This document shows positions 1 through 64,000 of a stretch of DNA of 64,000 nt, one piece after another. The notes beneath the pieces were generated by a model. It searched no databases. It was not told the origin of the DNA and saw nothing but the letters and a program-made list of their open reading frames with translations. Where the stretch lies: positions 124,001 through 188,000 of the forward strand of contig NZ_PDWW01000003.1 of the NCBI RefSeq assembly GCF_010093445.1, read 5' to 3'. The position numbers and the translations under genes were made by a program. The stretch is from Pseudoxanthomonas japonensis (lineage in GTDB: Bacteria; Pseudomonadota; Gammaproteobacteria; Xanthomonadales; Xanthomonadaceae). The stretch's first letter is position 1. Each line of letters starts with the position of its first letter.

Positions 1-6
1 CCCCGA

Positions 7-36
7 CCGCGGCGCAGAGATGCGCCGCGGTTTGCA
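7..36 (+). terminator. Hairpin upstream of pnp, likely terminator of the preceding gene
   Basis: A perfect 10-bp stem (CCGCGGCGCA / TGCGCCGCGG) closes a GAGA tetraloop and is followed by a short T-rich stretch. In most proteobacteria rpsO lies just upstream of pnp, so this is probably the rpsO terminator or an rpsO-pnp processing hairpin. The upstream gene is outside the window. Confidence 0.55.
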
Positions 37-179
37 TTTCAGGGAACGGAATGCGCTGCATCCGCTGGCCGCATCGGGCCCGCCCCACACAGCATCACCG
101 GCCGGACGCATCCGGCCAGCCACACGCGACAAGGGTCGCGTGAGGTCCAACCCGCACAAGGCATCCCAAGGAAACCCCC

Positions 180-2288
180 GTGGCAAAAATCACCAAAACC
201 TTCCAGTACGGCAAGCACCAGGTCACCCTGGAAACCGGCGAAATCGCCCGTCAGGCCGGCGGCGCCGTCGTCGTCAAGTTCGACGACACCGTACTGCTGG
301 TCACCGCCGTGGCGGCGAAGTCGGCCCGCGAAGGCCAGGACTTCTTCCCGCTGACGGTCGACTACCAGGAGAAGTTCTACGCCGGCGGCCGCATCCCCGG
401 TGGCTTCTTCAAGCGCGAAGGTCGCGCGACCGAGAAGGAGACGCTGATCTCCCGCCTGATCGATCGCCCGCTGCGTCCGCTGTTCCCGGAAGAATTCCGC
501 AATGAAGTGCAGGTCATCGCCACGGTGATGTCGCTGAACCCGGAAATCGACGGCGACATCCCGGCGCTGATCGGCGCCTCCGCCGCCGTCGCCCTGACCG
601 GTGCGCCGTTCAACGGCCCGATCGGTGCCGCCAAGGTCGGCTACATCAACGGCGAGTACGTGTTGAATCCGACCGTCAGCGAACTGAAGGACTCCAAGCT
701 GGAGCTCGTCGTCGCCGGTACCTCGAATGCCGTGCTGATGGTCGAATCCGAAGCCGCCGAGCTGTCGGAAGACGTGATGCTGGGTGCGGTGATGTTCGGC
801 CATCGCGAAATGCAGAAGGTCATCCACATCATCAACGAGCTGGTCGTCGAAGCCGGCACCAAGAACTGGGACTGGTCCGCCCCGGCCAAGAACGAAGCGC
901 TGGTCTCCGCGCTGAAGGAAGCCGTGGGCACGCAGCTCGACGGCGCCTTCCAGGTGCGCGACAAGCTGCAGCGCCGCGACGCCATCTCGGCGATCAAGAA
1001 GGACGTGCTGGCGCAGCTGGCCGGCCGTGCGGAATCGGAAGGCTGGGCCACCGGCGCGCTGTCGAAGGAATTCGGCGAGCTGGAATACCAGACCATGCGC
1101 GGTTCCGTGCTGGCCACCAAGGTCCGCATCGACGGCCGTGCGCTGGACACCGTCCGCCCGATCTCCTCGAAGGTCAGCGTGCTGCCGCGCGTACACGGCT
1201 CCTCGCTGTTCACCCGTGGTGAGACGCAGGCGATCGTCGCCGTCACCCTCGGCACCGCCCGCGACGGCCAGGTGATCGACGCCGTTGGCGGCGAGTGGAA
1301 GGACCACTTCCTGTTCCATTACAACTTCCCCCCGTTCTCGGTGGGCGAAGCCGGCCGCATGATGGGCCCGAAGCGTCGCGAGATCGGCCACGGCCGCCTC
1401 GCCAAGCGCGGCGTGCTCGCCGTGATGCCGACGATGGAAGAATTCCCGTACACCATCCGCGTGGTCTCCGAAATCACCGAGTCGAATGGTTCGTCCTCCA
1501 TGGCCTCCGTCTGCGGCAGCTCGCTGGCGCTGATGGATGCCGGCGTGCCGATCAAGGCGCCGGTGGCCGGCATCGCGATGGGCCTGGTGAAGGAAGGCAA
1601 CGACTTCGTCGTGCTGAGCGACATCCTGGGTGACGAAGACCACCTGGGCGACATGGACTTCAAGGTGGCCGGTACCGCCAACGGCGTGTCCGCGCTGCAG
1701 ATGGACATCAAGATCGAAGGCATCACCGAAGAGATCATGAAGCAGGCGCTGACGCAGGCGAAGGCCGGCCGACTGCACATCCTGGGCGAGATGGCCCATG
1801 CGATGACCGCACCGCGCCAGGAGCTGAGCGAGTTCGCGCCGCGCCTGATCACCATCAAGATCCACCCCGACAAGATCCGTGAAGTGATCGGCAAGGGCGG
1901 TTCGGTGATCCAGGCGATCACCAAGGAAACCGGCACGCAGATCGACATCCAGGACGACGGCACCATCACCATCGCGTCGGTGAACGGCGCCGCCGGCCAG
2001 GCCGCCAAGGCCCGCATCGAGCAGATCACGTCCGACGTCGAGCCGGGCCGCATCTACGAAGGCAAGGTCGCCAAGATCATGGACTTCGGTGCGTTCGTCA
2101 CCATCCTGCCGGGCAAGGACGGCCTGGTGCACGTGTCGCAGATCTCCAACGACCGCGTCGAGAAGGTCAGCGACGCACTGAAGGAAGGAGACGTGGTCAA
2201 GGTCAAGGTGCTTGAAGTCGACAAGCAGGGCCGCATCCGCCTGTCGATCAAGGCCGTGGAAGAAGGCGAGGGCGTGTCGGCCGAGTAA
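180..2288 (+). CDS. pnp: Polyribonucleotide nucleotidyltransferase (PNPase)
   Basis: A 702-aa phosphorolytic 3'-5' exoribonuclease of the RNA degradosome, at the normal length for the family. Two RNase PH cores fill about residues 1-550. A KH domain with the IGKGG loop follows at about 560-620, and an S1 domain ([11 protein letters not shown]...DFGAFV...LVHVSQIS) at about 623-690. The catalytic second core carries [10 protein letters not shown] and the region around [15 protein letters not shown]. The start is GTG at 180 with AAGGA 7 nt upstream; GTG is a common pnp start. A strong terminator follows the stop codon, so pnp ends its own transcription unit. The assignment is secure. Confidence 0.98.
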
Positions 2289-2315
2289 GCCGCACGACAT
2301 CGCGACGTGTTACGG

Positions 2316-2342
2316 AAAAGCGGGCTTCGGCCCGCTTTTTCT
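2316..2342 (+). terminator. Rho-independent terminator of pnp
   Basis: The stem AAAGCGGGC / GCCCGCTTTT with a TTCG loop is followed by a T-rich run, 28 nt after the pnp stop. The same hairpin recurs after the outer-membrane barrel gene near 14.85 kb. Confidence 0.9.
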
Positions 2343-2893
2343 TTTGCGGCACTTGGTGACGCATTGCGTCTGATCGCGTCCGCACGCGTCCGTTCTACCT
2401 GCGACGGCGACGCGTCGCGGCATCTGTCCGTGGCGTGGCCGCGCGCGCCGGTTTTCCGACATGGGCGGCAGAAAGCCCGCGCACACCGCCGGCGCATTGC
2501 GTGACTGCCACGGGATCCGATGATGGCGATGCGGGAGGCATCGCTGCGCCTCCAGCCTTTGGTGGACGCCTTTCCGGCGCGCCGCATGCGATGTCTCCCA
2601 CGCCTGCGGGAGAAGCTTCTCCTTGGTGGCACCGGACTTGCATCGCGTCATGCGCCTGATCGATTCCGCGAAATTCATATTTCAGTTTTCGGTCTCATCG
2701 CCGATAATGGAACACGAGAAGGCAGGAGACGTGCGGCGGACTGCGCCGCGTCGCTCCAGCGAGGCAGACGTCCGCGCCGGCAAGTAGTGGATTCCTTCGG
2801 GGGAATGCGCCGGCGGACGTAGGTCATGGGGATTCGTCCGGCGGTCTGCGGGCGATGGCAACGAACGGGTTTTCGGGAACCCTGGGGACATCG
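2343..2893. other. Intergenic stretch with a structured 3' half
   Basis: No convincing gene is seen between the pnp terminator and the DUF3617 gene. An AT-richer patch holds GATAAT (2703-2708), a possible -10 element. Downstream, about 2725-2824 has several strong nested hairpins: GCGGCG/CGCCGC, TCGCT/AGCGA, and an outer ACGTCCGC-CCGG stem paired with CCGGCGGACGT around an ATTCC/GGAAT inner stem. This suggests a folded 5' leader. No known riboswitch consensus was recognised. Confidence 0.35.
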
Positions 2894-3529
2894 ATGGATT
2901 CGACAACAGGCGCGCTTTCGCGCGCCATGGCCGGCTTTTTGCGCGCGGCGAACACCCTTCATGCCGTCGATGGACGATGGCGGCTCGTTCCGATGCTGTT
3001 GCTGGCGCTGCTGCCTGCGCTGGCCTGGGCGTCCGGCGTCGACGCCGATCCCTACAAAGACTTGCCGGTGCGCAAGCCTGGCCTGTGGGAAGTGACGCTA
3101 CAGGCCCACGCTCCTTCGGGTGCTGGCGGCCGCGTGCAACCTGCGATGACCGTCCTGCATTGCACCGATGCGAACGCAGAGCGCGTCGTCCCCCTGTTCC
3201 TGCTTCCCGCGCGGGAAGGATGCGAGCGGATCACCGTGAGCAAGAACGCCGCACGCGGCGGCCACGATGTCGGCACTGTCTGCCGGTCGCATGGCCAGCG
3301 CGTCGATATGCGACTGACGCTGCGTGGCGACATGCAAACGCGCTACAGCGGCACCTACCGCATCCAGCAGCCGGGTTCTCCGTCGAACAACACGGACCAC
3401 GTCCCATTCGAGGGGCGTTGGCTCGGCCGCTGCAAGGCCGGCCAGCGCGCCGGCGACATGGTGCTGCCGAACGGCATCACGGTGAATCCGGTCGACGACG
3501 CGCGCCGCGCAAGCGGGCACGCGCATTGA
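2894..3529 (+). CDS. DUF3617-like exported protein
   Basis: About 211 aa. A hydrophobic signal (LLLALLPALAWAS) is followed by the KPGLWEVTL motif typical of DUF3617, a family of small exported proteobacterial proteins of unknown function. Four cysteines at spaced positions could form disulfides in the periplasm. The chosen ATG at 2894 has GGGGA 5 nt upstream. An ATG at 2855 and one at about 2930 in the same frame are alternatives, because even the chosen start gives a long n-region before the signal. The gene precedes the giant adhesin gene by 152 bp in the same direction, so it may share its promoter. No function is claimed. Confidence 0.7.
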   Translation: MDSTTGALSRAMAGFLRAANTLHAVDGRWRLVPMLLLALLPALAWASGVDADPYKDLPVRKPGLWEVTLQAHAPSGAGGRVQPAMTVLHCTDANAERVVPLFLLPAREGCERITVSKNAARGGHDVGTVCRSHGQRVDMRLTLRGDMQTRYSGTYRIQQPGSPSNNTDHVPFEGRWLGRCKAGQRAGDMVLPNGITVNPVDDARRASGHAH

Positions 3530-3681
3530 GCGGCCTCAGCGCCGTGGACGGGCCGCGCAATGCACTGCGCCGTCCGAGCCGCCATCCGGGCGTGACGCCA
3601 TGCCCACCACTTCATGCACAAGCCGCGCGGGTTTCGCACGCGTCGCTTTCTAACCTTTTTGCCTTCAGGACGGGACGGATC

Positions 3682-6600
3682 ATGCAGATTGCCGCGGTAC
3701 TACGGGGACGACGGATCGGGAAGACCGATCGACGGAAAGGCAGGAGCGGCGTCTTCGCTGCGTTCGCTTTGATGGCGCTGCTGGCGTTGTTCGCCCCGAC
3801 GGTGCATGCGCAGATCAAGAACGGTGGATTCGAGGCGCAGAACTTCTCCGAGTGGAAGCTGGAGCGCTACACCCGATCGAGCAGCGCGCTGACGACCGTG
3901 CCGCCGACCAACAGCAGCCAGCTGACGCTGGGTGCCGTGCAAGAGACCATTGCCAGTACCAATACAGTCAATACTGCGTTTGGCGGCAACGTCCGCATCC
4001 TCACCACCGCAGGCACTGCGGCCAACACAGGCGTCGATGGTGTCCGTTATCCGTTCTCCGGCACGGCATCCTCCCAGCTCGGTGGCAACGGCGCCCGTGC
4101 CGCCTACTCGATGGAGCAGGAAGCGACCATGGTGTTGAGCGACGTCGACCCGGTCGACGGCAAGGTCCATCTGCGCTTCGCGATGGCCCCCGTTCTCAAC
4201 AATCCCAACCATACCGCTGGCCAGCAGCCGTTCTTTTTCGTCGAAGTCATCAATCTGACGAAGGGCAACACCCAGCTCTTCCACACCTTCAACTATTCCA
4301 ACCAGTCGGGCATTCCCTGGCAGTCGTTCGGCAACTACCAGTTCACCAACTGGCAGGGTTTCGATATCTCGCCCGGCAATGGCCGGCTCGACGTGGGTGA
4401 CCAGATTCGGCTGAAAGTCTATGTGGCCAACTGTTCTGCTGGCGCCGCCGATCACACCGCCCAGGTCTACATGGACGTGTTCGGTTCCAAGATGCCGGGT
4501 CTCAGTGTCGCTGCCATCGGTCCATCCACCACCAAGCCCGGCGAGCAGGTCACGTACAACTACCACTACGTCAACAACTCCGGCGTCTACGCGTTGGGTT
4601 CGACGGTCCGACTCGCTGCGCCGTTCACCGAGAACGGTCTGCCGCTGACGTTCGTGCCTGGCAGCTGGCCGGCGACGTGCACCGGTCCGTTCACCGGCAC
4701 GGCACCGCGTGGCAACTACATCGACTGTCCCGTGGGCGACCTCGTGGCGGGCGCCGGTGGCAGCTTCCCGGTGACGTTCACCGTGCCCGCCGGCGCGGCC
4801 ACGACCGGTCCGAACAACGTCATCAACAACGGCGATTACGACGTTCGCGCGAACACGGTAAGTCCCTTCATCGGCCCGCTCGTCAAGACGACCATCTCGC
4901 CTGCGACGACGACCCTGATCGACCTGGGCGTCAGCGTCAGCAATGGCAGCGTGCCGTCCTATCTGGTGGGCGGCGCGGTGGCCTATACGGTCACGGTGAC
5001 CAACAACGGGCCGGTCGATGCCACTGGCGCGACCATCGCCCAGACCTTGAACGGCACGAGCGGCACGGCGAGCTGGAGTTGCGCGCCGGCCCCGGGGAGC
5101 ACGGCGACCTGCGGCGCGACCGGCAGCGGTTCCGGCCCCATCTCCACCGCGACGGCCAACCTGCCGGTCGGCCAGTCGCTGGTCTATACCGTCAGCGGCA
5201 TCACGGCCACGGCGGCGGGTACGCCGGTCGTGACGGTGGTCAGCGTCACGCCGCCCGCCGGCATGTCCGACAGCGTCTCGGCCAACAACACCGACGGCGT
5301 CAGCACACCGGTCAGCGCGGCGCAGCACCTGCTCACCGCCAACACGATCGGCGCGGGCTCCGGGCGCCTGAACGCCATTCCCGCGATCTATGCGTGTCCG
5401 TCCGGCGGCGCAAGGTCGGCCTGCAGTTCGGAGAATCTGGGTGAAGGCCAGGAGGCCTACCTGACCGCGGTGGCCGACAACGGTTCCATCTTCAAGGGCT
5501 GGACCGGCGGCTGCACCACGATCACGGGCAACGAATGCTACGTGCGGATGGGCACGCAGGACCTGGAGGTCACGGCCGAGTTCGCGACGGTCTGGATCGT
5601 GACGCCGAGCGTCACGGGCGGCACGCTGAACACATCATCGCCCCAGGTCGTGGAAGACGGGCAGGGCACCAGCTATACCTTCACGCCGACCACGCCTGGC
5701 CACATTCCGGTCATCACCACGCCGGGCGGCGCCAACACCTGCCAGGCCACATTGAGCGGCCCCACCGGTGGCGTGTACACCTACGACGTGACGCCCGTGA
5801 CGCAGGACTGCGCGTTCCACGTGGCGTTCGTCAGCCAGCCGAGGCTGGAGATCGCCAAGACCGCATCGGTCGTGGCGCCGGCGACGATCGCCATCGGTGT
5901 GCCGTTCGACTACACGATCACGGTGACCAATACCGGTGCGGCGGCGACGTCGGCGCCGGCGACGGTGACGGACGTGGTGCCGGCCGGCTTGACGATCGGC
6001 ACCTTGCCCGCGAACTGCGCGACCAATCCGTCGGGCAGCCAGACCGTGGAATGCACCATCGCCGCGGGTCTGTCGAACGTGGCGCCCGGCAATGCGGTGA
6101 GCTTCGTGATTCCGGTCACGCCGCAGGGCGCCATCAACAACACGACGGTATCGAACACAGCCAGCGTGACCGGCGGCGGCGATCCCGCCTGTGCGAGCGC
6201 AGGCAGTTGCGTCAGCACGCCGGTGGATACACCGGTGGTCGCCTCCAGCCTGGACATCGTCAAGAGCGGCCCGGCGACCGCCGTGATCGGCGTGCCGTAC
6301 GACTACACCTTCACCGTGACGAACAGCGGCACGGCGGCGACGTCGGTGATCGCGACGGTCACCGACGTGGTGCCGGCGGGACTGACCATCGGTACGCTGC
6401 CGGCCGGCTGCGTGACGAATCCGTCGGGCAGCCAGACCGTGGAGTGCACGATCGCGTCCGGGCTTTCGAATGCGGCGCCGGGCAATACGGTGAGCTACGT
6501 GATCCGCGTGACGCCGACGGCGGCCGCGGGCACCAGCGTGAGCAACACGGCCAGCGTGACCGGTGGTGGCGATCCGGATTGCGTCACCGGCTGCGACAGC

Positions 6601-9600
6601 CAGGCCGTGACCACGACGATCAATGCGCCCGCCCTGGACATCGCCAAGAGCGGACCGGCAACGGCCGTCACCGGGGTCCCGTTCGACTACACCATCACCG
6701 TGACCAACAGCGGCAATGCGGATGCGACGGCCGACGCTGTCGTGACCGATACGGTGCCGGCCAGCGTGGTGGTCAACAGCGCCACGCCGAACTGCACGAT
6801 CGTTGGGCAGGACGTGAGCTGCACCGTGGCCCTGGCGGACCTGCAGACCGGCGAACAGGCGACGATCACGATCAACGTCACGCCCGTGACGGCAGGCAAC
6901 GCGAACAACACGGCCAGCGTGACCGGCGGTGGCGATCCTGCCTGTACGGCGGGCTGCACCAGTCCGCCCGTCACCACGACGATCGACGCGCAGCTTGCGT
7001 CGATGACGCTGGTGAAGTCGGTGACCTCGACCGGTCCGTACGGCGTAGGCAGCGCGATCGCCTACCAGTTCATCGTGACCAACACCGGCAACGTGGCCCT
7101 GACGGGCGTCGTGGTGAACGACGCGCAGCTGGATGCGCCGGCCACGTGTCCGGTGACGACGCTGGCACCGGGTGCCAGCACGACCTGCACCGGCGTGCAC
7201 ACGGTGATCGCCGCCGAAGTGGCGGTGGGCAACGTGCACAACAGTGCGACGGTGACCGGCCAGCCGCCGACGCCGCCGGGCGGTCCGACGCCGCCGGCGG
7301 TGACCAGTCCGCCGAGCGTCGTGGATACCGCGACCGCGCAGGCGCCCGCGATGACCGTCGTGAAGTCGGTGACCTCGAGCGGTCCGTACGGCCTGGGCAG
7401 CGTGATCGCCTACCAGTTCGTGGTGACCAATACCGGTGACGTGACGCTGAGCGGCGTCGTCGTGAACGACGCGCTGCTGGATGGACCGGCCACGTGTCCG
7501 GCGACGACGCTGGCACCGGGCGCCAGCACGACCTGCACCGGCGTGCATACGGTGACCGCGGCCGAGGTGGCCGCGGGCCATGTGCACAACAGCGCGACGG
7601 TGACCGGCCAGCCGCCGACCCCCGCGGGTGGTACGCCGCCCACGCCCATCACCAGTCCGCCGAGCAGCGTGGACACGGCGACTGCGCAGAATCCCGCGCT
7701 GGGCCTCGTCAAGTCGGTCACCTCGACCGGTCCGTATGGCGTGGGCAGCGTGATCACCTACACCTTCGTGGTGACCAACACCGGTAACGTGAACCTGACG
7801 GGCGTGGTGGTGAACGACGCGCTGCTGGATGCGGCGGCGGTCTGTGCGGCGACGACGTTGGCGCCCGCGGCAAGCACGACCTGCACGGGGATGCACACCG
7901 TGACGGCGGCCGAAGTGGCGGTGGGCAACGTGCACAACAGTGCGACGGCCACCGGCCAGCCGCCGACCCCGCCGGGCGGCCCGACGCCGCCGACGGTGAC
8001 CAGTCCGCCGAGCGCGGTGGACACGGCGACCGAGCAGCTGCCGGCGATGACGGTGGTGAAGTCGGTCACGTCGACCGGTCCCTACAACACGGGCAGCGTG
8101 ATCGCCTACCAGTTCCTGGTGACCAACACCGGCAACGTGGTGCTCAGCGGCATCGTGGTGAACGACACGCAGCTGGATGCACCGGCCGTGTGTGCGTCGA
8201 CCACGCTGCAGCCGGGTGTGGACACCACTTGCACGGGCGTGCATACCGTGACGGCCGCGGAAGTGGCGGTCGGCAACGTGCGCAACACGGCGACGGTGAC
8301 CGGCCAGCCGCCGACCCCGCCGGGTGGCCCGACGCCGCCGACGATCACCAGTCCGCCGAGCACGGTGGACTCGGCGACCGAACAGCTGCCGGCCATGACG
8401 CTGCTGAAGTCGGTGACCTCGACCGGTCCGTACCGTGCGGGCAGCACGATCGCCTACCAGTTCGATGTGGAAAACACCGGCAACGTGGTGCTGACCAACG
8501 TGTCAGTGACCGACGCGCTGGCCGGCCTGAGTCCGCTGACCTATGCGTGGCCGGGCGTGGCCGGGCAGCTGCAGCCGGGTGAGAAGGTCGTGGCGAACGC
8601 GACCTACAACGTGACGCCTGACGATGTGCTGGCCGGCCAGGTGCGCAACAGCGCCACCGCCGCAGGCCAGCCGCCGACGCCGCCGGGCGGCACCACGCCG
8701 CCAGGCGTGAGCACGCCCTCCAGCAGCGTCGACACGGCCATCCTGCCGGTGGTGAATGCGGTGGACGATGTCCTGGCGCCCGTCGACGGCGCCCGTGGCA
8801 ACCCGTCGGCCGGCAACGCCTACGACAACGACGTGATCAACGGCGTGGCGGTGGACCCGTCGCGTATCACCGGCACGGTGACGACGCCGGCCACCTCCAT
8901 CAACGGCGGTCCGGTTCCGGTGATGGATCCGGCGTCGGGCGTGGTGAGCGTCCCGGCGGGAACGCCTGCCGGGACGTACACCATCGGCTACCGCATCTGC
9001 GAGACGCTGAATCCGGACAACTGCGACGACGCGGTGGTGTCGCTGACCGTGGTGGCCACGACGATCAATGCAGAGGAAGACACGTTCGTCCCGATCCGCA
9101 GCGGCACGGGCGGCACCTTGCCCAGCGTGCTGGGCAACGACACCCTGGGTGGCGGTCCCGCGCAGATCGGCCAGGTCACGCTGGTGCCGGGCGGTTCGCC
9201 GCACGCGGGACTGGTGATGAATCCGGACGGCACGGTGACGATCGCCGCGGGCACGCCGCCCGGGACGTATCGCTATCCGTACACCCTGTGCGAAGTGTTG
9301 AACCCGACCAACTGCGATACGGCCGATGCCGTCGTGGTGGTCAGTGGCGAAGCGCTGCTGCGCGTGACCAAGACCGCAGGCGTGCGCGACGTGCAGACCG
9401 GCGATCTGGTGCGCTACACCGTGACGGTCGAAAACCTGGGTGACGGTGCGCTGTCGAACGGCAGCATCATCGATACGCCGGCGGCCGGTCTCAGCTACGT
9501 GGAAGGTTCGCTGACGGTCAGCGATGGCGACAACGCCGCCACCGTGTCCGGCGAGCATCCTGTGCGTTTCGAAGGCCTGGACATCCCGGTCGGCGGCACG

Positions 9601-11079
9601 GCACGACTGGTGTACATGATGCGGGTGGGTGCCGGCGCGCGTGCCGGCACGCAGGTCAACCAGGCGCAGGCGGTGTCGTCGTCCGGTGAACTGCTGTCGA
9701 ACGTGGCGACCGCCGAAGTGATGCTGGTGGCCGACGCGATGGTGGACGACAGCCTGGTGTTCGGCACGGTCTTCAACGACCGCGACGGCGATGGCTGGCA
9801 GGATGGCGCGGCGCTGAGCGGTATCCGCGTGCAGGGTGGTTTCGCTCCGGAGGTCTATGTCGCCGGTTCGACGACGCTGGACCGCGGTACGGGTCCGCAA
9901 CCGCAGGCAGACGCCAGCGCACCGCTGCTGCACGGCCTCGAGGTCGGCGCGATGGCAGGACGCCAGTCGGAGGCCGACCCGGTGCAGGGCCGTCAGGTCG
10001 TGATCCGCCAGGCGTTGCGCGAGCTGTCGTTCACCGACGACTTCGTGCTGACCAACGACCAGGGCGTGACGGTGCGGATGGACCGCAACGGCGTGACCTC
10101 GCTGGAGACCACGGGCGAAGCCGCCAAGGGCCTCACGGCGGCGATGCCGACCGTGGAGCGCAGGGTCGCGCAGGGCGAGGGCGGTCATGTCGTCGACTAC
10201 GTCATCGGCAACGCCGGTATCGAAGAACGCGGTGTGCCGGGCGTGCGCATCGCCACGGTGGAAGGCCTGCTGATCGAGACCGACCAGTTCGGCCGCTACC
10301 ACCTGGCCGGTCTGTCCGGTGGCGCGTGGGAACGGGGACGCAACGTCGTGCTGAAGGTGGATCCGTCCACGCTGCCGGCCGGTACCCGCATGACCACCGA
10401 CAACCCGCTGCTGCGCCGTGTCACGCCGGGCGTGCCGGTGCGCTTCGACTGGGGCGTGGTGCTGCCCGAGCAGGTGATCGAAGGTGGCAGCGAACAGCTG
10501 GAACTCGAGTTGGGCGAGGTGCAGTTCGCACCCGGCAGCGCTGCGCTGCCCCCGCGGTACCAGCCGCTGGTCACCGCCATGGCCGCCAAGGTGTGCGAGC
10601 ACCAGGGCGGTGAGGTGGTGATCCAGGCCGATGGCGACAACGAAGGCCTCGCATTCGATCGCGCCAACGCGCTCAAGGATGCCCTGCTGGCACAGCTCGA
10701 CGGTCCGGCCACCAAGGCGCTGACCGTCAGTGTCCGCGCCCGCACCGGGGAACCGGCATCGCTGGTGGCCGGTGTGCGCGGGGGCGATGCGTTGCTCGGC
10801 ACGCTGCTGTTCGACACCGACAAGGCGACGATCCGGGCGGAGTTCGCTCCGCTGCTGGATGCGATGGCCGCGGCACTCGAACGGCAGGGTGGAGGCAACG
10901 TCGTCATCGTCGGCCATGCCGACCGGCGCGGCTCGCATGCCTACAACAGCGCACTGGGAATGCGACGTGCGAAGGCGGTGTTCGACGCCCTCGCCGGACG
11001 CCTCGGTGCATCGGCCCGCGCCACGTTGCGGGTGGAAATCGAAAACGACCCGGTCGCGCCGAACGGCGCACGGAAATGA
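3682..11079 (+). CDS. Giant DUF11-repeat surface protein with C-terminal OmpA-like domains
   Basis: A 2465-aa exported protein. A long basic n-region and hydrophobic core end at AHA-Q (about residue 43). Then follow a DUF11 module near 412, an InlB-B-like segment (FKGWTGGC) near 600, three DUF11 repeats starting near 722, 857 and 985, and five 116-aa repeats starting at 1108, 1224, 1340, 1456 and 1572. Two cadherin/VCBS-like segments (about 1690-1888), another DUF11 module (about 1891) and an SdrD-B-like segment (FNDRDGDGWQDG, about 2025) come next. Two consecutive OmpA-like segments close the protein, the last with LLFDTDKATIR and VGHADRRG. The layout suggests an extended stalk anchored to peptidoglycan by OmpA domains. 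The open frame extends further 5', but ATG 3682 (GGACGG upstream, proper signal peptide) is the credible start. The stop overlaps the next gene's region. The role (adhesion or envelope structure) is inferred. Confidence 0.85.
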   Translation: MQIAAVLRGRRIGKTDRRKGRSGVFAAFALMALLALFAPTVHAQIKNGGFEAQNFSEWKLERYTRSSSALTTVPPTNSSQLTLGAVQETIASTNTVNTAFGGNVRILTTAGTAANTGVDGVRYPFSGTASSQLGGNGARAAYSMEQEATMVLSDVDPVDGKVHLRFAMAPVLNNPNHTAGQQPFFFVEVINLTKGNTQLFHTFNYSNQSGIPWQSFGNYQFTNWQGFDISPGNGRLDVGDQIRLKVYVANCSAGAADHTAQVYMDVFGSKMPGLSVAAIGPSTTKPGEQVTYNYHYVNNSGVYALGSTVRLAAPFTENGLPLTFVPGSWPATCTGPFTGTAPRGNYIDCPVGDLVAGAGGSFPVTFTVPAGAATTGPNNVINNGDYDVRANTVSPFIGPLVKTTISPATTTLIDLGVSVSNGSVPSYLVGGAVAYTVTVTNNGPVDATGATIAQTLNGTSGTASWSCAPAPGSTATCGATGSGSGPISTATANLPVGQSLVYTVSGITATAAGTPVVTVVSVTPPAGMSDSVSANNTDGVSTPVSAAQHLLTANTIGAGSGRLNAIPAIYACPSGGARSACSSENLGEGQEAYLTAVADNGSIFKGWTGGCTTITGNECYVRMGTQDLEVTAEFATVWIVTPSVTGGTLNTSSPQVVEDGQGTSYTFTPTTPGHIPVITTPGGANTCQATLSGPTGGVYTYDVTPVTQDCAFHVAFVSQPRLEIAKTASVVAPATIAIGVPFDYTITVTNTGAAATSAPATVTDVVPAGLTIGTLPANCATNPSGSQTVECTIAAGLSNVAPGNAVSFVIPVTPQGAINNTTVSNTASVTGGGDPACASAGSCVSTPVDTPVVASSLDIVKSGPATAVIGVPYDYTFTVTNSGTAATSVIATVTDVVPAGLTIGTLPAGCVTNPSGSQTVECTIASGLSNAAPGNTVSYVIRVTPTAAAGTSVSNTASVTGGGDPDCVTGCDSQAVTTTINAPALDIAKSGPATAVTGVPFDYTITVTNSGNADATADAVVTDTVPASVVVNSATPNCTIVGQDVSCTVALADLQTGEQATITINVTPVTAGNANNTASVTGGGDPACTAGCTSPPVTTTIDAQLASMTLVKSVTSTGPYGVGSAIAYQFIVTNTGNVALTGVVVNDAQLDAPATCPVTTLAPGASTTCTGVHTVIAAEVAVGNVHNSATVTGQPPTPPGGPTPPAVTSPPSVVDTATAQAPAMTVVKSVTSSGPYGLGSVIAYQFVVTNTGDVTLSGVVVNDALLDGPATCPATTLAPGASTTCTGVHTVTAAEVAAGHVHNSATVTGQPPTPAGGTPPTPITSPPSSVDTATAQNPALGLVKSVTSTGPYGVGSVITYTFVVTNTGNVNLTGVVVNDALLDAAAVCAATTLAPAASTTCTGMHTVTAAEVAVGNVHNSATATGQPPTPPGGPTPPTVTSPPSAVDTATEQLPAMTVVKSVTSTGPYNTGSVIAYQFLVTNTGNVVLSGIVVNDTQLDAPAVCASTTLQPGVDTTCTGVHTVTAAEVAVGNVRNTATVTGQPPTPPGGPTPPTITSPPSTVDSATEQLPAMTLLKSVTSTGPYRAGSTIAYQFDVENTGNVVLTNVSVTDALAGLSPLTYAWPGVAGQLQPGEKVVANATYNVTPDDVLAGQVRNSATAAGQPPTPPGGTTPPGVSTPSSSVDTAILPVVNAVDDVLAPVDGARGNPSAGNAYDNDVINGVAVDPSRITGTVTTPATSINGGPVPVMDPASGVVSVPAGTPAGTYTIGYRICETLNPDNCDDAVVSLTVVATTINAEEDTFVPIRSGTGGTLPSVLGNDTLGGGPAQIGQVTLVPGGSPHAGLVMNPDGTVTIAAGTPPGTYRYPYTLCEVLNPTNCDTADAVVVVSGEALLRVTKTAGVRDVQTGDLVRYTVTVENLGDGALSNGSIIDTPAAGLSYVEGSLTVSDGDNAATVSGEHPVRFEGLDIPVGGTARLVYMMRVGAGARAGTQVNQAQAVSSSGELLSNVATAEVMLVADAMVDDSLVFGTVFNDRDGDGWQDGAALSGIRVQGGFAPEVYVAGSTTLDRGTGPQPQADASAPLLHGLEVGAMAGRQSEADPVQGRQVVIRQALRELSFTDDFVLTNDQGVTVRMDRNGVTSLETTGEAAKGLTAAMPTVERRVAQGEGGHVVDYVIGNAGIEERGVPGVRIATVEGLLIETDQFGRYHLAGLSGGAWERGRNVVLKVDPSTLPAGTRMTTDNPLLRRVTPGVPVRFDWGVVLPEQVIEGGSEQLELELGEVQFAPGSAALPPRYQPLVTAMAAKVCEHQGGEVVIQADGDNEGLAFDRANALKDALLAQLDGPATKALTVSVRARTGEPASLVAGVRGGDALLGTLLFDTDKATIRAEFAPLLDAMAAALERQGGGNVVIVGHADRRGSHAYNSALGMRRAKAVFDALAGRLGASARATLRVEIENDPVAPNGARK
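7003..8742 (+). repeat. Five tandem 348-bp coding repeats
   Basis: Repeat starts at 7003, 7351, 7699, 8047 and 8395 are each exactly 348 bp apart (116 codons). Each unit begins with a VKSVTSTGPY-like segment and ends with a Pro-rich linker (GQPPTPPGG...TSPPS). Units 1-4 are nearly identical in protein sequence. Unit 5 diverges in its second half, as edge repeats often do. Confidence 0.95.
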
Positions 11080-11090
11080 GGGGGCGGGTC

Positions 11091-14000
11091 ATGGACAAGC
11101 GCATGAAGATGAAGCTGTTGGATTACACGTTGATCTCGCTGCTGGCCGGCGCGGCGCCGATGGTGGCCGCGCAGGAAGCGGCCACGACCGCGGACACCGC
11201 CGTGCAGGGCGAGGGCGCGACGGTCACGTGCGACACGGACCGCTGCACCAGCGAGGACGGACTGTTCTTCCGCCTGCGCACGCGCAGCTACGACCAGCCG
11301 GCCACCCGTGAAACGGACGCGCAGGCCTCCTCGGCCACGCTGCAGCCGGACCGGCGCGTGACCGTGCAGACGGCATCACCTGCGAAGGCGGTCGTCACCG
11401 GCAAGTTCTCGATCGACCTGCCCGGTGGCGGCGTGATCTGGGCGACCGAGGATCCCACCCTCGGCCAGCCGGAACTGTCGGTGTCGGCGCCGTCGTTCGC
11501 CGCCTTCGACGGCACGAACCTCCTCAAGCCCGTGCAGTTCTATGTGCGCGGCAACTACCCGGCCTTCATCGAGCGCCTGGAGATCAGCCTGTATCGCGCC
11601 AGCGACGCGGACCTGATCGAACCGCTGGCCACCGTGCCGCTGGACGTGGCAGCGGTGAGTCGGGTCGACTGGGATGGCGCGCTGCCGGCCAAGTACCGCT
11701 TCCGCAAGGGCGATGAACTGGTCTACGTGCTGCGTGCCACCGGCGCCAACGGCCAGGTCGACGAAACCCTGCCGCGCACGTTGCAGCTGGTGTCGCCGGA
11801 AGAAGCCGAACGCGGTGCGACCGCCATACGCAACGCGACCGAGCGCCAGCTGGGCAACGCGCTGAGCGTCGAACAGGCGCAGTCGCAGAGCCTGATCGAC
11901 AGCGTGTTCGCGGAGAACGGCCTGCGCCAGCAGAACATCCCGCTGTACGGATCGCGCATCCGCATCCAGGGCCGCAACCTGCCGGGCGACGCGTCGTTGA
12001 GCATCAACGGCCAGGACTACCCGGTGGACCTGGAACGCAAGTTCGTCGCCGAATACCTGGTCCCCGTCGGGCGGCACCGTTTCGACATCGCGCTGGGTGG
12101 ACGCGGCAACGACGCGCAGGCGGCACGGGCCGGGCATACGCTCGATGTCGACGTCAGCGGTCGCTACTTCTTCGGTGTCGGCCTGGCCGACGTGACCCTC
12201 TCGCAGAACAAGATCAGCGGTTCGGGCGCCGCGTTCGCCAACGACACGCGCTACCAGGACGACGTGATCAGCGACGGCCGCCTCGCGTTCTACGGCAAGG
12301 CCAAGTACGCCGGCAAATACCTGGTCACCGCGCAGGCCGACACCACCGAACGCGACCTGGAACGGCTGTTCGACGGCTTCACCAAAGCCGATCCGCAGGA
12401 CATCTTCCGTCGCCTCGATCCGGACCTGTACTACCCGGTCTACGGCGACGATTCGAACACCTATCGCGACGTCGACACGATGGGCCGCTTCTACCTGCGC
12501 GTGGACTGGGACAAGAACCAGGCGCTGTGGGGCAACTACAGCACCGGCATCACGGGGACGGAATTCGCCCAGTACCAGCGTTCGCTGTACGGCGCGGCAC
12601 TGAACTGGCGCTCGAACGCCAGCAACCGCTGGGGCGATGCCGGCAGCGAACTGCGCGTGTTCGGTTCGCAGCCGGAGAGCGCGCCGGGCCACAACGAGTT
12701 CATCGGCACCGGCGGCAGCCTGTACTACCTGCGCCACACCGATCTGCTGCCCGGCTCGGACGTGGTGACGCTGGAGGTGCGCGACCGCACCACCGGCCGC
12801 ACGGAGAATCGCGTGGTGCTGCAGCGGGGCGCCGACTACGAGATCGATGAACTGCAGGGCCGCATCCTGCTGACGCGTCCGCTGGCGCAGATCAGCCGCG
12901 ACAACAATCCCACACTGACGCGCGACACCCCGCTGGACGGCTTCGAGCAGCGCCTGCTGGTGGACTACGAATGGGTGCCGTCGGGCTTCGACGCGGACGA
13001 ACTCACCGTGGGCCTGCGCGGAAAGCACTGGTTCGGCGACCACGTCGGCGTGGGTGCGACCTACATCGACGAGAGCCGCGCGGGCGAGGACTACACGCTG
13101 AAGGGTGGCGACCTCAGCTTGCAGGCAGGCAAGGGCACGTTCCTGAAAGCCGAATACGCACGCAGCGAATCGTTCGGCCTGCCCGCGTTCTTCTCGGACA
13201 ACGGCGGCCTGAGTTTCATCCAGCAGAACGGCACGGCACTGAACCGGGAAGGCGAGGCCAAGTCGCTGGAAGCGCGCGCCAACTTCAAGGAACTTGGCTG
13301 GACCGAACAGGACTGGAGCGCCGGTACGTGGTGGCGTCGCACCGATGCCGGTTACTCCGTCTCGCGTTACGACAACGGCCTGCCGGTGACCGAGTACGGC
13401 GCCGAAGTGCTGGGCCAGTTCAACGAGAGCATCCGCCTGTACAGCCGCTACACCCGCGCCGAACGCGGCGCGGACGTACTGACGCAGGCGCAGGCCACGC
13501 TCGAGTGGCGCCTCAACGACGACGGCACACTGGGGTTCGAAGTGCGTCGTGTCGATGAGGACAGCGGCGCACTCGACGCGGTCGGCACGCTGGCGGCGCT
13601 GAAGTACCAGCACCGCATCGGTACTGCCTGGGAACTGTATGGCGTGGCGCAGCTCACCGTGGACGATGATGGCGGCCGGTACGCCGACAACGACGCCTAC
13701 ACGCTGGGCGCCAAGCACCTGTTCGGCGACAGTTCGTCGGTGGGTGCGGAAGTGACCGACGGCGACCGCGGCAACGCGGCGACGGTCAATGCCGAATACC
13801 GCATCACGCCAGAACACACGTTCTACGGTGGCTACACGCACTCGACCGACACGACCGGCTACGACTCGCTGTTCAACCAGCAGGGGCAGAACGGCTGGAC
13901 GCTGGGCCAGCGCTGGCGTCTGTCCAGCCAGGTCAACGTGTTCAACGAGAGCCAGTTCCTGAAGGAGCGCAACGAGTCTGGCCTGGCGCACACCTTCGGC

Positions 14001-14807
14001 ATGGACTTCTATCCGGCCCGCGGCTGGAACACCGGCTTCACCCTGTCCGAGGGCGAACTGGAGAACGCGCAGACCGGGGGTGTGGTGGACCGTCGCGCGG
14101 TCAGCGTGTCCGGTGGCCGCACGTCGCCGGAGACCGACTGGCAGAGCAAGCTGGAATGGCGCGAGGATACCGGTGCCGAACAGCGCGAGCAGTGGGTGAG
14201 CACCACGCGCCTGACCCACCGCATCAACGACAGCTGGCGCATCGCGGCACGATTGAACTACGCCGACACCGACGACCGGCTCAACCCGCAGGAAGGCGCC
14301 CGTTTCATCGAAGGCAACCTGGGCTTCGCCTACCGCCCGTGGAACAGCCAGCGCTGGGGCGTGTTCGGTCGCTACACCTACCTGTACGACCTGGCGAGCA
14401 TGGGTCAGCTCGGGGGCGCCGAATATGATCAGCGTTCGCAGATCGTGTCGCTCGAGGGCGTGTACAAGCACGACCAGCACTGGGAGTTCGCGGGCAAGCT
14501 GTCGCGCCGCGAAGGCGAGGTGCGCATGGGGCGGGGCACGGGCGTGTGGCTGGACTCGGCCACCACCTTCGGTGCGGTGCAGGCGCGCTACGAACTGCGC
14601 ACCAAGTGGCACGCGCTGGGCGAGTACCGCTGGCTCGACGTGAAGGACGGTGGCGCACGGCACGGCTTCCTGGCCGGCGTGGACCGGGACATCAACAAGC
14701 ACTTCCGTCTCGGTGCGGGCTACAACTTCACCCGCTTCAGCGACGACTTGACGGACTTCGACTACGACCACCGGGGCTGGTTCGTCAACATGACGGGTAC
14801 GTACTGA
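11091..14807 (+). CDS. Large outer-membrane beta-barrel protein, partner of the DUF11/OmpA protein
   Basis: About 1238 aa. The signal peptide ends at MVAAQ. An N-terminal periplasmic part with beta-sandwich-like segments (for example SLSINGQDYPVDLERKF near residue 305) is followed by a long series of alternating amphipathic strands, rich in Tyr and Trp, ending in the aromatic MTGTY, as in outer-membrane barrels. There is no clear TonB box or plug. An ATG at 11076 overlaps the upstream stop (ATGA), but GAGGGGG sits at a good distance from ATG 11091, which I prefer. Either start couples it to the giant protein. The pairing implies that they work together, for example as a barrel that inserts, anchors or displays the stalk. 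That role is inference; no characterised homologue was recognised. Confidence 0.75.
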   Translation: MDKRMKMKLLDYTLISLLAGAAPMVAAQEAATTADTAVQGEGATVTCDTDRCTSEDGLFFRLRTRSYDQPATRETDAQASSATLQPDRRVTVQTASPAKAVVTGKFSIDLPGGGVIWATEDPTLGQPELSVSAPSFAAFDGTNLLKPVQFYVRGNYPAFIERLEISLYRASDADLIEPLATVPLDVAAVSRVDWDGALPAKYRFRKGDELVYVLRATGANGQVDETLPRTLQLVSPEEAERGATAIRNATERQLGNALSVEQAQSQSLIDSVFAENGLRQQNIPLYGSRIRIQGRNLPGDASLSINGQDYPVDLERKFVAEYLVPVGRHRFDIALGGRGNDAQAARAGHTLDVDVSGRYFFGVGLADVTLSQNKISGSGAAFANDTRYQDDVISDGRLAFYGKAKYAGKYLVTAQADTTERDLERLFDGFTKADPQDIFRRLDPDLYYPVYGDDSNTYRDVDTMGRFYLRVDWDKNQALWGNYSTGITGTEFAQYQRSLYGAALNWRSNASNRWGDAGSELRVFGSQPESAPGHNEFIGTGGSLYYLRHTDLLPGSDVVTLEVRDRTTGRTENRVVLQRGADYEIDELQGRILLTRPLAQISRDNNPTLTRDTPLDGFEQRLLVDYEWVPSGFDADELTVGLRGKHWFGDHVGVGATYIDESRAGEDYTLKGGDLSLQAGKGTFLKAEYARSESFGLPAFFSDNGGLSFIQQNGTALNREGEAKSLEARANFKELGWTEQDWSAGTWWRRTDAGYSVSRYDNGLPVTEYGAEVLGQFNESIRLYSRYTRAERGADVLTQAQATLEWRLNDDGTLGFEVRRVDEDSGALDAVGTLAALKYQHRIGTAWELYGVAQLTVDDDGGRYADNDAYTLGAKHLFGDSSSVGAEVTDGDRGNAATVNAEYRITPEHTFYGGYTHSTDTTGYDSLFNQQGQNGWTLGQRWRLSSQVNVFNESQFLKERNESGLAHTFGMDFYPARGWNTGFTLSEGELENAQTGGVVDRRAVSVSGGRTSPETDWQSKLEWREDTGAEQREQWVSTTRLTHRINDSWRIAARLNYADTDDRLNPQEGARFIEGNLGFAYRPWNSQRWGVFGRYTYLYDLASMGQLGGAEYDQRSQIVSLEGVYKHDQHWEFAGKLSRREGEVRMGRGTGVWLDSATTFGAVQARYELRTKWHALGEYRWLDVKDGGARHGFLAGVDRDINKHFRLGAGYNFTRFSDDLTDFDYDHRGWFVNMTGTY

Positions 14808-14842
14808 CGGGTTGGGGTGTCGGCTTCACCACGCAACACGGG

Positions 14843-14866
14843 AAAGCGGGCTTCGGCCCGCTTTTC
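14843..14866 (+). terminator. Rho-independent terminator of the surface-protein operon
   Basis: AAAGCGGGC-TTCG-GCCCGCTTTT begins 36 nt after the barrel stop codon. It is practically the same hairpin as the one after pnp. Confidence 0.9.
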
Positions 14867-14945
14867 CGTTGGGGCGGGGCAGGCAACCGGAATACACGGG
14901 ACACACCGTCTCCGTGGCCGCGACGCGCGGTCGCACGCCATCGCG

Positions 14946-14958
14946 GATAATGGCGGCT
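14946..14958 (+). promoter_or_regulatory. Possible -10 element for a leaderless start of the MFS gene
   Basis: GATAAT at 14946-14951 lies 7 nt before ATG 14959. The spacing would put the transcription start at the ATG itself. No clear -35 box is visible. Confidence 0.4.
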
Positions 14959-16221
14959 ATGGATTCCACGAAGACCCACTCGGCCGCACCAGCCTCGCTC
15001 TGGTCCGGCCGCGGACTGGTGCTGCTCGGCATCGTGTTGTCCGCGTTCAACCTGCGCACGGCGGTGACCTCGCTGACGCCGCTGCTCGATACGCTCGGCA
15101 ACACCTTCGGCTTCGGCGCGACCATGACCGGGGTGTTCGGCATGCTGCCGACCGCGGCGTTCGCGCTGTTCGGCGTGGCCACGCCTGCACTGGCGCACCG
15201 CATCGGCCTGGAACGGACGGCGCTGCTGGCGATGCTGCTGGCGATGCTCGGCCTGCTGCTGCGCAGCGCCGCAGGCGACACGACGGCGCTGATGGCCGCC
15301 TCGCTGACTGCGCTGGCCGGCATGGGCATCGGCAACATCGTGCTGCCGCCGCTGGTGAAGCGTTACTTCGCCGATCGCGTCGGCACGGTGAGCACGCTGT
15401 ACATCACGGTGCTGCAGGCGGGCACCATTCTGCCCGCGTTGTTGGCGGTGCCGGTGATGGAAGCGGCTGGCTGGCGCATTTCGCTCGGCCTGTGGGCGGT
15501 GTTCGCCGCCGCTGCAGCCGTTCCATGGTGCCTGCTGCTGTGGCAGGAGCGTGCGCACAAGAGCCCGCTGGCACGTGTGCACGACGAAGCCGTTACCGTC
15601 GACGATGAAGCGCCTGAACTTGCCGCGCCACGATCCACAGGGCGCGCCTGGCGCTCGCCGGTGGCGTGGGGCATGGCGCTGATGTTCGGCATGACCTCGC
15701 TGGTGACGTATTCGATGTTCACTTGGCTGCCGAAGCTGCTGGTCGAAGCCGGTGGCACGCCGGCGCTCGGCGGCACGATGGTGGCGCTGTTTTCGGCGCT
15801 GGGCCTGGTGGCGTCGCTGACCATGCCGCAGATCGCGGTGCGCATGCGCAACCCCTTCATCGTGGTGGTGGTCTGTGCCGGTTTCTACGCGGCGGCGTTC
15901 GCCGGCCTGCTGCTGGCGCCGATGGCCGCGCCGTGGTTGTGGGTGGCCCTGTTGGGCCTGGGGCCCAGCACGTTCCCGCTGTCGCTCACCATGATAAACC
16001 TGCGCACGCGCACGCCCGAAGGCTCGGCATCGCTGTCCGGCTTCATGCAGGGCGTGGGTTATACGCTGTCCTGTGCGGGTCCGCTGACCTTTGGTCTGTT
16101 GCACGATCACACGCATGGCTGGGCGCTGCCGATGGCGTTCCTCGGCGGGTGCATCGGGGTGCTGGTGATCGGCGGCTACCTGGCGTGCAGGCCGCGGTAT
16201 TTGGAAGATACCTGGCACTAG
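14959..16221 (+). CDS. MFS permease, CynX/NimT type
   Basis: About 420 aa with 12 predicted membrane helices arranged as two six-helix halves, separated by a cytoplasmic loop rich in charged residues near residues 200-230. The first helix carries LSAFNLRTAVTSLTPLL, resembling the signature of the CynX/NimT (cyanate / 2-nitroimidazole) group of the major facilitator superfamily, whose substrates are mostly unknown. An ATG at 14950 in the same frame is the alternative start. I prefer 14959 because the only promoter-like box, GATAAT, fits a leaderless transcript. The gene stands alone after a terminator. Substrate and direction of transport cannot be told from sequence. Confidence 0.85.
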   Translation: MDSTKTHSAAPASLWSGRGLVLLGIVLSAFNLRTAVTSLTPLLDTLGNTFGFGATMTGVFGMLPTAAFALFGVATPALAHRIGLERTALLAMLLAMLGLLLRSAAGDTTALMAASLTALAGMGIGNIVLPPLVKRYFADRVGTVSTLYITVLQAGTILPALLAVPVMEAAGWRISLGLWAVFAAAAAVPWCLLLWQERAHKSPLARVHDEAVTVDDEAPELAAPRSTGRAWRSPVAWGMALMFGMTSLVTYSMFTWLPKLLVEAGGTPALGGTMVALFSALGLVASLTMPQIAVRMRNPFIVVVVCAGFYAAAFAGLLLAPMAAPWLWVALLGLGPSTFPLSLTMINLRTRTPEGSASLSGFMQGVGYTLSCAGPLTFGLLHDHTHGWALPMAFLGGCIGVLVIGGYLACRPRYLEDTWH

Positions 16222-16230
16222 CTTGCCGCC

Positions 16231-16266
16231 TGTAGGATGGGTGGCAGGAGGCGGCCCACCCATGGT
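16231..16266. repeat. Short copy of the GTAGGATGGGTGG palindromic repeat
   Basis: GTAGGATGGGTGG followed by GGCCCACCCATGG forms a small imperfect palindrome of the same family as the full element at 16790-16879. Confidence 0.6.
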
Positions 16267-16359
16267 CTTCAAGGCAATCGTGTAGACGGACCGCTCGATG
16301 AATCGAGCGGCCTTGTCGCCGGAGATCATTGCGCAAGAACAGGATCACACGCTGTCGCC

Positions 16360-16779
16360 ATGAGAATCGAACCGCCGCCGGAGCCCTCGCCGCTCATCGC
16401 GTTCTTTTCGGCGCCGTTGATTACGCCCGTGCTGGCGATTCCGCTTGCCGCATTCCTGCCAGGTATGTATGCCAGCGAAATCGACATCCTCATCGCGTTG
16501 CCGTTCGTGGTGGTCGCGTCGCTGATCTACGGCTACATCGGCATGCTTGTCGTTTGCCTGCCCGTGATGCTTATCCTGCGTGCGCTCAAACGGCTCAATA
16601 CGCTGACGTTGTGTCTTGTCACCACGCTGGTCGGCGGGATCCTATGGGCAGGGCTGATGCATGGCGGGCCGGGGTCGGTTTCCGTGCCGCTCTCGTTCCT
16701 GGTCGGTGCAGCGTGCAGCCTCGGAGTCACCGCGTTTTTCTGCGTGCTTGGAGGGTTGGGGTCCGTTCGCCGCCACTGA
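16360..16779 (+). CDS. Small membrane protein of unknown function
   Basis: A 139-aa protein with four hydrophobic segments (about residues 15-35, 42-65, 75-100 and 105-130) and short charged ends. It is flanked on both sides by palindromic repeats of one family. The ATG at 16360 begins MRIEPPPEPS, and no strong ribosome-binding site is seen. The frame stays open upstream to 16237, but that part overlaps the repeat and has no coding character. No family was recognised. Confidence 0.55.
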   Translation: MRIEPPPEPSPLIAFFSAPLITPVLAIPLAAFLPGMYASEIDILIALPFVVVASLIYGYIGMLVVCLPVMLILRALKRLNTLTLCLVTTLVGGILWAGLMHGGPGSVSVPLSFLVGAACSLGVTAFFCVLGGLGSVRRH

Positions 16780-16789
16780 TTGCAGGCCC

Positions 16790-16879
16790 GTAGGATGGGT
16801 GGAGCCGAAGGCGATACCCATCATCTCCGCGGCAGACGGTGTGCGCGATGGGTATCGCCTATGGCTCCACCCATCCTAC
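16790..16879. repeat. REP-like inverted repeat (GTAGGATGGGTGGAGCC family)
   Basis: Two 33-nt arms (16790-16822 and 16847-16879) are inverted copies of GTAGGATGGGTGGAGCC...CGATACCCATC with a 24-nt loop. The element lies between converging genes, 16 nt from the end of the SGNH hydrolase gene, and could fold as a bidirectional terminator in RNA. Confidence 0.85.
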
Positions 16880-16895
16880 AGCGTCATGTGGCGCC

Positions 16896-17789
16896 TCACC
16901 CCAGCTTGATCTCCAGCTTCGCCCGCATCTGCTGGCGGAACTTGTTCGCCAATGCGGCGAATCCCGCGCCCGTCGGGTGCATCTCGTCGAACCACTGGCT
17001 GCCGCTGGTCAGCACGCCGCGCAGGTCGACGAAGTCGAAGACCTTGCCGGTGGTGCGGTCGTCGCGCAGCGGGATCAATACACGCTCAACGAAGCCGTCG
17101 ATCAGCAGGCGGGCGAATTCGCGCTGCTGCTCGATGCGAGGCAGCACGTGTGCGACCTTGTTGCCGATCCACGGACCCACGCCCTTCTTCAGCAGCGCAG
17201 CCGCACCGAGGTTGCCGAGCGTCAGCTGCGCGGGGCGGCCGAGTTCGCGCGGGTAGTCGTAGGTGTGCGCCAGGATCGGCGTGTGCGGACGGATGGCCTG
17301 GAACGCGGTGACGAAGGCGCGGTAGCGTGCGAGTACCTCGTCGTAGCGACCGGTGTCCACCACGCGCTGGAAGGCGGCGGACGGACTCATCGGTGCCGCG
17401 CCGCGGAACGTGGTCTGCAGGAAGGTGTCGACGAAGTCGTTGCCGCCGGCGCTGACCAGCACCAGGTCGAACTCGAACCCGCGGTACCACGTGGACAGGT
17501 CGCGGATCCCGCGCGTGGTGAACATGTCGACGGCCAGGTCGCCGCTGTCTTCCGTGCGGAAGAACAGGCCGCCGGCGCCGAACAGGGGCACGCCTTTCTT
17601 CTCATCCTCCGGCGCCGGGAACACCAGCCAGTCCAGCAGGTTCATCGCCAGCGGCGTGGAGAACCACGAATCGCCTTCGCAGAACACGATGGGCGTGGAG
17701 GCGAAGGCGTCGGGCTTGCGCGCGAGGGCGCGGTACAGCGTGCGGAACTCGCCACGACGGGTGGTCATCAATGACTGTGATGCGGGCAT
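16896..17789 (-). CDS. SGNH/GDSL-family hydrolase
   Basis: A 297-aa probable esterase or lipase-like hydrolase. The SGNH blocks are visible: the nucleophile in FCEGDSWF (Ser41), the oxyanion-hole block SAGGNDF near residue 115, and the acid/base block DEMHPTG near residue 273. There is no signal peptide, so it is probably cytoplasmic. The ATG at 17789 has AAGGAG 8 nt upstream, and the frame upstream of it has no coding character. It stands alone on its strand, convergent with the small membrane protein gene. Substrate unknown. Confidence 0.8.
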   Translation of the reverse strand: MPASQSLMTTRRGEFRTLYRALARKPDAFASTPIVFCEGDSWFSTPLAMNLLDWLVFPAPEDEKKGVPLFGAGGLFFRTEDSGDLAVDMFTTRGIRDLSTWYRGFEFDLVLVSAGGNDFVDTFLQTTFRGAAPMSPSAAFQRVVDTGRYDEVLARYRAFVTAFQAIRPHTPILAHTYDYPRELGRPAQLTLGNLGAAALLKKGVGPWIGNKVAHVLPRIEQQREFARLLIDGFVERVLIPLRDDRTTGKVFDFVDLRGVLTSGSQWFDEMHPTGAGFAALANKFRQQMRAKLEIKLG

Positions 17790-18417
17790 GGTGCAACTCC
17801 TTGTGGTGGCCCCCGGTGGTTCAACGCAGCGGTTGGCCCGGGGCGGCCGTGGGATCGAAGCGTCCTGCCGCCTCGCGTCGCCAAGGCCAGGGTGGGCACG
17901 TCCGCCGGTCCGGGACGACCGGCACACCTCCGGCGACGACCGAGCAGCTTTTTCCGAACCCGGAGCGGCTTTTTCTCTCTCCGATGGAACACCGACGCCT
18001 CTCCGGTTCGGCTTTTTGCCGCTCTCGAGAGGCTGTGCAGCCTCTTTCTCCAGACAAAATGTCGATCGTGAGCGGCTTTCCGCTTCTCTGGGTCGGCACG
18101 AAGTGTCTCCAAAGCGGCTTTCCTCCCTCTTGGGAGACGCTTTTTCTCTCGCGGGAGCGATGTGCTGCCGCTCCCGCGAGGGTCGACGCCGCTAGGAAGC
18201 GACTTTCCACCGACCCGGAACGGGTCCAAGCCGCTCGCGGGAGGCTTTTTCCCTGCCGGGAGCGGCTCGGAGGGTGGCGGAACACGCGGGCGGCCGCTTT
18301 CCGCTCGCCGGTGGGTGTATCAGGAAGTCACCACGACTTCAGGCAGGGGTGGGCCGCGGGAGGCGGTGCTATCAATGCGGACTGCGGCCAGTCCGGCCCG
18401 TCCTGGGGAGCTCTCGC
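17790..18417. other. Gene-free intergenic region holding a repeat tract
   Basis: About 630 bp lie between the divergent SGNH hydrolase and epimerase-like genes. Open frames exist on both strands, but they have no ribosome-binding sites and owe their openness to the repeat tract described separately. The promoters of both flanking genes should be here; none is obvious. Confidence 0.6.
17941..18276. repeat. Degenerate minisatellite with about 21-bp period
   Basis: Written in rows of 21 nt, the tract shows a recurring GGAGCGGCTTTTTCTCTC-like unit, clearest at 17941, 17962, 18004, 18067, 18109, 18130, 18193 and 18235, with 1-2 nt phase slips and weaker rows between. There are about 16 units. On the plus strand it reads as heptads of the type ERLFLSP; on the minus strand as basic REKKRLP-like heptads. 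Confidence 0.75.
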
Positions 18418-19563
18418 ATGACCACCACCCGTCGTGACCTGTTCAAGCTGGGCGCACTGGCCGCTGCGGCGGCCGCACTGCCGTCGTTCGCCTCCGCCGC
18501 CAGCGAGGCCAAGCCGGTCGGCAAGGCGGCCAAGCCTCTGACTATCCTGATCCTCGGCGGCACCGGCTTCACCGGGCCGTTCCAGGTGGACTACGCGCTG
18601 AAGCGCGGCCACAAGGTCACCCTGTTCAACCGCGGCAAGCGGCCTTCGCCCGAGTGGCCGTCCGAGGTCGAACAACTGCATGGCGACCGCAACACCGGCG
18701 ACTTGGGCGCGCTGAAGGGACGGAAGTGGGATGTCTGCATCGACAACCCCACCAGCCTGCCGTTCTGGGTGCGCGATGCGGGCAAGGTGCTGAAGGGCAA
18801 CGTCGGCCACTACCTCTTCATCTCGACCATCTCGGTCTATGCCGACGGCAGCAAGCCCGGCATCACCGAGACCTCGGCGCTGGCGCAGTACAAGGGCAAG
18901 GATGCGATGGCGGAGACGCAGGAGTCGCTGCGTGCCGACATCGGCGGCCTGTACGGTCCGCTGAAGGCACTGAGTGAAGCCGAGGCGCACAAGCAGTTCG
19001 GCAAGAACGTCACCATCGTGCGCCCGGGCTACATCGTCGGTCCGCGCGACGAGACCGACCGCTTCACCTACTGGCCGCACCGGGTGGCGCAGGGCGGGGA
19101 GATCCTGGTGCCGGGCGACGGCACCGACCCTGTCCAGATCATCGACGGCCGCGACCTGGGCGAGTGGATGATCCGCCTGGCCGAGGCCAAGACCACCGGC
19201 GTCTTCAACGCCTGCGGTCCGGACTACACCTTGTCGATGGACGCCATGCTGCATGGCTGCCAGGCCGTCACCGGCGGCGGCATGACGCTGACGCATGTGA
19301 CGCCGAAGTTCCTGGAGGAACAGCAGGTCGGCCTGCCGATCTGGGTGCCGTCCAAGGACAGCGAGTACGCCGGCTACGGCTCGGTCAGCAACCAGCGCGC
19401 GATCGCTGCCGGCCTGACCTTCCGCCCGTTGGCCACTACCGTGCAGGACCTGCTGGCGTGGTTCCGCAGCCTGCCGGCCGAGCGTCAGGCCAAGCTCAAT
19501 GCGGGGATCACGCGCGAGAAGGAAGCGGAACTGCTGAAGGCGTGGCACGCGCGCAAGGGGTGA
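18418..19563 (+). CDS. Tat-exported NAD-dependent epimerase/dehydratase-like protein
   Basis: A 381-aa protein. The N-terminus TTTRRDLFKLG with an Ala-rich core is a twin-arginine signal ending near AASEA, so the folded protein is exported. Near residue 45 the Rossmann motif LGGTGFTG starts an extended short-chain dehydrogenase/epimerase fold. VRPGYIVGPRD near residue 200 and a downstream DGRDLGEW segment fit isomerase-like NAD(P)-binding epimerases. A canonical YxxxK is not obvious, so catalysis is uncertain. ATG 18418 has GGGGAG 7 nt upstream. A periplasmic cofactor-binding epimerase is unusual but recurrent in this family group. Confidence 0.8.
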   Translation: MTTTRRDLFKLGALAAAAAALPSFASAASEAKPVGKAAKPLTILILGGTGFTGPFQVDYALKRGHKVTLFNRGKRPSPEWPSEVEQLHGDRNTGDLGALKGRKWDVCIDNPTSLPFWVRDAGKVLKGNVGHYLFISTISVYADGSKPGITETSALAQYKGKDAMAETQESLRADIGGLYGPLKALSEAEAHKQFGKNVTIVRPGYIVGPRDETDRFTYWPHRVAQGGEILVPGDGTDPVQIIDGRDLGEWMIRLAEAKTTGVFNACGPDYTLSMDAMLHGCQAVTGGGMTLTHVTPKFLEEQQVGLPIWVPSKDSEYAGYGSVSNQRAIAAGLTFRPLATTVQDLLAWFRSLPAERQAKLNAGITREKEAELLKAWHARKG

Positions 19564-19575
19564 GCCCGGCGTGTC

Positions 19576-19601
19576 GCACGCCGCCGTTCATGGCGGCGTG
19601 C
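19576..19601. terminator. Perfect 10-bp hairpin between convergent genes
   Basis: GCACGCCGCC / GGCGGCGTGC with a 6-nt loop lies 13 nt after the epimerase-like gene stop, and its loop overlaps the stop codon of the convergent gene. There is no U-run, so it may be a weak bidirectional terminator. Confidence 0.4.
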
Positions 19602-20619
19602 ATTCCTGTCGTTGCACATCGGGAGTGTGTCCGAACGGAGCGCCTCGCACGGTGGCGGCGAGCGTCGGCTGTCTGCGCTGGTAGTCGGATGCCTGCGCAC
19701 GCGCACGCGCCACGGAGGTGCTGTCCAGGTCCTGCTCGAGGTTGCGCACGGCTTGGTCGACGAACGTGCGCGACGGCGAGAAGCGCGGGTCGTCACCCAT
19801 CAGGGTTTGCGCATACAGGTAGAGCGCCAGGGCCTGCGATCGATCCGGCGTTACCGCTTGCGCCAACAGGTAACGTCGGAAGGGGCGGTTGGGGCTACGA
19901 GCGGCGGCGAGCGCCATGACGGTGGGCAGGTCGCCAGCGGCGACCGCACGTTGCGCGAAGGTCTCCGCTTCGCGCCGGTAGACACGCAGGTCGTCCAAGT
20001 TCTCCAGGGTTTCGTTCATGCGAAACGCGTTGCCGACAGCGTAGTGGCGCATCGCCATGACGTTGCCGCCGAGGGCCGCGCTCCGCCAGTACCGTACGCG
20101 TCGGGAAGCGTCGACGAGGGCAACGCCTTCGCAATGTGCGCTTTCCTGCAGCAGGTGTTCCGCTCCGGCGGACATAGCCTGCAGGTTCTGGCGCATCACT
20201 GCCTGGAGCTCGGGTGCCATCTGGGTACCGGGGGGCAGCTGGGCGTTTGCTGGTCTCATGGCTTCGGACATGTTGGACAGCTGCGTCGCGAGGCGGTCGC
20301 AATACTCCATCTCGGCTGCCAGCCTGCAGGCGGCGTTGGGCTCGCCCGCATCCGCACGCGCGCGCAGATCAGGCAGGACCTCGCGCAACGGTCGTTGCGG
20401 GGCGGGCAAAGGTCGGTTGGGTGGAAATGCCCCGGGTGCAACGGATCGCGGGGGGGAGGGGGGCGTCTGGCCGTCGGTGGCACGGGACTCGTCGGCATCG
20501 GCCGGATCCGAGGCGGGACGTGTCGTGGAATGGGTGCGTCCGATCCACCAGCCGAACCCCACAGCCGCTATCAGCAACAGCGAGGCGACGAACCCGCGGT
20601 ACGCGCGCAACACAGGCAT
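19588..20619 (-). CDS. Membrane-anchored protein of unknown function
   Basis: About 343 aa. One hydrophobic helix (FVASLLLIAAVGFGWWIG, residues 10-27) would anchor it in the inner membrane. A Pro/Asp-rich linker (about 30-85) and an Ala-rich, predicted all-helical periplasmic domain follow, with Sel1/TPR-like character (repeated Ala, Arg and Tyr patterns such as RYWRSAALGG). The ATG at 20619 has GGGAG 9 nt upstream; a TTG at 20682 is an inferior alternative. It ends on the hairpin shared with the convergent gene and lies downstream of the DUF1501 gene on the same strand (75 bp gap), so co-transcription is possible. No family was assigned. Confidence 0.65.
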   Translation of the reverse strand: MPVLRAYRGFVASLLLIAAVGFGWWIGRTHSTTRPASDPADADESRATDGQTPPSPPRSVAPGAFPPNRPLPAPQRPLREVLPDLRARADAGEPNAACRLAAEMEYCDRLATQLSNMSEAMRPANAQLPPGTQMAPELQAVMRQNLQAMSAGAEHLLQESAHCEGVALVDASRRVRYWRSAALGGNVMAMRHYAVGNAFRMNETLENLDDLRVYRREAETFAQRAVAAGDLPTVMALAAARSPNRPFRRYLLAQAVTPDRSQALALYLYAQTLMGDDPRFSPSRTFVDQAVRNLEQDLDSTSVARARAQASDYQRRQPTLAATVRGAPFGHTPDVQRQECTPP

Positions 20620-20694
20620 CCGTGCGATCTCCCAGCGTCCATGGCGAGCACCTAGCTCACCATGGCCTTGCTGCAAGGGCAAGTCGCGTACGCC

Positions 20695-22179
20695 TCAGCG
20701 CTCGCGCCGCACCAGCATCCGGTCAACCGGACCACGCCGCTGCCAGTCGGGCACGGCGCGTTCGGTCGGCTGTTCCGTCACGCGCGTCGGGGACGACGCG
20801 TCCGGTACGACCAGCGACGGGATCGACGTCGCGGTGACGGCAGAGTCCTCCACCTTCGGCGCCAGATCGGTGCCCTGCATGATCCCCAGCGGCGCATAGC
20901 CGGTGTAGCCGGGGAACACCTGGCTGAGGTTGGCGTTGCCCATCCGGCGGATCAGGATTTCCGACATCACGCGGCGGTAGTCGGTGGTCACCGGCACGTC
21001 GCCGAAGGTGGGCGACAGGGTTTCCGGATTCAGGCCTGGCCAGGTGCCGTAGAAGCGGCGGCCGTTCACCGGGCCACCGAGCACCAGCATCGGATTGCCG
21101 TAGCCATGGTCGGTGCCGCCATTGGCGTTCGCGCGCACGCGGCGGCCGAATTCCGACTGCACCACCACCGTCACCCGCGCCATCTCGCCGGTGCCGTTGA
21201 GCTCGGCATAGAACGCGGCCAGCGCCTGCGAGAGTTCGGCGATCTTGTTCTGGTAGTAGTGGTAGCCGCTGCCGGCCGTGCCTTGGCCCTCGTGCGTGTC
21301 CCAGCCGCCCAGATCCAGCGTGGCGTAGCGCAGGCCCAAGTTGAAGCGGATGGTCTGCGCGATGGTCCACAGTTGCTGCGCGAAGTTGCCGGTCGGCCAG
21401 GTCGCCGGCAGGCTGGCGTAGCCTTGCTGGCCGATCAGGCGCAACGCACCATCGGCACGGCGGCCGTTGACTTCCATGCCGGTCTGGCCGTTCCACAGCG
21501 AGGCCACGGTTTCGCTGACGCCGCGCAGGCCGCTGGGTGAATCGCTGCGCGTGCGCTGCCAGCTCCACGCCGTCGTATTGAGCGAAAAATCGCCAGGACT
21601 GCTCATCGTCATCGCATCGATCGCGCCCATCAGACCGGCCGGCTGCGTACCGCTGACGCCGAGCGCGGGCAGGGTGCCGGTGCCGTTCGGACGCGTTTCC
21701 CAGGCGCGGGTCATCCAGCCGGTGGGCGAGCCGTACTTCCCGGGCGTACCCAGGTCGATGTACAGCTGCGCGTCGAAATGGCTGCGCGTCACCGTGGTGG
21801 CCATGCCGCAGGCGTGGATGATGGCCATCTTCCCGTCGTTCCACAGGTCGCGCAGACCGGTGGCCGAGGGATGCAGGCCGAAGCCGGTGCCGGCGCCGCC
21901 GGACAGCGTCAGCGGCAACGCGCCATACGCACCGCTGGTGTCGATCTTCAGGCTGGGGCGTGCCTCCTCGTAGAAGGTCCGGTCCACGCCGCTGACGGGC
22001 ACCACCAGGTTCAGGCCATCGATGCCGCCGCGCAGGAACAGGTGCACCACGGTGTCGTAGCTGTTGACGGCGGCGTCGACGGGATCGGCGAACATCAGGC
22101 TGGCGCCGGTGGTGCCGACGATGGCGGCCGCGCCGCAGCCTTTGACGAATTCGCGTCGGGTGAGTCGGAAGTCGGTCAT
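20695..22179 (-). CDS. DUF1501 family Tat-exported protein
   Basis: A 494-aa protein. The N-terminus LTRREFVKG plus a hydrophobic Ala/Gly stretch is a twin-arginine signal. The body begins with VVHLFLRGGIDGLNLVVP, typical of DUF1501, a family with an alkaline-phosphatase/sulfatase-like fold. HGYGNPMLVLGG and the GWDTHEGQ segment are family hallmarks. It starts 7 nt after the stop of the DUF1800 gene, so the two form an operon, the usual arrangement in bacteria. Function is unproven; exported folded proteins of this pair are thought to act together in the envelope. Confidence 0.9.
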   Translation of the reverse strand: MTDFRLTRREFVKGCGAAAIVGTTGASLMFADPVDAAVNSYDTVVHLFLRGGIDGLNLVVPVSGVDRTFYEEARPSLKIDTSGAYGALPLTLSGGAGTGFGLHPSATGLRDLWNDGKMAIIHACGMATTVTRSHFDAQLYIDLGTPGKYGSPTGWMTRAWETRPNGTGTLPALGVSGTQPAGLMGAIDAMTMSSPGDFSLNTTAWSWQRTRSDSPSGLRGVSETVASLWNGQTGMEVNGRRADGALRLIGQQGYASLPATWPTGNFAQQLWTIAQTIRFNLGLRYATLDLGGWDTHEGQGTAGSGYHYYQNKIAELSQALAAFYAELNGTGEMARVTVVVQSEFGRRVRANANGGTDHGYGNPMLVLGGPVNGRRFYGTWPGLNPETLSPTFGDVPVTTDYRRVMSEILIRRMGNANLSQVFPGYTGYAPLGIMQGTDLAPKVEDSAVTATSIPSLVVPDASSPTRVTEQPTERAVPDWQRRGPVDRMLVRRER

Positions 22180-22186
22180 CGGGGCC

Positions 22187-24061
22187 TCAGCGGCTCATGA
22201 ATTCGGGAGTCATCAGGATCAGCGCCACCATGCTGCGCAGGCGCTCGTGGTTGTAATGCCGCTTCAGGTCGCTGCCCTGCCACGTGTTGGTGTCGGTGAT
22301 GACGTAGGTGTTGGGGTCGCCGTTCTGCGCCATGAAGGCGACCAGCGCCTGCTTGCGCGCGGCCTCGGGCTGGTAACCCAGCAGGCGCGTGCACCACCAC
22401 GTGACCAGGGTGTTCGCGGTCCAGGTGGCGACGGGCACATTGGCGCGCGTGGTGTCGACGATGGGGTGCAGGGGAACGTCGCCGTCCTTGCTCTCGGTCA
22501 GCCAGCCCAGCAGGCGCCAGGTCATCGCATAGGAGTTGGAACCCGACCAGGACAACCCGCTGTCGGGATAGCCGTTCGGCGCCGGCCAGTTGTAGGGCGT
22601 GTGGCCGGTGAAGCCGTACAGCCACATGAAGTCGCCGCTGCGGCCGTGGTCCAGGCGGATCGTCCAGTCGCCGCCCATCGTGCGCATCGCGGCGACGGCG
22701 CAGTCGAACGGGCGTCGGTTCTTCTGGCCGAAGCTGTTGATGAAGTCGTCGGAATTCAGGATGTGCCGCAGCACCAGCTCGATCTGGTTCGACGCGCGCC
22801 AGTTGGCACGGAAGATCGCCGCGGCGCTGTCGATCAGTGCCTGCTTCGGCGTGTCGTTGACGAAGCGGCGGATCAGCTTCTTGCAGATGAACTTGGCCAC
22901 GCGCGGATGGCTGGCCAGGCGGTCCAGCACGTCGCGGCCATCCTTCAGTGCCGGCTGTTCCGGATAGATCAGCATGCCGAGCAGGAATTTCGGGCCGGCG
23001 TCGTGCCACGACTGGCGGTAGACGAAGGTGCCGTCGTTCTCGGTGGGGAACTGCCAGTGGCCGTTCTTCGCCGACCAGCCGGTGAAGGCGGCCGAGGTCT
23101 CGTACACGTCGATGTCGGTGTAGCCGATCGGGTAGGCAGGTTCCTCGGGGCAGGGCGGCACCTGGAACGGGTCCATGAAGCCCAGGTAGTTCTCGGCGCC
23201 GAAGGTGTGCAGCTCCAGCAGTTCGCGGGCGAAGTTCTCGTTCGGGCCGGAGCGGGAATTGTTGAGATTGTCCAGGTAATGGAGCATCGCCGTGCTCTGG
23301 GCCACGGCTTCCAGCATCGTGCGGAAGTTGCCCTTCGCATTGGCACGGATCACGTCGCGGTCGTAGTGCACGAACACCGGGCCGACGCTGAAGTCGGTGC
23401 CCAGCACGTTGAAATGGTCGTGCCAGAAGTTCACCAGCACTTCGCGCAGTTGCCGGCGCGAATACACCGCGCGCACGAACGCCGCGCGCTGCACCTCGTT
23501 GGCCGGCCGCATGCGTACGCCGTACTCGGGGTCGGAGACCACGTGATCGGCCCACAGCTGGGACAGGCTCTTGTTGAGGGTGGTGTAGCCGGCAGCGTTG
23601 AGGCGGTTGGTGACCGCGCTGTCGTCGATCGCGTCCCAGTTGAGCTGCCAGTCCACGTAGGCCGCCAGCCGCTGGCGGTCATTGCTGCCCAGTGCATTGA
23701 ATTCGGCGACCGTGGCGGCGGTGGCGCCGTAGCTGAGGTGGTTCAACGCCTGTACCGCGAACGGCGGGCGGGCCATCGTCAGCAGGCGGGGATTCGACTG
23801 CCCCATCATCACGCGGCCGCCGCTCTGCGAGGTGACGGCCACGACGTCCGGTGCGGGTGTGGTGTCCTTGGGGCTGGCGCGCTCGCCGCCCTTCCAGCCG
23901 TACAGGCGGTTCAGGCGCTGGCGGACCTGGCTATCGAGGCTGGGCGCGGCCGCCAGCGGTTTCGTCTGGACGGCATCGAGTCGGGCGCGCGTGCTGACGG
24001 TCTTGCGCCGCCATGGCCCGCGCGCGAAGAGCCGACGCCACGGGACGGTGTAGTACGCCAT
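22187..24061 (-). CDS. DUF1800 family protein
   Basis: A 624-aa protein. It contains LNHLSYGATAATVAEFNALG near residue 108, the conserved start of DUF1800, and LVNFWHDHFNV, FARELLELHTFG and LIRRFVND later, which match the family. The N-terminus is basic (WRRLFARGPWRRK) without a clear signal peptide. Either the protein rides out with its Tat partner or the true export signal is atypical. ATG 24061 is the first gene position of the DUF1800-DUF1501 operon. The reaction is unknown. Confidence 0.88.
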   Translation of the reverse strand: MAYYTVPWRRLFARGPWRRKTVSTRARLDAVQTKPLAAAPSLDSQVRQRLNRLYGWKGGERASPKDTTPAPDVVAVTSQSGGRVMMGQSNPRLLTMARPPFAVQALNHLSYGATAATVAEFNALGSNDRQRLAAYVDWQLNWDAIDDSAVTNRLNAAGYTTLNKSLSQLWADHVVSDPEYGVRMRPANEVQRAAFVRAVYSRRQLREVLVNFWHDHFNVLGTDFSVGPVFVHYDRDVIRANAKGNFRTMLEAVAQSTAMLHYLDNLNNSRSGPNENFARELLELHTFGAENYLGFMDPFQVPPCPEEPAYPIGYTDIDVYETSAAFTGWSAKNGHWQFPTENDGTFVYRQSWHDAGPKFLLGMLIYPEQPALKDGRDVLDRLASHPRVAKFICKKLIRRFVNDTPKQALIDSAAAIFRANWRASNQIELVLRHILNSDDFINSFGQKNRRPFDCAVAAMRTMGGDWTIRLDHGRSGDFMWLYGFTGHTPYNWPAPNGYPDSGLSWSGSNSYAMTWRLLGWLTESKDGDVPLHPIVDTTRANVPVATWTANTLVTWWCTRLLGYQPEAARKQALVAFMAQNGDPNTYVITDTNTWQGSDLKRHYNHERLRSMVALILMTPEFMSR

Positions 24062-24159
24062 GCGGATTTCCCTGACTTCCCCGGAATGCGGGGAGTATTG
24101 GCCAAGAACCGTACGCCGTTTGCGACCGCGCGCACAGGCCGGTCACGCCATCGGGCGGG

Positions 24160-25563
24160 TCAGACCCAACCTGTGGCGTAGAACACGCCGATGACGACGA
24201 AGACGGCCGTCGTCTTGATCAGGGTGATGGCGAAGATGTCCTTGTAGGACTGCCGATGGCTGAGGCCGGTGACGGCCAGCAGGGTGATGACCGCACCATT
24301 GTGGGGCAGGGTGTCCATGCCGCCGGACGCCATCGAGGCCACGCGGTGCAGCACGTCCATGGGGATGCCGGCCGCGTTCGCGTTGGCGATGAAGCTGTCC
24401 GCCATCGCCGCCAGCGCGATGCTCATGCCGCCGGAGGCCGAGCCGGTGATGCCGGCCAGCGCGGTGACCGAGATGGCCTCGTTGACCAGCGGATTCGGAA
24501 TGGCCTGCAGCGCATTGGCGACCACCAGGAAGCCGGGCAGGGCGGCGATGACCGCGCCAAAACCATACTCCGAAGCCGTGTTCATCGACGCCAGCAGCGC
24601 GCCGCCGATGGCGCTCTTCGTGCCCTCGGCGAAGCTGGCGAACACCGGCTTCCATGCGAACAGGATGACCGACGCAATGCCGACCAGCAGCGCACCCTGC
24701 ACGGCCCAGATGGCGGCGACCTTGGACACTTCCTGCACGACCGGTGCCGGGTTGCCGATCACCGCCGGGACGAACGACTGGCTCTCGCCGTAGAAACCGG
24801 GAATCCAGCGAGTGAACAGGAAGTTCGCCACGCCGACCAGCAGCAGCGGCAGGATCGCGATTAGCGGATGGGCCAGCCGGTCACCCTTGAACGGTTCGGG
24901 TTCGTTGCGCAGTTCGTCGCTGCCGGCATAGCCCTCGCCGTTGCGCGCGGCCACGCGGCGACGCCACTCCAGGTAGCTCATGCCGACGATCAGGATGAAC
25001 ACGCCGCCCAGCGTGCCCAGCACCGGCGCGGCCCAGCCCGTGGTGCCGAAGAACGAGGTGGGGATGATGTTCTGGATCTGCGGCGTGCCCGGCAGCGCGT
25101 CCATGGTGAAGGTGAAGGCGCCCAGCGCGATGGTACCCGGCACCAGCCGCTTGGGGATGTCGCTCTGGCGGAACAGTTCGGCCGCGAACGGATACACCGC
25201 GAACACCACCACGAACAGCGACACGCCGCCATAGGTCAGCAGCGCGCACACCAGCACGATGGACAGCATGGCGCGCTGCGCGCCGACCACCTTGATGGTG
25301 GCTTTCACGATCGCCTTGGAGAACCCGGAGATCTCGATCAGCTTGCCGAACACCGCCCCCAGCAGGAACACCGGGAAGTACAGCTTCAGGAAGCCGACCA
25401 TCTTGTCCATGAACAGGCCGGTGAACATCGGTGCGACCAGCGACGGATCGGTCAGCAGCACCGCGCCCAGCGCCGCGATGGGCGCGAACAGGATGACGCT
25501 GTAGCCGCGGTAGGCCACGAACATCAGGAAGCACAGCGCGGCCAGCACGATCAGGAACGACAT
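24160..25563 (-). CDS. GntP-family permease
   Basis: A 467-aa inner-membrane transporter with about 12-14 helices. KLYFPVFLLGAVFGKLIE near residue 65, LTYGGVSLFVVVFAVYP and AFTFTMDALPGTPQIQN are typical of the GntP (gluconate and related organic anion) superfamily. Some members carry gluconate; others sit beside 3-hydroxybutyrate dehydrogenase genes and are annotated as D-3-hydroxybutyrate permeases. ATG 25563 is preferred over an upstream GTG because GAGGAG lies 6 nt before it. It diverges from a TonB receptor across a 169-bp region carrying the GTAC motif shared with the bdhA promoter region. That sharing, not the protein sequence, suggests 3-hydroxybutyrate as substrate. Confidence 0.85.
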   Translation of the reverse strand: MSFLIVLAALCFLMFVAYRGYSVILFAPIAALGAVLLTDPSLVAPMFTGLFMDKMVGFLKLYFPVFLLGAVFGKLIEISGFSKAIVKATIKVVGAQRAMLSIVLVCALLTYGGVSLFVVVFAVYPFAAELFRQSDIPKRLVPGTIALGAFTFTMDALPGTPQIQNIIPTSFFGTTGWAAPVLGTLGGVFILIVGMSYLEWRRRVAARNGEGYAGSDELRNEPEPFKGDRLAHPLIAILPLLLVGVANFLFTRWIPGFYGESQSFVPAVIGNPAPVVQEVSKVAAIWAVQGALLVGIASVILFAWKPVFASFAEGTKSAIGGALLASMNTASEYGFGAVIAALPGFLVVANALQAIPNPLVNEAISVTALAGITGSASGGMSIALAAMADSFIANANAAGIPMDVLHRVASMASGGMDTLPHNGAVITLLAVTGLSHRQSYKDIFAITLIKTTAVFVVIGVFYATGWV

Positions 25564-25632
25564 CCACGACTCCTCGGCCACCGCCGGTTTCAGTGCGGCG
25601 AGTATCGGCAGCGCCGCGCCGGCCGGCCCACT

Positions 25633-25648
25633 GTACGAAGGTACGATG
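25633..25648. promoter_or_regulatory. Putative operator: GTAC-N4-GTAC-GATG
   Basis: GTACGAAGGTACGATG lies between the divergent GntP permease and TonB receptor genes, 70 nt from the permease ATG and 85 nt from the receptor ATG. Apart from the middle four bases it is identical to the site at 35418-35433. It could be an operator of a shared regulator or a conserved promoter element. Confidence 0.45.
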
Positions 25649-25732
25649 CCGTCCGCCCGGCCCGCCCACTAGTGTTCGCTTCAATCGGCGGCATCCGTCC
25701 GCCGCCATGTCATACCCGGGAGGGGGAGACCC

Positions 25733-27958
25733 ATGAAGCGCAAGCACCTGAGCCTGGCCATCGGCTGTGTCCTGTTGTCGTCCATGCCCGTGGCATGGGC
25801 GCAGGACGCCGCACCGGCCACCGCGTCGCCAGCCACCAACGCCACCACGCTCGATTCGGTCAAGGTGACCGCGCGCAAGCGCGAGGAAACCCTGCAGGAC
25901 GTGCCGGTCGCGGTCACCGCATTCACGCCGGAGACGCTGGACAAGCTCAACATCAAGGATCTCGGCGACCTCGACGCGCAGGTGCCGAACCTGACGGTGT
26001 ACGCCGCACGCGGTTCCACCAGCACCGTGACCGCCTACATCCGCGGCGTCGGCCAGGCCGATCCGCTGTGGGGTGTGGACCCGGGCGTGGGCATCTACCT
26101 GGATGACGTCTACATCGCCCGCCCGCAGGGCGCGCTGCTGGACGTGTTCGACGTGGAGCGCATCGAAGTGCTGCGCGGTCCGCAGGGCACGCTGTACGGC
26201 AAGAACACCATCGGCGGCGCCATCAAGTACATCTCGCGCGGACTGCCGCAGGAAACCACCGGCTTCGCCTCGGTCACCGTGGGCAACTACAACCAGCTCG
26301 ACGTGAAGGCTGCGCTGGGCGGCGAGATCGGCGGCAAGGACAGCGGCCTGCGCGGCCGCGTGTCGGTCGCCAGCATGAACCGCGACGGCTTCGGCGAGAA
26401 CAAGTTCAACGGTCAGGAGGTCAGCGACAAGGAGATCAATGCGGTCCGACTGCAGCTGGGCGCGTACTCGCAGGACGATTTCGACGTGCAATTCGCCTTC
26501 GACTACCTGGACGACCAGTCGGGCGTGCGTGGCGGCAAGCTGTTGTCGGCCAACACCAGTGCGACGGCGAACTTCCTGTTTCCGGGCCTGTCGGCCTACA
26601 CGCCGATGGACAGCCGCTACGACATCTACAGCGCCATGCCCAACGTCAACGACACCGAGATGAAGGGGCTGTCGGCGACCGTGAACTGGCGTCCCAACGA
26701 GAATTGGGCATTCAAGTACGTCGTCGCCAAGCGGGAGTCGGATACCGAGACCAACATCGATTTCGACATGACGCCGTTCCCGGTTGCGGACGTGAAGGCG
26801 TTCTACAGCGATAGCCAGGTGACCAACGAAGTGCAGGCCAACTACGACGGTGGCGGTCGTGCGCGCGGCGTGGTCGGCGTCTACCATTTCGATGGCGACG
26901 CCGGCGGGCAGGTACTGAACAACTTCTTCGGCCTGAGCTTCGGCGACACCCAGGGCGTGGTCAACACCAGCAGCTTTTCGATCTATACCGACTGGACGTT
27001 CGACCTCACCGATCGTCTGAAGCTGGACGTCGGCGCGCGCTATACCGACGAGGACAAGCATGCGGTGGCCTACAACATCGGTTACACCGATGCCACGTTC
27101 ACGACGCCGAACGGCGTGGTCGCCGCCAATTTCGACAAGACCATCAACTTCAAGAACGTATCGCCCAAGGCGTCGCTGGACTTCCAGGTCACGCCGGACA
27201 TCATGGTGTACGGCCTGGCCTCGCGCGGCTTCAAGTCCGGCGGCTACAACATCCGCGCGAACACCACCGCAGTGCCGCGATCGGGCGAGCCATTCGACGA
27301 CGAGAGCGTCGACAGCTTCGAGGTCGGCAGCAAGATGTCGTTCCTCGACCAGCGCCTGTTCCTGAACCTGTCCGCGTTCCACAATAAGTACAAGGATATC
27401 CAGTTGTCGGTGTTCACGCAGTACATCGATGGCAACGGCAACCCCCAGTTCTTCGGCGACTTCACCAACGCCGGCAAGGGCACCGTCAACGGCGTGGAAG
27501 TGGAATACCAGTTCCTGCCGACGGCGAACTGGCTGATCAGCGGCAACCTGGCCTGGCTGGATGCCAAATACGACGAGTTCATCACCGGCGGCGTCAACGT
27601 CGCCGATACGCAGTACTTCACCAATGCCCCGGAATTCTCCGGTGCGCTCAACCTGGAGTACCGCACCGATCTGGCTAACGGCGGCAACCTCTCCGCGCGC
27701 GTGACCTATTCCTACCAGTCCGAGGTGTATCCCACCACCGACCTCAGCGAGGCAATCAAGCAGCCGGGATATGGTCTGCTCAGCGCTGGCGTGGTCTGGC
27801 GCGCCAACGACGCGTGGTCGTTCTCGCTGCAGGGGACCAACCTGGCCGACGAGGAATACCGCACCACCGGCTACAACCTGCAGGCGGCGCTGGGTGTCCT
27901 GTCCGGCTTCTACGGTCCGCCGCGCCAGTACAGCCTGACCGCGCGCTACGACTTCTGA
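25733..27958 (+). CDS. TonB-dependent outer-membrane receptor
   Basis: A 741-aa protein. The signal peptide ends at AWAQD. A TonB-box-like segment (DSVKVTA) is followed by a plug domain (ETLQDVPVAVTAFT; VGIYLDDVYIARP; VERIEVLRGPQGTLYGKNTIGGAI) and a 22-strand-type barrel ending in an aromatic residue (LTARYDF). It is of the FecA-like type with no N-terminal signalling domain. ATG 25733 has a GGGAGGGGGAGA ribosome-binding site. It is divergent from the GntP permease, suggesting uptake of the same substrate first across the outer and then the inner membrane. A hairpin terminator follows the gene. The substrate is not determined by sequence. Confidence 0.92.
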   Translation: MKRKHLSLAIGCVLLSSMPVAWAQDAAPATASPATNATTLDSVKVTARKREETLQDVPVAVTAFTPETLDKLNIKDLGDLDAQVPNLTVYAARGSTSTVTAYIRGVGQADPLWGVDPGVGIYLDDVYIARPQGALLDVFDVERIEVLRGPQGTLYGKNTIGGAIKYISRGLPQETTGFASVTVGNYNQLDVKAALGGEIGGKDSGLRGRVSVASMNRDGFGENKFNGQEVSDKEINAVRLQLGAYSQDDFDVQFAFDYLDDQSGVRGGKLLSANTSATANFLFPGLSAYTPMDSRYDIYSAMPNVNDTEMKGLSATVNWRPNENWAFKYVVAKRESDTETNIDFDMTPFPVADVKAFYSDSQVTNEVQANYDGGGRARGVVGVYHFDGDAGGQVLNNFFGLSFGDTQGVVNTSSFSIYTDWTFDLTDRLKLDVGARYTDEDKHAVAYNIGYTDATFTTPNGVVAANFDKTINFKNVSPKASLDFQVTPDIMVYGLASRGFKSGGYNIRANTTAVPRSGEPFDDESVDSFEVGSKMSFLDQRLFLNLSAFHNKYKDIQLSVFTQYIDGNGNPQFFGDFTNAGKGTVNGVEVEYQFLPTANWLISGNLAWLDAKYDEFITGGVNVADTQYFTNAPEFSGALNLEYRTDLANGGNLSARVTYSYQSEVYPTTDLSEAIKQPGYGLLSAGVVWRANDAWSFSLQGTNLADEEYRTTGYNLQAALGVLSGFYGPPRQYSLTARYDF

Positions 27959-27988
27959 GCACGCGCACGGCCATGACGCGGAACCGAC

Positions 27989-28012
27989 AGCGGCGGGCGA
28001 AAGCCCGCCGCT
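27989..28012 (+). terminator. Hairpin terminator after the TonB receptor gene
   Basis: AGCGGCGGGC-GAAA-GCCCGCCGCT is a perfect 10-bp stem with a GNRA-type tetraloop, 30 nt after the stop codon. No long U-run follows. Confidence 0.6.
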
Positions 28013-28043
28013 GCTGCGTTATGCTCCCGCGCATGTCTTCCCG

Positions 28044-28190
28044 CCCCGTAGCGTGCGCCATGCGCACGACCGCAGAAGCCGCCGCGCGCCTTGCGCGGTC
28101 GGGGTGCGATGCGGCATCGATCATCGTGACGGGATCGACATGCGGTTTCCGGCATCGCGCGGTCGTGCGCATGGCGCACGCTACGTGGGG
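28044..28190. repeat. Inverted-repeat element (CGTAGCGTGCGCCATGCGCAC family)
   Basis: Arms at 28044-28072 and 28160-28190 are inverted copies of CCCCGTAGCGTGCGCCATGC continuing to GCACGACCG, with one inserted T in the right arm. Each arm is itself nearly palindromic. The right arm ends only 7 nt before the kinase start codon, so a folded transcript would mask that start. Confidence 0.85.
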
Positions 28191-28196
28191 TTCCGC

Positions 28197-31100
28197 GTGC
28201 TGAGCGTGGGCATGGTGGTGCTGGCCGGATTGCTGTGGCTGGGCGTGCTGTTCGGCTCCGCGCTCTACGCCGAGCGGCGGCCGCACGTGCTGGCGGTGCA
28301 ATGGCCCTATATCTACGCGCTGTCGCTGGCGGTGTACTGCACCTCGTGGACCTTCTTCGGCACGGTGACGCAGGCCGCACGCTACGGCTGGCCGCTGCCG
28401 CCGACCTTCGTCGGCACCATCCTGCTGTACGTCTTCGGCGCGTTCCTGTTGGTGCGGCTGGTGCGGATGGCACATGAGTCGAACGCGACCTCGTTGGCCG
28501 ACCTCATTGCCACGCGGCTGGGCAAGGACGGTTGGCTGGCGGCGACGGTGACCCTGGTCGCGGCGCTCGGCCTGATCCCTTACATCGCGCTGCAGCTGAA
28601 GGCGGTGGCGATGAGCTTCGCGTTGCTGACGCGCTCGCCTGGCAACGAGGCGCTGCCGGCGTGGCAGGACAGCGCGCTGTACGTGGCGTTGGCGATGGCG
28701 GTGTTCGCGATGCTGTTCGGCACGCGGCGTGCCAGCGCGGTGGAACACAACCGCGGCCTGATCCTGGCGATGGCGTTCGAATCGCTGTTCAAGCTGGCGG
28801 CGATGCTGGCGCTCGGGCTGTTCGTCTGGTTCGGCCTGCCGGATTTGCCGGATGTCGCACCCGTGCAGGCCCCCGCGTCGACCACTTATGGCTTCCTGCC
28901 GCTGGTCGCACTGGGCGTGCTGGCCATGTTCACCCTGCCGCACCAGGTGCACGTGGGCGTCGTCGAATGCCGGGACGAACGCCATGTGCGCACGGCGCGT
29001 TGGCTGTTCCCGCTGTACATGGTGCTGATGGCGGCGCCGCTGCTGCCGCTGGCGCGCGCCGGCGGTGCGATGTTCGGCGACGCGGTGCCGTCAGACCTCT
29101 ACGTGCTGGCGCTGCCGCTGTCGCAAGGGCAGCAGGGGCTGGCGCTGCTGGCGTTCCTCGGCGGCCTGAGCGCGGCCACCGGCATGGTGGTGGTCAGCAC
29201 GCTGACGCTCAGCCTGATGATCGGCAACCACTGGCTGGCGCCGGGTCTGTTGCGGGGCGGCTGGCTGCGCGGGCGCGGGGGCGACCTGCGCGGTGCGGTG
29301 TTGACGCAGCGGCGTGTCGGCATCGTCGCGGTGATGCTGCTTGCGTGGGCGTACAGCCGCCTGGTGGCGGGCAACGATGCGCTGGCCGATGTCGGCGCGG
29401 TGTCGTTCTCGGCGCTGGCCACGCTGGCACCGGCATTGGGCTTCGCGATCTGGCGCCCGCAGACGCCGCCGCGCGCGGTGATCGCCGGCATCGCGGCGGG
29501 CTTCGTCGTCTGGGTCTGGCTGCTGTTGTTGCCGGTGACGATGGACGCGCGTGGCGTCGCGCCGGCCTGGCTGTCGCAGGGGCCCTTCGGCATCGCTGCC
29601 CTGGCGCCGGATGGCTTTTTCGGATTGACGGGCTGGAGCCGGCTGGGGCGTGCGGTCGGCGTCAGCCTGTTCCTCGGAACCGTGGTGACGTTGGTCGTCA
29701 TGGGATGGCGCGGCACGGCACCGCGCCGCGCCGACAGCCGCGGCTTCGATGCCGGGACGCTGCGCGATGCCGGACGCCGCTTCCTCCCGCGCGAGCGGGT
29801 GGAAGAGCTGCTGGTCGATGCGCCGCGCAGCGGACCGGTGCCCGCGTTGATCGAGGCGCGGTTGGAACGCGAACTTGCCGCGGTGCTGGGGTCGGCATCC
29901 GCGCGCCTGCTGCTGGATGCGGCGCGCCGCGAAAGCGGCGACCTGGAGACCGTCGCCGCCATCGTCGGCGAGGTCTCGCAGGACCTGCGCTTCAACCAGC
30001 AGGTGCTGGAAGCCGCGCTGCAGAACATGAGCCAGGGCATCAGCGTGATCGACCGCGACCAGCGGCTGGTCGCCTGGAACCGGCGCTATGCGCAGATGTT
30101 CGGGTTCCCGCCCGAGGTGCTGCAGGTGGGACGCCCGATCGCCGACCTGACCCGCTGGGCGTTGCAGCGCATGCCGCAGCGTGGCCACGATGATCGGGCG
30201 CTCGAACGGCGGCTGGCTTTCATGCGAGCGGGCACGCCGCACCTGACCGAGCGCGTGTTCCCGGATGGCAGCATCGTCGAGATCCGCGGCAATCCGATGC
30301 CGGGGGGCGGCTTCGTCGCCACCTATACCGACGTCACTGCATCGCGCCGGGCGGAGCGGGCGCTCAAGCAGGCCAACGAGACGCTGGAGCAGCGCGTGGC
30401 CGAGCGCACCACGCTGCTGGAGACCGCCAAGCGCGAGGCCGAACACGCGAACGATGCGAAGAGCCGCTTCCTGACCGCGATCGGACACGACCTGCTGCAG
30501 CCGCTGCATGCGGCTCAGCTGTTCACCGACGCGCTGTCGCAACAGTTGCCGGAGACGCACCAGCGCGAGACCGCGCTGCAGGTGCGCGGTGCCCTGGATT
30601 CCACCACCGACCTGCTGACCGGCCTGCTGGACATGTCGCGGCTGGAAGCAGGTGGGCTGGTTCCGGAGCCGCGTGACCTGCCGCTGCTGGAAGTGCTGGA
30701 GCCGCTGGCGTCGGAGTTCCGCGTGCTCGCGCACGAGCGCGGCCTGTCGTTCGCCATGGTGCCCACACGCGCCTGGGTGCACACCGACCCGCAGCTGCTG
30801 CGGCGCATCCTGCAGAACTTCCTCGCCAATGCCGTGCGCTACACCGCGCGTGGTGGCGTGTTGCTGGGCGTGCGGCGCATCGGCCCCCATCTGCGTGTCG
30901 AGGTGTGGGACACGGGGCCGGGTATCGCCGAGGCGGACCAGCGACGGATTTTCGAGGAATTCCGTCGTGGCGACGACGTGCCCGGGCAGGGCCTCGGTCT
31001 GGGGCTGTCGATCGCCGACCGCATTGCGGCGCTGCTGCACGCGCCGTTGTCGCTGCGCAGTCGGGTAGGGCGGGGAGCGGTGTTCGCCGTCGACCTCGTG

Positions 31101-31523
31101 CGGGTGGCGGCCCCTGCGCCCGTGCCCGTACCGTTCGGCAAGCCGGGCCTAGCCGGCCGCCACGTGCTGGCGGTCGACAACGATCCCGTCGCGCTGTCTG
31201 CGCTGCGACAGGTGCTGGAGGGCTGGGGATGCAGTGTCGCCATCGCCGGTGATGGCGATGCGGCAGAGCGCGCGTTGCAGGAGCAGACGGCCGACCTCTG
31301 GCTGTTCGACTACCACCTGGACGATGGCGATACCGGCGTGGCGCTGGCCGAGCGCCTGCGCGAAGCGCACGGTTCCCGGCCCTGCCTGATCCTCACCGCC
31401 GACCAGACCGATGCCGTGCGACGTGCCGTGCGCGATGCGGACCTGCCGTTGCTGGCCAAGCCGGTGCGGCCACTGGCGCTGAAGTCGGTGCTGGACCGGC
31501 TGCTGGCGGCGCGGGCGACGTAG
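28197..31523 (+). CDS. Hybrid histidine kinase with N-terminal solute:sodium symporter domain (CrbS/MxtR-like)
   Basis: About 1108 aa. Roughly 500 residues form about 13 membrane helices of the SSS/SLC5 transporter fold (SLAVYCTSWTFFGTVTQAA; SLADLIATRLGK). A PAS domain near 605-700 (QNMSQGISVIDRD), a coiled linker, a HisKA domain with phospho-acceptor His764 (GHDLLQPLH), an ATPase domain (NFLANAVRYT; VWDTGPGIAE; GLGLGLSI) and a C-terminal receiver with Asp1038 follow. The architecture and length resemble CrbS/MxtR kinases, which regulate acetate use with a LuxR-type partner. The LuxR regulator at 33456-34118 is the obvious candidate. GTG 28197 is chosen because GTGGGG precedes it. Upstream in-frame codons fall inside the inverted repeat. 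Acetate sensing is inferred. Confidence 0.85.
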   Translation: MLSVGMVVLAGLLWLGVLFGSALYAERRPHVLAVQWPYIYALSLAVYCTSWTFFGTVTQAARYGWPLPPTFVGTILLYVFGAFLLVRLVRMAHESNATSLADLIATRLGKDGWLAATVTLVAALGLIPYIALQLKAVAMSFALLTRSPGNEALPAWQDSALYVALAMAVFAMLFGTRRASAVEHNRGLILAMAFESLFKLAAMLALGLFVWFGLPDLPDVAPVQAPASTTYGFLPLVALGVLAMFTLPHQVHVGVVECRDERHVRTARWLFPLYMVLMAAPLLPLARAGGAMFGDAVPSDLYVLALPLSQGQQGLALLAFLGGLSAATGMVVVSTLTLSLMIGNHWLAPGLLRGGWLRGRGGDLRGAVLTQRRVGIVAVMLLAWAYSRLVAGNDALADVGAVSFSALATLAPALGFAIWRPQTPPRAVIAGIAAGFVVWVWLLLLPVTMDARGVAPAWLSQGPFGIAALAPDGFFGLTGWSRLGRAVGVSLFLGTVVTLVVMGWRGTAPRRADSRGFDAGTLRDAGRRFLPRERVEELLVDAPRSGPVPALIEARLERELAAVLGSASARLLLDAARRESGDLETVAAIVGEVSQDLRFNQQVLEAALQNMSQGISVIDRDQRLVAWNRRYAQMFGFPPEVLQVGRPIADLTRWALQRMPQRGHDDRALERRLAFMRAGTPHLTERVFPDGSIVEIRGNPMPGGGFVATYTDVTASRRAERALKQANETLEQRVAERTTLLETAKREAEHANDAKSRFLTAIGHDLLQPLHAAQLFTDALSQQLPETHQRETALQVRGALDSTTDLLTGLLDMSRLEAGGLVPEPRDLPLLEVLEPLASEFRVLAHERGLSFAMVPTRAWVHTDPQLLRRILQNFLANAVRYTARGGVLLGVRRIGPHLRVEVWDTGPGIAEADQRRIFEEFRRGDDVPGQGLGLGLSIADRIAALLHAPLSLRSRVGRGAVFAVDLVRVAAPAPVPVPFGKPGLAGRHVLAVDNDPVALSALRQVLEGWGCSVAIAGDGDAAERALQEQTADLWLFDYHLDDGDTGVALAERLREAHGSRPCLILTADQTDAVRRAVRDADLPLLAKPVRPLALKSVLDRLLAARAT

Positions 31524-31530
31524 TGCTCAT

Positions 31531-31643
31531 CGTCGTCCCAGCGAATGCTGGGACCCATTTGCTCTTGATTGTCCGCTCGTCTTCCGTGCCGCGCCCGAAC
31601 CCGCAAAAAAGCAAGATGGGTCCCAGCATTCGCTGGGACGACG
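31531..31643. repeat. Inverted repeat of the GTCCCAGCGAANGCTGGGA family
   Basis: Arms at 31531-31566 and 31608-31643 both contain CGTCGTCCCAGCGAATGCTGGGACCCAT in opposite orientation. It begins 8 nt after the kinase stop and is related to the 250-bp tandem repeats at 32.7-33.4 kb. Confidence 0.85.
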
Positions 31644-31659
31644 ACGGATGGTTCACAGG

Positions 31660-31665
31660 TAGAAT
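31660..31665 (+). promoter_or_regulatory. Possible -10 element of the Nudix gene
   Basis: TAGAAT lies 28 nt before the ATG. No good -35 hexamer is visible at 17 nt spacing. Confidence 0.3.
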
Positions 31666-31692
31666 CACTGCCCCACTGCCCGTCGATCCCCC

Positions 31693-32181
31693 ATGCCCTA
31701 CACCCCCATCGTCGCCACCCTCGGCTACGTGCTGTCGCCGGACCGCTCGCAGGTCCTGCTGATCCACCGAAACGCGCGTCCCGACGACCAGCACCTGGGC
31801 AAGTACAACGGGCTGGGCGGCAAGATCGAGCCCGACGAGGATGTGGTCGCCGGCATGCGCCGCGAGATCCACGAGGAAGCCGGGATCGACTGCGACGCGA
31901 TGACGCTGCGCGGCACGATCAGCTGGCCGGGCTTCGGCAAACACGGCGAGGACTGGCTGGGATTCGTCTTCCTCATCACGACGTACAGCGGCACGCCGTT
32001 CGAGTCCAATCCCGAGGGCACGTTGGAGTGGGTGCCGGTCGAGAAGATCATGGAGTTGCCGTTGTGGGATGGCGACCGCCACTTCCTGCCGCTGGTGTTC
32101 GACGACGACCCGCGCGGCTTCCACGGCGTCATGCCGTACCGCGATGGCCGCATGGTGTCGTGGGATTACTCGCGGATCTGA
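31693..32181 (+). CDS. Nudix hydrolase, MutT-like (8-oxo-dGTP diphosphatase type)
   Basis: A 162-aa protein. The Nudix box is complete: GKIEPDE with Gly43 and Glu49, then REIHEEAGI at residues 57-65, matching the metal-binding and catalytic signature. Members of this size clean the nucleotide pool or cut other nucleoside-diphosphate-linked compounds. A WDGDRHFLPLVF segment after the box resembles MutT/NUDT1-type substrate-pocket strands. It stands alone between two repeat elements. The exact substrate cannot be told. Confidence 0.88.
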   Translation: MPYTPIVATLGYVLSPDRSQVLLIHRNARPDDQHLGKYNGLGGKIEPDEDVVAGMRREIHEEAGIDCDAMTLRGTISWPGFGKHGEDWLGFVFLITTYSGTPFESNPEGTLEWVPVEKIMELPLWDGDRHFLPLVFDDDPRGFHGVMPYRDGRMVSWDYSRI

Positions 32182-32204
32182 ACCTGCCCGTTCGCATGCT
32201 TCTT

Positions 32205-32356
32205 CTGTAGGAGCGACGTGAGTCGCGACCGGAATGGGCGACGGGCAGTGCGCCGTACATGATTCGGGGGCGAGACGACGATAGTCGTGTGGCTCTCTGT
32301 TGTCGACAGATCAAGGACGTTCCTTTCTACGGTCGCGACTCACGTCGCTCCTACAG
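32205..32356. repeat. REP-like inverted repeat (GTAGGAGCGACGT family), copy 1
   Basis: Arms at 32205-32231 and 32330-32356 carry CTGTAGGAGCGACGTGAGTC and its inverse. Two more copies lie at 37344-37454 and 40714-40846. Confidence 0.9.
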
Positions 32357-32383
32357 AAACGGGCGCGTGTTCCACGCCACGAC

Positions 32384-32625
32384 TTTTCCACATCCGCTGT
32401 GGAATGACGTTGGGAAACCATGTGGATAACCCCGCCGCCGCCTTGTGCCGCAGGGCTGTCAAGATGCGTGGCGAAAATTTGACCAGCGCGTGACGGGTCG
32501 GCGACGAGGTTGTCCACACCGCATGTGGATGGTCTGTCGACGAACATGTGGATAAGCATCGGCGCGCGTTGCGGCGCAACGCTGTCAAGATGGGTGGCGA
32601 AATTATGGCCAGTGCAGTCGACGGT
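32384..32625. repeat. Tandem 126-bp repeat with DnaA boxes
   Basis: Two units 126 nt apart. Each has TTNTCCACA, a 5-nt spacer and TGTGGA (a small hairpin), then a perfect DnaA box in reverse orientation, TGTGGATAA (32421-32429 and 32547-32555), and the conserved block GCTGTCAAGATG-GTGGCGAAA (starting at 32455 and 32581). No gene is present. Confidence 0.8.
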
Positions 32626-32699
32626 CCTGCGATGGCGGATGGTTTCACGCACTAATCCGTCATCCCCGCCAATGCCGGGCGTGCGACGTGCGTCGCCGT

Positions 32700-33365
32700 C
32701 ATGCGCGGGAAGCAAAAGGCACTGGGTCCCGGCCTGCGCCGGGATGGCGATTCTCGCGCCGTCGTCCCAGCGAACGCTGGGACCCATCCTGCTGTTCTCC
32801 ACGACACATCCAGCGAAACCAAGGGCAGAAGCCAAATGGATCCCAGCGTTCGCTGGGATGACGTAATCAGGGGTGATGCAGCTCTCGTCACGGCGACTTT
32901 CAAACGCTGGACGGCGGGTCAAGCCGGGAGCCGGCGATCTGCGTTTTTAAGATGCGTGGAAGAGCAAAGACACTGGGTCCCGGCCTGCGCCGGGATGACG
33001 ATTCCGGCCCGTCGTCCCAGCGAACGCTGGGAGCCATCCTACTGTTCTCCACGACACATCCAGCGAAACCAAGGGCAGAAGCTAAATGGATCCCAGCGTT
33101 CGCTGGGATGACGTACCCAAGGGTGATGCAGCTCTCGTCACGGCGACTTTCAAGCGCCGGACGGCGGGTCAAGCCGGGGGCCAGCGATCTGCGTCTTTAA
33201 CCCGCTTGGAAGAGCAAAGGCACTGGGTCTTGGCCTGCGCCGGGATGACGATTCTCGCGCCGTCGTCCCAGCGAACGCTGGGACCCATCCTGCTGTTCTC
33301 CGCGACACATCCAGCGAAAGCAAGGGCAGGAGCCGAATGGATCCCAGCGTTCGCTGGGATGACGA
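32700..33365. repeat. About 2.7 tandem copies of a 250-bp palindrome-rich repeat
   Basis: ACTGGGTC..GGCCTGCGCCGGGAT recurs at 32721, 32972 and 33222 (spacing 251 and 250 bp). Each unit also holds GTCCCAGCGAACGCTGGGA and its inverse, TCCCAGCGTTCGCTGGGATGACG. Between 32626 and 33455 no gene is supported; open frames here are repeat translations. Confidence 0.9.
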
Positions 33366-33455
33366 CATGCGGGGCGCGGAGTTTCGTTCGCTGGGATGAC
33401 GGCGTGGGCGTCGCGGGGATTCGTTCCCGACATGCGGCGTGGCAACGAGGCAGGA

Positions 33456-34118
33456 TTACTCGATCTGCCGTGCCGGATCGGCCAGTTCCAGTTCGCGCAG
33501 TACCACGCCGGCCTGGGTACGGTTGCGCACGCCGAGTCGGTCGAAGATCGCGGACAGATGCGCTTTCACCGTGCGCTCCTGCACGTCGAGGCGGTCGGCG
33601 ATCTGCTTGTTCAACAGGCCCTGCGCCACCAGCGTCAGCACGCGGAACTGCTGCGGCGACAGGCTCGCCAAGCGACCGGCGAGTTCGGTGTCGTGTTCGG
33701 ACGACTGCGCGCGTGCGACCGCGCCGCGCAGCGACGCCGGCAGCCACTGCTCGCAGGCGAGCACGCTGCGGATCGCGTCGCGCAGTTCGTCCAGGCCCGA
33801 GCTCTTGGGCAGGTAGCCGGCGGCACCGTGGTCCAGGGCACGGCGCACCACGCGCGGATCGTCGTTCGCCGACACCACCACCACCGCGACCGCCGGGAAC
33901 TGCGCGCGGATCGCCGCCAGGCCCGCAAGCCCGTGGTTGCCGGGCATGTGCAGGTCGAGCAGCACCAGGTCGATGTCGTCGTGCGCTTCCAGCGTGGCGA
34001 TGACGCCATCCAGTGACTCGGCCTCGCGCACCGACAGCTGCGCCACGGCGTCCGCCGCCGCACCGCGCAGGGCAGCACGGAACAGCGGATGGTCGTCGGC
34101 GATCAGGAGGTTGGGCAT
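33456..34118 (-). CDS. LuxR/NarL-family response regulator (CrbR-like)
   Basis: A 220-aa protein. The receiver domain has the acidic pair DD at residues 8-9, phospho-acceptor Asp55 (LVLLDLHMPG), and Lys near residue 104 (YLPKSS). A LuxR-type helix-turn-helix follows at about 150-210 (LSPQQFRVLTLVAQG; NKQIADRLDVQERTVKAHL). ATG 34118 is preferred to an upstream TTG. It has no kinase directly beside it. The nearest is the SSS-domain hybrid kinase 2 kb away, separated by the Nudix gene and repeats. CrbS-type kinases pair with regulators of exactly this class, so it probably controls acetyl-CoA synthetase or other acetate genes elsewhere. Confidence 0.88.
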   Translation of the reverse strand: MPNLLIADDHPLFRAALRGAAADAVAQLSVREAESLDGVIATLEAHDDIDLVLLDLHMPGNHGLAGLAAIRAQFPAVAVVVVSANDDPRVVRRALDHGAAGYLPKSSGLDELRDAIRSVLACEQWLPASLRGAVARAQSSEHDTELAGRLASLSPQQFRVLTLVAQGLLNKQIADRLDVQERTVKAHLSAIFDRLGVRNRTQAGVVLRELELADPARQIE

Positions 34119-34128
34119 TCGGCGCAAG

Positions 34129-34584
34129 TCATTGGGCGGGTGCTTGCATCTGGCGGGTCTCGATCCTTGCCCTTGAGCACCCGAGTCGGGTGCCCTCGTC
34201 TTTCCTCAGGCGGAACGCGCCAAGGCAGGTGTCGCGGAAGTAGCGAGGCATCAGCGAAGCTTCGCCATAGGGATTGGAGTCGTACTGCAGGTGGTAGCGC
34301 ATGCCGTGAGCGTCGCGTCCAATCGCATCCCATACCTCGGAGTCGACGCCGCGTCCCTGGACGGCAAACCAGAACGCTTGTCCGGCGGCGTCGGCCTCCT
34401 GGGCACAGGCCCAACCTGCTTCCGTCTCCCCTCCTGCGGCGACCCATCCGCAGGCGTTGGCCTGGGAGCCGGACAGGCGTGCGAGTTCGCTGCGAAGCGG
34501 ATGTTCCGGCGCCGATTCGCTACAGGCGGCGAGCACGATGATCGCAAGCAGGTTGCATGTTCTCGGCGGGACGCGGATCTTCAA
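34129..34584 (-). CDS. Small lipoprotein of unknown function
   Basis: About 151 aa. From TTG 34584 the N-terminus MKIRVPPRTCNLLAIIVLAACSES is a lipoprotein signal with lipobox LAAC, so the mature protein should be lipid-anchored. The rest has three more Cys residues and a Tyr-rich segment (YHLQYDSNPYGEASLMPRYF). An ATG at 34617 exists but lies inside the bdhA reading region and would spoil the signal peptide. It starts 10 nt after the bdhA stop and ends 10 nt before the response-regulator start, so the three genes may form one transcript. No family was recognised. Confidence 0.6.
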   Translation of the reverse strand: MKIRVPPRTCNLLAIIVLAACSESAPEHPLRSELARLSGSQANACGWVAAGGETEAGWACAQEADAAGQAFWFAVQGRGVDSEVWDAIGRDAHGMRYHLQYDSNPYGEASLMPRYFRDTCLGAFRLRKDEGTRLGCSRARIETRQMQAPAQ

Positions 34585-34594
34585 GGTCCGATGC

Positions 34595-35362
34595 TCACTG
34601 CACCGTCCAGCCGCCATCCACCACGATGGTCTGGCCGGTGATGTTGCGGGCGGCGGGCGAGGTGAGGAAGGCGGTGATGCCGGCCAGTTCGTCCAGACCG
34701 ATGAAGACGCCCTTCGGCATCGGCTTCAGCATCACCTGGCTGACCACGTCGGCCTCGGAGATGCCGCGCGTGCGTGCCTGGTCGGCGATCTGCTTGTCCA
34801 CCAGCGGCGTCTTCACGTAGCTGGGGCACACGGTGTTGATGGTGATGTCGGTGTCGGCGGTTTCCAGCGCCAGCACCTTGGAGAAACCGACCAGACCGTG
34901 CTTGGCCGCCACGTAGGCGCTCTTGTACGGGCTGGCGACCAGCGCATGGATGCTGCCGATGTTGACGATGCGGCCGAAGCCGCGCTCGCGCATGCCGGGC
35001 AGCACCGCGCGCGTCAGCCGGGCCACGCCCACCAGCATCACCTGCACCAGGAAGTCCCACTTCTCGATGGGGAAGTCTTCCAGCGGCGAGACATGCTGCA
35101 GGCCTGCGTTGTTGACCAGCACGTCGATGGGCCGCGAGATCGTCGCCAGCGCGGCGTCGATGCTGGCCTGCGAGGTGACGTCGAGCGCGACGGCCTCCGC
35201 CGAACCGCCTTCACTGCGGATCTGCGTGGCGACGGCTTCGGCGGCGTCCAGGTTCAGGTCGCTGACGATGACGTGGCGGCCGGCTTCGGCCAGCTGCGCG
35301 GCGATGCCGGCGCCGATGCCGCTGGCCGCGCCGGTGATGAGGAGGGTGTGGGTGGGCTGCAT
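34595..35362 (-). CDS. bdhA: 3-hydroxybutyrate dehydrogenase
   Basis: A 255-aa NAD-dependent short-chain dehydrogenase converting D-3-hydroxybutyrate to acetoacetate in the cytoplasm. The cofactor motif TGAASGIG is at residues 10-17, and NNAG at 84-87. The catalytic residues are Ser137, Tyr150 and Lys154 (YVAAKHG). The sequence around LQHVSPLEDFPIEKWD and NTVCPSYVKTPLVDKQI is characteristic of 3-hydroxybutyrate dehydrogenases rather than generic SDRs. It is divergent from the 3HB-oligomer hydrolase gene, which supplies its substrate. The shared 133-bp promoter region carries the GTAC motif. Assignment strong. Confidence 0.93.
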   Translation of the reverse strand: MQPTHTLLITGAASGIGAGIAAQLAEAGRHVIVSDLNLDAAEAVATQIRSEGGSAEAVALDVTSQASIDAALATISRPIDVLVNNAGLQHVSPLEDFPIEKWDFLVQVMLVGVARLTRAVLPGMRERGFGRIVNIGSIHALVASPYKSAYVAAKHGLVGFSKVLALETADTDITINTVCPSYVKTPLVDKQIADQARTRGISEADVVSQVMLKPMPKGVFIGLDELAGITAFLTSPAARNITGQTIVVDGGWTVQ

Positions 35363-35417
35363 GGGGGAACTCCTGCGTGTCGTCGCTAGGGTAGCAGGCA
35401 GGCGCGCGCGGTTCGTG

Positions 35418-35433
35418 GTACCAAAGTACGATG
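35418..35433. promoter_or_regulatory. Putative operator: GTAC-N4-GTAC-GATG, second copy
   Basis: GTACCAAAGTACGATG lies 56 nt from the bdhA start and 63 nt from the oligomer-hydrolase start, in the same orientation as the site at 25633-25648. Confidence 0.45.
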
Positions 35434-35495
35434 ACGGCGCTTCCCGCGGAGGGTAGTTTCATGGCATTGACCGGAACCCTGGACGCTTTCCACGC

Positions 35496-37331
35496 ATGAA
35501 CGCGAAGACGCGCATTTCCTGCGGCCTCTTGCTCGGTGCGGCGCTCGCCGCCTGCAGCAGCGCGCCGCCCAAGCCCGAAGCGGTGGCCCACATGATCCAG
35601 CCCCAGCGCGTCACCGACCATCGTGGCGCCGACGACCTGCTTACCGCCGGCCTGGGCCTGGACGGCCTGCGCGCGATGGCGGCGCCCGCGTTCGCCGATC
35701 CCGCCAACCCGACGCCGGCCGAACTGCGTCGCCGCGCGATCTGGGCGAACTGGCGCGGCATCGCCGACCTGTCGCTGACCGGCAGCTACGGGCAGGCCTA
35801 CGGCAGCGTGGCCAGCGCGCCGGGTCGCGAGTATTCGGCACTGGCGACGGTGCCCGGCGCCAAGCAGCCGCATCGCGTGCTGGTGCAGGTGCCGGACAAC
35901 TTCGATGCCACGAAGCGCTGCGTCGTCGTCACCGCCGCGTCCGGCTCGCGTGGCGTCTACGGCGCCATCGCCGTCGCCGCGCCGTGGGCGCTGCCTAAGG
36001 GGTGTGCGGTCGCCTACACCGACAAGGGCGCCGGCACGGATTACTTCGACCTGACCGACCAGCGCGGCGCGCGCGAGGACGGCACCATCGGCGAACTCGG
36101 CGTCGACACGCTCGCCTTCACGCCCGACGCGCCGGTCGGCGCCAGCGGCGTGGCGGTCAAGCACGCGCATTCCAAGGACAATCCGGAGGCGGACTGGGGC
36201 AAGCATGTGAAGCAGGCGGCGGAATTCGCGCTGGCTGCGCTGGACCAGGCCTTCCCGCAGGCGGCGCCGTTCCGTTTCGACAACACGCGCGTCATCGCGG
36301 TCGGTATCTCCAACGGCGGCGGTGCGGTACTGCGCGCCAGCGAGGAGGAGGGCGGCTGGCTGGATGCCGTGGTCGCCGGCGAACCCAACATCTACGCGGC
36401 CGATGCGCCCGGCGCGCGCTCGCTGTACGACTACACCACCGAAGCGGCGCTGCTGATGCCGTGCGCAATGCTGGACCTGCCGGCCGAGTCGCTGCCGCAG
36501 CCACCGCTGCGTGCACAGGTCGAACCGCGGTGGACGGCGCGCTGCGCCACGCTGAAGGCGGCGGGCCTGGTGACGGGTGCCGATGCGAAGGCGCAGGCGG
36601 CGTCGGCGCATGCGCAACTCAAGGCGAACGGCTGGACCGACGAGGCGCTGGTCGCCGGCGCGCTGAGCGTGGGCTTCGACCTGTGGCGTGCGGTCGCGGT
36701 GACGTATGCGTCCGCTTACGGTCGCTACGGCGTGGGCGAGCATCCGTGCGGCTTCGCGTTCTCGGCGCAGAACGCCGACTTTTCCGCGCGTGCCGCGACG
36801 GCCGCCGAGCGCGCCGCGTGGTGGTCCGAGGGCAGCGGCATTCCGCCGGGTGCCGGTGTCGGCATCGTCGATACGACGCTGGCGCCGCCGGACTTCACCC
36901 TGCCTGGCCTGCAGTGCCTGCGTGCGCTGCAGACCGGCAGCACGGATGACGCGCGCCGCGTGCAGGCGGGCATCGCGCAGACGGCGGCGCACTCCCCGAA
37001 GACGCGCCGTCCGGTCGTGGTGATCCATGGCCTGGACGATGGCCTTGTCCCGCCCGCGTTCTCCAGCGCGCCTTACGTGGCTGCGGCACGTGCCGCCAAC
37101 CCCGACGTGCGCTACTGGCAGGTGCGTCATGCGCAGCATTTCGACGGCTTCCTGGCGCTGCCCGCCTACGGCGCGCGTTACGTGCCGCTGCTGCCGTATG
37201 TCTACGCCGCGCTGGACCAGGTCGATGCCACGCTGGATGGCCGCCGCGAATTGCCGGCGAATGCGCTGATCAGCGCGCAACCGCGTGGCGCGGGTAGTGT
37301 CGAGCTCAGCCAGCTCGCGATTCCGCGGTAA
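35496..37331 (+). CDS. D-(-)-3-hydroxybutyrate oligomer hydrolase, lipoprotein
   Basis: A 611-aa protein. Lipobox LAAC follows a short hydrophobic signal, so the enzyme is likely membrane-anchored outside the cytoplasm. The body matches 3HB-oligomer hydrolases, which cut short PHB oligomers to 3-hydroxybutyrate: GREYSALATVPGAKQPHRVLVQVPDNF, then a Ser nucleophile region (AVGISNGGGA near residue 270) and HAQHFDGF near residue 545. It is divergent from bdhA. It would release monomers that a permease and BdhA could then use. Length is normal for the family. Confidence 0.9.
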   Translation: MNAKTRISCGLLLGAALAACSSAPPKPEAVAHMIQPQRVTDHRGADDLLTAGLGLDGLRAMAAPAFADPANPTPAELRRRAIWANWRGIADLSLTGSYGQAYGSVASAPGREYSALATVPGAKQPHRVLVQVPDNFDATKRCVVVTAASGSRGVYGAIAVAAPWALPKGCAVAYTDKGAGTDYFDLTDQRGAREDGTIGELGVDTLAFTPDAPVGASGVAVKHAHSKDNPEADWGKHVKQAAEFALAALDQAFPQAAPFRFDNTRVIAVGISNGGGAVLRASEEEGGWLDAVVAGEPNIYAADAPGARSLYDYTTEAALLMPCAMLDLPAESLPQPPLRAQVEPRWTARCATLKAAGLVTGADAKAQAASAHAQLKANGWTDEALVAGALSVGFDLWRAVAVTYASAYGRYGVGEHPCGFAFSAQNADFSARAATAAERAAWWSEGSGIPPGAGVGIVDTTLAPPDFTLPGLQCLRALQTGSTDDARRVQAGIAQTAAHSPKTRRPVVVIHGLDDGLVPPAFSSAPYVAAARAANPDVRYWQVRHAQHFDGFLALPAYGARYVPLLPYVYAALDQVDATLDGRRELPANALISAQPRGAGSVELSQLAIPR

Positions 37332-37343
37332 ATGGATTCAGGT

Positions 37344-37454
37344 GTGGGAGCGACGTGAGTCGCGAAAAGATGCTCGGCATCCAGAGATACATTGGGATGA
37401 TGGGCAATTCTTGCCTTCTTGACTCCGTTCAATCGCGACTTACGTCGCTCCCAC
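37344..37454. repeat. REP-like inverted repeat (GTAGGAGCGACGT family), copy 2
   Basis: GTGGGAGCGACGTGAGTCGCGA and TCGCGACTTACGTCGCTCCCAC flank a loop of about 70 nt just after the oligomer-hydrolase stop. Confidence 0.85.
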
Positions 37455-37536
37455 GGAACGGAGGGTAGGGTGCCCCCACGACGGTTTCACCCGGTTCGGC
37501 TTACCCTGTAGGCCGTCCCCGGTCACGACTGCCGCC

Positions 37537-38151
37537 ATGTCCCGACACTTCTCGATGATCCGCGACTTCCAGCTGGCCGACTGGTTCACGCTGGGCAATG
37601 CGTTCTGCGGCACCGGCGCGATCTTCGCGGCGATGCGCTTCCTGCAGGAGGGCATCCTGCGCGACCTGATGATCGGCATGGCGCTGATCCCGCTGGCCTT
37701 CATCTTCGACGCGCTGGACGGACGGGTCGCGCGCTGGCGCAACCAGGCCTCGGTGCTGGGACGCGAACTGGATTCGCTGGCCGACGTCATCTCCTTCGGC
37801 GTGGCCCCGGCCGCGCTGGCCTACGCCTGCGGCATGCAGGGCGGCTGGGACTGGCTGGTGCTGTCGTACTTCGTGGCCTGCGGTGTCAGCCGGCTGGCGC
37901 GCTACAACGTCACCGCCGAGTCGCTGGCCGACGGCGGCGACAAGGTGAAGTACTTCGAGGGCACGCCGATCCCGACCAGCCTGCTGCTGGTCGTGCTGCT
38001 GGCGATCGCGGCCTACCTGGGCCACGTGGGGCCGGACCTGTGGCTGGGCGCGCTGAAGCTGGGGCCCTGGTTGCTGCATCCGCTGGTGCTGCTGTTCGCG
38101 GTATCCGGCACGCTGATGATCAGCAAGACGCTGCGCATTCCCAAGCCTTGA
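37537..38151 (+). CDS. pssA: CDP-diacylglycerol--serine O-phosphatidyltransferase
   Basis: A 204-aa integral membrane enzyme. The CDP-alcohol phosphotransferase signature is complete: DALDGRVARW, then GRELDSLAD, with all three catalytic or metal-binding Asp residues. Six hydrophobic segments span the protein. DWFTLGNAFCGTGAIF at the N-terminus and SRLARYNVTAE are typical of bacterial phosphatidylserine synthases of the PssA membrane type. The start is ATG 37537. It is not clearly in an operon with phaE 71 bp downstream. A related CDP-alcohol transferase is not excluded. Confidence 0.85.
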   Translation: MSRHFSMIRDFQLADWFTLGNAFCGTGAIFAAMRFLQEGILRDLMIGMALIPLAFIFDALDGRVARWRNQASVLGRELDSLADVISFGVAPAALAYACGMQGGWDWLVLSYFVACGVSRLARYNVTAESLADGGDKVKYFEGTPIPTSLLLVVLLAIAAYLGHVGPDLWLGALKLGPWLLHPLVLLFAVSGTLMISKTLRIPKP

Positions 38152-38195
38152 GCCGTGAGGTGAGGGCACGTCATGCACGCGCCGCCGGCCGCGGC

Positions 38196-38201
38196 TAGAA
38201 T
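38196..38201 (+). promoter_or_regulatory. -10 element of the phaEC operon
   Basis: TAGAAT lies 22 nt before the phaE start. The -35 region is weak. Confidence 0.4.
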
Positions 38202-38222
38202 CGGTCGGGAAAGGGAGGGCAC

Positions 38223-39629
38223 ATGGCAAATTCCGTTCCACCGTGGCCGGGCGATTTCGAATCGGTCGCCCAGCAGTACTGGAGCCTGTGGGGTGATGCC
38301 CTGCGGCAGGCCGGCGCAGCGCCGACGATGTCCATGCCCGGTGCCGCGCCCGGCTGGCAGCAGACGGTCGACTGGTGGTCGAAGCTGGTGCCCGGCGGGC
38401 AGCCGCAGGTGGACGAGGCCGTTGGCCGCTTCCAGCGGCAGGCCAGCCAGTGGTTCGGGCAGATGCAGCAGGTTGCCGCGCAGTTCACCGGCCGCGACCA
38501 CGATGCCACCGACATCGGCCGCGCCTGGCGCTCGGCGCTCGGCATGGCCGAGCCCACGCCGGCGCAGAATCCGTTCGCCGACATCTTCCGCCACATGCAG
38601 GGCGGTGCGCACGGCATGGATGGCTGGATGCAGCAGATGCGCCCCTGGCTGGAGAACCTGCAGCGCGATGGCGACCGCTGGATGCACTTGCCGACCTTCG
38701 GTCTGTCGCGCGAACACCAGGAGCGCTGGCAGCAACTGGCGCAGGCGTACCAGGATTACCAGCGACAGGTCGGCGAGTACGACCAGTTGATGCTGCAGGT
38801 GGCGCAGGACGCCTTCGTGCGTTTCGAGCGCAAGCTGGAGGAGCATGCGGAGCCGGGCCGCCAGTTGCAGAATGCACGGGCCCTGTTCGACCTGTGGATC
38901 GATGCCGCTGAAGAGGCGTACGCGCAGGTCGCCATGTCCAGCGATTTCCGCCATGCCTACGGTGGCTTGGCGAACGCCCAGGCGCGGTTGCACCTCGGCG
39001 TGCAGCGCGAGGTCGAGCAGGTCTGCACGCTGTTCGGCATGCCGACGCGGACGGAAGTCGACTCCGCCCACCGCAAGATCGTTGAACTCGAGCGTTCACT
39101 GCGCAGGCTGACGCGTGCACAGGCCGCACCCGCCCGCCGTGCGCCGGCACCGCGCGTTACGACGCCGACGGAGACGCCGGTCGTGGTGGAGGCGCCATCC
39201 CGGTCCGAGCCCGTCGCCGCGAAGCCGAAAACAACGAAGAAGCGCGCGCCCGTCCGCCGCAAGCCCTCGGCGTCCAAAGCTGTGACGAAGCAGCGTCCAG
39301 CCGCCAAGAAGAAGGGGGCCAAGAAGCCTGCACGGCGGACCGTGGCCGCGACGGCGCCGGCGGCAAGCAAGCGGGAACCCGTGGCCGCCGCGACCCGGGG
39401 CGTCGCGAAGAAGCCTGTCAGGACGAAGAAAGCGGCTGCCAAACGGGTATCGAAGGCCTCGGTCGCGAAAGCCCCGAAGCAAGCCAAGGCGCCGCCAGCA
39501 AAGCCAGCGTCGGCCAAGCCTGCGGCGGTCGTGTCGATGAAGGACTGGGTGGCGCGCAACGCAACGCGCAGCGGAGTCGTCGACTCGCCCGGGACCGGCA
39601 AGAAGACGAAGCGGGGTAAAGGCAAATGA
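38223..39629 (+). CDS. phaE: Class III PHA synthase subunit PhaE with a basic C-terminal tail
   Basis: A 468-aa protein. Residues 1-295 match PhaE: a WPGDFESVAQQYWSLWGDAL start and a helical body (RQLQNARALFDLWIDAAEEAYAQ; FGMPTRTEVDSAHRKIVELERSLR). PhaE is needed for PhaC activity in class III poly(3-hydroxybutyrate) synthases. From about residue 296 a Lys/Ala/Pro-rich tail follows (TTKKRAPVRRK, AKKKGAKKPARR), like histone-H1/AlgP-type proteins. Typical PhaE is about 350-370 aa, so the tail is an addition. It is followed by phaC with an ATGA overlap. AAGGGAGG is a strong ribosome-binding site for ATG 38223. Confidence 0.92.
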   Translation: MANSVPPWPGDFESVAQQYWSLWGDALRQAGAAPTMSMPGAAPGWQQTVDWWSKLVPGGQPQVDEAVGRFQRQASQWFGQMQQVAAQFTGRDHDATDIGRAWRSALGMAEPTPAQNPFADIFRHMQGGAHGMDGWMQQMRPWLENLQRDGDRWMHLPTFGLSREHQERWQQLAQAYQDYQRQVGEYDQLMLQVAQDAFVRFERKLEEHAEPGRQLQNARALFDLWIDAAEEAYAQVAMSSDFRHAYGGLANAQARLHLGVQREVEQVCTLFGMPTRTEVDSAHRKIVELERSLRRLTRAQAAPARRAPAPRVTTPTETPVVVEAPSRSEPVAAKPKTTKKRAPVRRKPSASKAVTKQRPAAKKKGAKKPARRTVAATAPAASKREPVAAATRGVAKKPVRTKKAAAKRVSKASVAKAPKQAKAPPAKPASAKPAAVVSMKDWVARNATRSGVVDSPGTGKKTKRGKGK

Positions 39630-40696
39630 ACGGACCGCTCAACTTCAGCGCCGAAGCGCTGGCGCACGAAGCCACCACGCTGACGCAGAAGCTGTCCGCC
39701 GGGCTGCATACGTTGCCTGAAGTGGAAGACGTCCACTACGGCGCCACCCAGAAGCAGGAAGTCTGGCGCGACGGCAAGGTGGTGCTGTACCGCTTCATCG
39801 GCGAGAAGGCGCCGACCGCGAAAATCCCGCTGCTGATCGTCTACGCGCTGGTCAACCGGCCGTACATGGTCGACCTGCAGCACGACCGCTCGCTGGTGAA
39901 GGGGCTGCTGGCGCAGGGCGAGGACGTCTACGTCATCGATTGGGGCTATCCGGACCGCTCGGACCGCTTTCTCGAACTCGACGACTACATCAACCGCTTC
40001 ATCGACGGCGCCGTCGACCACCTGCGCGACAGCAGCGGCCGCGAGGCGGTCAACGTGCTCGGGATCTGCCAGGGTGGCGCGTTTTCGCTGTGCTACGCCT
40101 CGCTGCACCCGGAGAAGGTCAAGAACCTGATCACCATGGTCACCCCGGTGGATTTCCATACGCCGGACAACATGCTCTCGCACTGGACGCGCGAACTCGA
40201 CGTGGACCTGTTCGTCGACGCGCTGGGCAACGTGCCCGCCGACATGATGAATGCCTGTTACCTGATGCTGAAGCCGTTCCGGCTGAACTTGCAGAAGTAC
40301 GTGGGGCTGGTCGACATCCTCGACGACAAGCGGGCGATCGAGGATTTCCTGCGCATGGAGAAATGGATCTTCGACTCGCCGGATCTCGCCGGCGAAGCCT
40401 TCCGCCAGTTTATCAAGCAGTTCTACCAGCGCAACGGCTTCATCAAGGGCGGCATCGAGATCGGCGGCGAAGCGGTGGACCTGGGCTTCGTCGACATGCC
40501 GGTGCTGAACATCTATGCGGAGCAGGACCATCTGGTGCCGCCGGATGCCTCGCGTGCGCTGAAGGACGTTGTCGGCACCGATGACTACACCGAACTGAGC
40601 TTCAAGGGTGGCCATATCGGTATCTACGTGTCCAGCCGTGCGCAGCGCGAAGTACCGACGGCCATCCATCACTGGCTGGGCCAGCGCGCCCGATAA
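39626..40696 (+). CDS. phaC: Class III poly(R)-hydroxyalkanoate synthase PhaC
   Basis: A 356-aa enzyme that polymerises 3-hydroxyacyl-CoA, here almost surely 3-hydroxybutyryl-CoA, at the granule surface. The lipase-like box is GICQGG with nucleophile Cys148. The catalytic Asp301 (AEQDHLVPP) and His330 (GGHIG) are in place. FWGYPD-type (DWGYPDRSD) and HWTREL motifs are typical. Length matches class III PhaC (about 355 aa), not class I. Translation is coupled to phaE through ATGA. Confidence 0.96.
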   Translation: MNGPLNFSAEALAHEATTLTQKLSAGLHTLPEVEDVHYGATQKQEVWRDGKVVLYRFIGEKAPTAKIPLLIVYALVNRPYMVDLQHDRSLVKGLLAQGEDVYVIDWGYPDRSDRFLELDDYINRFIDGAVDHLRDSSGREAVNVLGICQGGAFSLCYASLHPEKVKNLITMVTPVDFHTPDNMLSHWTRELDVDLFVDALGNVPADMMNACYLMLKPFRLNLQKYVGLVDILDDKRAIEDFLRMEKWIFDSPDLAGEAFRQFIKQFYQRNGFIKGGIEIGGEAVDLGFVDMPVLNIYAEQDHLVPPDASRALKDVVGTDDYTELSFKGGHIGIYVSSRAQREVPTAIHHWLGQRAR

Positions 40697-40713
40697 GTGC
40701 GCACGCTGCCTTT

Positions 40714-40846
40714 TGTAGGAGCGACGTCAGTCGCGACCGCGATCCGACAGTATATGAAGGTCGCCGTCGGGCCAGTCCCCTGTTCGACTTGGCCTTCTGT
40801 TGTCGGCGCATCGGGCCGTGCGGTCGCGACTGACGTCGCTCCTACA
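40714..40846. repeat. REP-like inverted repeat (GTAGGAGCGACGT family), copy 3
   Basis: TGTAGGAGCGACGTCAGTCG and CGACTGACGTCGCTCCTACA arms flank a loop of about 80 nt directly after phaC. Confidence 0.88.
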
Positions 40847-40887
40847 GAAGTGCGCCCCCTTCACCTTTGTTGCATCAGGGTAATCCC

Positions 40888-41265
40888 ATGCTGTCGCGCC
40901 TCACCTTCGCTGCCTGTCTGATCGCCTTTTCCGCGCTCGCGTCGGCCGCACCTTCAGCGACCGCCAAGCGCGAGATCCAGGGCCTGATGGACGCCCTCTC
41001 CACGTCGTCCTGCGAGTTCCAGCGCAACGGTACGTGGCATGGGCGTGACGAGGCCCGCAAGCACCTGCAGCGCAAGTACGACTACCTGCTGAAGAAAAAC
41101 CTGGTCGATACCGCGGAACAGTTCATCGAGCGCGCGGCAAGCAAGAGCAGCATGAGCGGGAAGGCTTACCAGGTGCGGTGTCCGGGACAGCCCGCACAGC
41201 CGGCCGCCACGTGGTTCACGGCGAAGCTCAAGACGCTGCGCGGTTCAGGCGCGCCGGTCCGCTGA
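40888..41265 (+). CDS. DUF5329-like exported protein
   Basis: A 125-aa protein with a signal peptide ending at ASAAP. The mature protein has EIQGLMDALSTSSCEFQRNG-WHG and SSMSGKAYQVRCPG, which match the DUF5329 pattern. Two cysteines could form a disulfide in the periplasm. ATG 40888 is preferred to the upstream in-frame ATG 40867, as it begins the signal peptide. Function unknown. Confidence 0.75.
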   Translation: MLSRLTFAACLIAFSALASAAPSATAKREIQGLMDALSTSSCEFQRNGTWHGRDEARKHLQRKYDYLLKKNLVDTAEQFIERAASKSSMSGKAYQVRCPGQPAQPAATWFTAKLKTLRGSGAPVR

Positions 41266-41307
41266 CGCGCTAGACTCGGTCCAGACCACCGCGGGGAGTA
41301 GTCGGCG

Positions 41308-41514
41308 ATGAACAACTCGGCATCCAAACCGTTCGCGCGTTCGTTGAACGACCGCATGATCGCCGGCGTGATGGGCGGCATCGCCCACCGCTATGGCTGG
41401 AGCGCGACCTTGCTGCGGGTGATCTTCGTCGTCGTGTCGATCGCGTCGGCGGCGTTCCCCGGCATCCTGGTCTACCTGATCCTCTGGCTGCTGATGCCCA
41501 ACGAACAGGACTGA
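41308..41514 (+). CDS. PspC-domain membrane protein
   Basis: A 68-aa protein. FARSLNDRMIAGVMGGIAHRYGWSATLLRVIFV plus one long membrane helix and PNEQD end is the PspC fold, a small envelope-stress protein. It is too small to be full PspC and resembles stand-alone PspC-domain proteins common in xanthomonads. Start ATG 41308 with GGGGAG-type sequence 11-14 nt upstream. The next gene begins 4 nt after the stop, so the two are co-transcribed. Confidence 0.85.
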   Translation: MNNSASKPFARSLNDRMIAGVMGGIAHRYGWSATLLRVIFVVVSIASAAFPGILVYLILWLLMPNEQD

Positions 41515-41517
41515 GCC

Positions 41518-41958
41518 TTGGCGCCGACCATGCTGTGGTCCGCCCGCGTGCTCGGCATCGCGTGGGCCGTTCCCAATACGCTGATCGGCCTCGTCGCCGG
41601 CGCCGTGGGCATGCCGTTCGGCGCGAGACCAGAATGGAGCCCGCGCGATTTCGCGGTCGTCTTCCATCGCTGGCCGTGGGGACCGGGCGGCGCCATCACC
41701 TTCGGCAACAGCATCCTGCATACCGGCGATACCTTGGAGTCGGAATGCGTCACCTACGAGCATCGTGCCGGCCGCACGCAGCATCCGCGCATCCGCCTGG
41801 GCGACCATGAGCGCGCGCACGTCTATCAGTACATGGTGCTGGGACCCCTGTTCCTGCCGGTCTATCTGCTGTGCGGCGGGGTCAGCGTCCGCAACCCGTT
41901 CGAACGCGCGGCCGATCGCTACGCATTGACGGGCAAGGGATGGTGGCCGGGCGGGTGA
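41518..41958 (+). CDS. Small protein with an HExxH motif (putative membrane-associated metallopeptidase-like)
   Basis: 146 aa. RLGDHERAHVYQYMVLGPLFLPVYLL holds HERAH (HExxH) followed by hydrophobic residues, then NPFERAADRYA, in which Glu/Asp could be the third zinc ligand. An N-terminal hydrophobic segment is present. TTG 41518 has AGGA 7 nt upstream and begins 4 nt after the PspC-type gene. ATG 41530 is the alternative. Peptidase activity is unproven, and the protein is small for a protease. Confidence 0.6.
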   Translation: MAPTMLWSARVLGIAWAVPNTLIGLVAGAVGMPFGARPEWSPRDFAVVFHRWPWGPGGAITFGNSILHTGDTLESECVTYEHRAGRTQHPRIRLGDHERAHVYQYMVLGPLFLPVYLLCGGVSVRNPFERAADRYALTGKGWWPGG

Positions 41959-42004
41959 CCGACGACGGTCGTTGTGTTCCACCGTCGTCCACGTCGGCAG
42001 CACC

Positions 42005-42268
42005 TCAGCTGCGTGAGGTCTTCTTCGCGGTCTTCTTTTTCTTGGAGCGTGTGGCGGTCTTGCTGGCCGTTTTCTTGGTAGCCTGCTTTGCCGCCGTCGT
42101 GCGCCCGGAGCCGCTCTTCTTGCCACCGCCGTCCTGCTTGTTGACGGTGGCCCAGGCGATGCGCTCGGCGTCCTCGCGCGAGCGGCCCTGTTCCAGTTCG
42201 CTTTCTTCGATGTGTTCGGCCTGTCGCTTCTGCTTGTCGGTATACGCAGACTTGTCACCGCGTGGCAT
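42005..42268 (-). CDS. Small Lys-rich protein
   Basis: 87 aa. The N-terminal PRGDKSAYTDKQKRQAEHI segment resembles small bacterial proteins annotated as 'plasmid stabilisation' or 'Rho-like' homologues. A Lys/Ala/Thr tail (SKKKKTAKKTSRS) at residues 57-87 would bind nucleic acid nonspecifically. ATG 42268 has GGAGA 7 nt upstream. Role unknown; plasmid-partition function should not be inferred. Confidence 0.65.
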   Translation of the reverse strand: MPRGDKSAYTDKQKRQAEHIEESELEQGRSREDAERIAWATVNKQDGGGKKSGSGRTTAAKQATKKTASKTATRSKKKKTAKKTSRS

Positions 42269-42338
42269 GACGCTGTCTCCCGGGGCGTAGGGAAGCGCAG
42301 CGTCGCGCGACCTGGATGACGGCACCGTCAAGACATGT

Positions 42339-43553
42339 TCAGCGCTCCATGCGCTGGAACGAGAACAAGGGCCACAAGGCGTGTTTGCGCCGCTCGATCA
42401 ATGCGCGCAGCAGCCCGGCGCCGAGCATGCTGTAGGTGATGCCGTTGCCGCCGTAGGCCATCGCGAAGTGCACCCGCGGACCCCATTGCTCGTGCGGACC
42501 GAAGAACGGCAGCCCATCCTCGGTTTCCGCGAACGTACCGGCCCATGAGAACGCCGGGGTGAGCGCGAGTTCGGGGAACAGTTCCTTCAACCGCTTCAGC
42601 AGCGTGCGTGCCTTCTTCTCCACGCGCGCGTCGCGCTTGGCCGGGATATCGACGGAATCGTCTTCTCCCCCCAGCAGCAGACGACGGTCGGAGGTGGTGC
42701 GCGCATACAGATAGGGGCGGGCGGTTTCCCACAGCAGCGTATCGGCGAGAAAGCCCAGCGCCGACTCCGGAAGCGGATCGCTGATCACGGCGTAGCTGCT
42801 GCGGTTGCGTGCCACCGACTTCTTCAGCCAGTGCTGGCTCGCATAGCCCGCCGCGACCACCAGATGCCCGGCGCGCACGGTCAGTCCGGTGTCGGTGCGC
42901 AGCGTCACGCCGCGCGTGGTGGGGGTGATCTCTTCGATGCGGGTACGGTCGAAGACCGATGCGCCCTGCTTCTGCAGCCGCTGCAGCAGGCGATAGGTCA
43001 GACGATACGGATCCACGCGCGCCGCCTGCTGGCTGAGCAGGGCGGCAGGCGCATCGAATCCGTAATCGTCGCGCACGCGGTCGGACGACAGCAGCTCCAC
43101 CTCCAGGCCGTGCTTCTTCCTGGCAACGCACTCTTCTTCCAGGCTGGCGACATCGCGGCGTCGGCTGGCGTAGTACAGGCTGCGATTGCGCGCGAAGCCG
43201 ACATCGCGCCAGGCCGATGCGACCGCCTGCAATTGGTCGATGGCCTCGGCGCAGGCCTGGTAGGCGAGCGCCGCATCGGCTTCGCCATGGCGCTTGGCCA
43301 GATCGATCAGGTGCGTGTCGATTTCGTATTGCAGCAGCGCGGTACTGGCGGCGGTGCTGCCCCAGCCGATGTCCCGCTGCTCCAGCACCGCCACGTCGAA
43401 GCCATGGCGGGCCAGTTCATCGGCGATCAGCGCGCCGGTGATACCGCCGCCGAGCACGGCGACGTCGCAGCGATGGTCGGCTTCCAGGCGCGGAAACGCC
43501 TGCATCAGCCCGTTGCTGACCGCCCAGAAGGGATAACCGCTTTTGAGGTCCAT
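42339..43553 (-). CDS. FAD-dependent oxidoreductase, D-amino-acid-oxidase (DAO) family
   Basis: A 404-aa protein. The FAD-binding Rossmann motif is VAVLGGGITGALIADEL (residues 31-46), and GWGSTAAST follows near 63. It is a DAO-fold enzyme like glycine/D-amino-acid oxidases and dehydrogenases. The C-terminal MAYGGNGITYSMLGAG is typical. Substrate cannot be assigned. It lies alone, divergently oriented to nothing nearby, 71 bp from the TetR regulator that reads in the same direction upstream. Confidence 0.85.
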   Translation of the reverse strand: MDLKSGYPFWAVSNGLMQAFPRLEADHRCDVAVLGGGITGALIADELARHGFDVAVLEQRDIGWGSTAASTALLQYEIDTHLIDLAKRHGEADAALAYQACAEAIDQLQAVASAWRDVGFARNRSLYYASRRRDVASLEEECVARKKHGLEVELLSSDRVRDDYGFDAPAALLSQQAARVDPYRLTYRLLQRLQKQGASVFDRTRIEEITPTTRGVTLRTDTGLTVRAGHLVVAAGYASQHWLKKSVARNRSSYAVISDPLPESALGFLADTLLWETARPYLYARTTSDRRLLLGGEDDSVDIPAKRDARVEKKARTLLKRLKELFPELALTPAFSWAGTFAETEDGLPFFGPHEQWGPRVHFAMAYGGNGITYSMLGAGLLRALIERRKHALWPLFSFQRMER

Positions 43554-43624
43554 GCGCGTCCGGTCCCGTCACGAGGCGACCATGCTCGCAGGCCGCCTGC
43601 CATCGAGGGGTGAAGGACGCGCGG

Positions 43625-44317
43625 TCAGCGCGGCAAAGCGCCCTGCAGGAACAGGTCGACGGCCGCCAGTGCCTGCGCTTCCAGCGTGTCGACGTCCGGC
43701 AGGTGCGGCCCGCCCGCAGCCAGGCGGACGACCTGGTCGCCGAACAGGCTCATGTAGAACTGGCCGGCGGCCGCCTTGGGCGATGCCAGGTGCAGGCGGC
43801 CCGCGGCGACCTGCTGCTCGAAATAATCTTCGAGCGTGCGGCGGATGGACGCCACCACATGATCGAAAAACCAGTCGCGCAAGGCGGGGAACGACTGGCC
43901 CTCACCGATCACGATGCGGTAGACCACCTGCGAATCGGTGCCCGCCATCAGCTGCGCCATGCGGATGGCCACGCGCCGCAGCGCCTGCTGGGGCGAAAGC
44001 TCGGTCAGGTTGAGGTCGCTCAGGACATGGATATGCAGGTCCAGGCGACGTTCGAGGATGGCGCAGGCCAATCCTTCCTTGTCGCCGAAGATGCGGTACA
44101 GCGTGGCCAGCGATCCGCCCGCACGCGCCACGATCTCGCTGAGGCGAGCGTGCTGGTACCCCTTCTCGGCGAATACCTCGGTGGCGGCATCGAGGAATTT
44201 CTCGGCGCGGATCTCGCCGCGACGGCACAGTTCCACCTGCGGGCGTGCCCGCAGTGGCACCGTGCCGGGGTCGGCATCGCTGGAAACGTTTTCCAGATAT
44301 TCGGACTGGATGCTCAC
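43625..44317 (-). CDS. TetR-family transcriptional regulator
   Basis: About 230 aa. The N-terminal HTH is typical (EKFLDAATEVFAEKGYQHARLSEIVARAGGS; LYRIFGDKEGL) and the C-terminal ligand domain is AefR-like (FFDHVVASIRRTLEDYFEQQVAAGRL). GTG 44317 with AGGGA 6 nt upstream is preferred over GTG 44332. It is upstream of and co-directional with the oxidoreductase gene (71 bp apart), which it might regulate. No known target motif was identified. Confidence 0.88.
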   Translation of the reverse strand: MSIQSEYLENVSSDADPGTVPLRARPQVELCRRGEIRAEKFLDAATEVFAEKGYQHARLSEIVARAGGSLATLYRIFGDKEGLACAILERRLDLHIHVLSDLNLTELSPQQALRRVAIRMAQLMAGTDSQVVYRIVIGEGQSFPALRDWFFDHVVASIRRTLEDYFEQQVAAGRLHLASPKAAAGQFYMSLFGDQVVRLAAGGPHLPDVDTLEAQALAAVDLFLQGALPR

Positions 44318-44414
44318 GGAAAGTCCCTGCACACGGCTGGGTGGCGATATTGCGCCAGCCTAGCAAAACGCCGCGGGACTGTGGCGGCTATACGGTCGTT
44401 GTTCGACGTGCCGC

Positions 44415-44819
44415 CTAAAGGTAACGCGTGAACCTGGGCGCTTCCTGCCAGCGGTCGTGCGCGCCATCCACGTGAACGACCGGCGCGGCGTCGAGCTCCT
44501 CGGGCGAGACATCTTCCAGGCAGCCCAGGTTCACGCCGTAGATGCGCGCTTCCCCCGGCATGTCGTTGCCGATGCCGAACGGCCGCACGCCGCAGGTCCG
44601 GCAGAAGTGGTGCGAGTTGCGCAGGGTGTTGAAGCGGTACTCCACCAGTTCCCCTTCGCCTGCCAGCAGCCGGAACCGGTCGGGCGCCACGATGGCCGGC
44701 CAGAACCGGTTGCGCCGGCAGATCGAGCAGTTGCACCGGTAGGTGGGCTGGGTGAGGTCGATGTCGGCCTCGAAGCGGACTGCGCCGCAGTGGCAGCTGC
44801 CGTTATAGGTCTTCAGCAT
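44415..44819 (-). CDS. GFA-family (CENP-V/glutathione-dependent formaldehyde-activating-like) zinc protein
   Basis: 134 aa. Cysteines at 9 and 11 (CHCGAV), 29, 31 and 34 (CNCSIC), and 73 and 76 (CRTCG) match the GFA zinc-binding pattern. GFA proteins are widespread and mostly of unknown activity; only a few act on the S-hydroxymethylglutathione adduct. ATG 44819 has GGGAG just upstream. The longer frame to 45119 is not credible, as it overlaps the divergent HD-GYP gene. Confidence 0.85.
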   Translation of the reverse strand: MLKTYNGSCHCGAVRFEADIDLTQPTYRCNCSICRRNRFWPAIVAPDRFRLLAGEGELVEYRFNTLRNSHHFCRTCGVRPFGIGNDMPGEARIYGVNLGCLEDVSPEELDAAPVVHVDGAHDRWQEAPRFTRYL

Positions 44820-44920
44820 GTGGGCTCCCGTGCCGATACCGTTCGGGGGACTGGGGTCGCCCCACCGTGCTGGTCGATGGGCGGGAGCATAACGGACCCC
44901 CCAACCTGGCGGAGCCATGC

Positions 44921-46183
44921 ATGCTGCAGACCGTAAATGTCGCCGACCTCCGGCCGGGCATGTACGTGCAGAAGTTGCTGGGTCCGTGGATGCAGCATCC
45001 GTTCTGGCGCACGTCGTTCCTGCTCGACGACGAACGCATCGCCGAGCTGCAGGACAGCGGGGTTGGGCAGGTGGTGGTGGACCTGTCCCGGAGCGAGCTG
45101 GACGGCGATCGCGACTCACCCGAGGCTCCGACCCCGGACGCGGCAGGACCGGTGCCCGCGCAGCCGGTCGCGATGTCCCCGTCGGCCACGGATACGGATA
45201 AGGATCCGGAGGCCGAGCACCGCCGGGTGATCGTGGCCGACGGCACCGTCAGTCTGGCGTCCGAGATCTCGCGTGCCCGCCGCATCTGCGACGAGGGGCG
45301 CGACGCGGTCGAGGCGATGTTCCGCGAAGTGCGCCTGGGTCGTGGCGTTGACGCCGGCCACGTCAAGCCGCTGCTGGACGAAATCACCGGCTCGGTCGAC
45401 CGTCATCCCACCGCCCTGGTCAGCGTGGCGCGGCTCAAGGACGCCGACAGCTATACCTATCTGCATTCGGTGGCGGTCAGCGCGCTGATGACGATGCTGG
45501 CCCGCCAACTGCAGCTGCCCGATGACCAGGTGCGCGACGCCGCGCTGGGCGGCCTGCTGCACGACATGGGCAAGGCCATGCTGCCGCTGGACGTGCTCAA
45601 CAAGCCCGGCAAGCTGACCGAGGACGAGTTTGCCATCGTCCGCCAGCACCCGGTGCATGGCGAACGGCTGCTGCGGGATGGTGGCATCACCCAGGAGGCG
45701 ATCCTGCACATCGCCCGCCACCATCATGAGAAGGTCAACGGCGCAGGTTATCCACAGCGTCTCTCCGGTACCGAGTTGCCGCTGCTCACCCGCATGAGCA
45801 GCATCTGCGACGTCTACGATGCCATCACCTCCAACCGGCCCTACAAGAACGGCTGGGATCCGGCCGAATCGCTGCGCCGCATGGCCAGTTGGGAGGGGCA
45901 TTTCGACACGACGTTGATGAAGGCGTTCGTCCGGAGCATCGGCATCTATCCGGTCGGCGCCCTGGTGCGGCTGTCCAGCGACCGGCTGGCGGTGGTGGTG
46001 GAGCAGAACCCCGCCACGCTGCTGGCTCCCCGCGTGCGTGTCTTCTACTCGGCCAGGCAGCGCAAGCACGTGCTGATGACCGACCTCGACCTGGCCACCG
46101 CCGGGGACCGCGAACGCATCGTCGGTGTCGAGTCGCCGGAGAAGTGGGGTTTCCGCGACCTGGAGAAGGTCTGGCTGCCGTAA
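44921..46183 (+). CDS. HD-GYP-domain c-di-GMP phosphodiesterase-like protein
   Basis: A 420-aa protein. An N-terminal DUF3391-type domain (VADLRPGMYVQKLLGPWMQHPFW) is followed by a low-complexity linker and an HD-GYP domain. The HD pair is His214-Asp215 (LLHDMGKA). The second motif reads HHEKVNGAGYP at residues 268-278. Asn273 takes the place of Asp in the consensus HHExxDGxGYP. Most metal ligands are intact, so activity is possible. ATG 44921 has GGCGGAG 6 nt upstream, and the frame upstream of it is not credible. c-di-GMP hydrolysis is inferred. Confidence 0.88.
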   Translation: MLQTVNVADLRPGMYVQKLLGPWMQHPFWRTSFLLDDERIAELQDSGVGQVVVDLSRSELDGDRDSPEAPTPDAAGPVPAQPVAMSPSATDTDKDPEAEHRRVIVADGTVSLASEISRARRICDEGRDAVEAMFREVRLGRGVDAGHVKPLLDEITGSVDRHPTALVSVARLKDADSYTYLHSVAVSALMTMLARQLQLPDDQVRDAALGGLLHDMGKAMLPLDVLNKPGKLTEDEFAIVRQHPVHGERLLRDGGITQEAILHIARHHHEKVNGAGYPQRLSGTELPLLTRMSSICDVYDAITSNRPYKNGWDPAESLRRMASWEGHFDTTLMKAFVRSIGIYPVGALVRLSSDRLAVVVEQNPATLLAPRVRVFYSARQRKHVLMTDLDLATAGDRERIVGVESPEKWGFRDLEKVWLP

Positions 46184-46433
46184 CACCGCGCCTCTGCCTG
46201 CAGGCCTGCCACCCCATCCTGCGGCGCTCCCTGCGGACGACAGGCGGGTGGACCCGTCCGTGGGAGGATTGCGGTGGGAACCGCGACAGCGGGGGCGGCG
46301 AACTCCCCGTTCCGTACCGGCAGGTTAACGCGTGCCCTGAACGCATGTCGATGCCGGTGTGCGCGCTGCACTTCCGGCACGTGCCGTCCGCCAAGACACG
46401 GCCGAGGATGGCCCGTCCCCGGAGGAGTTCCCG

Positions 46434-46865
46434 ATGTCCCTGCTCTCGCTGATCATGGCCGCATCCGCCGCCACCGCACCGGCCCCTATGGCCGACGCCG
46501 CCACCCTGGCTGCCATCGAGGCGACCTGCTTCGATTACGTCGACGGCCAGCTGGAAGGCGATCCCGCGCGCGTGGCGCGCGCGCTGCACCCGGACCTGGC
46601 CAAGCGCTCGGTCATCGGCGACACGCCGGACGAGCGCCTCGGCCTGCGTCGCATGTCGAAGGAGGAACTGGTGTCGCTGACGCGGCAGGGCGCGCTGAAG
46701 ACGCCGAAAGACCAGTGGAACCGCAGCTGCCGGATCCTCGACGTCACCGCCGAGACCGCCGTCGTACGCCTGGAGACGCCGTGGTTCGTCGACCATTTCC
46801 ACATGGGCCGCTATGGCGAGCGCTGGATCATCGTCAACGCGCTGTGGCACATGAAGCCGCGGTGA
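46434..46865 (+). CDS. NTF2-like / nuclear-transport-factor fold exported protein
   Basis: 143 aa. A signal-like N-terminus (MSLLSLIMAASAATAPAP) is followed by an NTF2-like domain (IEATCFDYVDGQLEGDPARVARALHPDLAKR; WRSCRILDVTAETAVVRL; WIIVNALWHMKPR), of the putative lumazine-binding type. Some such proteins are enzymes, many are ligand-binding, and no function can be given. ATG 46434 has a perfect GGAGGAG. It converges head to head, with no gap, with the next gene. Confidence 0.8.
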   Translation: MSLLSLIMAASAATAPAPMADAATLAAIEATCFDYVDGQLEGDPARVARALHPDLAKRSVIGDTPDERLGLRRMSKEELVSLTRQGALKTPKDQWNRSCRILDVTAETAVVRLETPWFVDHFHMGRYGERWIIVNALWHMKPR

Positions 46866-47432
46866 TCATCCGGTTGGAGTCGCTTTCGACGCCTTCCGGA
46901 ACAGCAGGGCGGACACGCACCAGGCCACGACACAGAGACCGGTGAACGCCAGCACGAACGCCGGTGATTCCTGCGTGTCCATCCGTATCGCGATGCCGCC
47001 CGCGCCCCCCTGGACGATCGCCATCGCCGCCATCACGCGTGACATGCCGCGCGCCTGCAGCCGGACCAGCCCGCCGCCGATGGCGCCGACGGCCAGTACG
47101 CCGAGGAACAACAGATTGGCGGGATGCCCCGGCTCGTCGACGATACCGACCGCCAGGTTCGCCCACAGCAGCAGGAAGGCTGCACCGATCGCGACCAGGC
47201 TGGCCAGCAGATAGCTGGGCACGCGCGCCATGCGCATCGCCATTTCGAAGGCGACGCAGGCGGTCAGCAGCATCGCGCCGAAGACGATGAAATCGCCGAC
47301 GGTCCAGGCCACGTCGTGGGTGAACCGCATGGCCACCCAGGGCGCGAGCAGCAACAGGCCAGCGCCGCCCCATGCCAAGGGCCGCATCACGCGGATCCAT
47401 GAGACCGCGTTGGGGTAGGTGTCGGTGGTCAT
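46866..47432 (-). CDS. Multi-pass membrane protein of unknown function
   Basis: About 188 aa with six hydrophobic segments (GAGLLLLAPWVAM, FIVFGAMLLTACVAFEM, SYLLASLVAIGAAFLLLW, LLFLGVLAVGAIGGGL, MAAMAIVQGGAGGIAI, FVLAFTGLCVVAWCVSALL) and a short cytoplasmic N-terminus. ATG 47432 is preferred; ATG 47438 also reads in frame. It converges with the NTF2-like gene at zero gap. No family was recognised. Confidence 0.7.
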   Translation of the reverse strand: MTTDTYPNAVSWIRVMRPLAWGGAGLLLLAPWVAMRFTHDVAWTVGDFIVFGAMLLTACVAFEMAMRMARVPSYLLASLVAIGAAFLLLWANLAVGIVDEPGHPANLLFLGVLAVGAIGGGLVRLQARGMSRVMAAMAIVQGGAGGIAIRMDTQESPAFVLAFTGLCVVAWCVSALLFRKASKATPTG

Positions 47433-47536
47433 CGCCATGGTCCCGTGTCTGCGGCAGAAGCGCCGGGCACAGGATCGATGGCTGATGTGCGCCTGTGGCG
47501 GGGCATGTGTGAAGCGGGTGCGAAGTCCTGCCAGGC

Positions 47537-48052
47537 TCAGGGGGCGGGGGTCGCAGGCCGGTGCGCGTAGCTCAGCACCCTCGTCACCTGCCATTGGCCA
47601 TCGCGTTCGCGCCAGACCATGACGAAATCCGCTTCGCCCGCGCAGTCGGTGCCGCCCAGGTCGCAGAAGCGATGCTTGCCCTGCGCGATCGCGCCGAAAT
47701 CCTTGATCGGGTACACCACCAGCGTGCCCGGCACGCGTTCGCGCCGGTAGTGGCCGCAGACATACTGGCGCGTGCGGCCGATCATCTCGTCGCGCGTCCA
47801 GGTGACCCCGCCGTTATCGTGGTAGAACTCCACCGCGTCGTCGAAGTAGGCGGCGTGCTTCGCCAGTTGCGCCGGATCGGCGCAGGTGTTGAAGGCGTCG
47901 AACACCGCCGTGTCCAGTGCATCGATGGTGTCGGTGAGCTGCTCCGGTGTCCGCTCGGTGGCGGCCGTCGCCTCGACCGCTCCGCACAGCAGCGCGGTAC
48001 CCAGCAGGCCGCCGAAGGCTGCTTTCGCCACGCGCGAACGCACCGCGGTCAT
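47537..48052 (-). CDS. Exported NTF2-like protein
   Basis: 171 aa. The signal peptide ends at EATAA. A DUF4440-like NTF2 fold follows (LDTAVFDAFNTCADPAQLAKHAAYFDDAVEFYHDNGGVTWTRDEMIG; FVMVWRERDGQWQVTRVLSYAH). The start overlaps the stop of the small membrane gene by ATGA (48049-48052), so translation is coupled. Function unknown. Confidence 0.82.
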   Translation of the reverse strand: MTAVRSRVAKAAFGGLLGTALLCGAVEATAATERTPEQLTDTIDALDTAVFDAFNTCADPAQLAKHAAYFDDAVEFYHDNGGVTWTRDEMIGRTRQYVCGHYRRERVPGTLVVYPIKDFGAIAQGKHRFCDLGGTDCAGEADFVMVWRERDGQWQVTRVLSYAHRPATPAP

Positions 48053-48273
48053 GCCGACACCAGTGGTGCGCGCCGACCGCCGCCCAGCAGGCGCGCCGGC
48101 AGCATCAGCAGCGCGTGCAGGAAGGCGAACAGCGCCGAAAAGGTGATGCCGACCAGCCGGAACGGCAACGACAGCAGCCAGACGAACGGCCAGGCCAGCA
48201 GCGCCAGCACGGCGAGCGGCCAGCACAGGACGAACAGCAGGCACCAGGCAAGCAGGGCGACGAGGGTCTTCAT
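48049..48273 (-). CDS. Small double-hydrophobic membrane protein
   Basis: 74 aa with two or three hydrophobic stretches (LVALLAWCLLFVLCWPLAVLALL; FVWLLSLPFRLVGITFSALFAFL). AAGGAG precedes ATG 48273. Its TGA overlaps the next gene's ATG. Too short for assignment by family; co-translation with the exported NTF2-like protein is clear. Confidence 0.7.
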   Translation of the reverse strand: MKTLVALLAWCLLFVLCWPLAVLALLAWPFVWLLSLPFRLVGITFSALFAFLHALLMLPARLLGGGRRAPLVSA

Positions 48274-48416
48274 GGTCCGGAACTCCTTCGGGCAGCGGAT
48301 GTCAGGCGTCCATCCTCGCGTCCTGCACTGCGGTGGACCAGCGCGCTGCGACGAATCCGGCGGGATGCCGACGAAACCGCCCTGCGCCCGCATGAAACCG
48401 TGCCGCGATAGGCAGG

Positions 48417-48887
48417 TCAGGGCTGCGGAGGCAGCAAGGGCGCTTCCGGCGGCGGCGGTCCACGACGCACCACGTCGCGCTGCATCGCCGCCAGCCGGCG
48501 CAGCAGGCGGTTCTGCGTGGCGCGCGGCAGCTGGCGCTGGTCCATCGCCCACATCAGGTCCTCGACCAGCGCATTGAAATCGGCTTCGGCGATGTTCACG
48601 TGCTTGTGCGCCTCGGCCATGTCCTTGCCGGCGTACGAGCAGGGGCCGCCCGACTGCACGCACAGGAACTCCACCAGCCGGTCATTGAGGTTGATGATGT
48701 CGACGTCCTTGAAGTGATGCGCGATGCGGGGATCGTCCGACACACGGAACAGCAAGGTCTCCACCAGCGCCTCGATGCCGGCGCGCCCGCCCAGCCCGTC
48801 GTACAGCGCGTCCTTCGCCGGTGGCGCGGACGCGCAGCCGGCGATCCACAGCAGGCTGGCCAGCAGCAGGGCGGTCGCGATACGCAT
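48417..48887 (-). CDS. Group-1 truncated-hemoglobin-like lipoprotein
   Basis: 156 aa. A lipobox IAGC ends the signal, so it is lipid-anchored outside the cytoplasm. The mature protein begins YDGLGGRAGIEALVETLLFRVSDDPRIAHHF, the signature start of group-1 truncated globins, and has HKHVNIAEADFNALVEDLM, in which the first His is the expected proximal heme ligand. ATG 48887 has GAGGTGA upstream. A Pro-rich tail closes the protein. It is the last gene of the cupredoxin/GGDEF-EAL/DUF3034 operon. Envelope localisation makes it atypical for a truncated globin; heme binding is inferred. Confidence 0.82.
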   Translation of the reverse strand: MRIATALLLASLLWIAGCASAPPAKDALYDGLGGRAGIEALVETLLFRVSDDPRIAHHFKDVDIINLNDRLVEFLCVQSGGPCSYAGKDMAEAHKHVNIAEADFNALVEDLMWAMDQRQLPRATQNRLLRRLAAMQRDVVRRGPPPPEAPLLPPQP

Positions 48888-48897
48888 GCTCGTCACC

Positions 48898-49770
48898 TCA
48901 TAAGCTCAACTGCAAGGACACGTATGCGCCGCGCTGGTCGTCCAGCGTGGCGATACTGCCCAGGTCCGCCCACGCACCGACGACGGCGACGTGCTTGTTC
49001 GGGAACCAGGCGATGAAGACGTCGCGCCAGTCGTCTTCTCTGGCGAAGCCGAGGTTGTCGGGCTTCTGCCGGTATTCCACGCCTACGGCGAGGCGGGGAT
49101 CCAGCAGCACGGCCGCCGATCCTTCCCACAGCCACGTGCGCTCCGCACGCCGGTCGCCGCCGAAGCCCAGCAGGCCGGCCTGGTTGGCGTTGCTCGAACG
49201 CAGGGTCGCATTGAGCAGCAACTGGTAACCGCCGGCGGCATCGAGGAACAGTTTGCTGGCGCTGAGATAGGCATCGGTGCCGTTGTCGTCGCGCGCGCCC
49301 ACCGCCAGCGGCAACGCGCCGTCGCGCAGGCGCTTGTGCTGCACGCCGACGCTGACCTGCGGCATGCGCGTATAGACCAGATCGCCGGCCAGGCGCACCT
49401 TGGCGCCGTAGATGTCCTGCTCCAGCGCATCCCAGGGCAGCGCCAGCCGTCGTTGCAGTTCGCCCAGGTCGAAGGACTGCCGCGCAAACGACACTTCCAC
49501 CCGGTTGGCGAACGTGTACGACGCCCCGAAGGCGTCCAGCGCGTAGTCGCCGGTATCCACGCGCGTGTAGAACGCGGCGCCCCCGTGCTGTTCGTCCGTT
49601 CCGTACCCCGACAGCACGGCCCACGGCACGATGCCGCCGCCGGCCGCACCTTCCACCTGCGTGGCGCCACCGGTCGCCAGCAGGCGGCCCTGTCCGGCGG
49701 AGGCGGGCAGCGCCGGCAGCAGCGCGGACAGGGCGCAGGCGATCGATACGCAACGAAGGGCAGGGGTCAT
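48898..49770 (-). CDS. DUF3034 family outer-membrane-like protein
   Basis: 290 aa. The signal peptide ends at ASAGQ. GRLLATGGATQVEGAAGGGIVPWAVLSGYGT is the family start. Alternating hydrophobic strands through to the C-terminal LQLSL suggest a beta-barrel. DUF3034 is uncharacterised. ATG 49770 overlaps the TGA of the GGDEF-EAL gene (ATGA), and the truncated-globin gene's start lies 10 nt beyond its stop. Tight coupling suggests that the three proteins share a task. Confidence 0.85.
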   Translation of the reverse strand: MTPALRCVSIACALSALLPALPASAGQGRLLATGGATQVEGAAGGGIVPWAVLSGYGTDEQHGGAAFYTRVDTGDYALDAFGASYTFANRVEVSFARQSFDLGELQRRLALPWDALEQDIYGAKVRLAGDLVYTRMPQVSVGVQHKRLRDGALPLAVGARDDNGTDAYLSASKLFLDAAGGYQLLLNATLRSSNANQAGLLGFGGDRRAERTWLWEGSAAVLLDPRLAVGVEYRQKPDNLGFAREDDWRDVFIAWFPNKHVAVVGAWADLGSIATLDDQRGAYVSLQLSL

Positions 49771-52115
49771 GCGTCGGTTTCCAGCGGGAGGTCGGCGGTC
49801 GTCGCGGTGCGCTCGCGCTGGTGGCACCAGTCCAGCAGCGCGGCGCTGCCCAGCGGTGCGCTGAACAGGTAGCCCTGCACCATGTCGCAGCGGTAGTGGC
49901 GCAGCAGGGCCAGTGCGCGGTCGTTCTCCACGCCCTCGGCGATCACCGACAGGCCCATGTTGTGGCCCAGTTCGATGGTGGAGCGCACGATCACCGCGTC
50001 GTCGCTGCCTTCTTCCAGCTGCATCACGAAGCTCTTGTCGATCTTCAGCTCGTCCACCGGCATGCGCTTGAGTTGCGCCAGCGAGGAATAGCCGGTACCG
50101 AAGTCGTCGATCGCCAGCCGCACGCCGCAGGCCTTGAGCCGGTGCAGCATGCGCAGTGCGTACTCGATGTCCTGCATCAGCGCGCTTTCGGTGACCTCCA
50201 GGATCAGGCGCTCCGCCGGGACGCCATGGGCGGCGAGCCGCTGTTCGATGTAGTCCGGCAGGTCCGCATCCAGCAGGTCCATCGCGGACAGGTTCACCGC
50301 CAGCCCCAGGTCCAGTCCGCCCGCGCGCCAGACGGCATGGCAGGCCAGGGCCTGGTCCAGTACGAAGCGCGTCAGTTCGTGGATGAATCCCGAGCGTTCG
50401 GCCAGCGGGATGAACTCGTCCGGCGCCACCGCGCCCAGGGTGGGGTGGCGCCAGCGCAGCAGCGCCTCGACGTGCTGCACGTGCGCGCTGGCGGCATCGA
50501 GCTTGGGCTGGAACTTCAGTTCGAGTTGGCCTCCGGAGATCGCCTGCCGCAGGTCGGTCATCAACTGCAGCTGCCGAAGGTGGGATTCGTCGCGGCCGGG
50601 CTGGTACACCGCCACTCCGCCGTGCGCGGCCTTGGCGTCGTACAGCGCGATGTCGGCCCGTCGCAGCAGTGTGTCGGCATCCGCGCCATGCTCGGGATGG
50701 CAGGCCAGGCCGAAGCTGCCTTCGACGCCAACGCGCGTACTGGGCAGGTCCAGCGGCTGCTTCAACGCATTCCACAGCGCGTGCGCCTGCGCCTGCGCCG
50801 CCTCGCATCGCAGGCCCGGCAGCATCAGCATGAACTCGTCACCGCCCAGGCGGGCGACCAGATGGGCGTCATCCGACGCGCTGCGCAGCCGCTGCGCGAC
50901 TTCGCGCAGGACCTGGTCGCCGAATTCGTGGCCCAGCGTGTCGTTGATCTCCTTGAAGCGGTTCACGTCCATGACCAGTACCGCCACGTCGCCGCCACGG
51001 GCGATCGCCGCCTGCAGCAGGTCGTAGGCATGGCTGCGGTTGGGCAGCCCGGTCAGGCCGTCGTGATGGGCCTGGTGCAGGATGCGCGCTTCGCGCGCGG
51101 CGATGTCCGCCTGCATGCGGCCGAACGCACCGGCAAGCTCGGCGATTTCGCGACTGCCGCCGGCGACCGGCGCCTGCGAGTAATCGCCGGCCTGGATGCG
51201 CTGCGCCGCCGTGGCCAGTCGCGACACCGGTCGGCTGATGCCGCGACCCAGGGCAACGGCGACGGCAACCGCGAGCAGGGCCGCAAGCCCGGACAGCAGC
51301 AGGATGCGCGAACGCAACGCGCGGTAGGGCGCCAGCGCTCGGTCGTACGAATCCAGCAACACCAGCCGTGCGTCGTCGCCCTCGGTGAGCGGATGCGAGT
51401 CGGAGAGGTAATGGTCGCTGCCGACGGCAATCGGGCGCGTGTGGTCGCCCTGCGGCGTCCAGGCGCTCGCAAAGGACGCGCGCTGTGCGGCGGGCAACGT
51501 GGAGGCATGCACGCGCGTCCGGGAGCCGGCGCTGGTGACGAAGGCGGCTTCCAGTCCGGTCAGGCGCTGGTACTCGCGCGCCACCGCATCGTCGTAGCGA
51601 CGGCCTATGGCCAGCCAGCCCACCCGCTCCGGCGCCATGACCGGCAACATCACCACCAGGTAAAGGGCGTCATTCACGACGACCGTCTGCAAGGCCAGCC
51701 CGTCGCGGGCGGCCTGGCGCGTGAGACCGGCCAGCACCTCCGCCGACGGCGCCGCGGCGCCCTCGGCGCCGGCCTGCCAGCGGCCGTCGCGATCCAGCAG
51801 CCAGGCCAGGTCGGCGCCCACACGGGTGCCCTGGTTGCCCAGCGCCGAACGCAGTGTCGGCACATCGCCACTGGCCACCGCCGCACGGAAACCGAAATCG
51901 TCCGACAGCACCGACGCCGACGCGAGCAGCTGTTCCGAGCGGCTCTGCTGGAACTGTTCCCACACGCGCTGGCCCACGTGCAGCTCCTGTTCCAGCCGCG
52001 ACGACACCGCGCGCTGCGTGGCCACCGTCACCACCGCGAACGTGGCCAGCTGCGCGGCCACCACCACGGCGATCATCACGGCGATGACGCGCGTCTGGAA
52101 ACTGCGTGGCTTCAA
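49767..52115 (-). CDS. Membrane GGDEF-EAL protein
   Basis: 782 aa. A transmembrane helix (10-34), a roughly 235-residue periplasmic sensor domain (Cache-like) and a second helix (271-289) precede HAMP, GGDEF and EAL domains. The active-site GGDEF is intact (RLGGDEFM, 424-428). The EAL domain keeps Glu550-Ala-Leu, DDFGTGYSS, and KIDKSF. The protein could make or break c-di-GMP; both domains look catalytically competent. TGA of the cupredoxin gene overlaps its ATG, and its own TGA overlaps the DUF3034 ATG. The periplasmic sensor may read the state of the copper protein encoded just upstream. That link is inference. Confidence 0.93.
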   Translation of the reverse strand: MKPRSFQTRVIAVMIAVVVAAQLATFAVVTVATQRAVSSRLEQELHVGQRVWEQFQQSRSEQLLASASVLSDDFGFRAAVASGDVPTLRSALGNQGTRVGADLAWLLDRDGRWQAGAEGAAAPSAEVLAGLTRQAARDGLALQTVVVNDALYLVVMLPVMAPERVGWLAIGRRYDDAVAREYQRLTGLEAAFVTSAGSRTRVHASTLPAAQRASFASAWTPQGDHTRPIAVGSDHYLSDSHPLTEGDDARLVLLDSYDRALAPYRALRSRILLLSGLAALLAVAVAVALGRGISRPVSRLATAAQRIQAGDYSQAPVAGGSREIAELAGAFGRMQADIAAREARILHQAHHDGLTGLPNRSHAYDLLQAAIARGGDVAVLVMDVNRFKEINDTLGHEFGDQVLREVAQRLRSASDDAHLVARLGGDEFMLMLPGLRCEAAQAQAHALWNALKQPLDLPSTRVGVEGSFGLACHPEHGADADTLLRRADIALYDAKAAHGGVAVYQPGRDESHLRQLQLMTDLRQAISGGQLELKFQPKLDAASAHVQHVEALLRWRHPTLGAVAPDEFIPLAERSGFIHELTRFVLDQALACHAVWRAGGLDLGLAVNLSAMDLLDADLPDYIEQRLAAHGVPAERLILEVTESALMQDIEYALRMLHRLKACGVRLAIDDFGTGYSSLAQLKRMPVDELKIDKSFVMQLEEGSDDAVIVRSTIELGHNMGLSVIAEGVENDRALALLRHYRCDMVQGYLFSAPLGSAALLDWCHQRERTATTADLPLETDA

Positions 52116-52795
52116 GGGGTGCCGCCCTTGGTCTGGCGGAACTTCTCCTGCAGCGCGCGCAGGCGGTCAGTGCCACGTACGTCGTTCTTCGCCGGGACCA
52201 GCGCGATCTGCAACGTCGACGAGGCACCGGCGGCCGGCACCACCAGCGTGCGTTCCAGCGGTGCACCCTCGCCGCGCACGTGCCACACCCGCAGCGTGTA
52301 GCTTCCCGGCGGCACGTCGAGGGTCAGGTGGCCATCGGCGGCGGTCTTGCCGAAGTAGGGCGTGTCCAGCACCACGATGTGGCCGATCATCCAGTCGTGG
52401 ATGTTGCAGCCCACCACCACCACGCCCGGCTTGTCGAAGCGGATGGGCGCGGCCTTGTTGCCGGAATACAGCGGAATCTCGAACTGGCGTGGCTGCGAGA
52501 ACGAGTAGACGTGATGCTGGATGTTGTCGCGGTTGGGGAAGGCGACCACCGTGCCGGCCTGCACCGGCAGCACACCGGGCACGAAGGCCGAATGCTGCTG
52601 ATCCATGCGCGCGGTGGCGCTGCGGGTGGTCGACGGCGTCGCGCCGTGCAGGCTGACCACGGCATCGGCGACCGGGCCGCTGCTGCTGCCCACGGCGAGG
52701 CGCACCTCCGCCGCATGCGCAGCCGACCCGATGGCCATCGACAGCAGCACTCCAGACCACGCCCGCCCCACGCGCCGCCGTACCCGCATCGTCAT
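52112..52795 (-). CDS. Exported cupredoxin-like (methylamine-utilisation-type) protein
   Basis: 227 aa. The signal peptide ends at AAHAAE. A CARDB/carboxypeptidase-regulatory-like N-terminal half precedes the cupredoxin site: QHHVYSF (His95) and VGCNIHDWMIGH with Cys130, His133 and Met136, the four ligands of a type-1 copper centre. A PEGA-like beta-sandwich follows (GHLTLDVPPGSYTLRVWH). ATG 52795 is chosen; a second ATG (52789) is in frame. Its TGA overlaps the start of the GGDEF-EAL gene. Copper binding is inferred from the ligands; electron transfer or sensing is possible. Confidence 0.82.
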   Translation of the reverse strand: MTMRVRRRVGRAWSGVLLSMAIGSAAHAAEVRLAVGSSSGPVADAVVSLHGATPSTTRSATARMDQQHSAFVPGVLPVQAGTVVAFPNRDNIQHHVYSFSQPRQFEIPLYSGNKAAPIRFDKPGVVVVGCNIHDWMIGHIVVLDTPYFGKTAADGHLTLDVPPGSYTLRVWHVRGEGAPLERTLVVPAAGASSTLQIALVPAKNDVRGTDRLRALQEKFRQTKGGTP

Positions 52796-52992
52796 CCCCT
52801 GTCCAATCAGGTAATTCCAGCAAGACCCGTGCCATCCCCGCGATCCCCCGACGCGACGATCGCGGGCATGAGGCATGCGTGTTCCGTTCCTGCGGGACTG
52901 CCGGACTGGGCTGAAACTGACGTTACGCGTCATGGAGGCGGATGGATGCGGTGGCCGCAACCAGTGCCGTCGTACGGGCCGCGATGCCGGGA

Positions 52993-54027
52993 TCAGCCCG
53001 GTCCCACCAGGTGCCGTGTGACCTCGGCGGCATTCCGCCCCGCCAGCGTGCCGGGGCGTGTCCCGGACCACAGGGGCGAAAAATCGTCGCGACCCTGCGC
53101 TTCGGCCGCGGCACGCAATGGCGCAAGCGCCTGCGACGCCCAGGGGAAGGCGGGAGGCAGGTCCGACAGCGGGCCGAGATCGCGCATCAGCCGGTTGACC
53201 AGACCGCGCGCGGGCCGCCCACTGAACAGATTGGTGATCGCGCCCGTGCGCGCAGGCTGCTGCAAGGCAGTCCGATGGACGGCCGATGTGGTCGCCTCCG
53301 GGCATAGCAGGTACGCGGTGCCGGCCTGCACCGCGCTCGCGCCGGCTGCGAGCAAGGCGCCCACATCGGCGCGGTCGCCGACGCCGCCCGCCGCGATCAC
53401 CGGTACCGTCAACGCCTTCGACAGCGACGCCACCAGTTCACGCGTGCCGGGCTGGATCGCCAGGTCATCGGAAAGGAAATGCCCGCGGTGGCCGCCGGCC
53501 TCGATGCCCTGCGCGATCACGGCGTCCACGCCATGGCGTTGCAGCCACCGTCCTTCCTCGACGGTCGTCGCCGACGACAACACGGTGCAGCCCCAGCCCT
53601 TGATCCGCGTCATCAGCGCGGCATCGGGAAGGCCGAAGTGGAAGCTCACGATCCGCGGCCGGAATGCGTCCAGCAGGTCGACGGTCGCCGCATCGAGCGG
53701 GCGGCGCGTGCCCGCCGTCGAGGGCGCGGGCGGTTCGATGCCGTACTCGCCGTAGTACGGCATCAACGCATCGTGCCAGCGCTGCCCCTCCGCAGCATCC
53801 GGCTCGGCCATCGCGTGGCAGAAGAAGTTGAGGTTGATGGGGTGCGGCAGCGACGCGAAGGTGTGCAGCGCGGTCTCGAGTCGCGCAGGCTCGAGCATCG
53901 CACAGGGCAGGGAGCCGAGCCCGCCGGCATTGGCTACCGCGATGGCGAGCGCTTCGTCCTGCACGCCGGCCATTGGCGCCTGGATCAGCGGAAGGTCGAT
54001 GCCGAGCGAGGACAGGATGTCGTGCAT
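52993..54027 (-). CDS. Nitronate monooxygenase family protein
   Basis: 344 aa. LPLIQAPMAGVQDEALAIAVANAGGLGSLP at the N-terminus, GIEAGGHRG near 195, PVIAAGGVGDRADVGALLAAGASAVQAGTAYLLCPEA near 230-265 are the class I FMN-binding nitronate monooxygenase (2-nitropropane dioxygenase) pattern. The enzymes oxidise alkyl nitronates such as propionate-3-nitronate. Start ATG 54027 follows a short purine stretch. It diverges from the YCII gene 168 bp away. Confidence 0.9.
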   Translation of the reverse strand: MHDILSSLGIDLPLIQAPMAGVQDEALAIAVANAGGLGSLPCAMLEPARLETALHTFASLPHPINLNFFCHAMAEPDAAEGQRWHDALMPYYGEYGIEPPAPSTAGTRRPLDAATVDLLDAFRPRIVSFHFGLPDAALMTRIKGWGCTVLSSATTVEEGRWLQRHGVDAVIAQGIEAGGHRGHFLSDDLAIQPGTRELVASLSKALTVPVIAAGGVGDRADVGALLAAGASAVQAGTAYLLCPEATTSAVHRTALQQPARTGAITNLFSGRPARGLVNRLMRDLGPLSDLPPAFPWASQALAPLRAAAEAQGRDDFSPLWSGTRPGTLAGRNAAEVTRHLVGPG

Positions 54028-54195
54028 GGCGCAAGCTTACGCTGGCCGCCAGCCATCGAAGCGCGCGATGGCACGTCCGCTGGACTGGTCCTGGTCTTTC
54101 GATGGAGGCGAAATTCGCTCGCGGTCGGCTTCCATGCCTGTCGATTTCCCGCCACCCGCTTCGTCGCTCATGCACTCCCAACCCAAGGAACGCCC

Positions 54196-54567
54196 ATGAA
54201 GTATCTCGGTCTTGCCTACTTCACGCCTGAGAAGTTCGCCGGGATGAGCCCGGACGATGTCGAAGCCCTGGTCAGCCAGTGTCCCGCGCTCGACGAAAAA
54301 ATGCGTGCGACCGGCAAGGTGCTGGTGGCCGCGTCGCTGGGCGACCTGGAAGGCTGGAGGACGCTGCGGCCGCGCGCTGGCAGGACGCAGATCAGCGACG
54401 GGCCCTACACCGAGTCGAAGGAAGTAGTGGGCGGCCTGTTCATCATCGAGGCGGAGGATCCGGAGGAGGCCTTGCGCATCGCGTCCCTGCATCCCGCGGC
54501 GACGCTGGGCGAGGAAGGGGGATGGGCCGTCGAACTGATCCCGATGGACTTCTATCTGGCGCAGTGA
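54196..54567 (+). CDS. YCII-related (DGPF-domain) protein
   Basis: 123 aa. The DGPYTESKEVVGGLFIIEA segment (residues 67-86) is the DGPF motif of the YCII family. Such proteins are often fused or linked to ECF sigma factors. The start is ATG 54196 with AAGGAA 6 nt upstream. No sigma gene is next to it. No reaction is known. Confidence 0.88.
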   Translation: MKYLGLAYFTPEKFAGMSPDDVEALVSQCPALDEKMRATGKVLVAASLGDLEGWRTLRPRAGRTQISDGPYTESKEVVGGLFIIEAEDPEEALRIASLHPAATLGEEGGWAVELIPMDFYLAQ

Positions 54568-54648
54568 GGGACCGGCGGGCGCGTCAGGGACGTGCCCACG
54601 GACCGGCCGCGGTTGCGACATTGCCGTCCGCGCTCCGCGACGGTCCGC

Positions 54649-55644
54649 TCACCCGCGCTGCGCGCGTCGCAGGAAGCGGATCGCGGCGGTTTCCCACTGG
54701 CGCGGACCGTTGGCATGGCGCGTGATGCGCTGGAGCCGGCCGTCTTCCCAGCCCGAGAAGATGCGCGGATCCACGTAGTTCTTCTCGCAGATGCGCGGCG
54801 TGTTGCCGAGCAGGTCCGCGGCACCGCGCAGGACGGCCTGCCGCACCTGCGCCGATGACGGGTCGCCATGGGCCGGCGGCGGGAGGGCGGCGAGCGTGCG
54901 GAACGCGAAGAGCGTGGCCCCCAGCGTGCGGAAATCCTTGGCGGTGTAGGGGCCCTGCAGCTGCGCCTGCAGGTAGTCGTTGACGTCGCCGGAGGTGATG
55001 CGCTGCACCTTGCCCTGCTCGCGGTACTGGAACAGCGCCTGCCCGGGCAATTGCCGGCATTGGCGAACCAGCTTCACCAGCCGCGCGTCGCTGACGCGGG
55101 ACTCCAGTGCCTTGCCACCCTTGCCGCGGAAGGCGAAGCGCACCTCGCTGCCGGCGATGAAGCGCGCATGCACGTTGCGCAGTGTGGTGAGTCCGTACGA
55201 ACCGTTTTCCTTCTGGTAACTCTCGTTGCCGACACGCAGCAGCGTGTGCCCGAGCAGGGCGACGACCAGCGCGACCACCTTGTCGCGCGGGAAGCCGGGC
55301 AGGGCGAGATCGGCGCGCACCCGGCGGCGCAGTCGGGGCAACGCTTCGGCGAAAGCGATCAGGCGGTCGTACTTGCGCGCACCGCGTTCGGCCTGCCACG
55401 CCGCGTGGTAGCGGTACTGCTTGCGTCCGCGCGCGTCGCGCCCGGTGGCCTGCAGGTGGCCGCGCGCATCGGCACAGATCCAGACATCGGTGTAGGCCGG
55501 CGGAATGGCGAGCTGGCGGATGCGGGCGATCGTCGCCGCATCGCGGACCGCACGCCCGCGCGCATCCAGATAGGTGAAGCCGCGCCCACGCCGCCGACGC
55601 CGCAGGCCGGGCATCGCGTCGGAGGTGTAGTGAAGGCCGGCCAA
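54649..55644 (-). CDS. DNA topoisomerase IB
   Basis: 331 aa, typical of bacterial poxvirus-type topoisomerase IB, which relaxes supercoils by a 3'-phosphotyrosyl intermediate. Catalytic Tyr290 lies in CEKNYVDPRIF. Arg137 (LLRVGNE), Lys174/Lys177 (RGKGGK), and Arg239 (KDFRTLGAT) are conserved. TTG 55644 is chosen because LHYTSDAMPGLRRRR is conserved at the start of the family. ATG 55614 would lose part of it. The preceding gene ends 7 nt before the TTG. Confidence 0.9.
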   Translation of the reverse strand: MAGLHYTSDAMPGLRRRRRGRGFTYLDARGRAVRDAATIARIRQLAIPPAYTDVWICADARGHLQATGRDARGRKQYRYHAAWQAERGARKYDRLIAFAEALPRLRRRVRADLALPGFPRDKVVALVVALLGHTLLRVGNESYQKENGSYGLTTLRNVHARFIAGSEVRFAFRGKGGKALESRVSDARLVKLVRQCRQLPGQALFQYREQGKVQRITSGDVNDYLQAQLQGPYTAKDFRTLGATLFAFRTLAALPPPAHGDPSSAQVRQAVLRGAADLLGNTPRICEKNYVDPRIFSGWEDGRLQRITRHANGPRQWETAAIRFLRRAQRG

Positions 55645-55651
55645 AGGCGCC

Positions 55652-55942
55652 TCAGAAGTCGTCGACGTACTCGAGCACCAGGCCGTAGCGCGTGGCGACG
55701 TCGTCGGCGGTGGCGGTCACGGTATCGGCATAGGGAGAAGCGACTTCGATCTCGACGGCGTGCACGTCGCTGGCGCCGATGTCGTCGGGCAATCCCGCCG
55801 AACTGGAATCGTCGTCGTCCATGTGCGGCATCAGGTCCGCTAATTCCTCGAGGCGCTCCACCCCGTCGATGCCTTCCAGTGCGGCCATCAGCGCGTCGAA
55901 CGCGGTCTGCGGGCCGGTGGCCCGGAGTCTGATCGTCGTCAT
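55652..55942 (-). CDS. Small acidic protein of unknown function
   Basis: 96 aa. An Asp-rich stretch (HMDDDDSSSAGLPDD) separates an N-terminal TTIRLRATGPQTAFDALMAALEGIDGVERLEELAD from a C-terminal VHAVEIEVASPYADTVTATADDVATRYGLVLEYVDDF, both ferredoxin-like in pattern. GAGGAAG precedes ATG 55942. It probably shares a transcript with the topoisomerase IB gene, 7 nt downstream. Such small proteins are common in xanthomonads. No function is claimed. Confidence 0.7.
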   Translation of the reverse strand: MTTIRLRATGPQTAFDALMAALEGIDGVERLEELADLMPHMDDDDSSSAGLPDDIGASDVHAVEIEVASPYADTVTATADDVATRYGLVLEYVDDF

Positions 55943-56058
55943 GCTCTTCCTCTTCGCCGTGCGATTGCGTGATGCATTCGACCTTAAGATGGCCCTGATC
56001 ACGCCGTCGTGAAGCCGTCGCCCGACCGCAGGGCAACGTTCAGTCAGGGAGATTCCAC

Positions 56059-56940
56059 ATGATGCGCCGAATGACCCTCGTGCTTGCATGGCTGCTGGCC
56101 ATGGCGACGACACCACCGGCGAGGGCGGAACCGCCCGCCGTTCCGTCCGGCCAGGGCACCGCCACGCTCGAGCACCTGCCGGCCCTGAAGGGCGACTACT
56201 TCGCCCTGACCGATCGTGGATCCGGTCGCGTGCATCACCTCTACGTGCGCTATCCCGAGGGCTATGACGCGGCGACGGCCACGCGCTATCCGGTGGTGTA
56301 CGTGCTGGACGGCGACAGCCTGTTTCCGTTGCTCGCGCCGACGCACCTGTTCCTGCACTACGACGAGACGTTGCCGGAGGCGATCATCGTCGGCATCGCC
56401 TATGGCGGTTTCGACCCGGCCATCAACAAGCGGCATGTCGATTTCACGGCGCCCGGCGACGACACCAGCGCGGAGCAGGGCGGGGCGCCCGGATTCCTCG
56501 CTTTCCTGCGCGCGCAGGTGCTGCCCGAGGTGGAGCGACGGTATGCGGCGGATCCCGCGCGCCGTGTGCTGCTCGGGCAGTCGCGCGCGGGCTATTTCGT
56601 GCTGTGGTCGGCGGTGCAGGATCCCGACCTGTTCTGGGGGCGCATCGCCAGCAATCCGTCGCCCGGGCCGGCACGCGACGCGTTGTTCGCCGCGCCGCGA
56701 CCGTACACCGGCGCGGACCTGCGCGTGGCCGTGGTCAGCGGCGCGCGCGATACCGCCGAACGCCAGCGCATCGCGCACGACTGGACCACGCACTGGTCTG
56801 CCCCGTCGGCAGGTGCGCCATGGGACGTCACGTTGGTGGCGCTGCCGGACGGCACGCATGCCGCCTCGATCGGTGAGGGTTACCGGCGCGCGATGCTGTG
56901 GTTTTTCCGCGGGGACATCGCGTTGGCGCCAGCGCAGTGA
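56059..56940 (+). CDS. Exported alpha/beta-hydrolase (esterase D/IroE-like)
   Basis: 293 aa. The signal peptide ends at ARAEP. A VYVLDGDSLFP segment and the nucleophile elbow GQSRAG (Ser175) are typical of the esterase superfamily containing IroE/Fes and esterase D. A late His in DGTHAASI could complete the triad. ATG 56059 has GGGAGA upstream; 56062 is equally possible. Substrate unknown. It could cleave siderophore or carbohydrate esters, but the neighbours do not support either. Confidence 0.82.
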   Translation: MMRRMTLVLAWLLAMATTPPARAEPPAVPSGQGTATLEHLPALKGDYFALTDRGSGRVHHLYVRYPEGYDAATATRYPVVYVLDGDSLFPLLAPTHLFLHYDETLPEAIIVGIAYGGFDPAINKRHVDFTAPGDDTSAEQGGAPGFLAFLRAQVLPEVERRYAADPARRVLLGQSRAGYFVLWSAVQDPDLFWGRIASNPSPGPARDALFAAPRPYTGADLRVAVVSGARDTAERQRIAHDWTTHWSAPSAGAPWDVTLVALPDGTHAASIGEGYRRAMLWFFRGDIALAPAQ

Positions 56941-57404
56941 TGCGGCTGTATGCCCGCGTTCGGTCGCGCTGGAGCAGTCGGCGCCACTCGGGCACGCAGG
57001 GTGCGAAGGTTGCCCAGAGGCGCTCGACCAGTGTTCATTGCATCCTGCCGACTGGCTGCGCGGACTGGGGCGCGTCCATGCGGCAGGTAAGCCGCTATGC
57101 AGCCCCCCAACCGTCGAACCCCATGGACATTGAAATCCTGCTGATCGCCGCCCTGTACCAGGCCGGTTGAGGACAGGACGCCATCGGCTTGGCCATGCCG
57201 CGGATCCTGCGCATCCTGGAAACCGAGGACGTGCTGCGCGCTGCTTCACGCTCGACGCTTTGATCGGCGGCAACCCGGGTTCCGTCGGCGTGGGTCGGGT
57301 TTCATCGCCCACCACTGGCCGTCGGGCTGGCCAATGTCCATGCTCGGCGGCGAAAGGGGCGCCAGGCGGGCGTCGCACAGCAGGCCGGATGGCGGAGGGA
57401 AGGA
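56941..57404. other. Intergenic stretch without a supported gene
   Basis: About 460 bp. A short frame at 57123 reads MDIEILLIAALYQAG and then a stop, and the same frame continues after the TGA without another. It might be a decayed gene fragment. Nothing else is recognisable. Confidence 0.4.
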
Positions 57405-58595
57405 ATGCGGATCGGGGCTGTATTGCAGGGGGTGACGGTCGTGGCCGCGATGCTGGTGGCCGGTCATGCTGGGGCAGCGGAGGTTGCTGGGGCGGGCGAG
57501 GTTATCGATGCGCGGATCGAGACGTCAATGACCGAGGCTGGCCTGGTCGGCGTGGGCGCCGCGGTGATCGTCGACAGGCGCATGGTGTGGTCGAAGGGCT
57601 ATGGATTCGCCGACCGCCAGCGCGGCGTTGCATTCACGCCCGACACGGCGATGAACATCGCCTCCATCACCAAGACAGTGACCGGCGTGGCGATGATGCA
57701 GGCGGTGCAGGCCGGCAAGCTGTCGCTGGACGAAGATATAAACGCCTACCTCCCGTTCAAGGTGGTCCACCCGCAGTTCCCCGACGCGCGCATCACCCTG
57801 CGCCAGCTCGCCACGCATACCTCGGGCATCAATGATCGGTGGGCCGTGTACGAGCGTCTGTACCACTGGGGAGGCGACGCGCCCGAGGCGCTGGGCGACT
57901 TCCTGCGCGGCTATCTGGTGCAGGGTGGCAAGGACTACGCGACGGACAACTTCGTGCCGCATAGGCCGGGGACGCACCGCGCCTATTCCAACATCGGCGC
58001 GGGACTGGTCGGTTACATCGTCGAGCGCGCGATGGGCGAACGCTTCGATGCCTACACGCAGCGCACGATCCTGTCGCCGCTGAAGATGACGCGCAGCCAC
58101 TGGTTCCTGTCGCAGCGGCCGGCGGACGAGCGCGCCACGCTGTACGTCGCACAGGGCGGATTCGCGGTGCCGATACGGAACTATGGGCTGGCGACGTATC
58201 CGGACGGTGGCCTGCGTACCTCCGTGGCGGACCTGTCGCGGTTCTTCATCGCGGTGCTTGGCGACGGCAGCCTCGACGGCGCACGCATCCTGTCACCGGC
58301 ATCGATCGCCGAACTTAGACGTTTCCAGTACACGCCCGGCCACACACCGGACAACGTCGTGCCTGAGGAAAAGAACTCCGGCCTGTTCTGGGCCACCAAG
58401 TTCGACACGGCCTACGTCGGCCATGGCGGTTCAGACCCGGGCGTGCACACCGCGATGCTGGCCAACCCGGCCGGCGACGTCGCAATCGTCCTGTTCGTCA
58501 ACACCTCGGTGGACGATCGTGACGGCAAGGTGTACGGGCAGTTGTTCGATGCGCTGTGGCAGCACGCGCTGACGTTCAAGCGATCGAAGAAGTAG
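57405..58595 (+). CDS. Exported serine hydrolase, beta-lactamase/class-C PBP fold
   Basis: 396 aa. The signal peptide ends at AGAAEV. The active-site motifs are SITK (Ser87, Lys90), YSN (194-196) and HGGSDPG near residue 345. The fold covers DD-peptidases, esterases, and class C beta-lactamases. Length (about 370 mature) and weak third motif suggest an esterase or peptidase rather than a true beta-lactamase; antibiotic resistance must not be inferred. ATG 57405 has AGGGAAGGA just upstream. Confidence 0.88.
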   Translation: MRIGAVLQGVTVVAAMLVAGHAGAAEVAGAGEVIDARIETSMTEAGLVGVGAAVIVDRRMVWSKGYGFADRQRGVAFTPDTAMNIASITKTVTGVAMMQAVQAGKLSLDEDINAYLPFKVVHPQFPDARITLRQLATHTSGINDRWAVYERLYHWGGDAPEALGDFLRGYLVQGGKDYATDNFVPHRPGTHRAYSNIGAGLVGYIVERAMGERFDAYTQRTILSPLKMTRSHWFLSQRPADERATLYVAQGGFAVPIRNYGLATYPDGGLRTSVADLSRFFIAVLGDGSLDGARILSPASIAELRRFQYTPGHTPDNVVPEEKNSGLFWATKFDTAYVGHGGSDPGVHTAMLANPAGDVAIVLFVNTSVDDRDGKVYGQLFDALWQHALTFKRSKK

Positions 58596-58771
58596 GTCAC
58601 GCCTCGCGCCGCGCCGCCAAACGCAGCTTCACCCGCGGGTTGGAACCCGATCCGACACCACCGGCGTGAAGGCGCAGTCGCTCAATGCCCACCCTGTGAC
58701 GCTACGACGCAGGCGGAAGGGTGCCATGGCCGCCGCTCAGGTGGGCATGACCCGATCGGGTCGAACCGCTT

Positions 58772-59632
58772 TCACTGGGAATTGGCGATCAGCACCCCGA
58801 CGGCCAGGCCCAATCCCAGCACGCCGATGGCCAAGGCCAGGTAGCCGGCATTGCCGAGAAGCCGCTGCAGCAAGCGTTTCCTTTCATGCGCTTGCGATGC
58901 TTCGAAGCTCGCAAACTCGACAACGCCGCCCGCCGAGGTGTTGTGGAACTCGTAGCGTGCAAGGGAGTTGCCCGTCTTGCGTGCCAATGCGAACAGGGCG
59001 ATGCCGATGCCCAGCGGAATCAATGAGAAGCCTCCGAGAACGATGGGCAGCTTTTTCCGGAATTCGCGCCCGCGCCCGGCGCGTCCGGCCTCATGACGTT
59101 CACTCTGGTAGTCGGCGAACCGCTGACGGCTGCCGCCCACGCCGGTCAGGTCCACGAAACGATCCTGATACCCCGGCGGAAAATACAGTTGGGCCGTCTC
59201 CCGCGCCGCTTGCGGACTCGCCTTGAAGTAGTTCTTTTCCCTTGCGAAGCGCTGGCGGCGGCACGTATCGAACAGGTTGTCCAGGTAGCCGCACTTCTTG
59301 CGCCAGTCGGGATAGGCCTGCATTTTTTCGTCGATGGAACGATACGCCCGGCTGTACGCATCGAGCAGCTCTCGCGCAGGCCCGGATGCCTGGGACACGT
59401 TGCCGCTGCTGCTCGCGGTGTGCGCCAGGGCACTGTGCAGCATCATCAGCCGCCCCGCCTGACGCCCGGCTATGTCGTCGGGTTCGGCGTCCCCGGCGGT
59501 TGCCAGAAGGTCCGACTGGACCTGCGCTGCGGAAGGATAGTGCGCCAGGGCAGCAGCATCTTCGTCATTCGCCCATGCCAGTCCTGCCTGTCCGCCCAGC
59601 ATGGCGAACATCAACACCGCGCCGATCTTCAT
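58772..59632 (-). CDS. Exported/membrane protein of unknown function
   Basis: 286 aa. The signal peptide ends at WANDE, an Ala-rich mature N-terminus follows with several Cys-Arg-rich residues (DWRKKCGYLDNLFDTCRRQRFA near 110), then two membrane helices close together (LPIVLGGFSLIPLGIGIALFAL near 197; YLALAIGVLGLGLAVGVLIA near 262). ATG 59632 has GGGGA upstream. No family was recognised. It is transcribed toward the serine hydrolase gene. Confidence 0.65.
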   Translation of the reverse strand: MKIGAVLMFAMLGGQAGLAWANDEDAAALAHYPSAAQVQSDLLATAGDAEPDDIAGRQAGRLMMLHSALAHTASSSGNVSQASGPARELLDAYSRAYRSIDEKMQAYPDWRKKCGYLDNLFDTCRRQRFAREKNYFKASPQAARETAQLYFPPGYQDRFVDLTGVGGSRQRFADYQSERHEAGRAGRGREFRKKLPIVLGGFSLIPLGIGIALFALARKTGNSLARYEFHNTSAGGVVEFASFEASQAHERKRLLQRLLGNAGYLALAIGVLGLGLAVGVLIANSQ

Positions 59633-59780
59633 ACGTTCCCCTGGTGAGTGATGCCATTCCGGAAATGTCCGGCTTCTGCGAGTCCGCATCGCCGGGCAGT
59701 GGATTCAAGGCGGGCGCCCCAACCTGTTTTCCGACCGAGGCGGCCATACATTCACGGATGAAAGGCCGCCGAATACCGGT

Positions 59781-62525
59781 TCAGTTCCCGGCGGCTCCCG
59801 TGCCGCCCAACAGACGCCGCCACGCGACCATCTCGTCTTCTTCGGACGTACCCAACTCGCCCAGCGCCGCCACCGCCGCGATCAGCAGCGGACGACCTTC
59901 CTGGGTGCGCCCGGACTGCATCAGGATCTGGCCCCGCAGCGCCTGCAGCCGGTGTTCCCAGCCGGGCGTGGAGTCGCCCGCGGTCAGCGCCGGGACGCTG
60001 AGGCCATCGACCATCTCGAGCGCATCGTCATACCGGCCTTCGGTGGCGAGGTGGCCGGCGAGCGCATAGCGGAAGCTGTGTGCGGCGACGTTGTCCTGGC
60101 CGAAATGCCGGCGCAGGCCGCCTTCCGCCTGGCGCAGGTAATCCAGGCCGGCCTGGCGGTCGCCGCAGGCGTACTCCTTGAACCCCAGGTTGCCGGTTTC
60201 GATCAGTGTCGCCTGGCGTTCTTCGCCGTAACGCTTCGCCATGCGTTCGCGCACCGTGCGCGCGATCGGCAGCGCCTTCGGGCAATCATCGGCGTAGTCG
60301 TGGATGCTGGCCACCAGCGACAGCTGCACCAGCGTGGTGTAGTCGTCAGGCCCCAGGATACGCTCGGTGGTGGCGGCCGCGGTCTGCGCGATGGGCAGCG
60401 CTTCGGCGTAGCGGCCCATGTTGCGAAGCGCTCGCGCCAGCATCACGCGGTAGCCGGCGACGGTGGACTCGCCGATGCGCTTTGCGTCCAGCAAGGGATC
60501 GGCCAGTACCTGCTGCAACAGCGGCACCGCTTCCTCGGCCTTGCCGGAACGGAGCAGGGCGTCGGCGATGTTGGAACGGATCAGTGCGGCCATCGAGGCG
60601 TCGTCGGGACGCAGGGCGCGCTGCAACGCATCCGCGCGGCGGTGCGCGACGAGCGAAGGTTCGATCTCCAGTTGCTGGAAGTGGAACTGGCCGCGTGCGA
60701 TGGCAGCGTACAGCGCGACGACGTTCCGGCCTTCCAGTCGCGTGCGGCCGGCAAGGCGGTCGGCTTCGCGGAGCTGGCGCTCGGCCTCGGTGAACGATTC
60801 GCGCGTGCCGGCATAGGCCAGCGTGCGCACCAGTCCGTAGCGGGTGACCAGGGTCTGTTCGTCATCCACACCGAAGGCGCGGCCGTAGTCCTGCACCGCC
60901 TGCCGCAGGTGGCTGGCGGCGCGCTCGCGATCGCCGAGCGTGCGCCAGGCATCGCCCAGTGCCGCATGGATGCCGCCGCGTACCGCCGGGTCCTGGCTGA
61001 AGCGGGCGGCCAGCGGCGCACCTGCCTGTTCGAGCATCTGCCGCACGGTCGGGTCGCGCTCGAAGCCGGCGCCGCCCGGGCTCAGCGCGCCGATCAGATC
61101 GTCGCTGAGGAAGCGCGTCACCGCTTCCGCGCGCGCGGCCTGCATCGCGGCGCTCTGGCGCTGCTGTTCACTGCGGTACCAGAACAGTGAGCTTGCCAGC
61201 AGGCCTGCGCTGAGCAGCGCGAAGCTGGCGATGATCCACGGGCGACGCGCACGCGTGCGTTCCAGGGCGCGCTGCGCATGCTGGGCATGGCGTGCCGCCG
61301 CCTGCTGTTCGTCGTCGCGTGCGCGTCGCTGCGGCAACGAGGACAGGCGGTCGATCAGGTCCGCCACGCTGCCGAGGCGTCGCGCGGGATCGCCGTCGGT
61401 GGCGCGGCCGATATCCTCGACCAGCAGCGGGTCGTCGATATCGCGCTCCCAGCCCGGCGCCATCGGACGACGCAGGTCGCCCACCAGCCACTGGTACAGC
61501 AGCACGCCGAGCGCATAGACGTCGCTGCGCACGGTGGCCGGCTGGCCAGCGACCAGCTCCGGTGCCAGATAAAGCGGCGTGCCCGAACTATCGCTGCCGG
61601 CGGTGGTGACCGTCATGCCCATGCCGGTGATGCCGAGTTCGGCCAGCCGCTCCGGTTGCAGCAGGCGGCTGTTGCCGAAGTCGGTGAGGCAGGGCTGCCA
61701 GCGTTCGTCCTGGCGGGCGCGCACCAGCACGTTGTCCGGCTTGATGTCCTTGTGCAGCACGCCCACGCCGTGCGCGGCATCGACTGCCGCGGCGACCTGC
61801 AGGAAGAACGCCAGCTTGCGCGCGCGGTCCCAACCGAGCGCGCCATGCCCCGCGGCCCAGTCGGGCAGTGCCTGTCCGCCGTACTCGCACTCCAGGAAGT
61901 ACGGCTCGGTCTCGAAGTTCCAGTCCAGCACGCGAACGAAATCGTCGCGCTCGCCCAGCGTGTCGCGCAGCACGCGCATCAGCGTGGCTTCGCGCTTGAT
62001 GGCGGCCAGGCGCTCGCCGCCCACGCTGAACTTGAACACGCGCGCATCGCGGCTGCGCGGTTGGCGCGCCAGCCAGACTTCGCTGCCCAGGGTGCGGCCG
62101 AGCGGGCGCTCGAGCAGGAAGTGTTCGCGACCGGGCACCGGCTGGCCGGCAGCGAAGCTCAGTGCAGTGCCCAGCCGCTGGCCCTGCGCGACGCGCTCGA
62201 CGGGACCGTCCAGGCGGTAGCCCACGCGCGGGACGGTAGCGATGCGGTCCTCGCCGGCCGCGTCGAGCGCCTTGCGCAGTTTGCCGATGGCGGTCGCCAG
62301 TACGTGGTCGACGGTGATGCGGCCGGTCCAGACCTGGTCGAACAGTTCCTCCTTGGTCACCACCTCGCCGACATGGCGCAGCAGCACCGACAGCACCTGC
62401 AGCGGCTTGTGCTCGATGTCGACCGCCAGGCCGGCGACGCGCAGTTCATGACGGGCCTCGTCGAACTCGACGGTGCCGAAGCGCCATCGGTAGAGCCGGG
62501 CATCGGGGGGCGGGGAGGGGGGCAT
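59781..62525 (-). CDS. Winged-helix / Ser-Thr kinase / TPR membrane protein
   Basis: About 914 aa. An OmpR/CadC-type winged helix (about residues 10-108; TVDHVLATAIGKLRKAL, PRVGYRL) precedes a protein-kinase domain (about 135-400) with Lys165, HKD-type catalytic loop (LHKDIKPDN, Asp260, Asn265) and DFG at 282-284. One membrane helix lies at 430-450, and TPR-like repeats fill about 500-900. The architecture places the DNA-binding and kinase parts in the cytoplasm and the TPRs outside. ATG 62525 is chosen; TATCAT lies about 8 nt before it, giving an apparently leaderless start. An in-frame ATG at 62555 is the alternative. Phosphorylation may control its own DNA binding; that is inference. Confidence 0.85.
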   Translation of the reverse strand: MPPSPPPDARLYRWRFGTVEFDEARHELRVAGLAVDIEHKPLQVLSVLLRHVGEVVTKEELFDQVWTGRITVDHVLATAIGKLRKALDAAGEDRIATVPRVGYRLDGPVERVAQGQRLGTALSFAAGQPVPGREHFLLERPLGRTLGSEVWLARQPRSRDARVFKFSVGGERLAAIKREATLMRVLRDTLGERDDFVRVLDWNFETEPYFLECEYGGQALPDWAAGHGALGWDRARKLAFFLQVAAAVDAAHGVGVLHKDIKPDNVLVRARQDERWQPCLTDFGNSRLLQPERLAELGITGMGMTVTTAGSDSSGTPLYLAPELVAGQPATVRSDVYALGVLLYQWLVGDLRRPMAPGWERDIDDPLLVEDIGRATDGDPARRLGSVADLIDRLSSLPQRRARDDEQQAAARHAQHAQRALERTRARRPWIIASFALLSAGLLASSLFWYRSEQQRQSAAMQAARAEAVTRFLSDDLIGALSPGGAGFERDPTVRQMLEQAGAPLAARFSQDPAVRGGIHAALGDAWRTLGDRERAASHLRQAVQDYGRAFGVDDEQTLVTRYGLVRTLAYAGTRESFTEAERQLREADRLAGRTRLEGRNVVALYAAIARGQFHFQQLEIEPSLVAHRRADALQRALRPDDASMAALIRSNIADALLRSGKAEEAVPLLQQVLADPLLDAKRIGESTVAGYRVMLARALRNMGRYAEALPIAQTAAATTERILGPDDYTTLVQLSLVASIHDYADDCPKALPIARTVRERMAKRYGEERQATLIETGNLGFKEYACGDRQAGLDYLRQAEGGLRRHFGQDNVAAHSFRYALAGHLATEGRYDDALEMVDGLSVPALTAGDSTPGWEHRLQALRGQILMQSGRTQEGRPLLIAAVAALGELGTSEEDEMVAWRRLLGGTGAAGN

Positions 62526-62531
62526 GCGACC

Positions 62532-62538
62532 GATGATA
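62532..62538 (-). promoter_or_regulatory. Possible -10 element for a leaderless kinase transcript
   Basis: On the minus strand TTATCAT lies about 7-8 nt before ATG 62525, the position expected when transcription begins at the start codon. Confidence 0.35.
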
Positions 62539-62695
62539 ACGCCGGTTACGGCGCCCATTGCGGGGCGGGAAACCCCGTCGCGGCGCGCTTGAAGGTTTCT
62601 TGAAGTCCGCATGAGGACGCCTGCGGCGACCTCCCGGCAGTCTCGTTCCCAAGCCCCGGCCACGCGCCGGTCGGGGCATCCAGCGAGGCCGGGTA

Positions 62696-63586
62696 ATGCG
62701 GACAGGAAACAGCAGTCGAGGGGGGTGGAGCCGGCTTGCCCTGTCGCTGGCGTGGCTGGGGGCCGTCGCAATGGCGCCGGCCGCGGCCCAGTCCACGTCC
62801 GACCCGCGCAGCGTGGTGGGGCCCTGGGTGGGCACCTATGTCTGTGCGCAGGGCCTGACCGGCCTGACCCTCAGCATCGCCGAGGCCACGCCCACGCAGG
62901 CACGCGCGCTGTTCCATTTCTATGCGGACCCGCGCAACCCGCGGGTGCCGACCGGCTGCTTCACCATGACCGGCCAGTACGACCCGGCATCCGGCCGGCT
63001 TCAACTCAAGGGCGGTGACTGGCTGCTCAAGCCCGGCGGGTACCGGGTGGTGCACTTCGATGGCCACGTCGATGCCGAAGGCCGGCGGTTCACCGGCAAG
63101 GTCAGCGGTGCGCCCGCGTGCAAGCAGTTCGACCTGGCCCGTGGTCCCTCGCCGGCAATGCCGCCGGCCACCTGCGCGATCGCCATGCCGGTGGCGCAGG
63201 CCGACCTGCAGGATGCCGGTCGCCTCGGCGACGCGCTGGCGAACGCGGGCCGTGTCGACCTGAACATCCTGTTCGACTTCGCGCAGGCGACGATCCGCCC
63301 CGACAGCGTGCCGCAGCTCGACGAACTGGGTCGAACCCTGCTGACGCCCGCACTGTCCGCGCGCCGCATCGGCATCCACGGCCATACCGACGCCGTCGGC
63401 AATGCGGACGCCAACCTGCAGCTGTCGCGCCAGCGCGCGGCCGCCGTCGCCGCCTACCTGCAGCGTGCATTCGGCATCGCATCGCAACGCCTCGATGTAC
63501 AGGGCTTCGGCAAGACACGCCTCAAGCAGCCAGGCAATCCCGGGGCGGAAGCCAACCGCCGGGTCGAGATCGTGCTGCTGGAGTGA
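62696..63586 (+). CDS. OmpA-family protein
   Basis: 296 aa. The signal peptide ends at AAAQS. A roughly 150-residue N-terminal beta-domain of unknown type (GPWVGTYVCAQGLTGLTLSIAEA) precedes an OmpA-like peptidoglycan-binding domain (DLNILFDFAQATIRPDS; IGIHGHTDAVGN; LSRQRAAAVAAYL; GFGKTRLKQPG; NRRVEIVLLE). ATG 62696 has GAGG 8 nt upstream. It diverges from the kinase gene across 170 bp, so the kinase's winged helix may act on this promoter. That link is inference. Confidence 0.9.
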   Translation: MRTGNSSRGGWSRLALSLAWLGAVAMAPAAAQSTSDPRSVVGPWVGTYVCAQGLTGLTLSIAEATPTQARALFHFYADPRNPRVPTGCFTMTGQYDPASGRLQLKGGDWLLKPGGYRVVHFDGHVDAEGRRFTGKVSGAPACKQFDLARGPSPAMPPATCAIAMPVAQADLQDAGRLGDALANAGRVDLNILFDFAQATIRPDSVPQLDELGRTLLTPALSARRIGIHGHTDAVGNADANLQLSRQRAAAVAAYLQRAFGIASQRLDVQGFGKTRLKQPGNPGAEANRRVEIVLLE

Positions 63587-63637
63587 ACCGTTCGGTCCAC
63601 GCAACCCCCGCCACCCATCCCAGAGAAGGAAACCCCG

Positions 63638-64000
63638 ATGACGAAGACCTTGCCCTTGCTGGCCCTGTCCGTCCTGCTGCTGTCCGCGTGCGGCGGCAGC
63701 GACACCGACCTGGCGGACGGCCAGGAGGAGATGGGCGTGCCGGTCGACGAACTGGAGGAAGCGGCCGCCGCCGCGCCCGACGGCACCGCGCCACTGCGTT
63801 GTCCGCCGAAAGTCCGCAAGAGCCTGGTGGGCCCGGACATCACCGGCCTGCGGCCGGGCATGACGCGGGAAGAAGCGCTGTCCACCGTGCGATGCAATCT
63901 GGGTGAGGACGCCGTCGTGACCGAGGAGAAGCGCTGGCTGGATCGCCTGGACACCTATGGCGTGGAACTCGGCACGCAGTTCTTCACCGTCGAAAGGGGC
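63638..64000 (+). CDS. Lipoprotein, cut by the window end
   Basis: At least 121 codons. The signal LLALSVLLLSACGG has a lipobox (LSAC). The mature part is acidic at first (ELEEAAAAAPDG) and then has ITGLRPGMTREEALSTVRC, which resembles a SmpA/OmlA-like or PASTA-like small-domain start. AGAAGGA lies 7 nt before ATG 63638. The stop is outside the window, and the frame is open to its last base. It follows the OmpA-like gene by 51 bp and is probably co-transcribed with it. Confidence 0.75.
   Translation, partial: MTKTLPLLALSVLLLSACGGSDTDLADGQEEMGVPVDELEEAAAAAPDGTAPLRCPPKVRKSLVGPDITGLRPGMTREEALSTVRCNLGEDAVVTEEKRWLDRLDTYGVELGTQFFTVERG

Follow-up and report, generated by a model that had tools for sequence, protein, structure and literature searches.

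A four-gene locus in Pseudoxanthomonas japonensis

The window analyzed here, a 64,000-nucleotide stretch of the Pseudoxanthomonas japonensis genome, carries on its minus strand four stacked genes, namely those for an exported cupredoxin of 227 aa (hereinafter CUP; 52112..52795), an inner-membrane sensor enzyme of 782 aa (49767..52115), a DUF3034 protein of 290 aa (48898..49770) and a lipoprotein group-1 truncated globin of 156 aa (hereinafter TrHb; 48417..48887). The first-pass annotation of this DNA had the open reading frames in these positions and correctly gave a gap of 10 nt ahead of the globin ATG at 48887; a second in-frame start, GTG, lies 9 nt upstream of that ATG. It had further described two ATGA overlaps, of which the one between the enzyme and DUF3034 genes stands (49767-49770), whereas the other, at 52112-52115, reads TTGA with the enzyme gene starting at TTG. 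Neither Rfam nor a tRNA search gave any match in the window.

Ahead of CUP, at a distance of 39 nt on the same minus strand (52819..52834), lies a sigma-54-like promoter, TGGCAC-N5-TTGCT. When no more than one mismatch is allowed, such sites are present in 5 of the 107 regions upstream of CUP genes, including that of the window (the one-mismatch matches being in loci L071, L072, L084 and L140), as compared to a mean of 0.3 and a maximum of 3 in shuffled sequences; this putative promoter is not general among CUP loci. FNR/Anr boxes are seen in none of the 107 regions at one mismatch (shuffled mean 0.5), a sigma-70 and terminator scan gave nothing exceeding shuffled sequences, and FleQ-like and NsrR-like motifs each occur in 5 of the 107 regions at loose thresholds that lack a shuffled control.

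A predicted exported type-1 copper protein

Cupredoxins are known as electron carriers, of which type-1 copper sites are typical. CUP starts with a signal-like stretch, as judged by eye, and its type-1 copper domain is followed by a C-terminal CarboxypepD_reg-like Ig domain and a helix. The full set of ligands expected at a type-1 copper site is present: a pair of histidines, a cysteine and an axial methionine. Three of those named earlier hold up, Cys130, His133 and Met136 each being invariant across 103 distinct homologs; in place of His95, however, conservation points to His94 (codon 52514-52516) as the true ligand, with His in 102 of the 103 homologs (the remaining row, L056, has a gap) as against only 43 at position 95. 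An AF2 model of CUP (pLDDT 89.5), of the kind that the first-pass annotation had suggested, shows the cupredoxin fold, and its best Foldseek matches are to pseudoazurin, amicyanin and plastocyanin, with E-values of about 3e-6 to 1e-4 among the best 50 rows. CUP shares the Cys-x2-His-x2-Met spacing of amicyanin, but differs from amicyanin-type cupredoxins in its extra C-terminal Ig-like domain and helix and in having signaling proteins as partners. It is not classed as an amicyanin, scoring 20.1 bits against the curated cut-off of 110.2 for TIGR02657, and homologs in plasmid records are annotated as "methylamine utilization protein". By sequence and model, CUP is predicted to be a type-1 copper protein. 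In the accessible parts of the open-licence literature, we found no paper with a cupredoxin as the dedicated partner of signaling receptors.

A sensor enzyme with a conserved EAL output

The enzyme matches four Pfam domains above their cut-offs: a periplasmic dCache_3-like domain (about residues 39-255; 59.6 bits against a cut-off of 25.7), HAMP (289-337), GGDEF (349-498) and EAL (521-754). The first-pass annotation had noted intact GGDEF and EAL motifs; both are indeed intact in the window, but only the latter is a conserved feature. The EAL residues E550, N608, E643, D670, D671, K691 and E727, which we take to be the catalytic Glu/Asn/Asp/Lys set, are invariant in 100 of 100 distinct homologs, whereas the GG(D/E)EF motif is intact in only 18 of them. 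Hence, the conserved output is predicted to be c-di-GMP hydrolysis rather than a balanced pair of synthesis and breakdown, the cyclase half not being the conserved activity.

The sensor region has no conserved cysteine among the 100 distinct homologs, 93 of which have none at all; the window has Gln95 in place of its best-conserved histidine (79 of 100), and Ile170 in place of a methionine that 65 of 100 share. Metal binding by the sensor domain was accordingly rejected as a general feature, and with neither a conserved Cys nor a well-conserved His shared with the window, the copper and heme chemistry of the system most likely resides in the partner proteins.

DUF3034 and the truncated globin

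The third protein had been described as a barrel-like DUF3034 protein, and this is borne out by a PF11231 (DUF3034) match of 382 bits, above the Pfam cut-off, and by an AF2 model with 12 strands (pLDDT 79.6, with much of residues 23-55 at low confidence). Compared with the PDB by Foldseek, the model has 136 matches at E-values of 0.001 or better, and the best 50 of these are nearly all outer-membrane barrels with modest TM-scores by query length of 0.31-0.55. They include FapF (E 2.3e-7, TM 0.46 by query), OmpG and KdgM (TM 0.49 by query, 0.80 by target), from which DUF3034 differs in having 12 predicted strands and a strongly conserved, glycine-rich N-terminal segment, with about 10% identity. 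Of 119 DUF3034 homologs, 103 end in an aromatic residue (F, Y or W), but the protein of the window ends in Leu. We predict DUF3034 to be an outer-membrane β-barrel. It is also the most conserved protein of the cluster, with a mean column identity of 54% (alignment A1) versus 35, 35 and 31% (A2, A3 and A5), figures drawn from differing row sets. A Type XI secretion (TXISS) pair was rejected since this requires a DUF560 barrel adjacent to its lipoprotein cargo and DUF3034 is the only Pfam family of the protein. The literature available in part offers only passing mentions of DUF3034 (PMC12548924, PMC4255298), one being an apparent slip for DUF3037 and the other a table entry on a Streptomyces membrane protein.

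The first-pass annotation saw in the fourth protein a lipoprotein that starts like a group-1 truncated globin. The lipobox is there (Cys18), but the globin part was understated, as a full truncated globin is present (PF01152, Bac_globin, over residues 28-139; 61 bits against a cut-off of 21). The lipobox Cys is found in 104 of 118 rows at that column and is not universal; among the 14 remaining rows, at least L064 has its lipobox further upstream. The heme-ligating F8 His (His94) is conserved in all 115 distinct homologs. By this ligand conservation, a globin lacking heme, which had been named as evidence that would speak against a gas or redox role, is unlikely. Cys76 and Cys83 are present in 114 of the 115 and are lost together in the remaining one (L089); they probably form a disulfide. 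Position E10 is Lys in 54 and Arg in 19 of the 115 globins (Arg70 in the window).

The best PDB matches include Shewanella benthica HbN of the TrHbN-2 type (8ugz, E 7.4e-16) and chains apparently near-identical to it (best E 1.1e-16). Mapped via this protein, B10 is apolar in 114 and E7 and E11 in all 115 distinct homologs, a likeness that extends to the F8 His. TrHb does not belong to the TrHbN-1 type, the high-affinity O2-binding NO dioxygenases, as the polar TyrB10/GlnE7/GlnE11 network is absent and the pocket apolar. Such a predicted distal pocket speaks against an enzyme with high affinity for O2 and would be compatible with the sensing of NO, CO or low-affinity O2. Unlike S. benthica HbN, TrHb is exported, mostly lipobox-bearing and has the conserved Cys76/Cys83 pair; the two cysteines of the former are, in the part of the source available, too distant for a disulfide (PMC11904497).

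Distribution, gene order and partner swaps

Of 398 genomes sampled across the phylum, 39 (the window's own counted) encode DUF3034. The exported globin type (at least 144 bits) is found in 41 genomes, including all 39 with DUF3034 and just 2 without it, CUP (at least 100 bits) in 38 of the 39 and the sensor domain in 37; since the profiles for these three derive for the most part or entirely from linked loci, adjacency is overstated and the gap in scores made sharper. For the same reason, and as they ignore shared ancestry, the minute Fisher p-values for co-occurrence are set aside here in favor of counts. All four families are present in 37 of the 39 DUF3034 genomes, contradicting the possibility, raised at the outset, that the genes co-occur only among close relatives. 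In 30 of the 39, they lie at a single locus, so that the four-gene linkage extends far past close relatives: 23 have the window's order (the window counted), 6, all in genomes outside the window's class, have CUP-enzyme divergent from DUF3034-globin, and 1 has DUF3034-globin-CUP-enzyme. These co-occurrence and locus counts rule out chance adjacency. The cluster occurs in Pseudomonas, Xanthomonas and relatives, and also in Caballeronia and Novosphingobium. The distance matrices of five protein segments correlate at r of 0.84-0.90 (59 culled rows of 103), with none of 500 permutations as high, which shows co-inheritance, be it from interaction or vertical descent.

Among the 119 loci examined, 95 have the four genes in the window's order, and in 118 the globin gene comes next after DUF3034 in the same orientation; the one locus that departs from this is a decayed second copy. 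In seven loci for which both flanks are available, DUF3034-globin has neither CUP nor the enzyme nearby, suggesting that this pair may have a job beyond signaling. A search for CUP-sensor elsewhere covered five of these seven genomes (those of all but L110 and L141): four (G213, G225, G261 and G389) have it at a separate place and one (G078) has neither CUP nor sensor at the thresholds used.

Conversely, CUP and the sensor domain keep company away from DUF3034. Of 49 sensor matches of at least 180 bits, 44 have CUP upstream on the same strand within 1.5 kb, 43 of them within 300 nt. The 17 CUP-adjacent sensor proteins away from DUF3034 loci comprise 13 with GGDEF and EAL, 2 with Guanylate_cyc, 1 Ser/Thr kinase and 1 hybrid histidine kinase; a further, weaker hybrid kinase lies beside CUP in L188. 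Locus L061 reads DUF3034-globin-CUP-ECF sigma factor-RskA-type anti-sigma factor, with the sigma pair replacing the enzyme. The barrel partner is swapped too, CUP-sensor elsewhere lying beside a different barrel-like protein. For instance, CUP-sensor in G213 has its own 410-aa barrel-like neighbor and may not serve DUF3034. With outputs and barrel partner exchanged and CUP-sensor retained, the two look like a reusable input pair. CUP lacks a downstream sensor in 10 of 58 CUP places (at least 100 bits), of which 4 directly precede the 410-aa protein and 1 (G233) is at a contig end. CUP has MauG-like heme proteins as neighbors in L187 and also in L166, where the CUP match is weak.

A proposed envelope-spanning sensor

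The first-pass annotation, partly confirmed as a whole, had proposed that the GGDEF-EAL protein reads a redox or gas signal in the periplasm and converts it to c-di-GMP output. This fits well with the widespread linkage, the retention of CUP-sensor even without DUF3034 and globin and the swapped outputs; the conserved output narrows to EAL hydrolysis and the redox or gas input is putative. We posit that the four genes probably encode a sensor of redox state or gas that spans the envelope and controls a c-di-GMP phosphodiesterase. This unit is well supported in its architecture; what we infer are the protein contacts, heme binding by the globin in vivo, the kind of stimulus, and a path that runs from barrel and globin via the cupredoxin to the sensor. 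DUF3034 would be the outermost part, an outer-membrane barrel, with the truncated globin at its periplasmic side, mostly bearing a lipobox and otherwise apparently exported without one. The globin might bind a gas or change redox state; the periplasmic cupredoxin might relay either that redox state or the status of copper to the dCache-like domain, which via HAMP would set EAL phosphodiesterase activity such that cellular c-di-GMP is lowered or released.

Several known systems resemble parts of this unit. In NspS-MbaA, the polyamine solute-binding protein NspS, encoded next to a membrane GGDEF-EAL enzyme, sets the activity of the latter, a likeness in the pairing of a periplasmic protein with such an enzyme; the partner here is instead a type-1 copper protein, with a barrel and a globin in addition. 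YfiBNR consists of YfiR, the OmpA-like YfiB and an inner-membrane diguanylate cyclase, and by Pfam the four window proteins have neither a YfiR nor an OmpA-like domain. YfiBNR is described as a tripartite system whose outer-membrane lipoprotein, together with a partner, governs c-di-GMP upon periplasmic signals (PMC4655355), to which the present cluster is alike in outline; it differs in its inputs of cupredoxin, globin and barrel and in its conserved phosphodiesterase output. The passages available from PMC11904497, PMC12548924, PMC4255298, PMC11976967, PMC3770913, PMC1592074, PMC8055020, PMC9592645, PMC7019866, PMC8832773, PMC6515357 and PMC11102522 do not describe the cluster. If correct, the proposal would explain a protein annotated "methylamine utilization protein", provide a first testable role for DUF3034 and the exported globin clade, and connect c-di-GMP with redox or gas chemistry outside the cell in Pseudomonas, Xanthomonas and the other lineages named above.

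As a more specific and tentative possibility, the cluster might be a trans-envelope redox receptor, in which DUF3034 and the lipid-anchored globin form a heme receptor in the outer membrane that detects an oxidant, reductant or gas outside the cell and hands a single electron to the cupredoxin. The latter would dock on the dCache-like domain and switch it by its Cu(I)/Cu(II) state, making a blue copper protein a messenger rather than a respiratory carrier; cupredoxin and sensor would then be a general plug-in for input, which evolution has joined to outputs of the c-di-GMP, nucleotide-cyclase, Ser/Thr-kinase and histidine-kinase kinds, the ECF sigma/anti-sigma pair standing in for the enzyme in one cluster. 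Its nearest precedent is Cyc2-rusticyanin, where, in the part of the source available, an outer-membrane heme protein gives electrons to a periplasmic cupredoxin (PMC9592645); that system, however, is a respiratory chain to an oxidase with no signaling enzyme, and it has a cytochrome rather than a globin as its heme protein.

Alternative explanations

The seven lone DUF3034-globin loci, the six divergent arrangements and the four genomes with unlinked halves could also mean that DUF3034 and TrHb are an independent unit, i.e., an outer-membrane channel with a globin handling NO, O2 or peroxide, and that CUP and the GGDEF-EAL protein are a separate regulator serving under shared conditions. The different barrel-like protein beside CUP-sensor elsewhere and the higher conservation of DUF3034, with the above caveat on row sets, point the same way. 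We consider this rather unlikely, as CUP and sensor are kept in 37 of the 39 DUF3034 genomes and CUP adjoins barrel-like proteins and sensors alike, thereby joining both halves.

The near-invariant type-1 ligands and cupredoxin fold of CUP would also suit the sensing of periplasmic copper, with DUF3034 as a copper-related channel and the globin as an auxiliary. This is distinctly improbable: type-1 sites are typical of electron carriers, the globin F8 His is invariant, no copper exporter or regulator is named among the annotated neighbors in three plasmid loci (of 13 matching records), and CueR-like motifs occur in 3 of the 107 upstream regions, as counted at loose thresholds that lack a comparison with shuffled sequences.

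Finally, a periplasmic electron-transfer or detoxification chain in which the cupredoxin reduces the globin and the GGDEF-EAL protein is a passenger would accord with Lys or Arg at E10, since, in the available parts of the sources, E10 ligands can give a hexacoordinate heme easing electron transfer (PMC11904497) and cable bacteria have periplasmic truncated-globin domains fused to multiheme cytochromes that are proposed terminal oxidases (PMC11976967), and with the MauG-like proteins near CUP; it is nevertheless very unlikely given that the enzyme is in the cluster of most DUF3034 genomes with its EAL residues invariant and that CUP is paired with other signaling outputs where the globin is absent.

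Architecture and conservation of the cluster

The cluster consists of four minus-strand genes coding for an exported cupredoxin (CUP; 52112-52795), an inner-membrane sensor enzyme with dCache_3, HAMP, GGDEF and EAL domains in Pfam (49767-52115), a DUF3034 protein predicted to form an outer-membrane barrel (48898-49770), and an exported group-1 truncated globin (TrHb, Bac_globin; 48417-48887), the last two matching their Pfam families far above cut-off. The enzyme and DUF3034 genes overlap by ATGA, as the first-pass annotation had it; the overlap of CUP and the enzyme, which it also read as ATGA, is instead TTGA, the enzyme starting with TTG. Among the top 80 of 563 confirmed matches, the closest named relative of the DUF3034 protein is from Pseudoxanthomonas sp. 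PXM01 (90%).

In an evenly sampled phylum survey of 398 genomes, DUF3034 is present in 39 genomes, which belong to 28 of 212 genera; none of the 14 genomes used as controls has it. Scores of the module's globin profile are two-peaked, with at least 144 bits in 41 of the 398 genomes and the next match at 97, a gap sharpened by training the profile on DUF3034-linked globins. All 39 DUF3034 genomes are among these 41; the remaining two (G154 and G328) code for this globin type without DUF3034 (L162:5061-5654, L163:5252-5695). CUP is found at 100 bits or better in 38 of the 39 DUF3034 genomes and the sensor domain at an E-value of 1e-10 or better in 37. Thus, all four families occur together in 37, with G078 lacking both CUP and sensor and G019 the sensor.

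The window's gene order recurs at 23 of the 39 survey loci, the window counted. Elsewhere CUP-enzyme is divergent from DUF3034-globin (6/39), the order is DUF3034-globin-CUP-enzyme (1/39), the cluster is partial (CUP-DUF3034-globin 1/39, DUF3034-globin-CUP 2/39, enzyme-DUF3034-globin 1/39), or DUF3034-globin has neither CUP nor enzyme nearby (5/39). The other locus set comprises the top 80 of the 563 confirmed matches in named genomes and is therefore skewed towards close relatives; it spans Xanthomonas, many Pseudomonas, Dyella, Rheinheimera and one acidobacterial MAG. Across both sets combined (119 loci, with at least three species present in both), the globin follows DUF3034 at 118, the exception being a decayed second copy in G078 (L070). 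The full window order is found at 95: 93 by automatic sorting plus L119 and L142, each with a second enzyme gene downstream. Annotators have named CUP homologues 'methylamine utilization protein' or 'carboxypeptidase regulatory-like', and the other genes 'EAL domain-containing', 'DUF3034 family' and 'group 1 truncated hemoglobin'.

DUF3034 is also present on 13 plasmid records. Three of these plasmids were examined. All four genes are present on one from Caballeronia and one from Novosphingobium. On the third, from Caballeronia sp. SBC1 (L193), the gene after DUF3034-globin-CUP codes for a short 'cache domain-containing protein' that has no GGDEF-EAL in its annotation and looks like a truncated enzyme. 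In Xanthomonas phaseoli (L080:4628-7870) the enzyme and DUF3034 matches lie in a single reading frame uninterrupted by stops, apparently through fusion of the two genes. A second sensor-enzyme-like gene precedes CUP on the same strand at L032, L033, L039, L114, L121, L127, L128, L130, L132 and L136-L138, so that CUP is flanked there by two enzymes; at one of these loci, in Pseudomonas lactucae (L127:4522-6937), the cluster enzyme gene is broken into three ORFs and the paralogue upstream of CUP is intact.

A cupredoxin-sensor pair with swapped outputs and barrels

The CUP profile also detects homologues in genomes without DUF3034, and 30 further loci were taken, two of them for the globins without DUF3034. 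With a profile built on the first 285 residues of the window enzyme, the neighbour of CUP is recognised despite a different output at L173 (244 bits), L174 (198), L161 (59), L187 (59) and L188 (31). Of 17 CUP-adjacent sensor proteins scanned, 13 have GGDEF and EAL domains, two a class III nucleotide cyclase domain (L173 and, by exclusion, L174, whose gene is cut by a contig end), one a Ser/Thr kinase (L161) and one a hybrid histidine kinase (L187); L188 is a second, weaker hybrid kinase. At L061:2455-5044, genes for an ECF sigma factor and an RskA-like anti-sigma factor come after DUF3034-globin-CUP, and the sensor profile finds no sensor domain in the corresponding genome, G019; here a transcriptional output apparently replaces c-di-GMP.

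Across the 398 genomes, CUP lies upstream within 1.5 kb of 44 of the 49 sensor matches of at least 180 bits, and two more, the second sensors of G237 and G344, flank its other side; CUP is present for 4 of 11 weaker sensor matches. A sensor lies downstream of 48 of 58 CUP matches of at least 100 bits and of none of 12 weaker ones. Both profiles were trained mostly on linked loci, which makes these adjacency figures upper bounds; the circularity has no bearing on the fusion of the sensor to unrelated outputs.

Like the outputs, the barrel partner of the CUP-sensor pair is swapped. A 410-aa exported protein follows CUP-enzyme at eight loci, six of them in genomes without DUF3034 and two (L176, L184) in genomes with DUF3034 elsewhere; it directly follows CUP at L165, L172, L182 and L183 and is divergent from it at L190. 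Its profile was built from nine of these 13 loci and found the other four (L169, L176, L184, L190). Its porin matches are weak, being below cut-off in four of six proteins scanned and nil in two. The cyclase-bearing loci L173 and L174, as well as L186, have a different exported protein upstream, barrel-like as judged by eye. A MauG-like di-haem protein lies between CUP and the kinase at L187 and before CUP at L166, a weak CUP match.

Conserved residues and predicted structures

The first-pass annotation proposed a type-1 copper ligand set in CUP. Cys130, His133 and Met136 bear this out, being conserved in 103/103 distinct homologues, but His95 does not, with His in only 43/103; the adjacent His94 is present in 102/103, the other (L056) having a gap. 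The CUP model (pLDDT 89.5) is all strands except for one N-terminal and one C-terminal helix, and matches pseudoazurin, amicyanin and plastocyanin in Foldseek.

All 100 distinct enzyme homologues (from 103 rows, one of them a fragment) retain the complete EAL catalytic set, and the GGDEF motif is intact in only 18. Within the sensor domain (residues 35-265), the stretch D73-R98 is conserved. Conserved Cys residues are missing from the periplasmic region, 93/100 homologues having no Cys there at all, and its sole mostly conserved His (79/100) is Gln in the window. Hence, metal chemistry most likely resides outside the sensor domain.

The DUF3034 model has 12 strands (mean pLDDT 79.6, with much of residues 23-55 below 50) and matches FapF, Omp33, OmpG, NanC and KdgM in Foldseek with modest TM-scores. 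The last residue is F/Y/W in 103/119 homologues and Leu in the window.

In an alignment of 115 distinct globins (of 118), the F8 His94 is invariant (115/115) and the CD1 Phe near-invariant (114/115). Cys76 and Cys83 are each present in 114/115 and are lost together in L089, and so probably form a disulfide in the oxidising periplasm. The lipobox Cys occupies its alignment column in 101/115. Pocket positions were mapped by ungapped alignment via Shewanella benthica HbN, with position names from PMC11904497. The window TrHb has Leu46 at B10, Leu67 at E7 and Leu71 at E11, with apolar residues at these positions in 114/115, 115/115 and 115/115 globins, respectively; such pockets are tied to low O2 affinity in PMC11904497. 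E10 is Lys in 54/115 and Arg in 19/115 (Arg70 in the window), and an E10 ligand can, per the same text, render the haem hexacoordinate.

Proposed mechanism

One CUP keeps with one sensor domain across four fused output kinds and several barrel-like proteins; hence, the simplest reading is that the two would act as a receptor pair. On this reading the barrel with its haem protein would provide the outer input to this pair, and the output in the window would be c-di-GMP breakdown. The protein contacts, signal direction and stimulus are what we infer here from the observed architecture, ligands and linkage. The main weakness of such a sensory unit is that DUF3034-globin stands alone at seven loci with both flanks present. 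Five of these genomes were searched: the CUP-sensor pair lies elsewhere in G213, G225, G261 and G389 and is absent from G078; the other two loci (L110, L141) belong to genomes outside the searched set.

The cluster is not described in the excerpts of open-licence literature returned on DUF3034, on cupredoxins together with diguanylate cyclase, dCache or EAL/c-di-GMP/plastocyanin, or on the 'methylamine utilization protein' combined either with an EAL domain or with GGDEF and truncated hemoglobin; in such excerpts YfiBNR is the closest described architecture. The Cyc2-rusticyanin chain offers a case of an outer-membrane haem protein able to feed a periplasmic cupredoxin (PMC9592645), and a role in terminal oxidases has been proposed for periplasmic truncated-globin domains of cable bacteria (PMC11976967).

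Promoter and flanking genes

A perfect sigma-54-like promoter (52819-52834, minus strand) lies 39 nt upstream of CUP, and one-mismatch sites lie 29-69 nt upstream of CUP at L071, L072, L084 and L140. Sites with at most one mismatch thus occur in 5 of 107 regions upstream of CUP, the window included, as against 0.3 in shuffles. An exported DUF4440 protein (47540-48052, minus strand) is encoded downstream of the window globin, and adjoins the cluster only at L071 among the other loci scanned. An ORF resembling, by its motif, a c-di-GMP phosphodiesterase of the HD-GYP type (44867-46183, plus strand) lies 2.2 kb off the cluster end.
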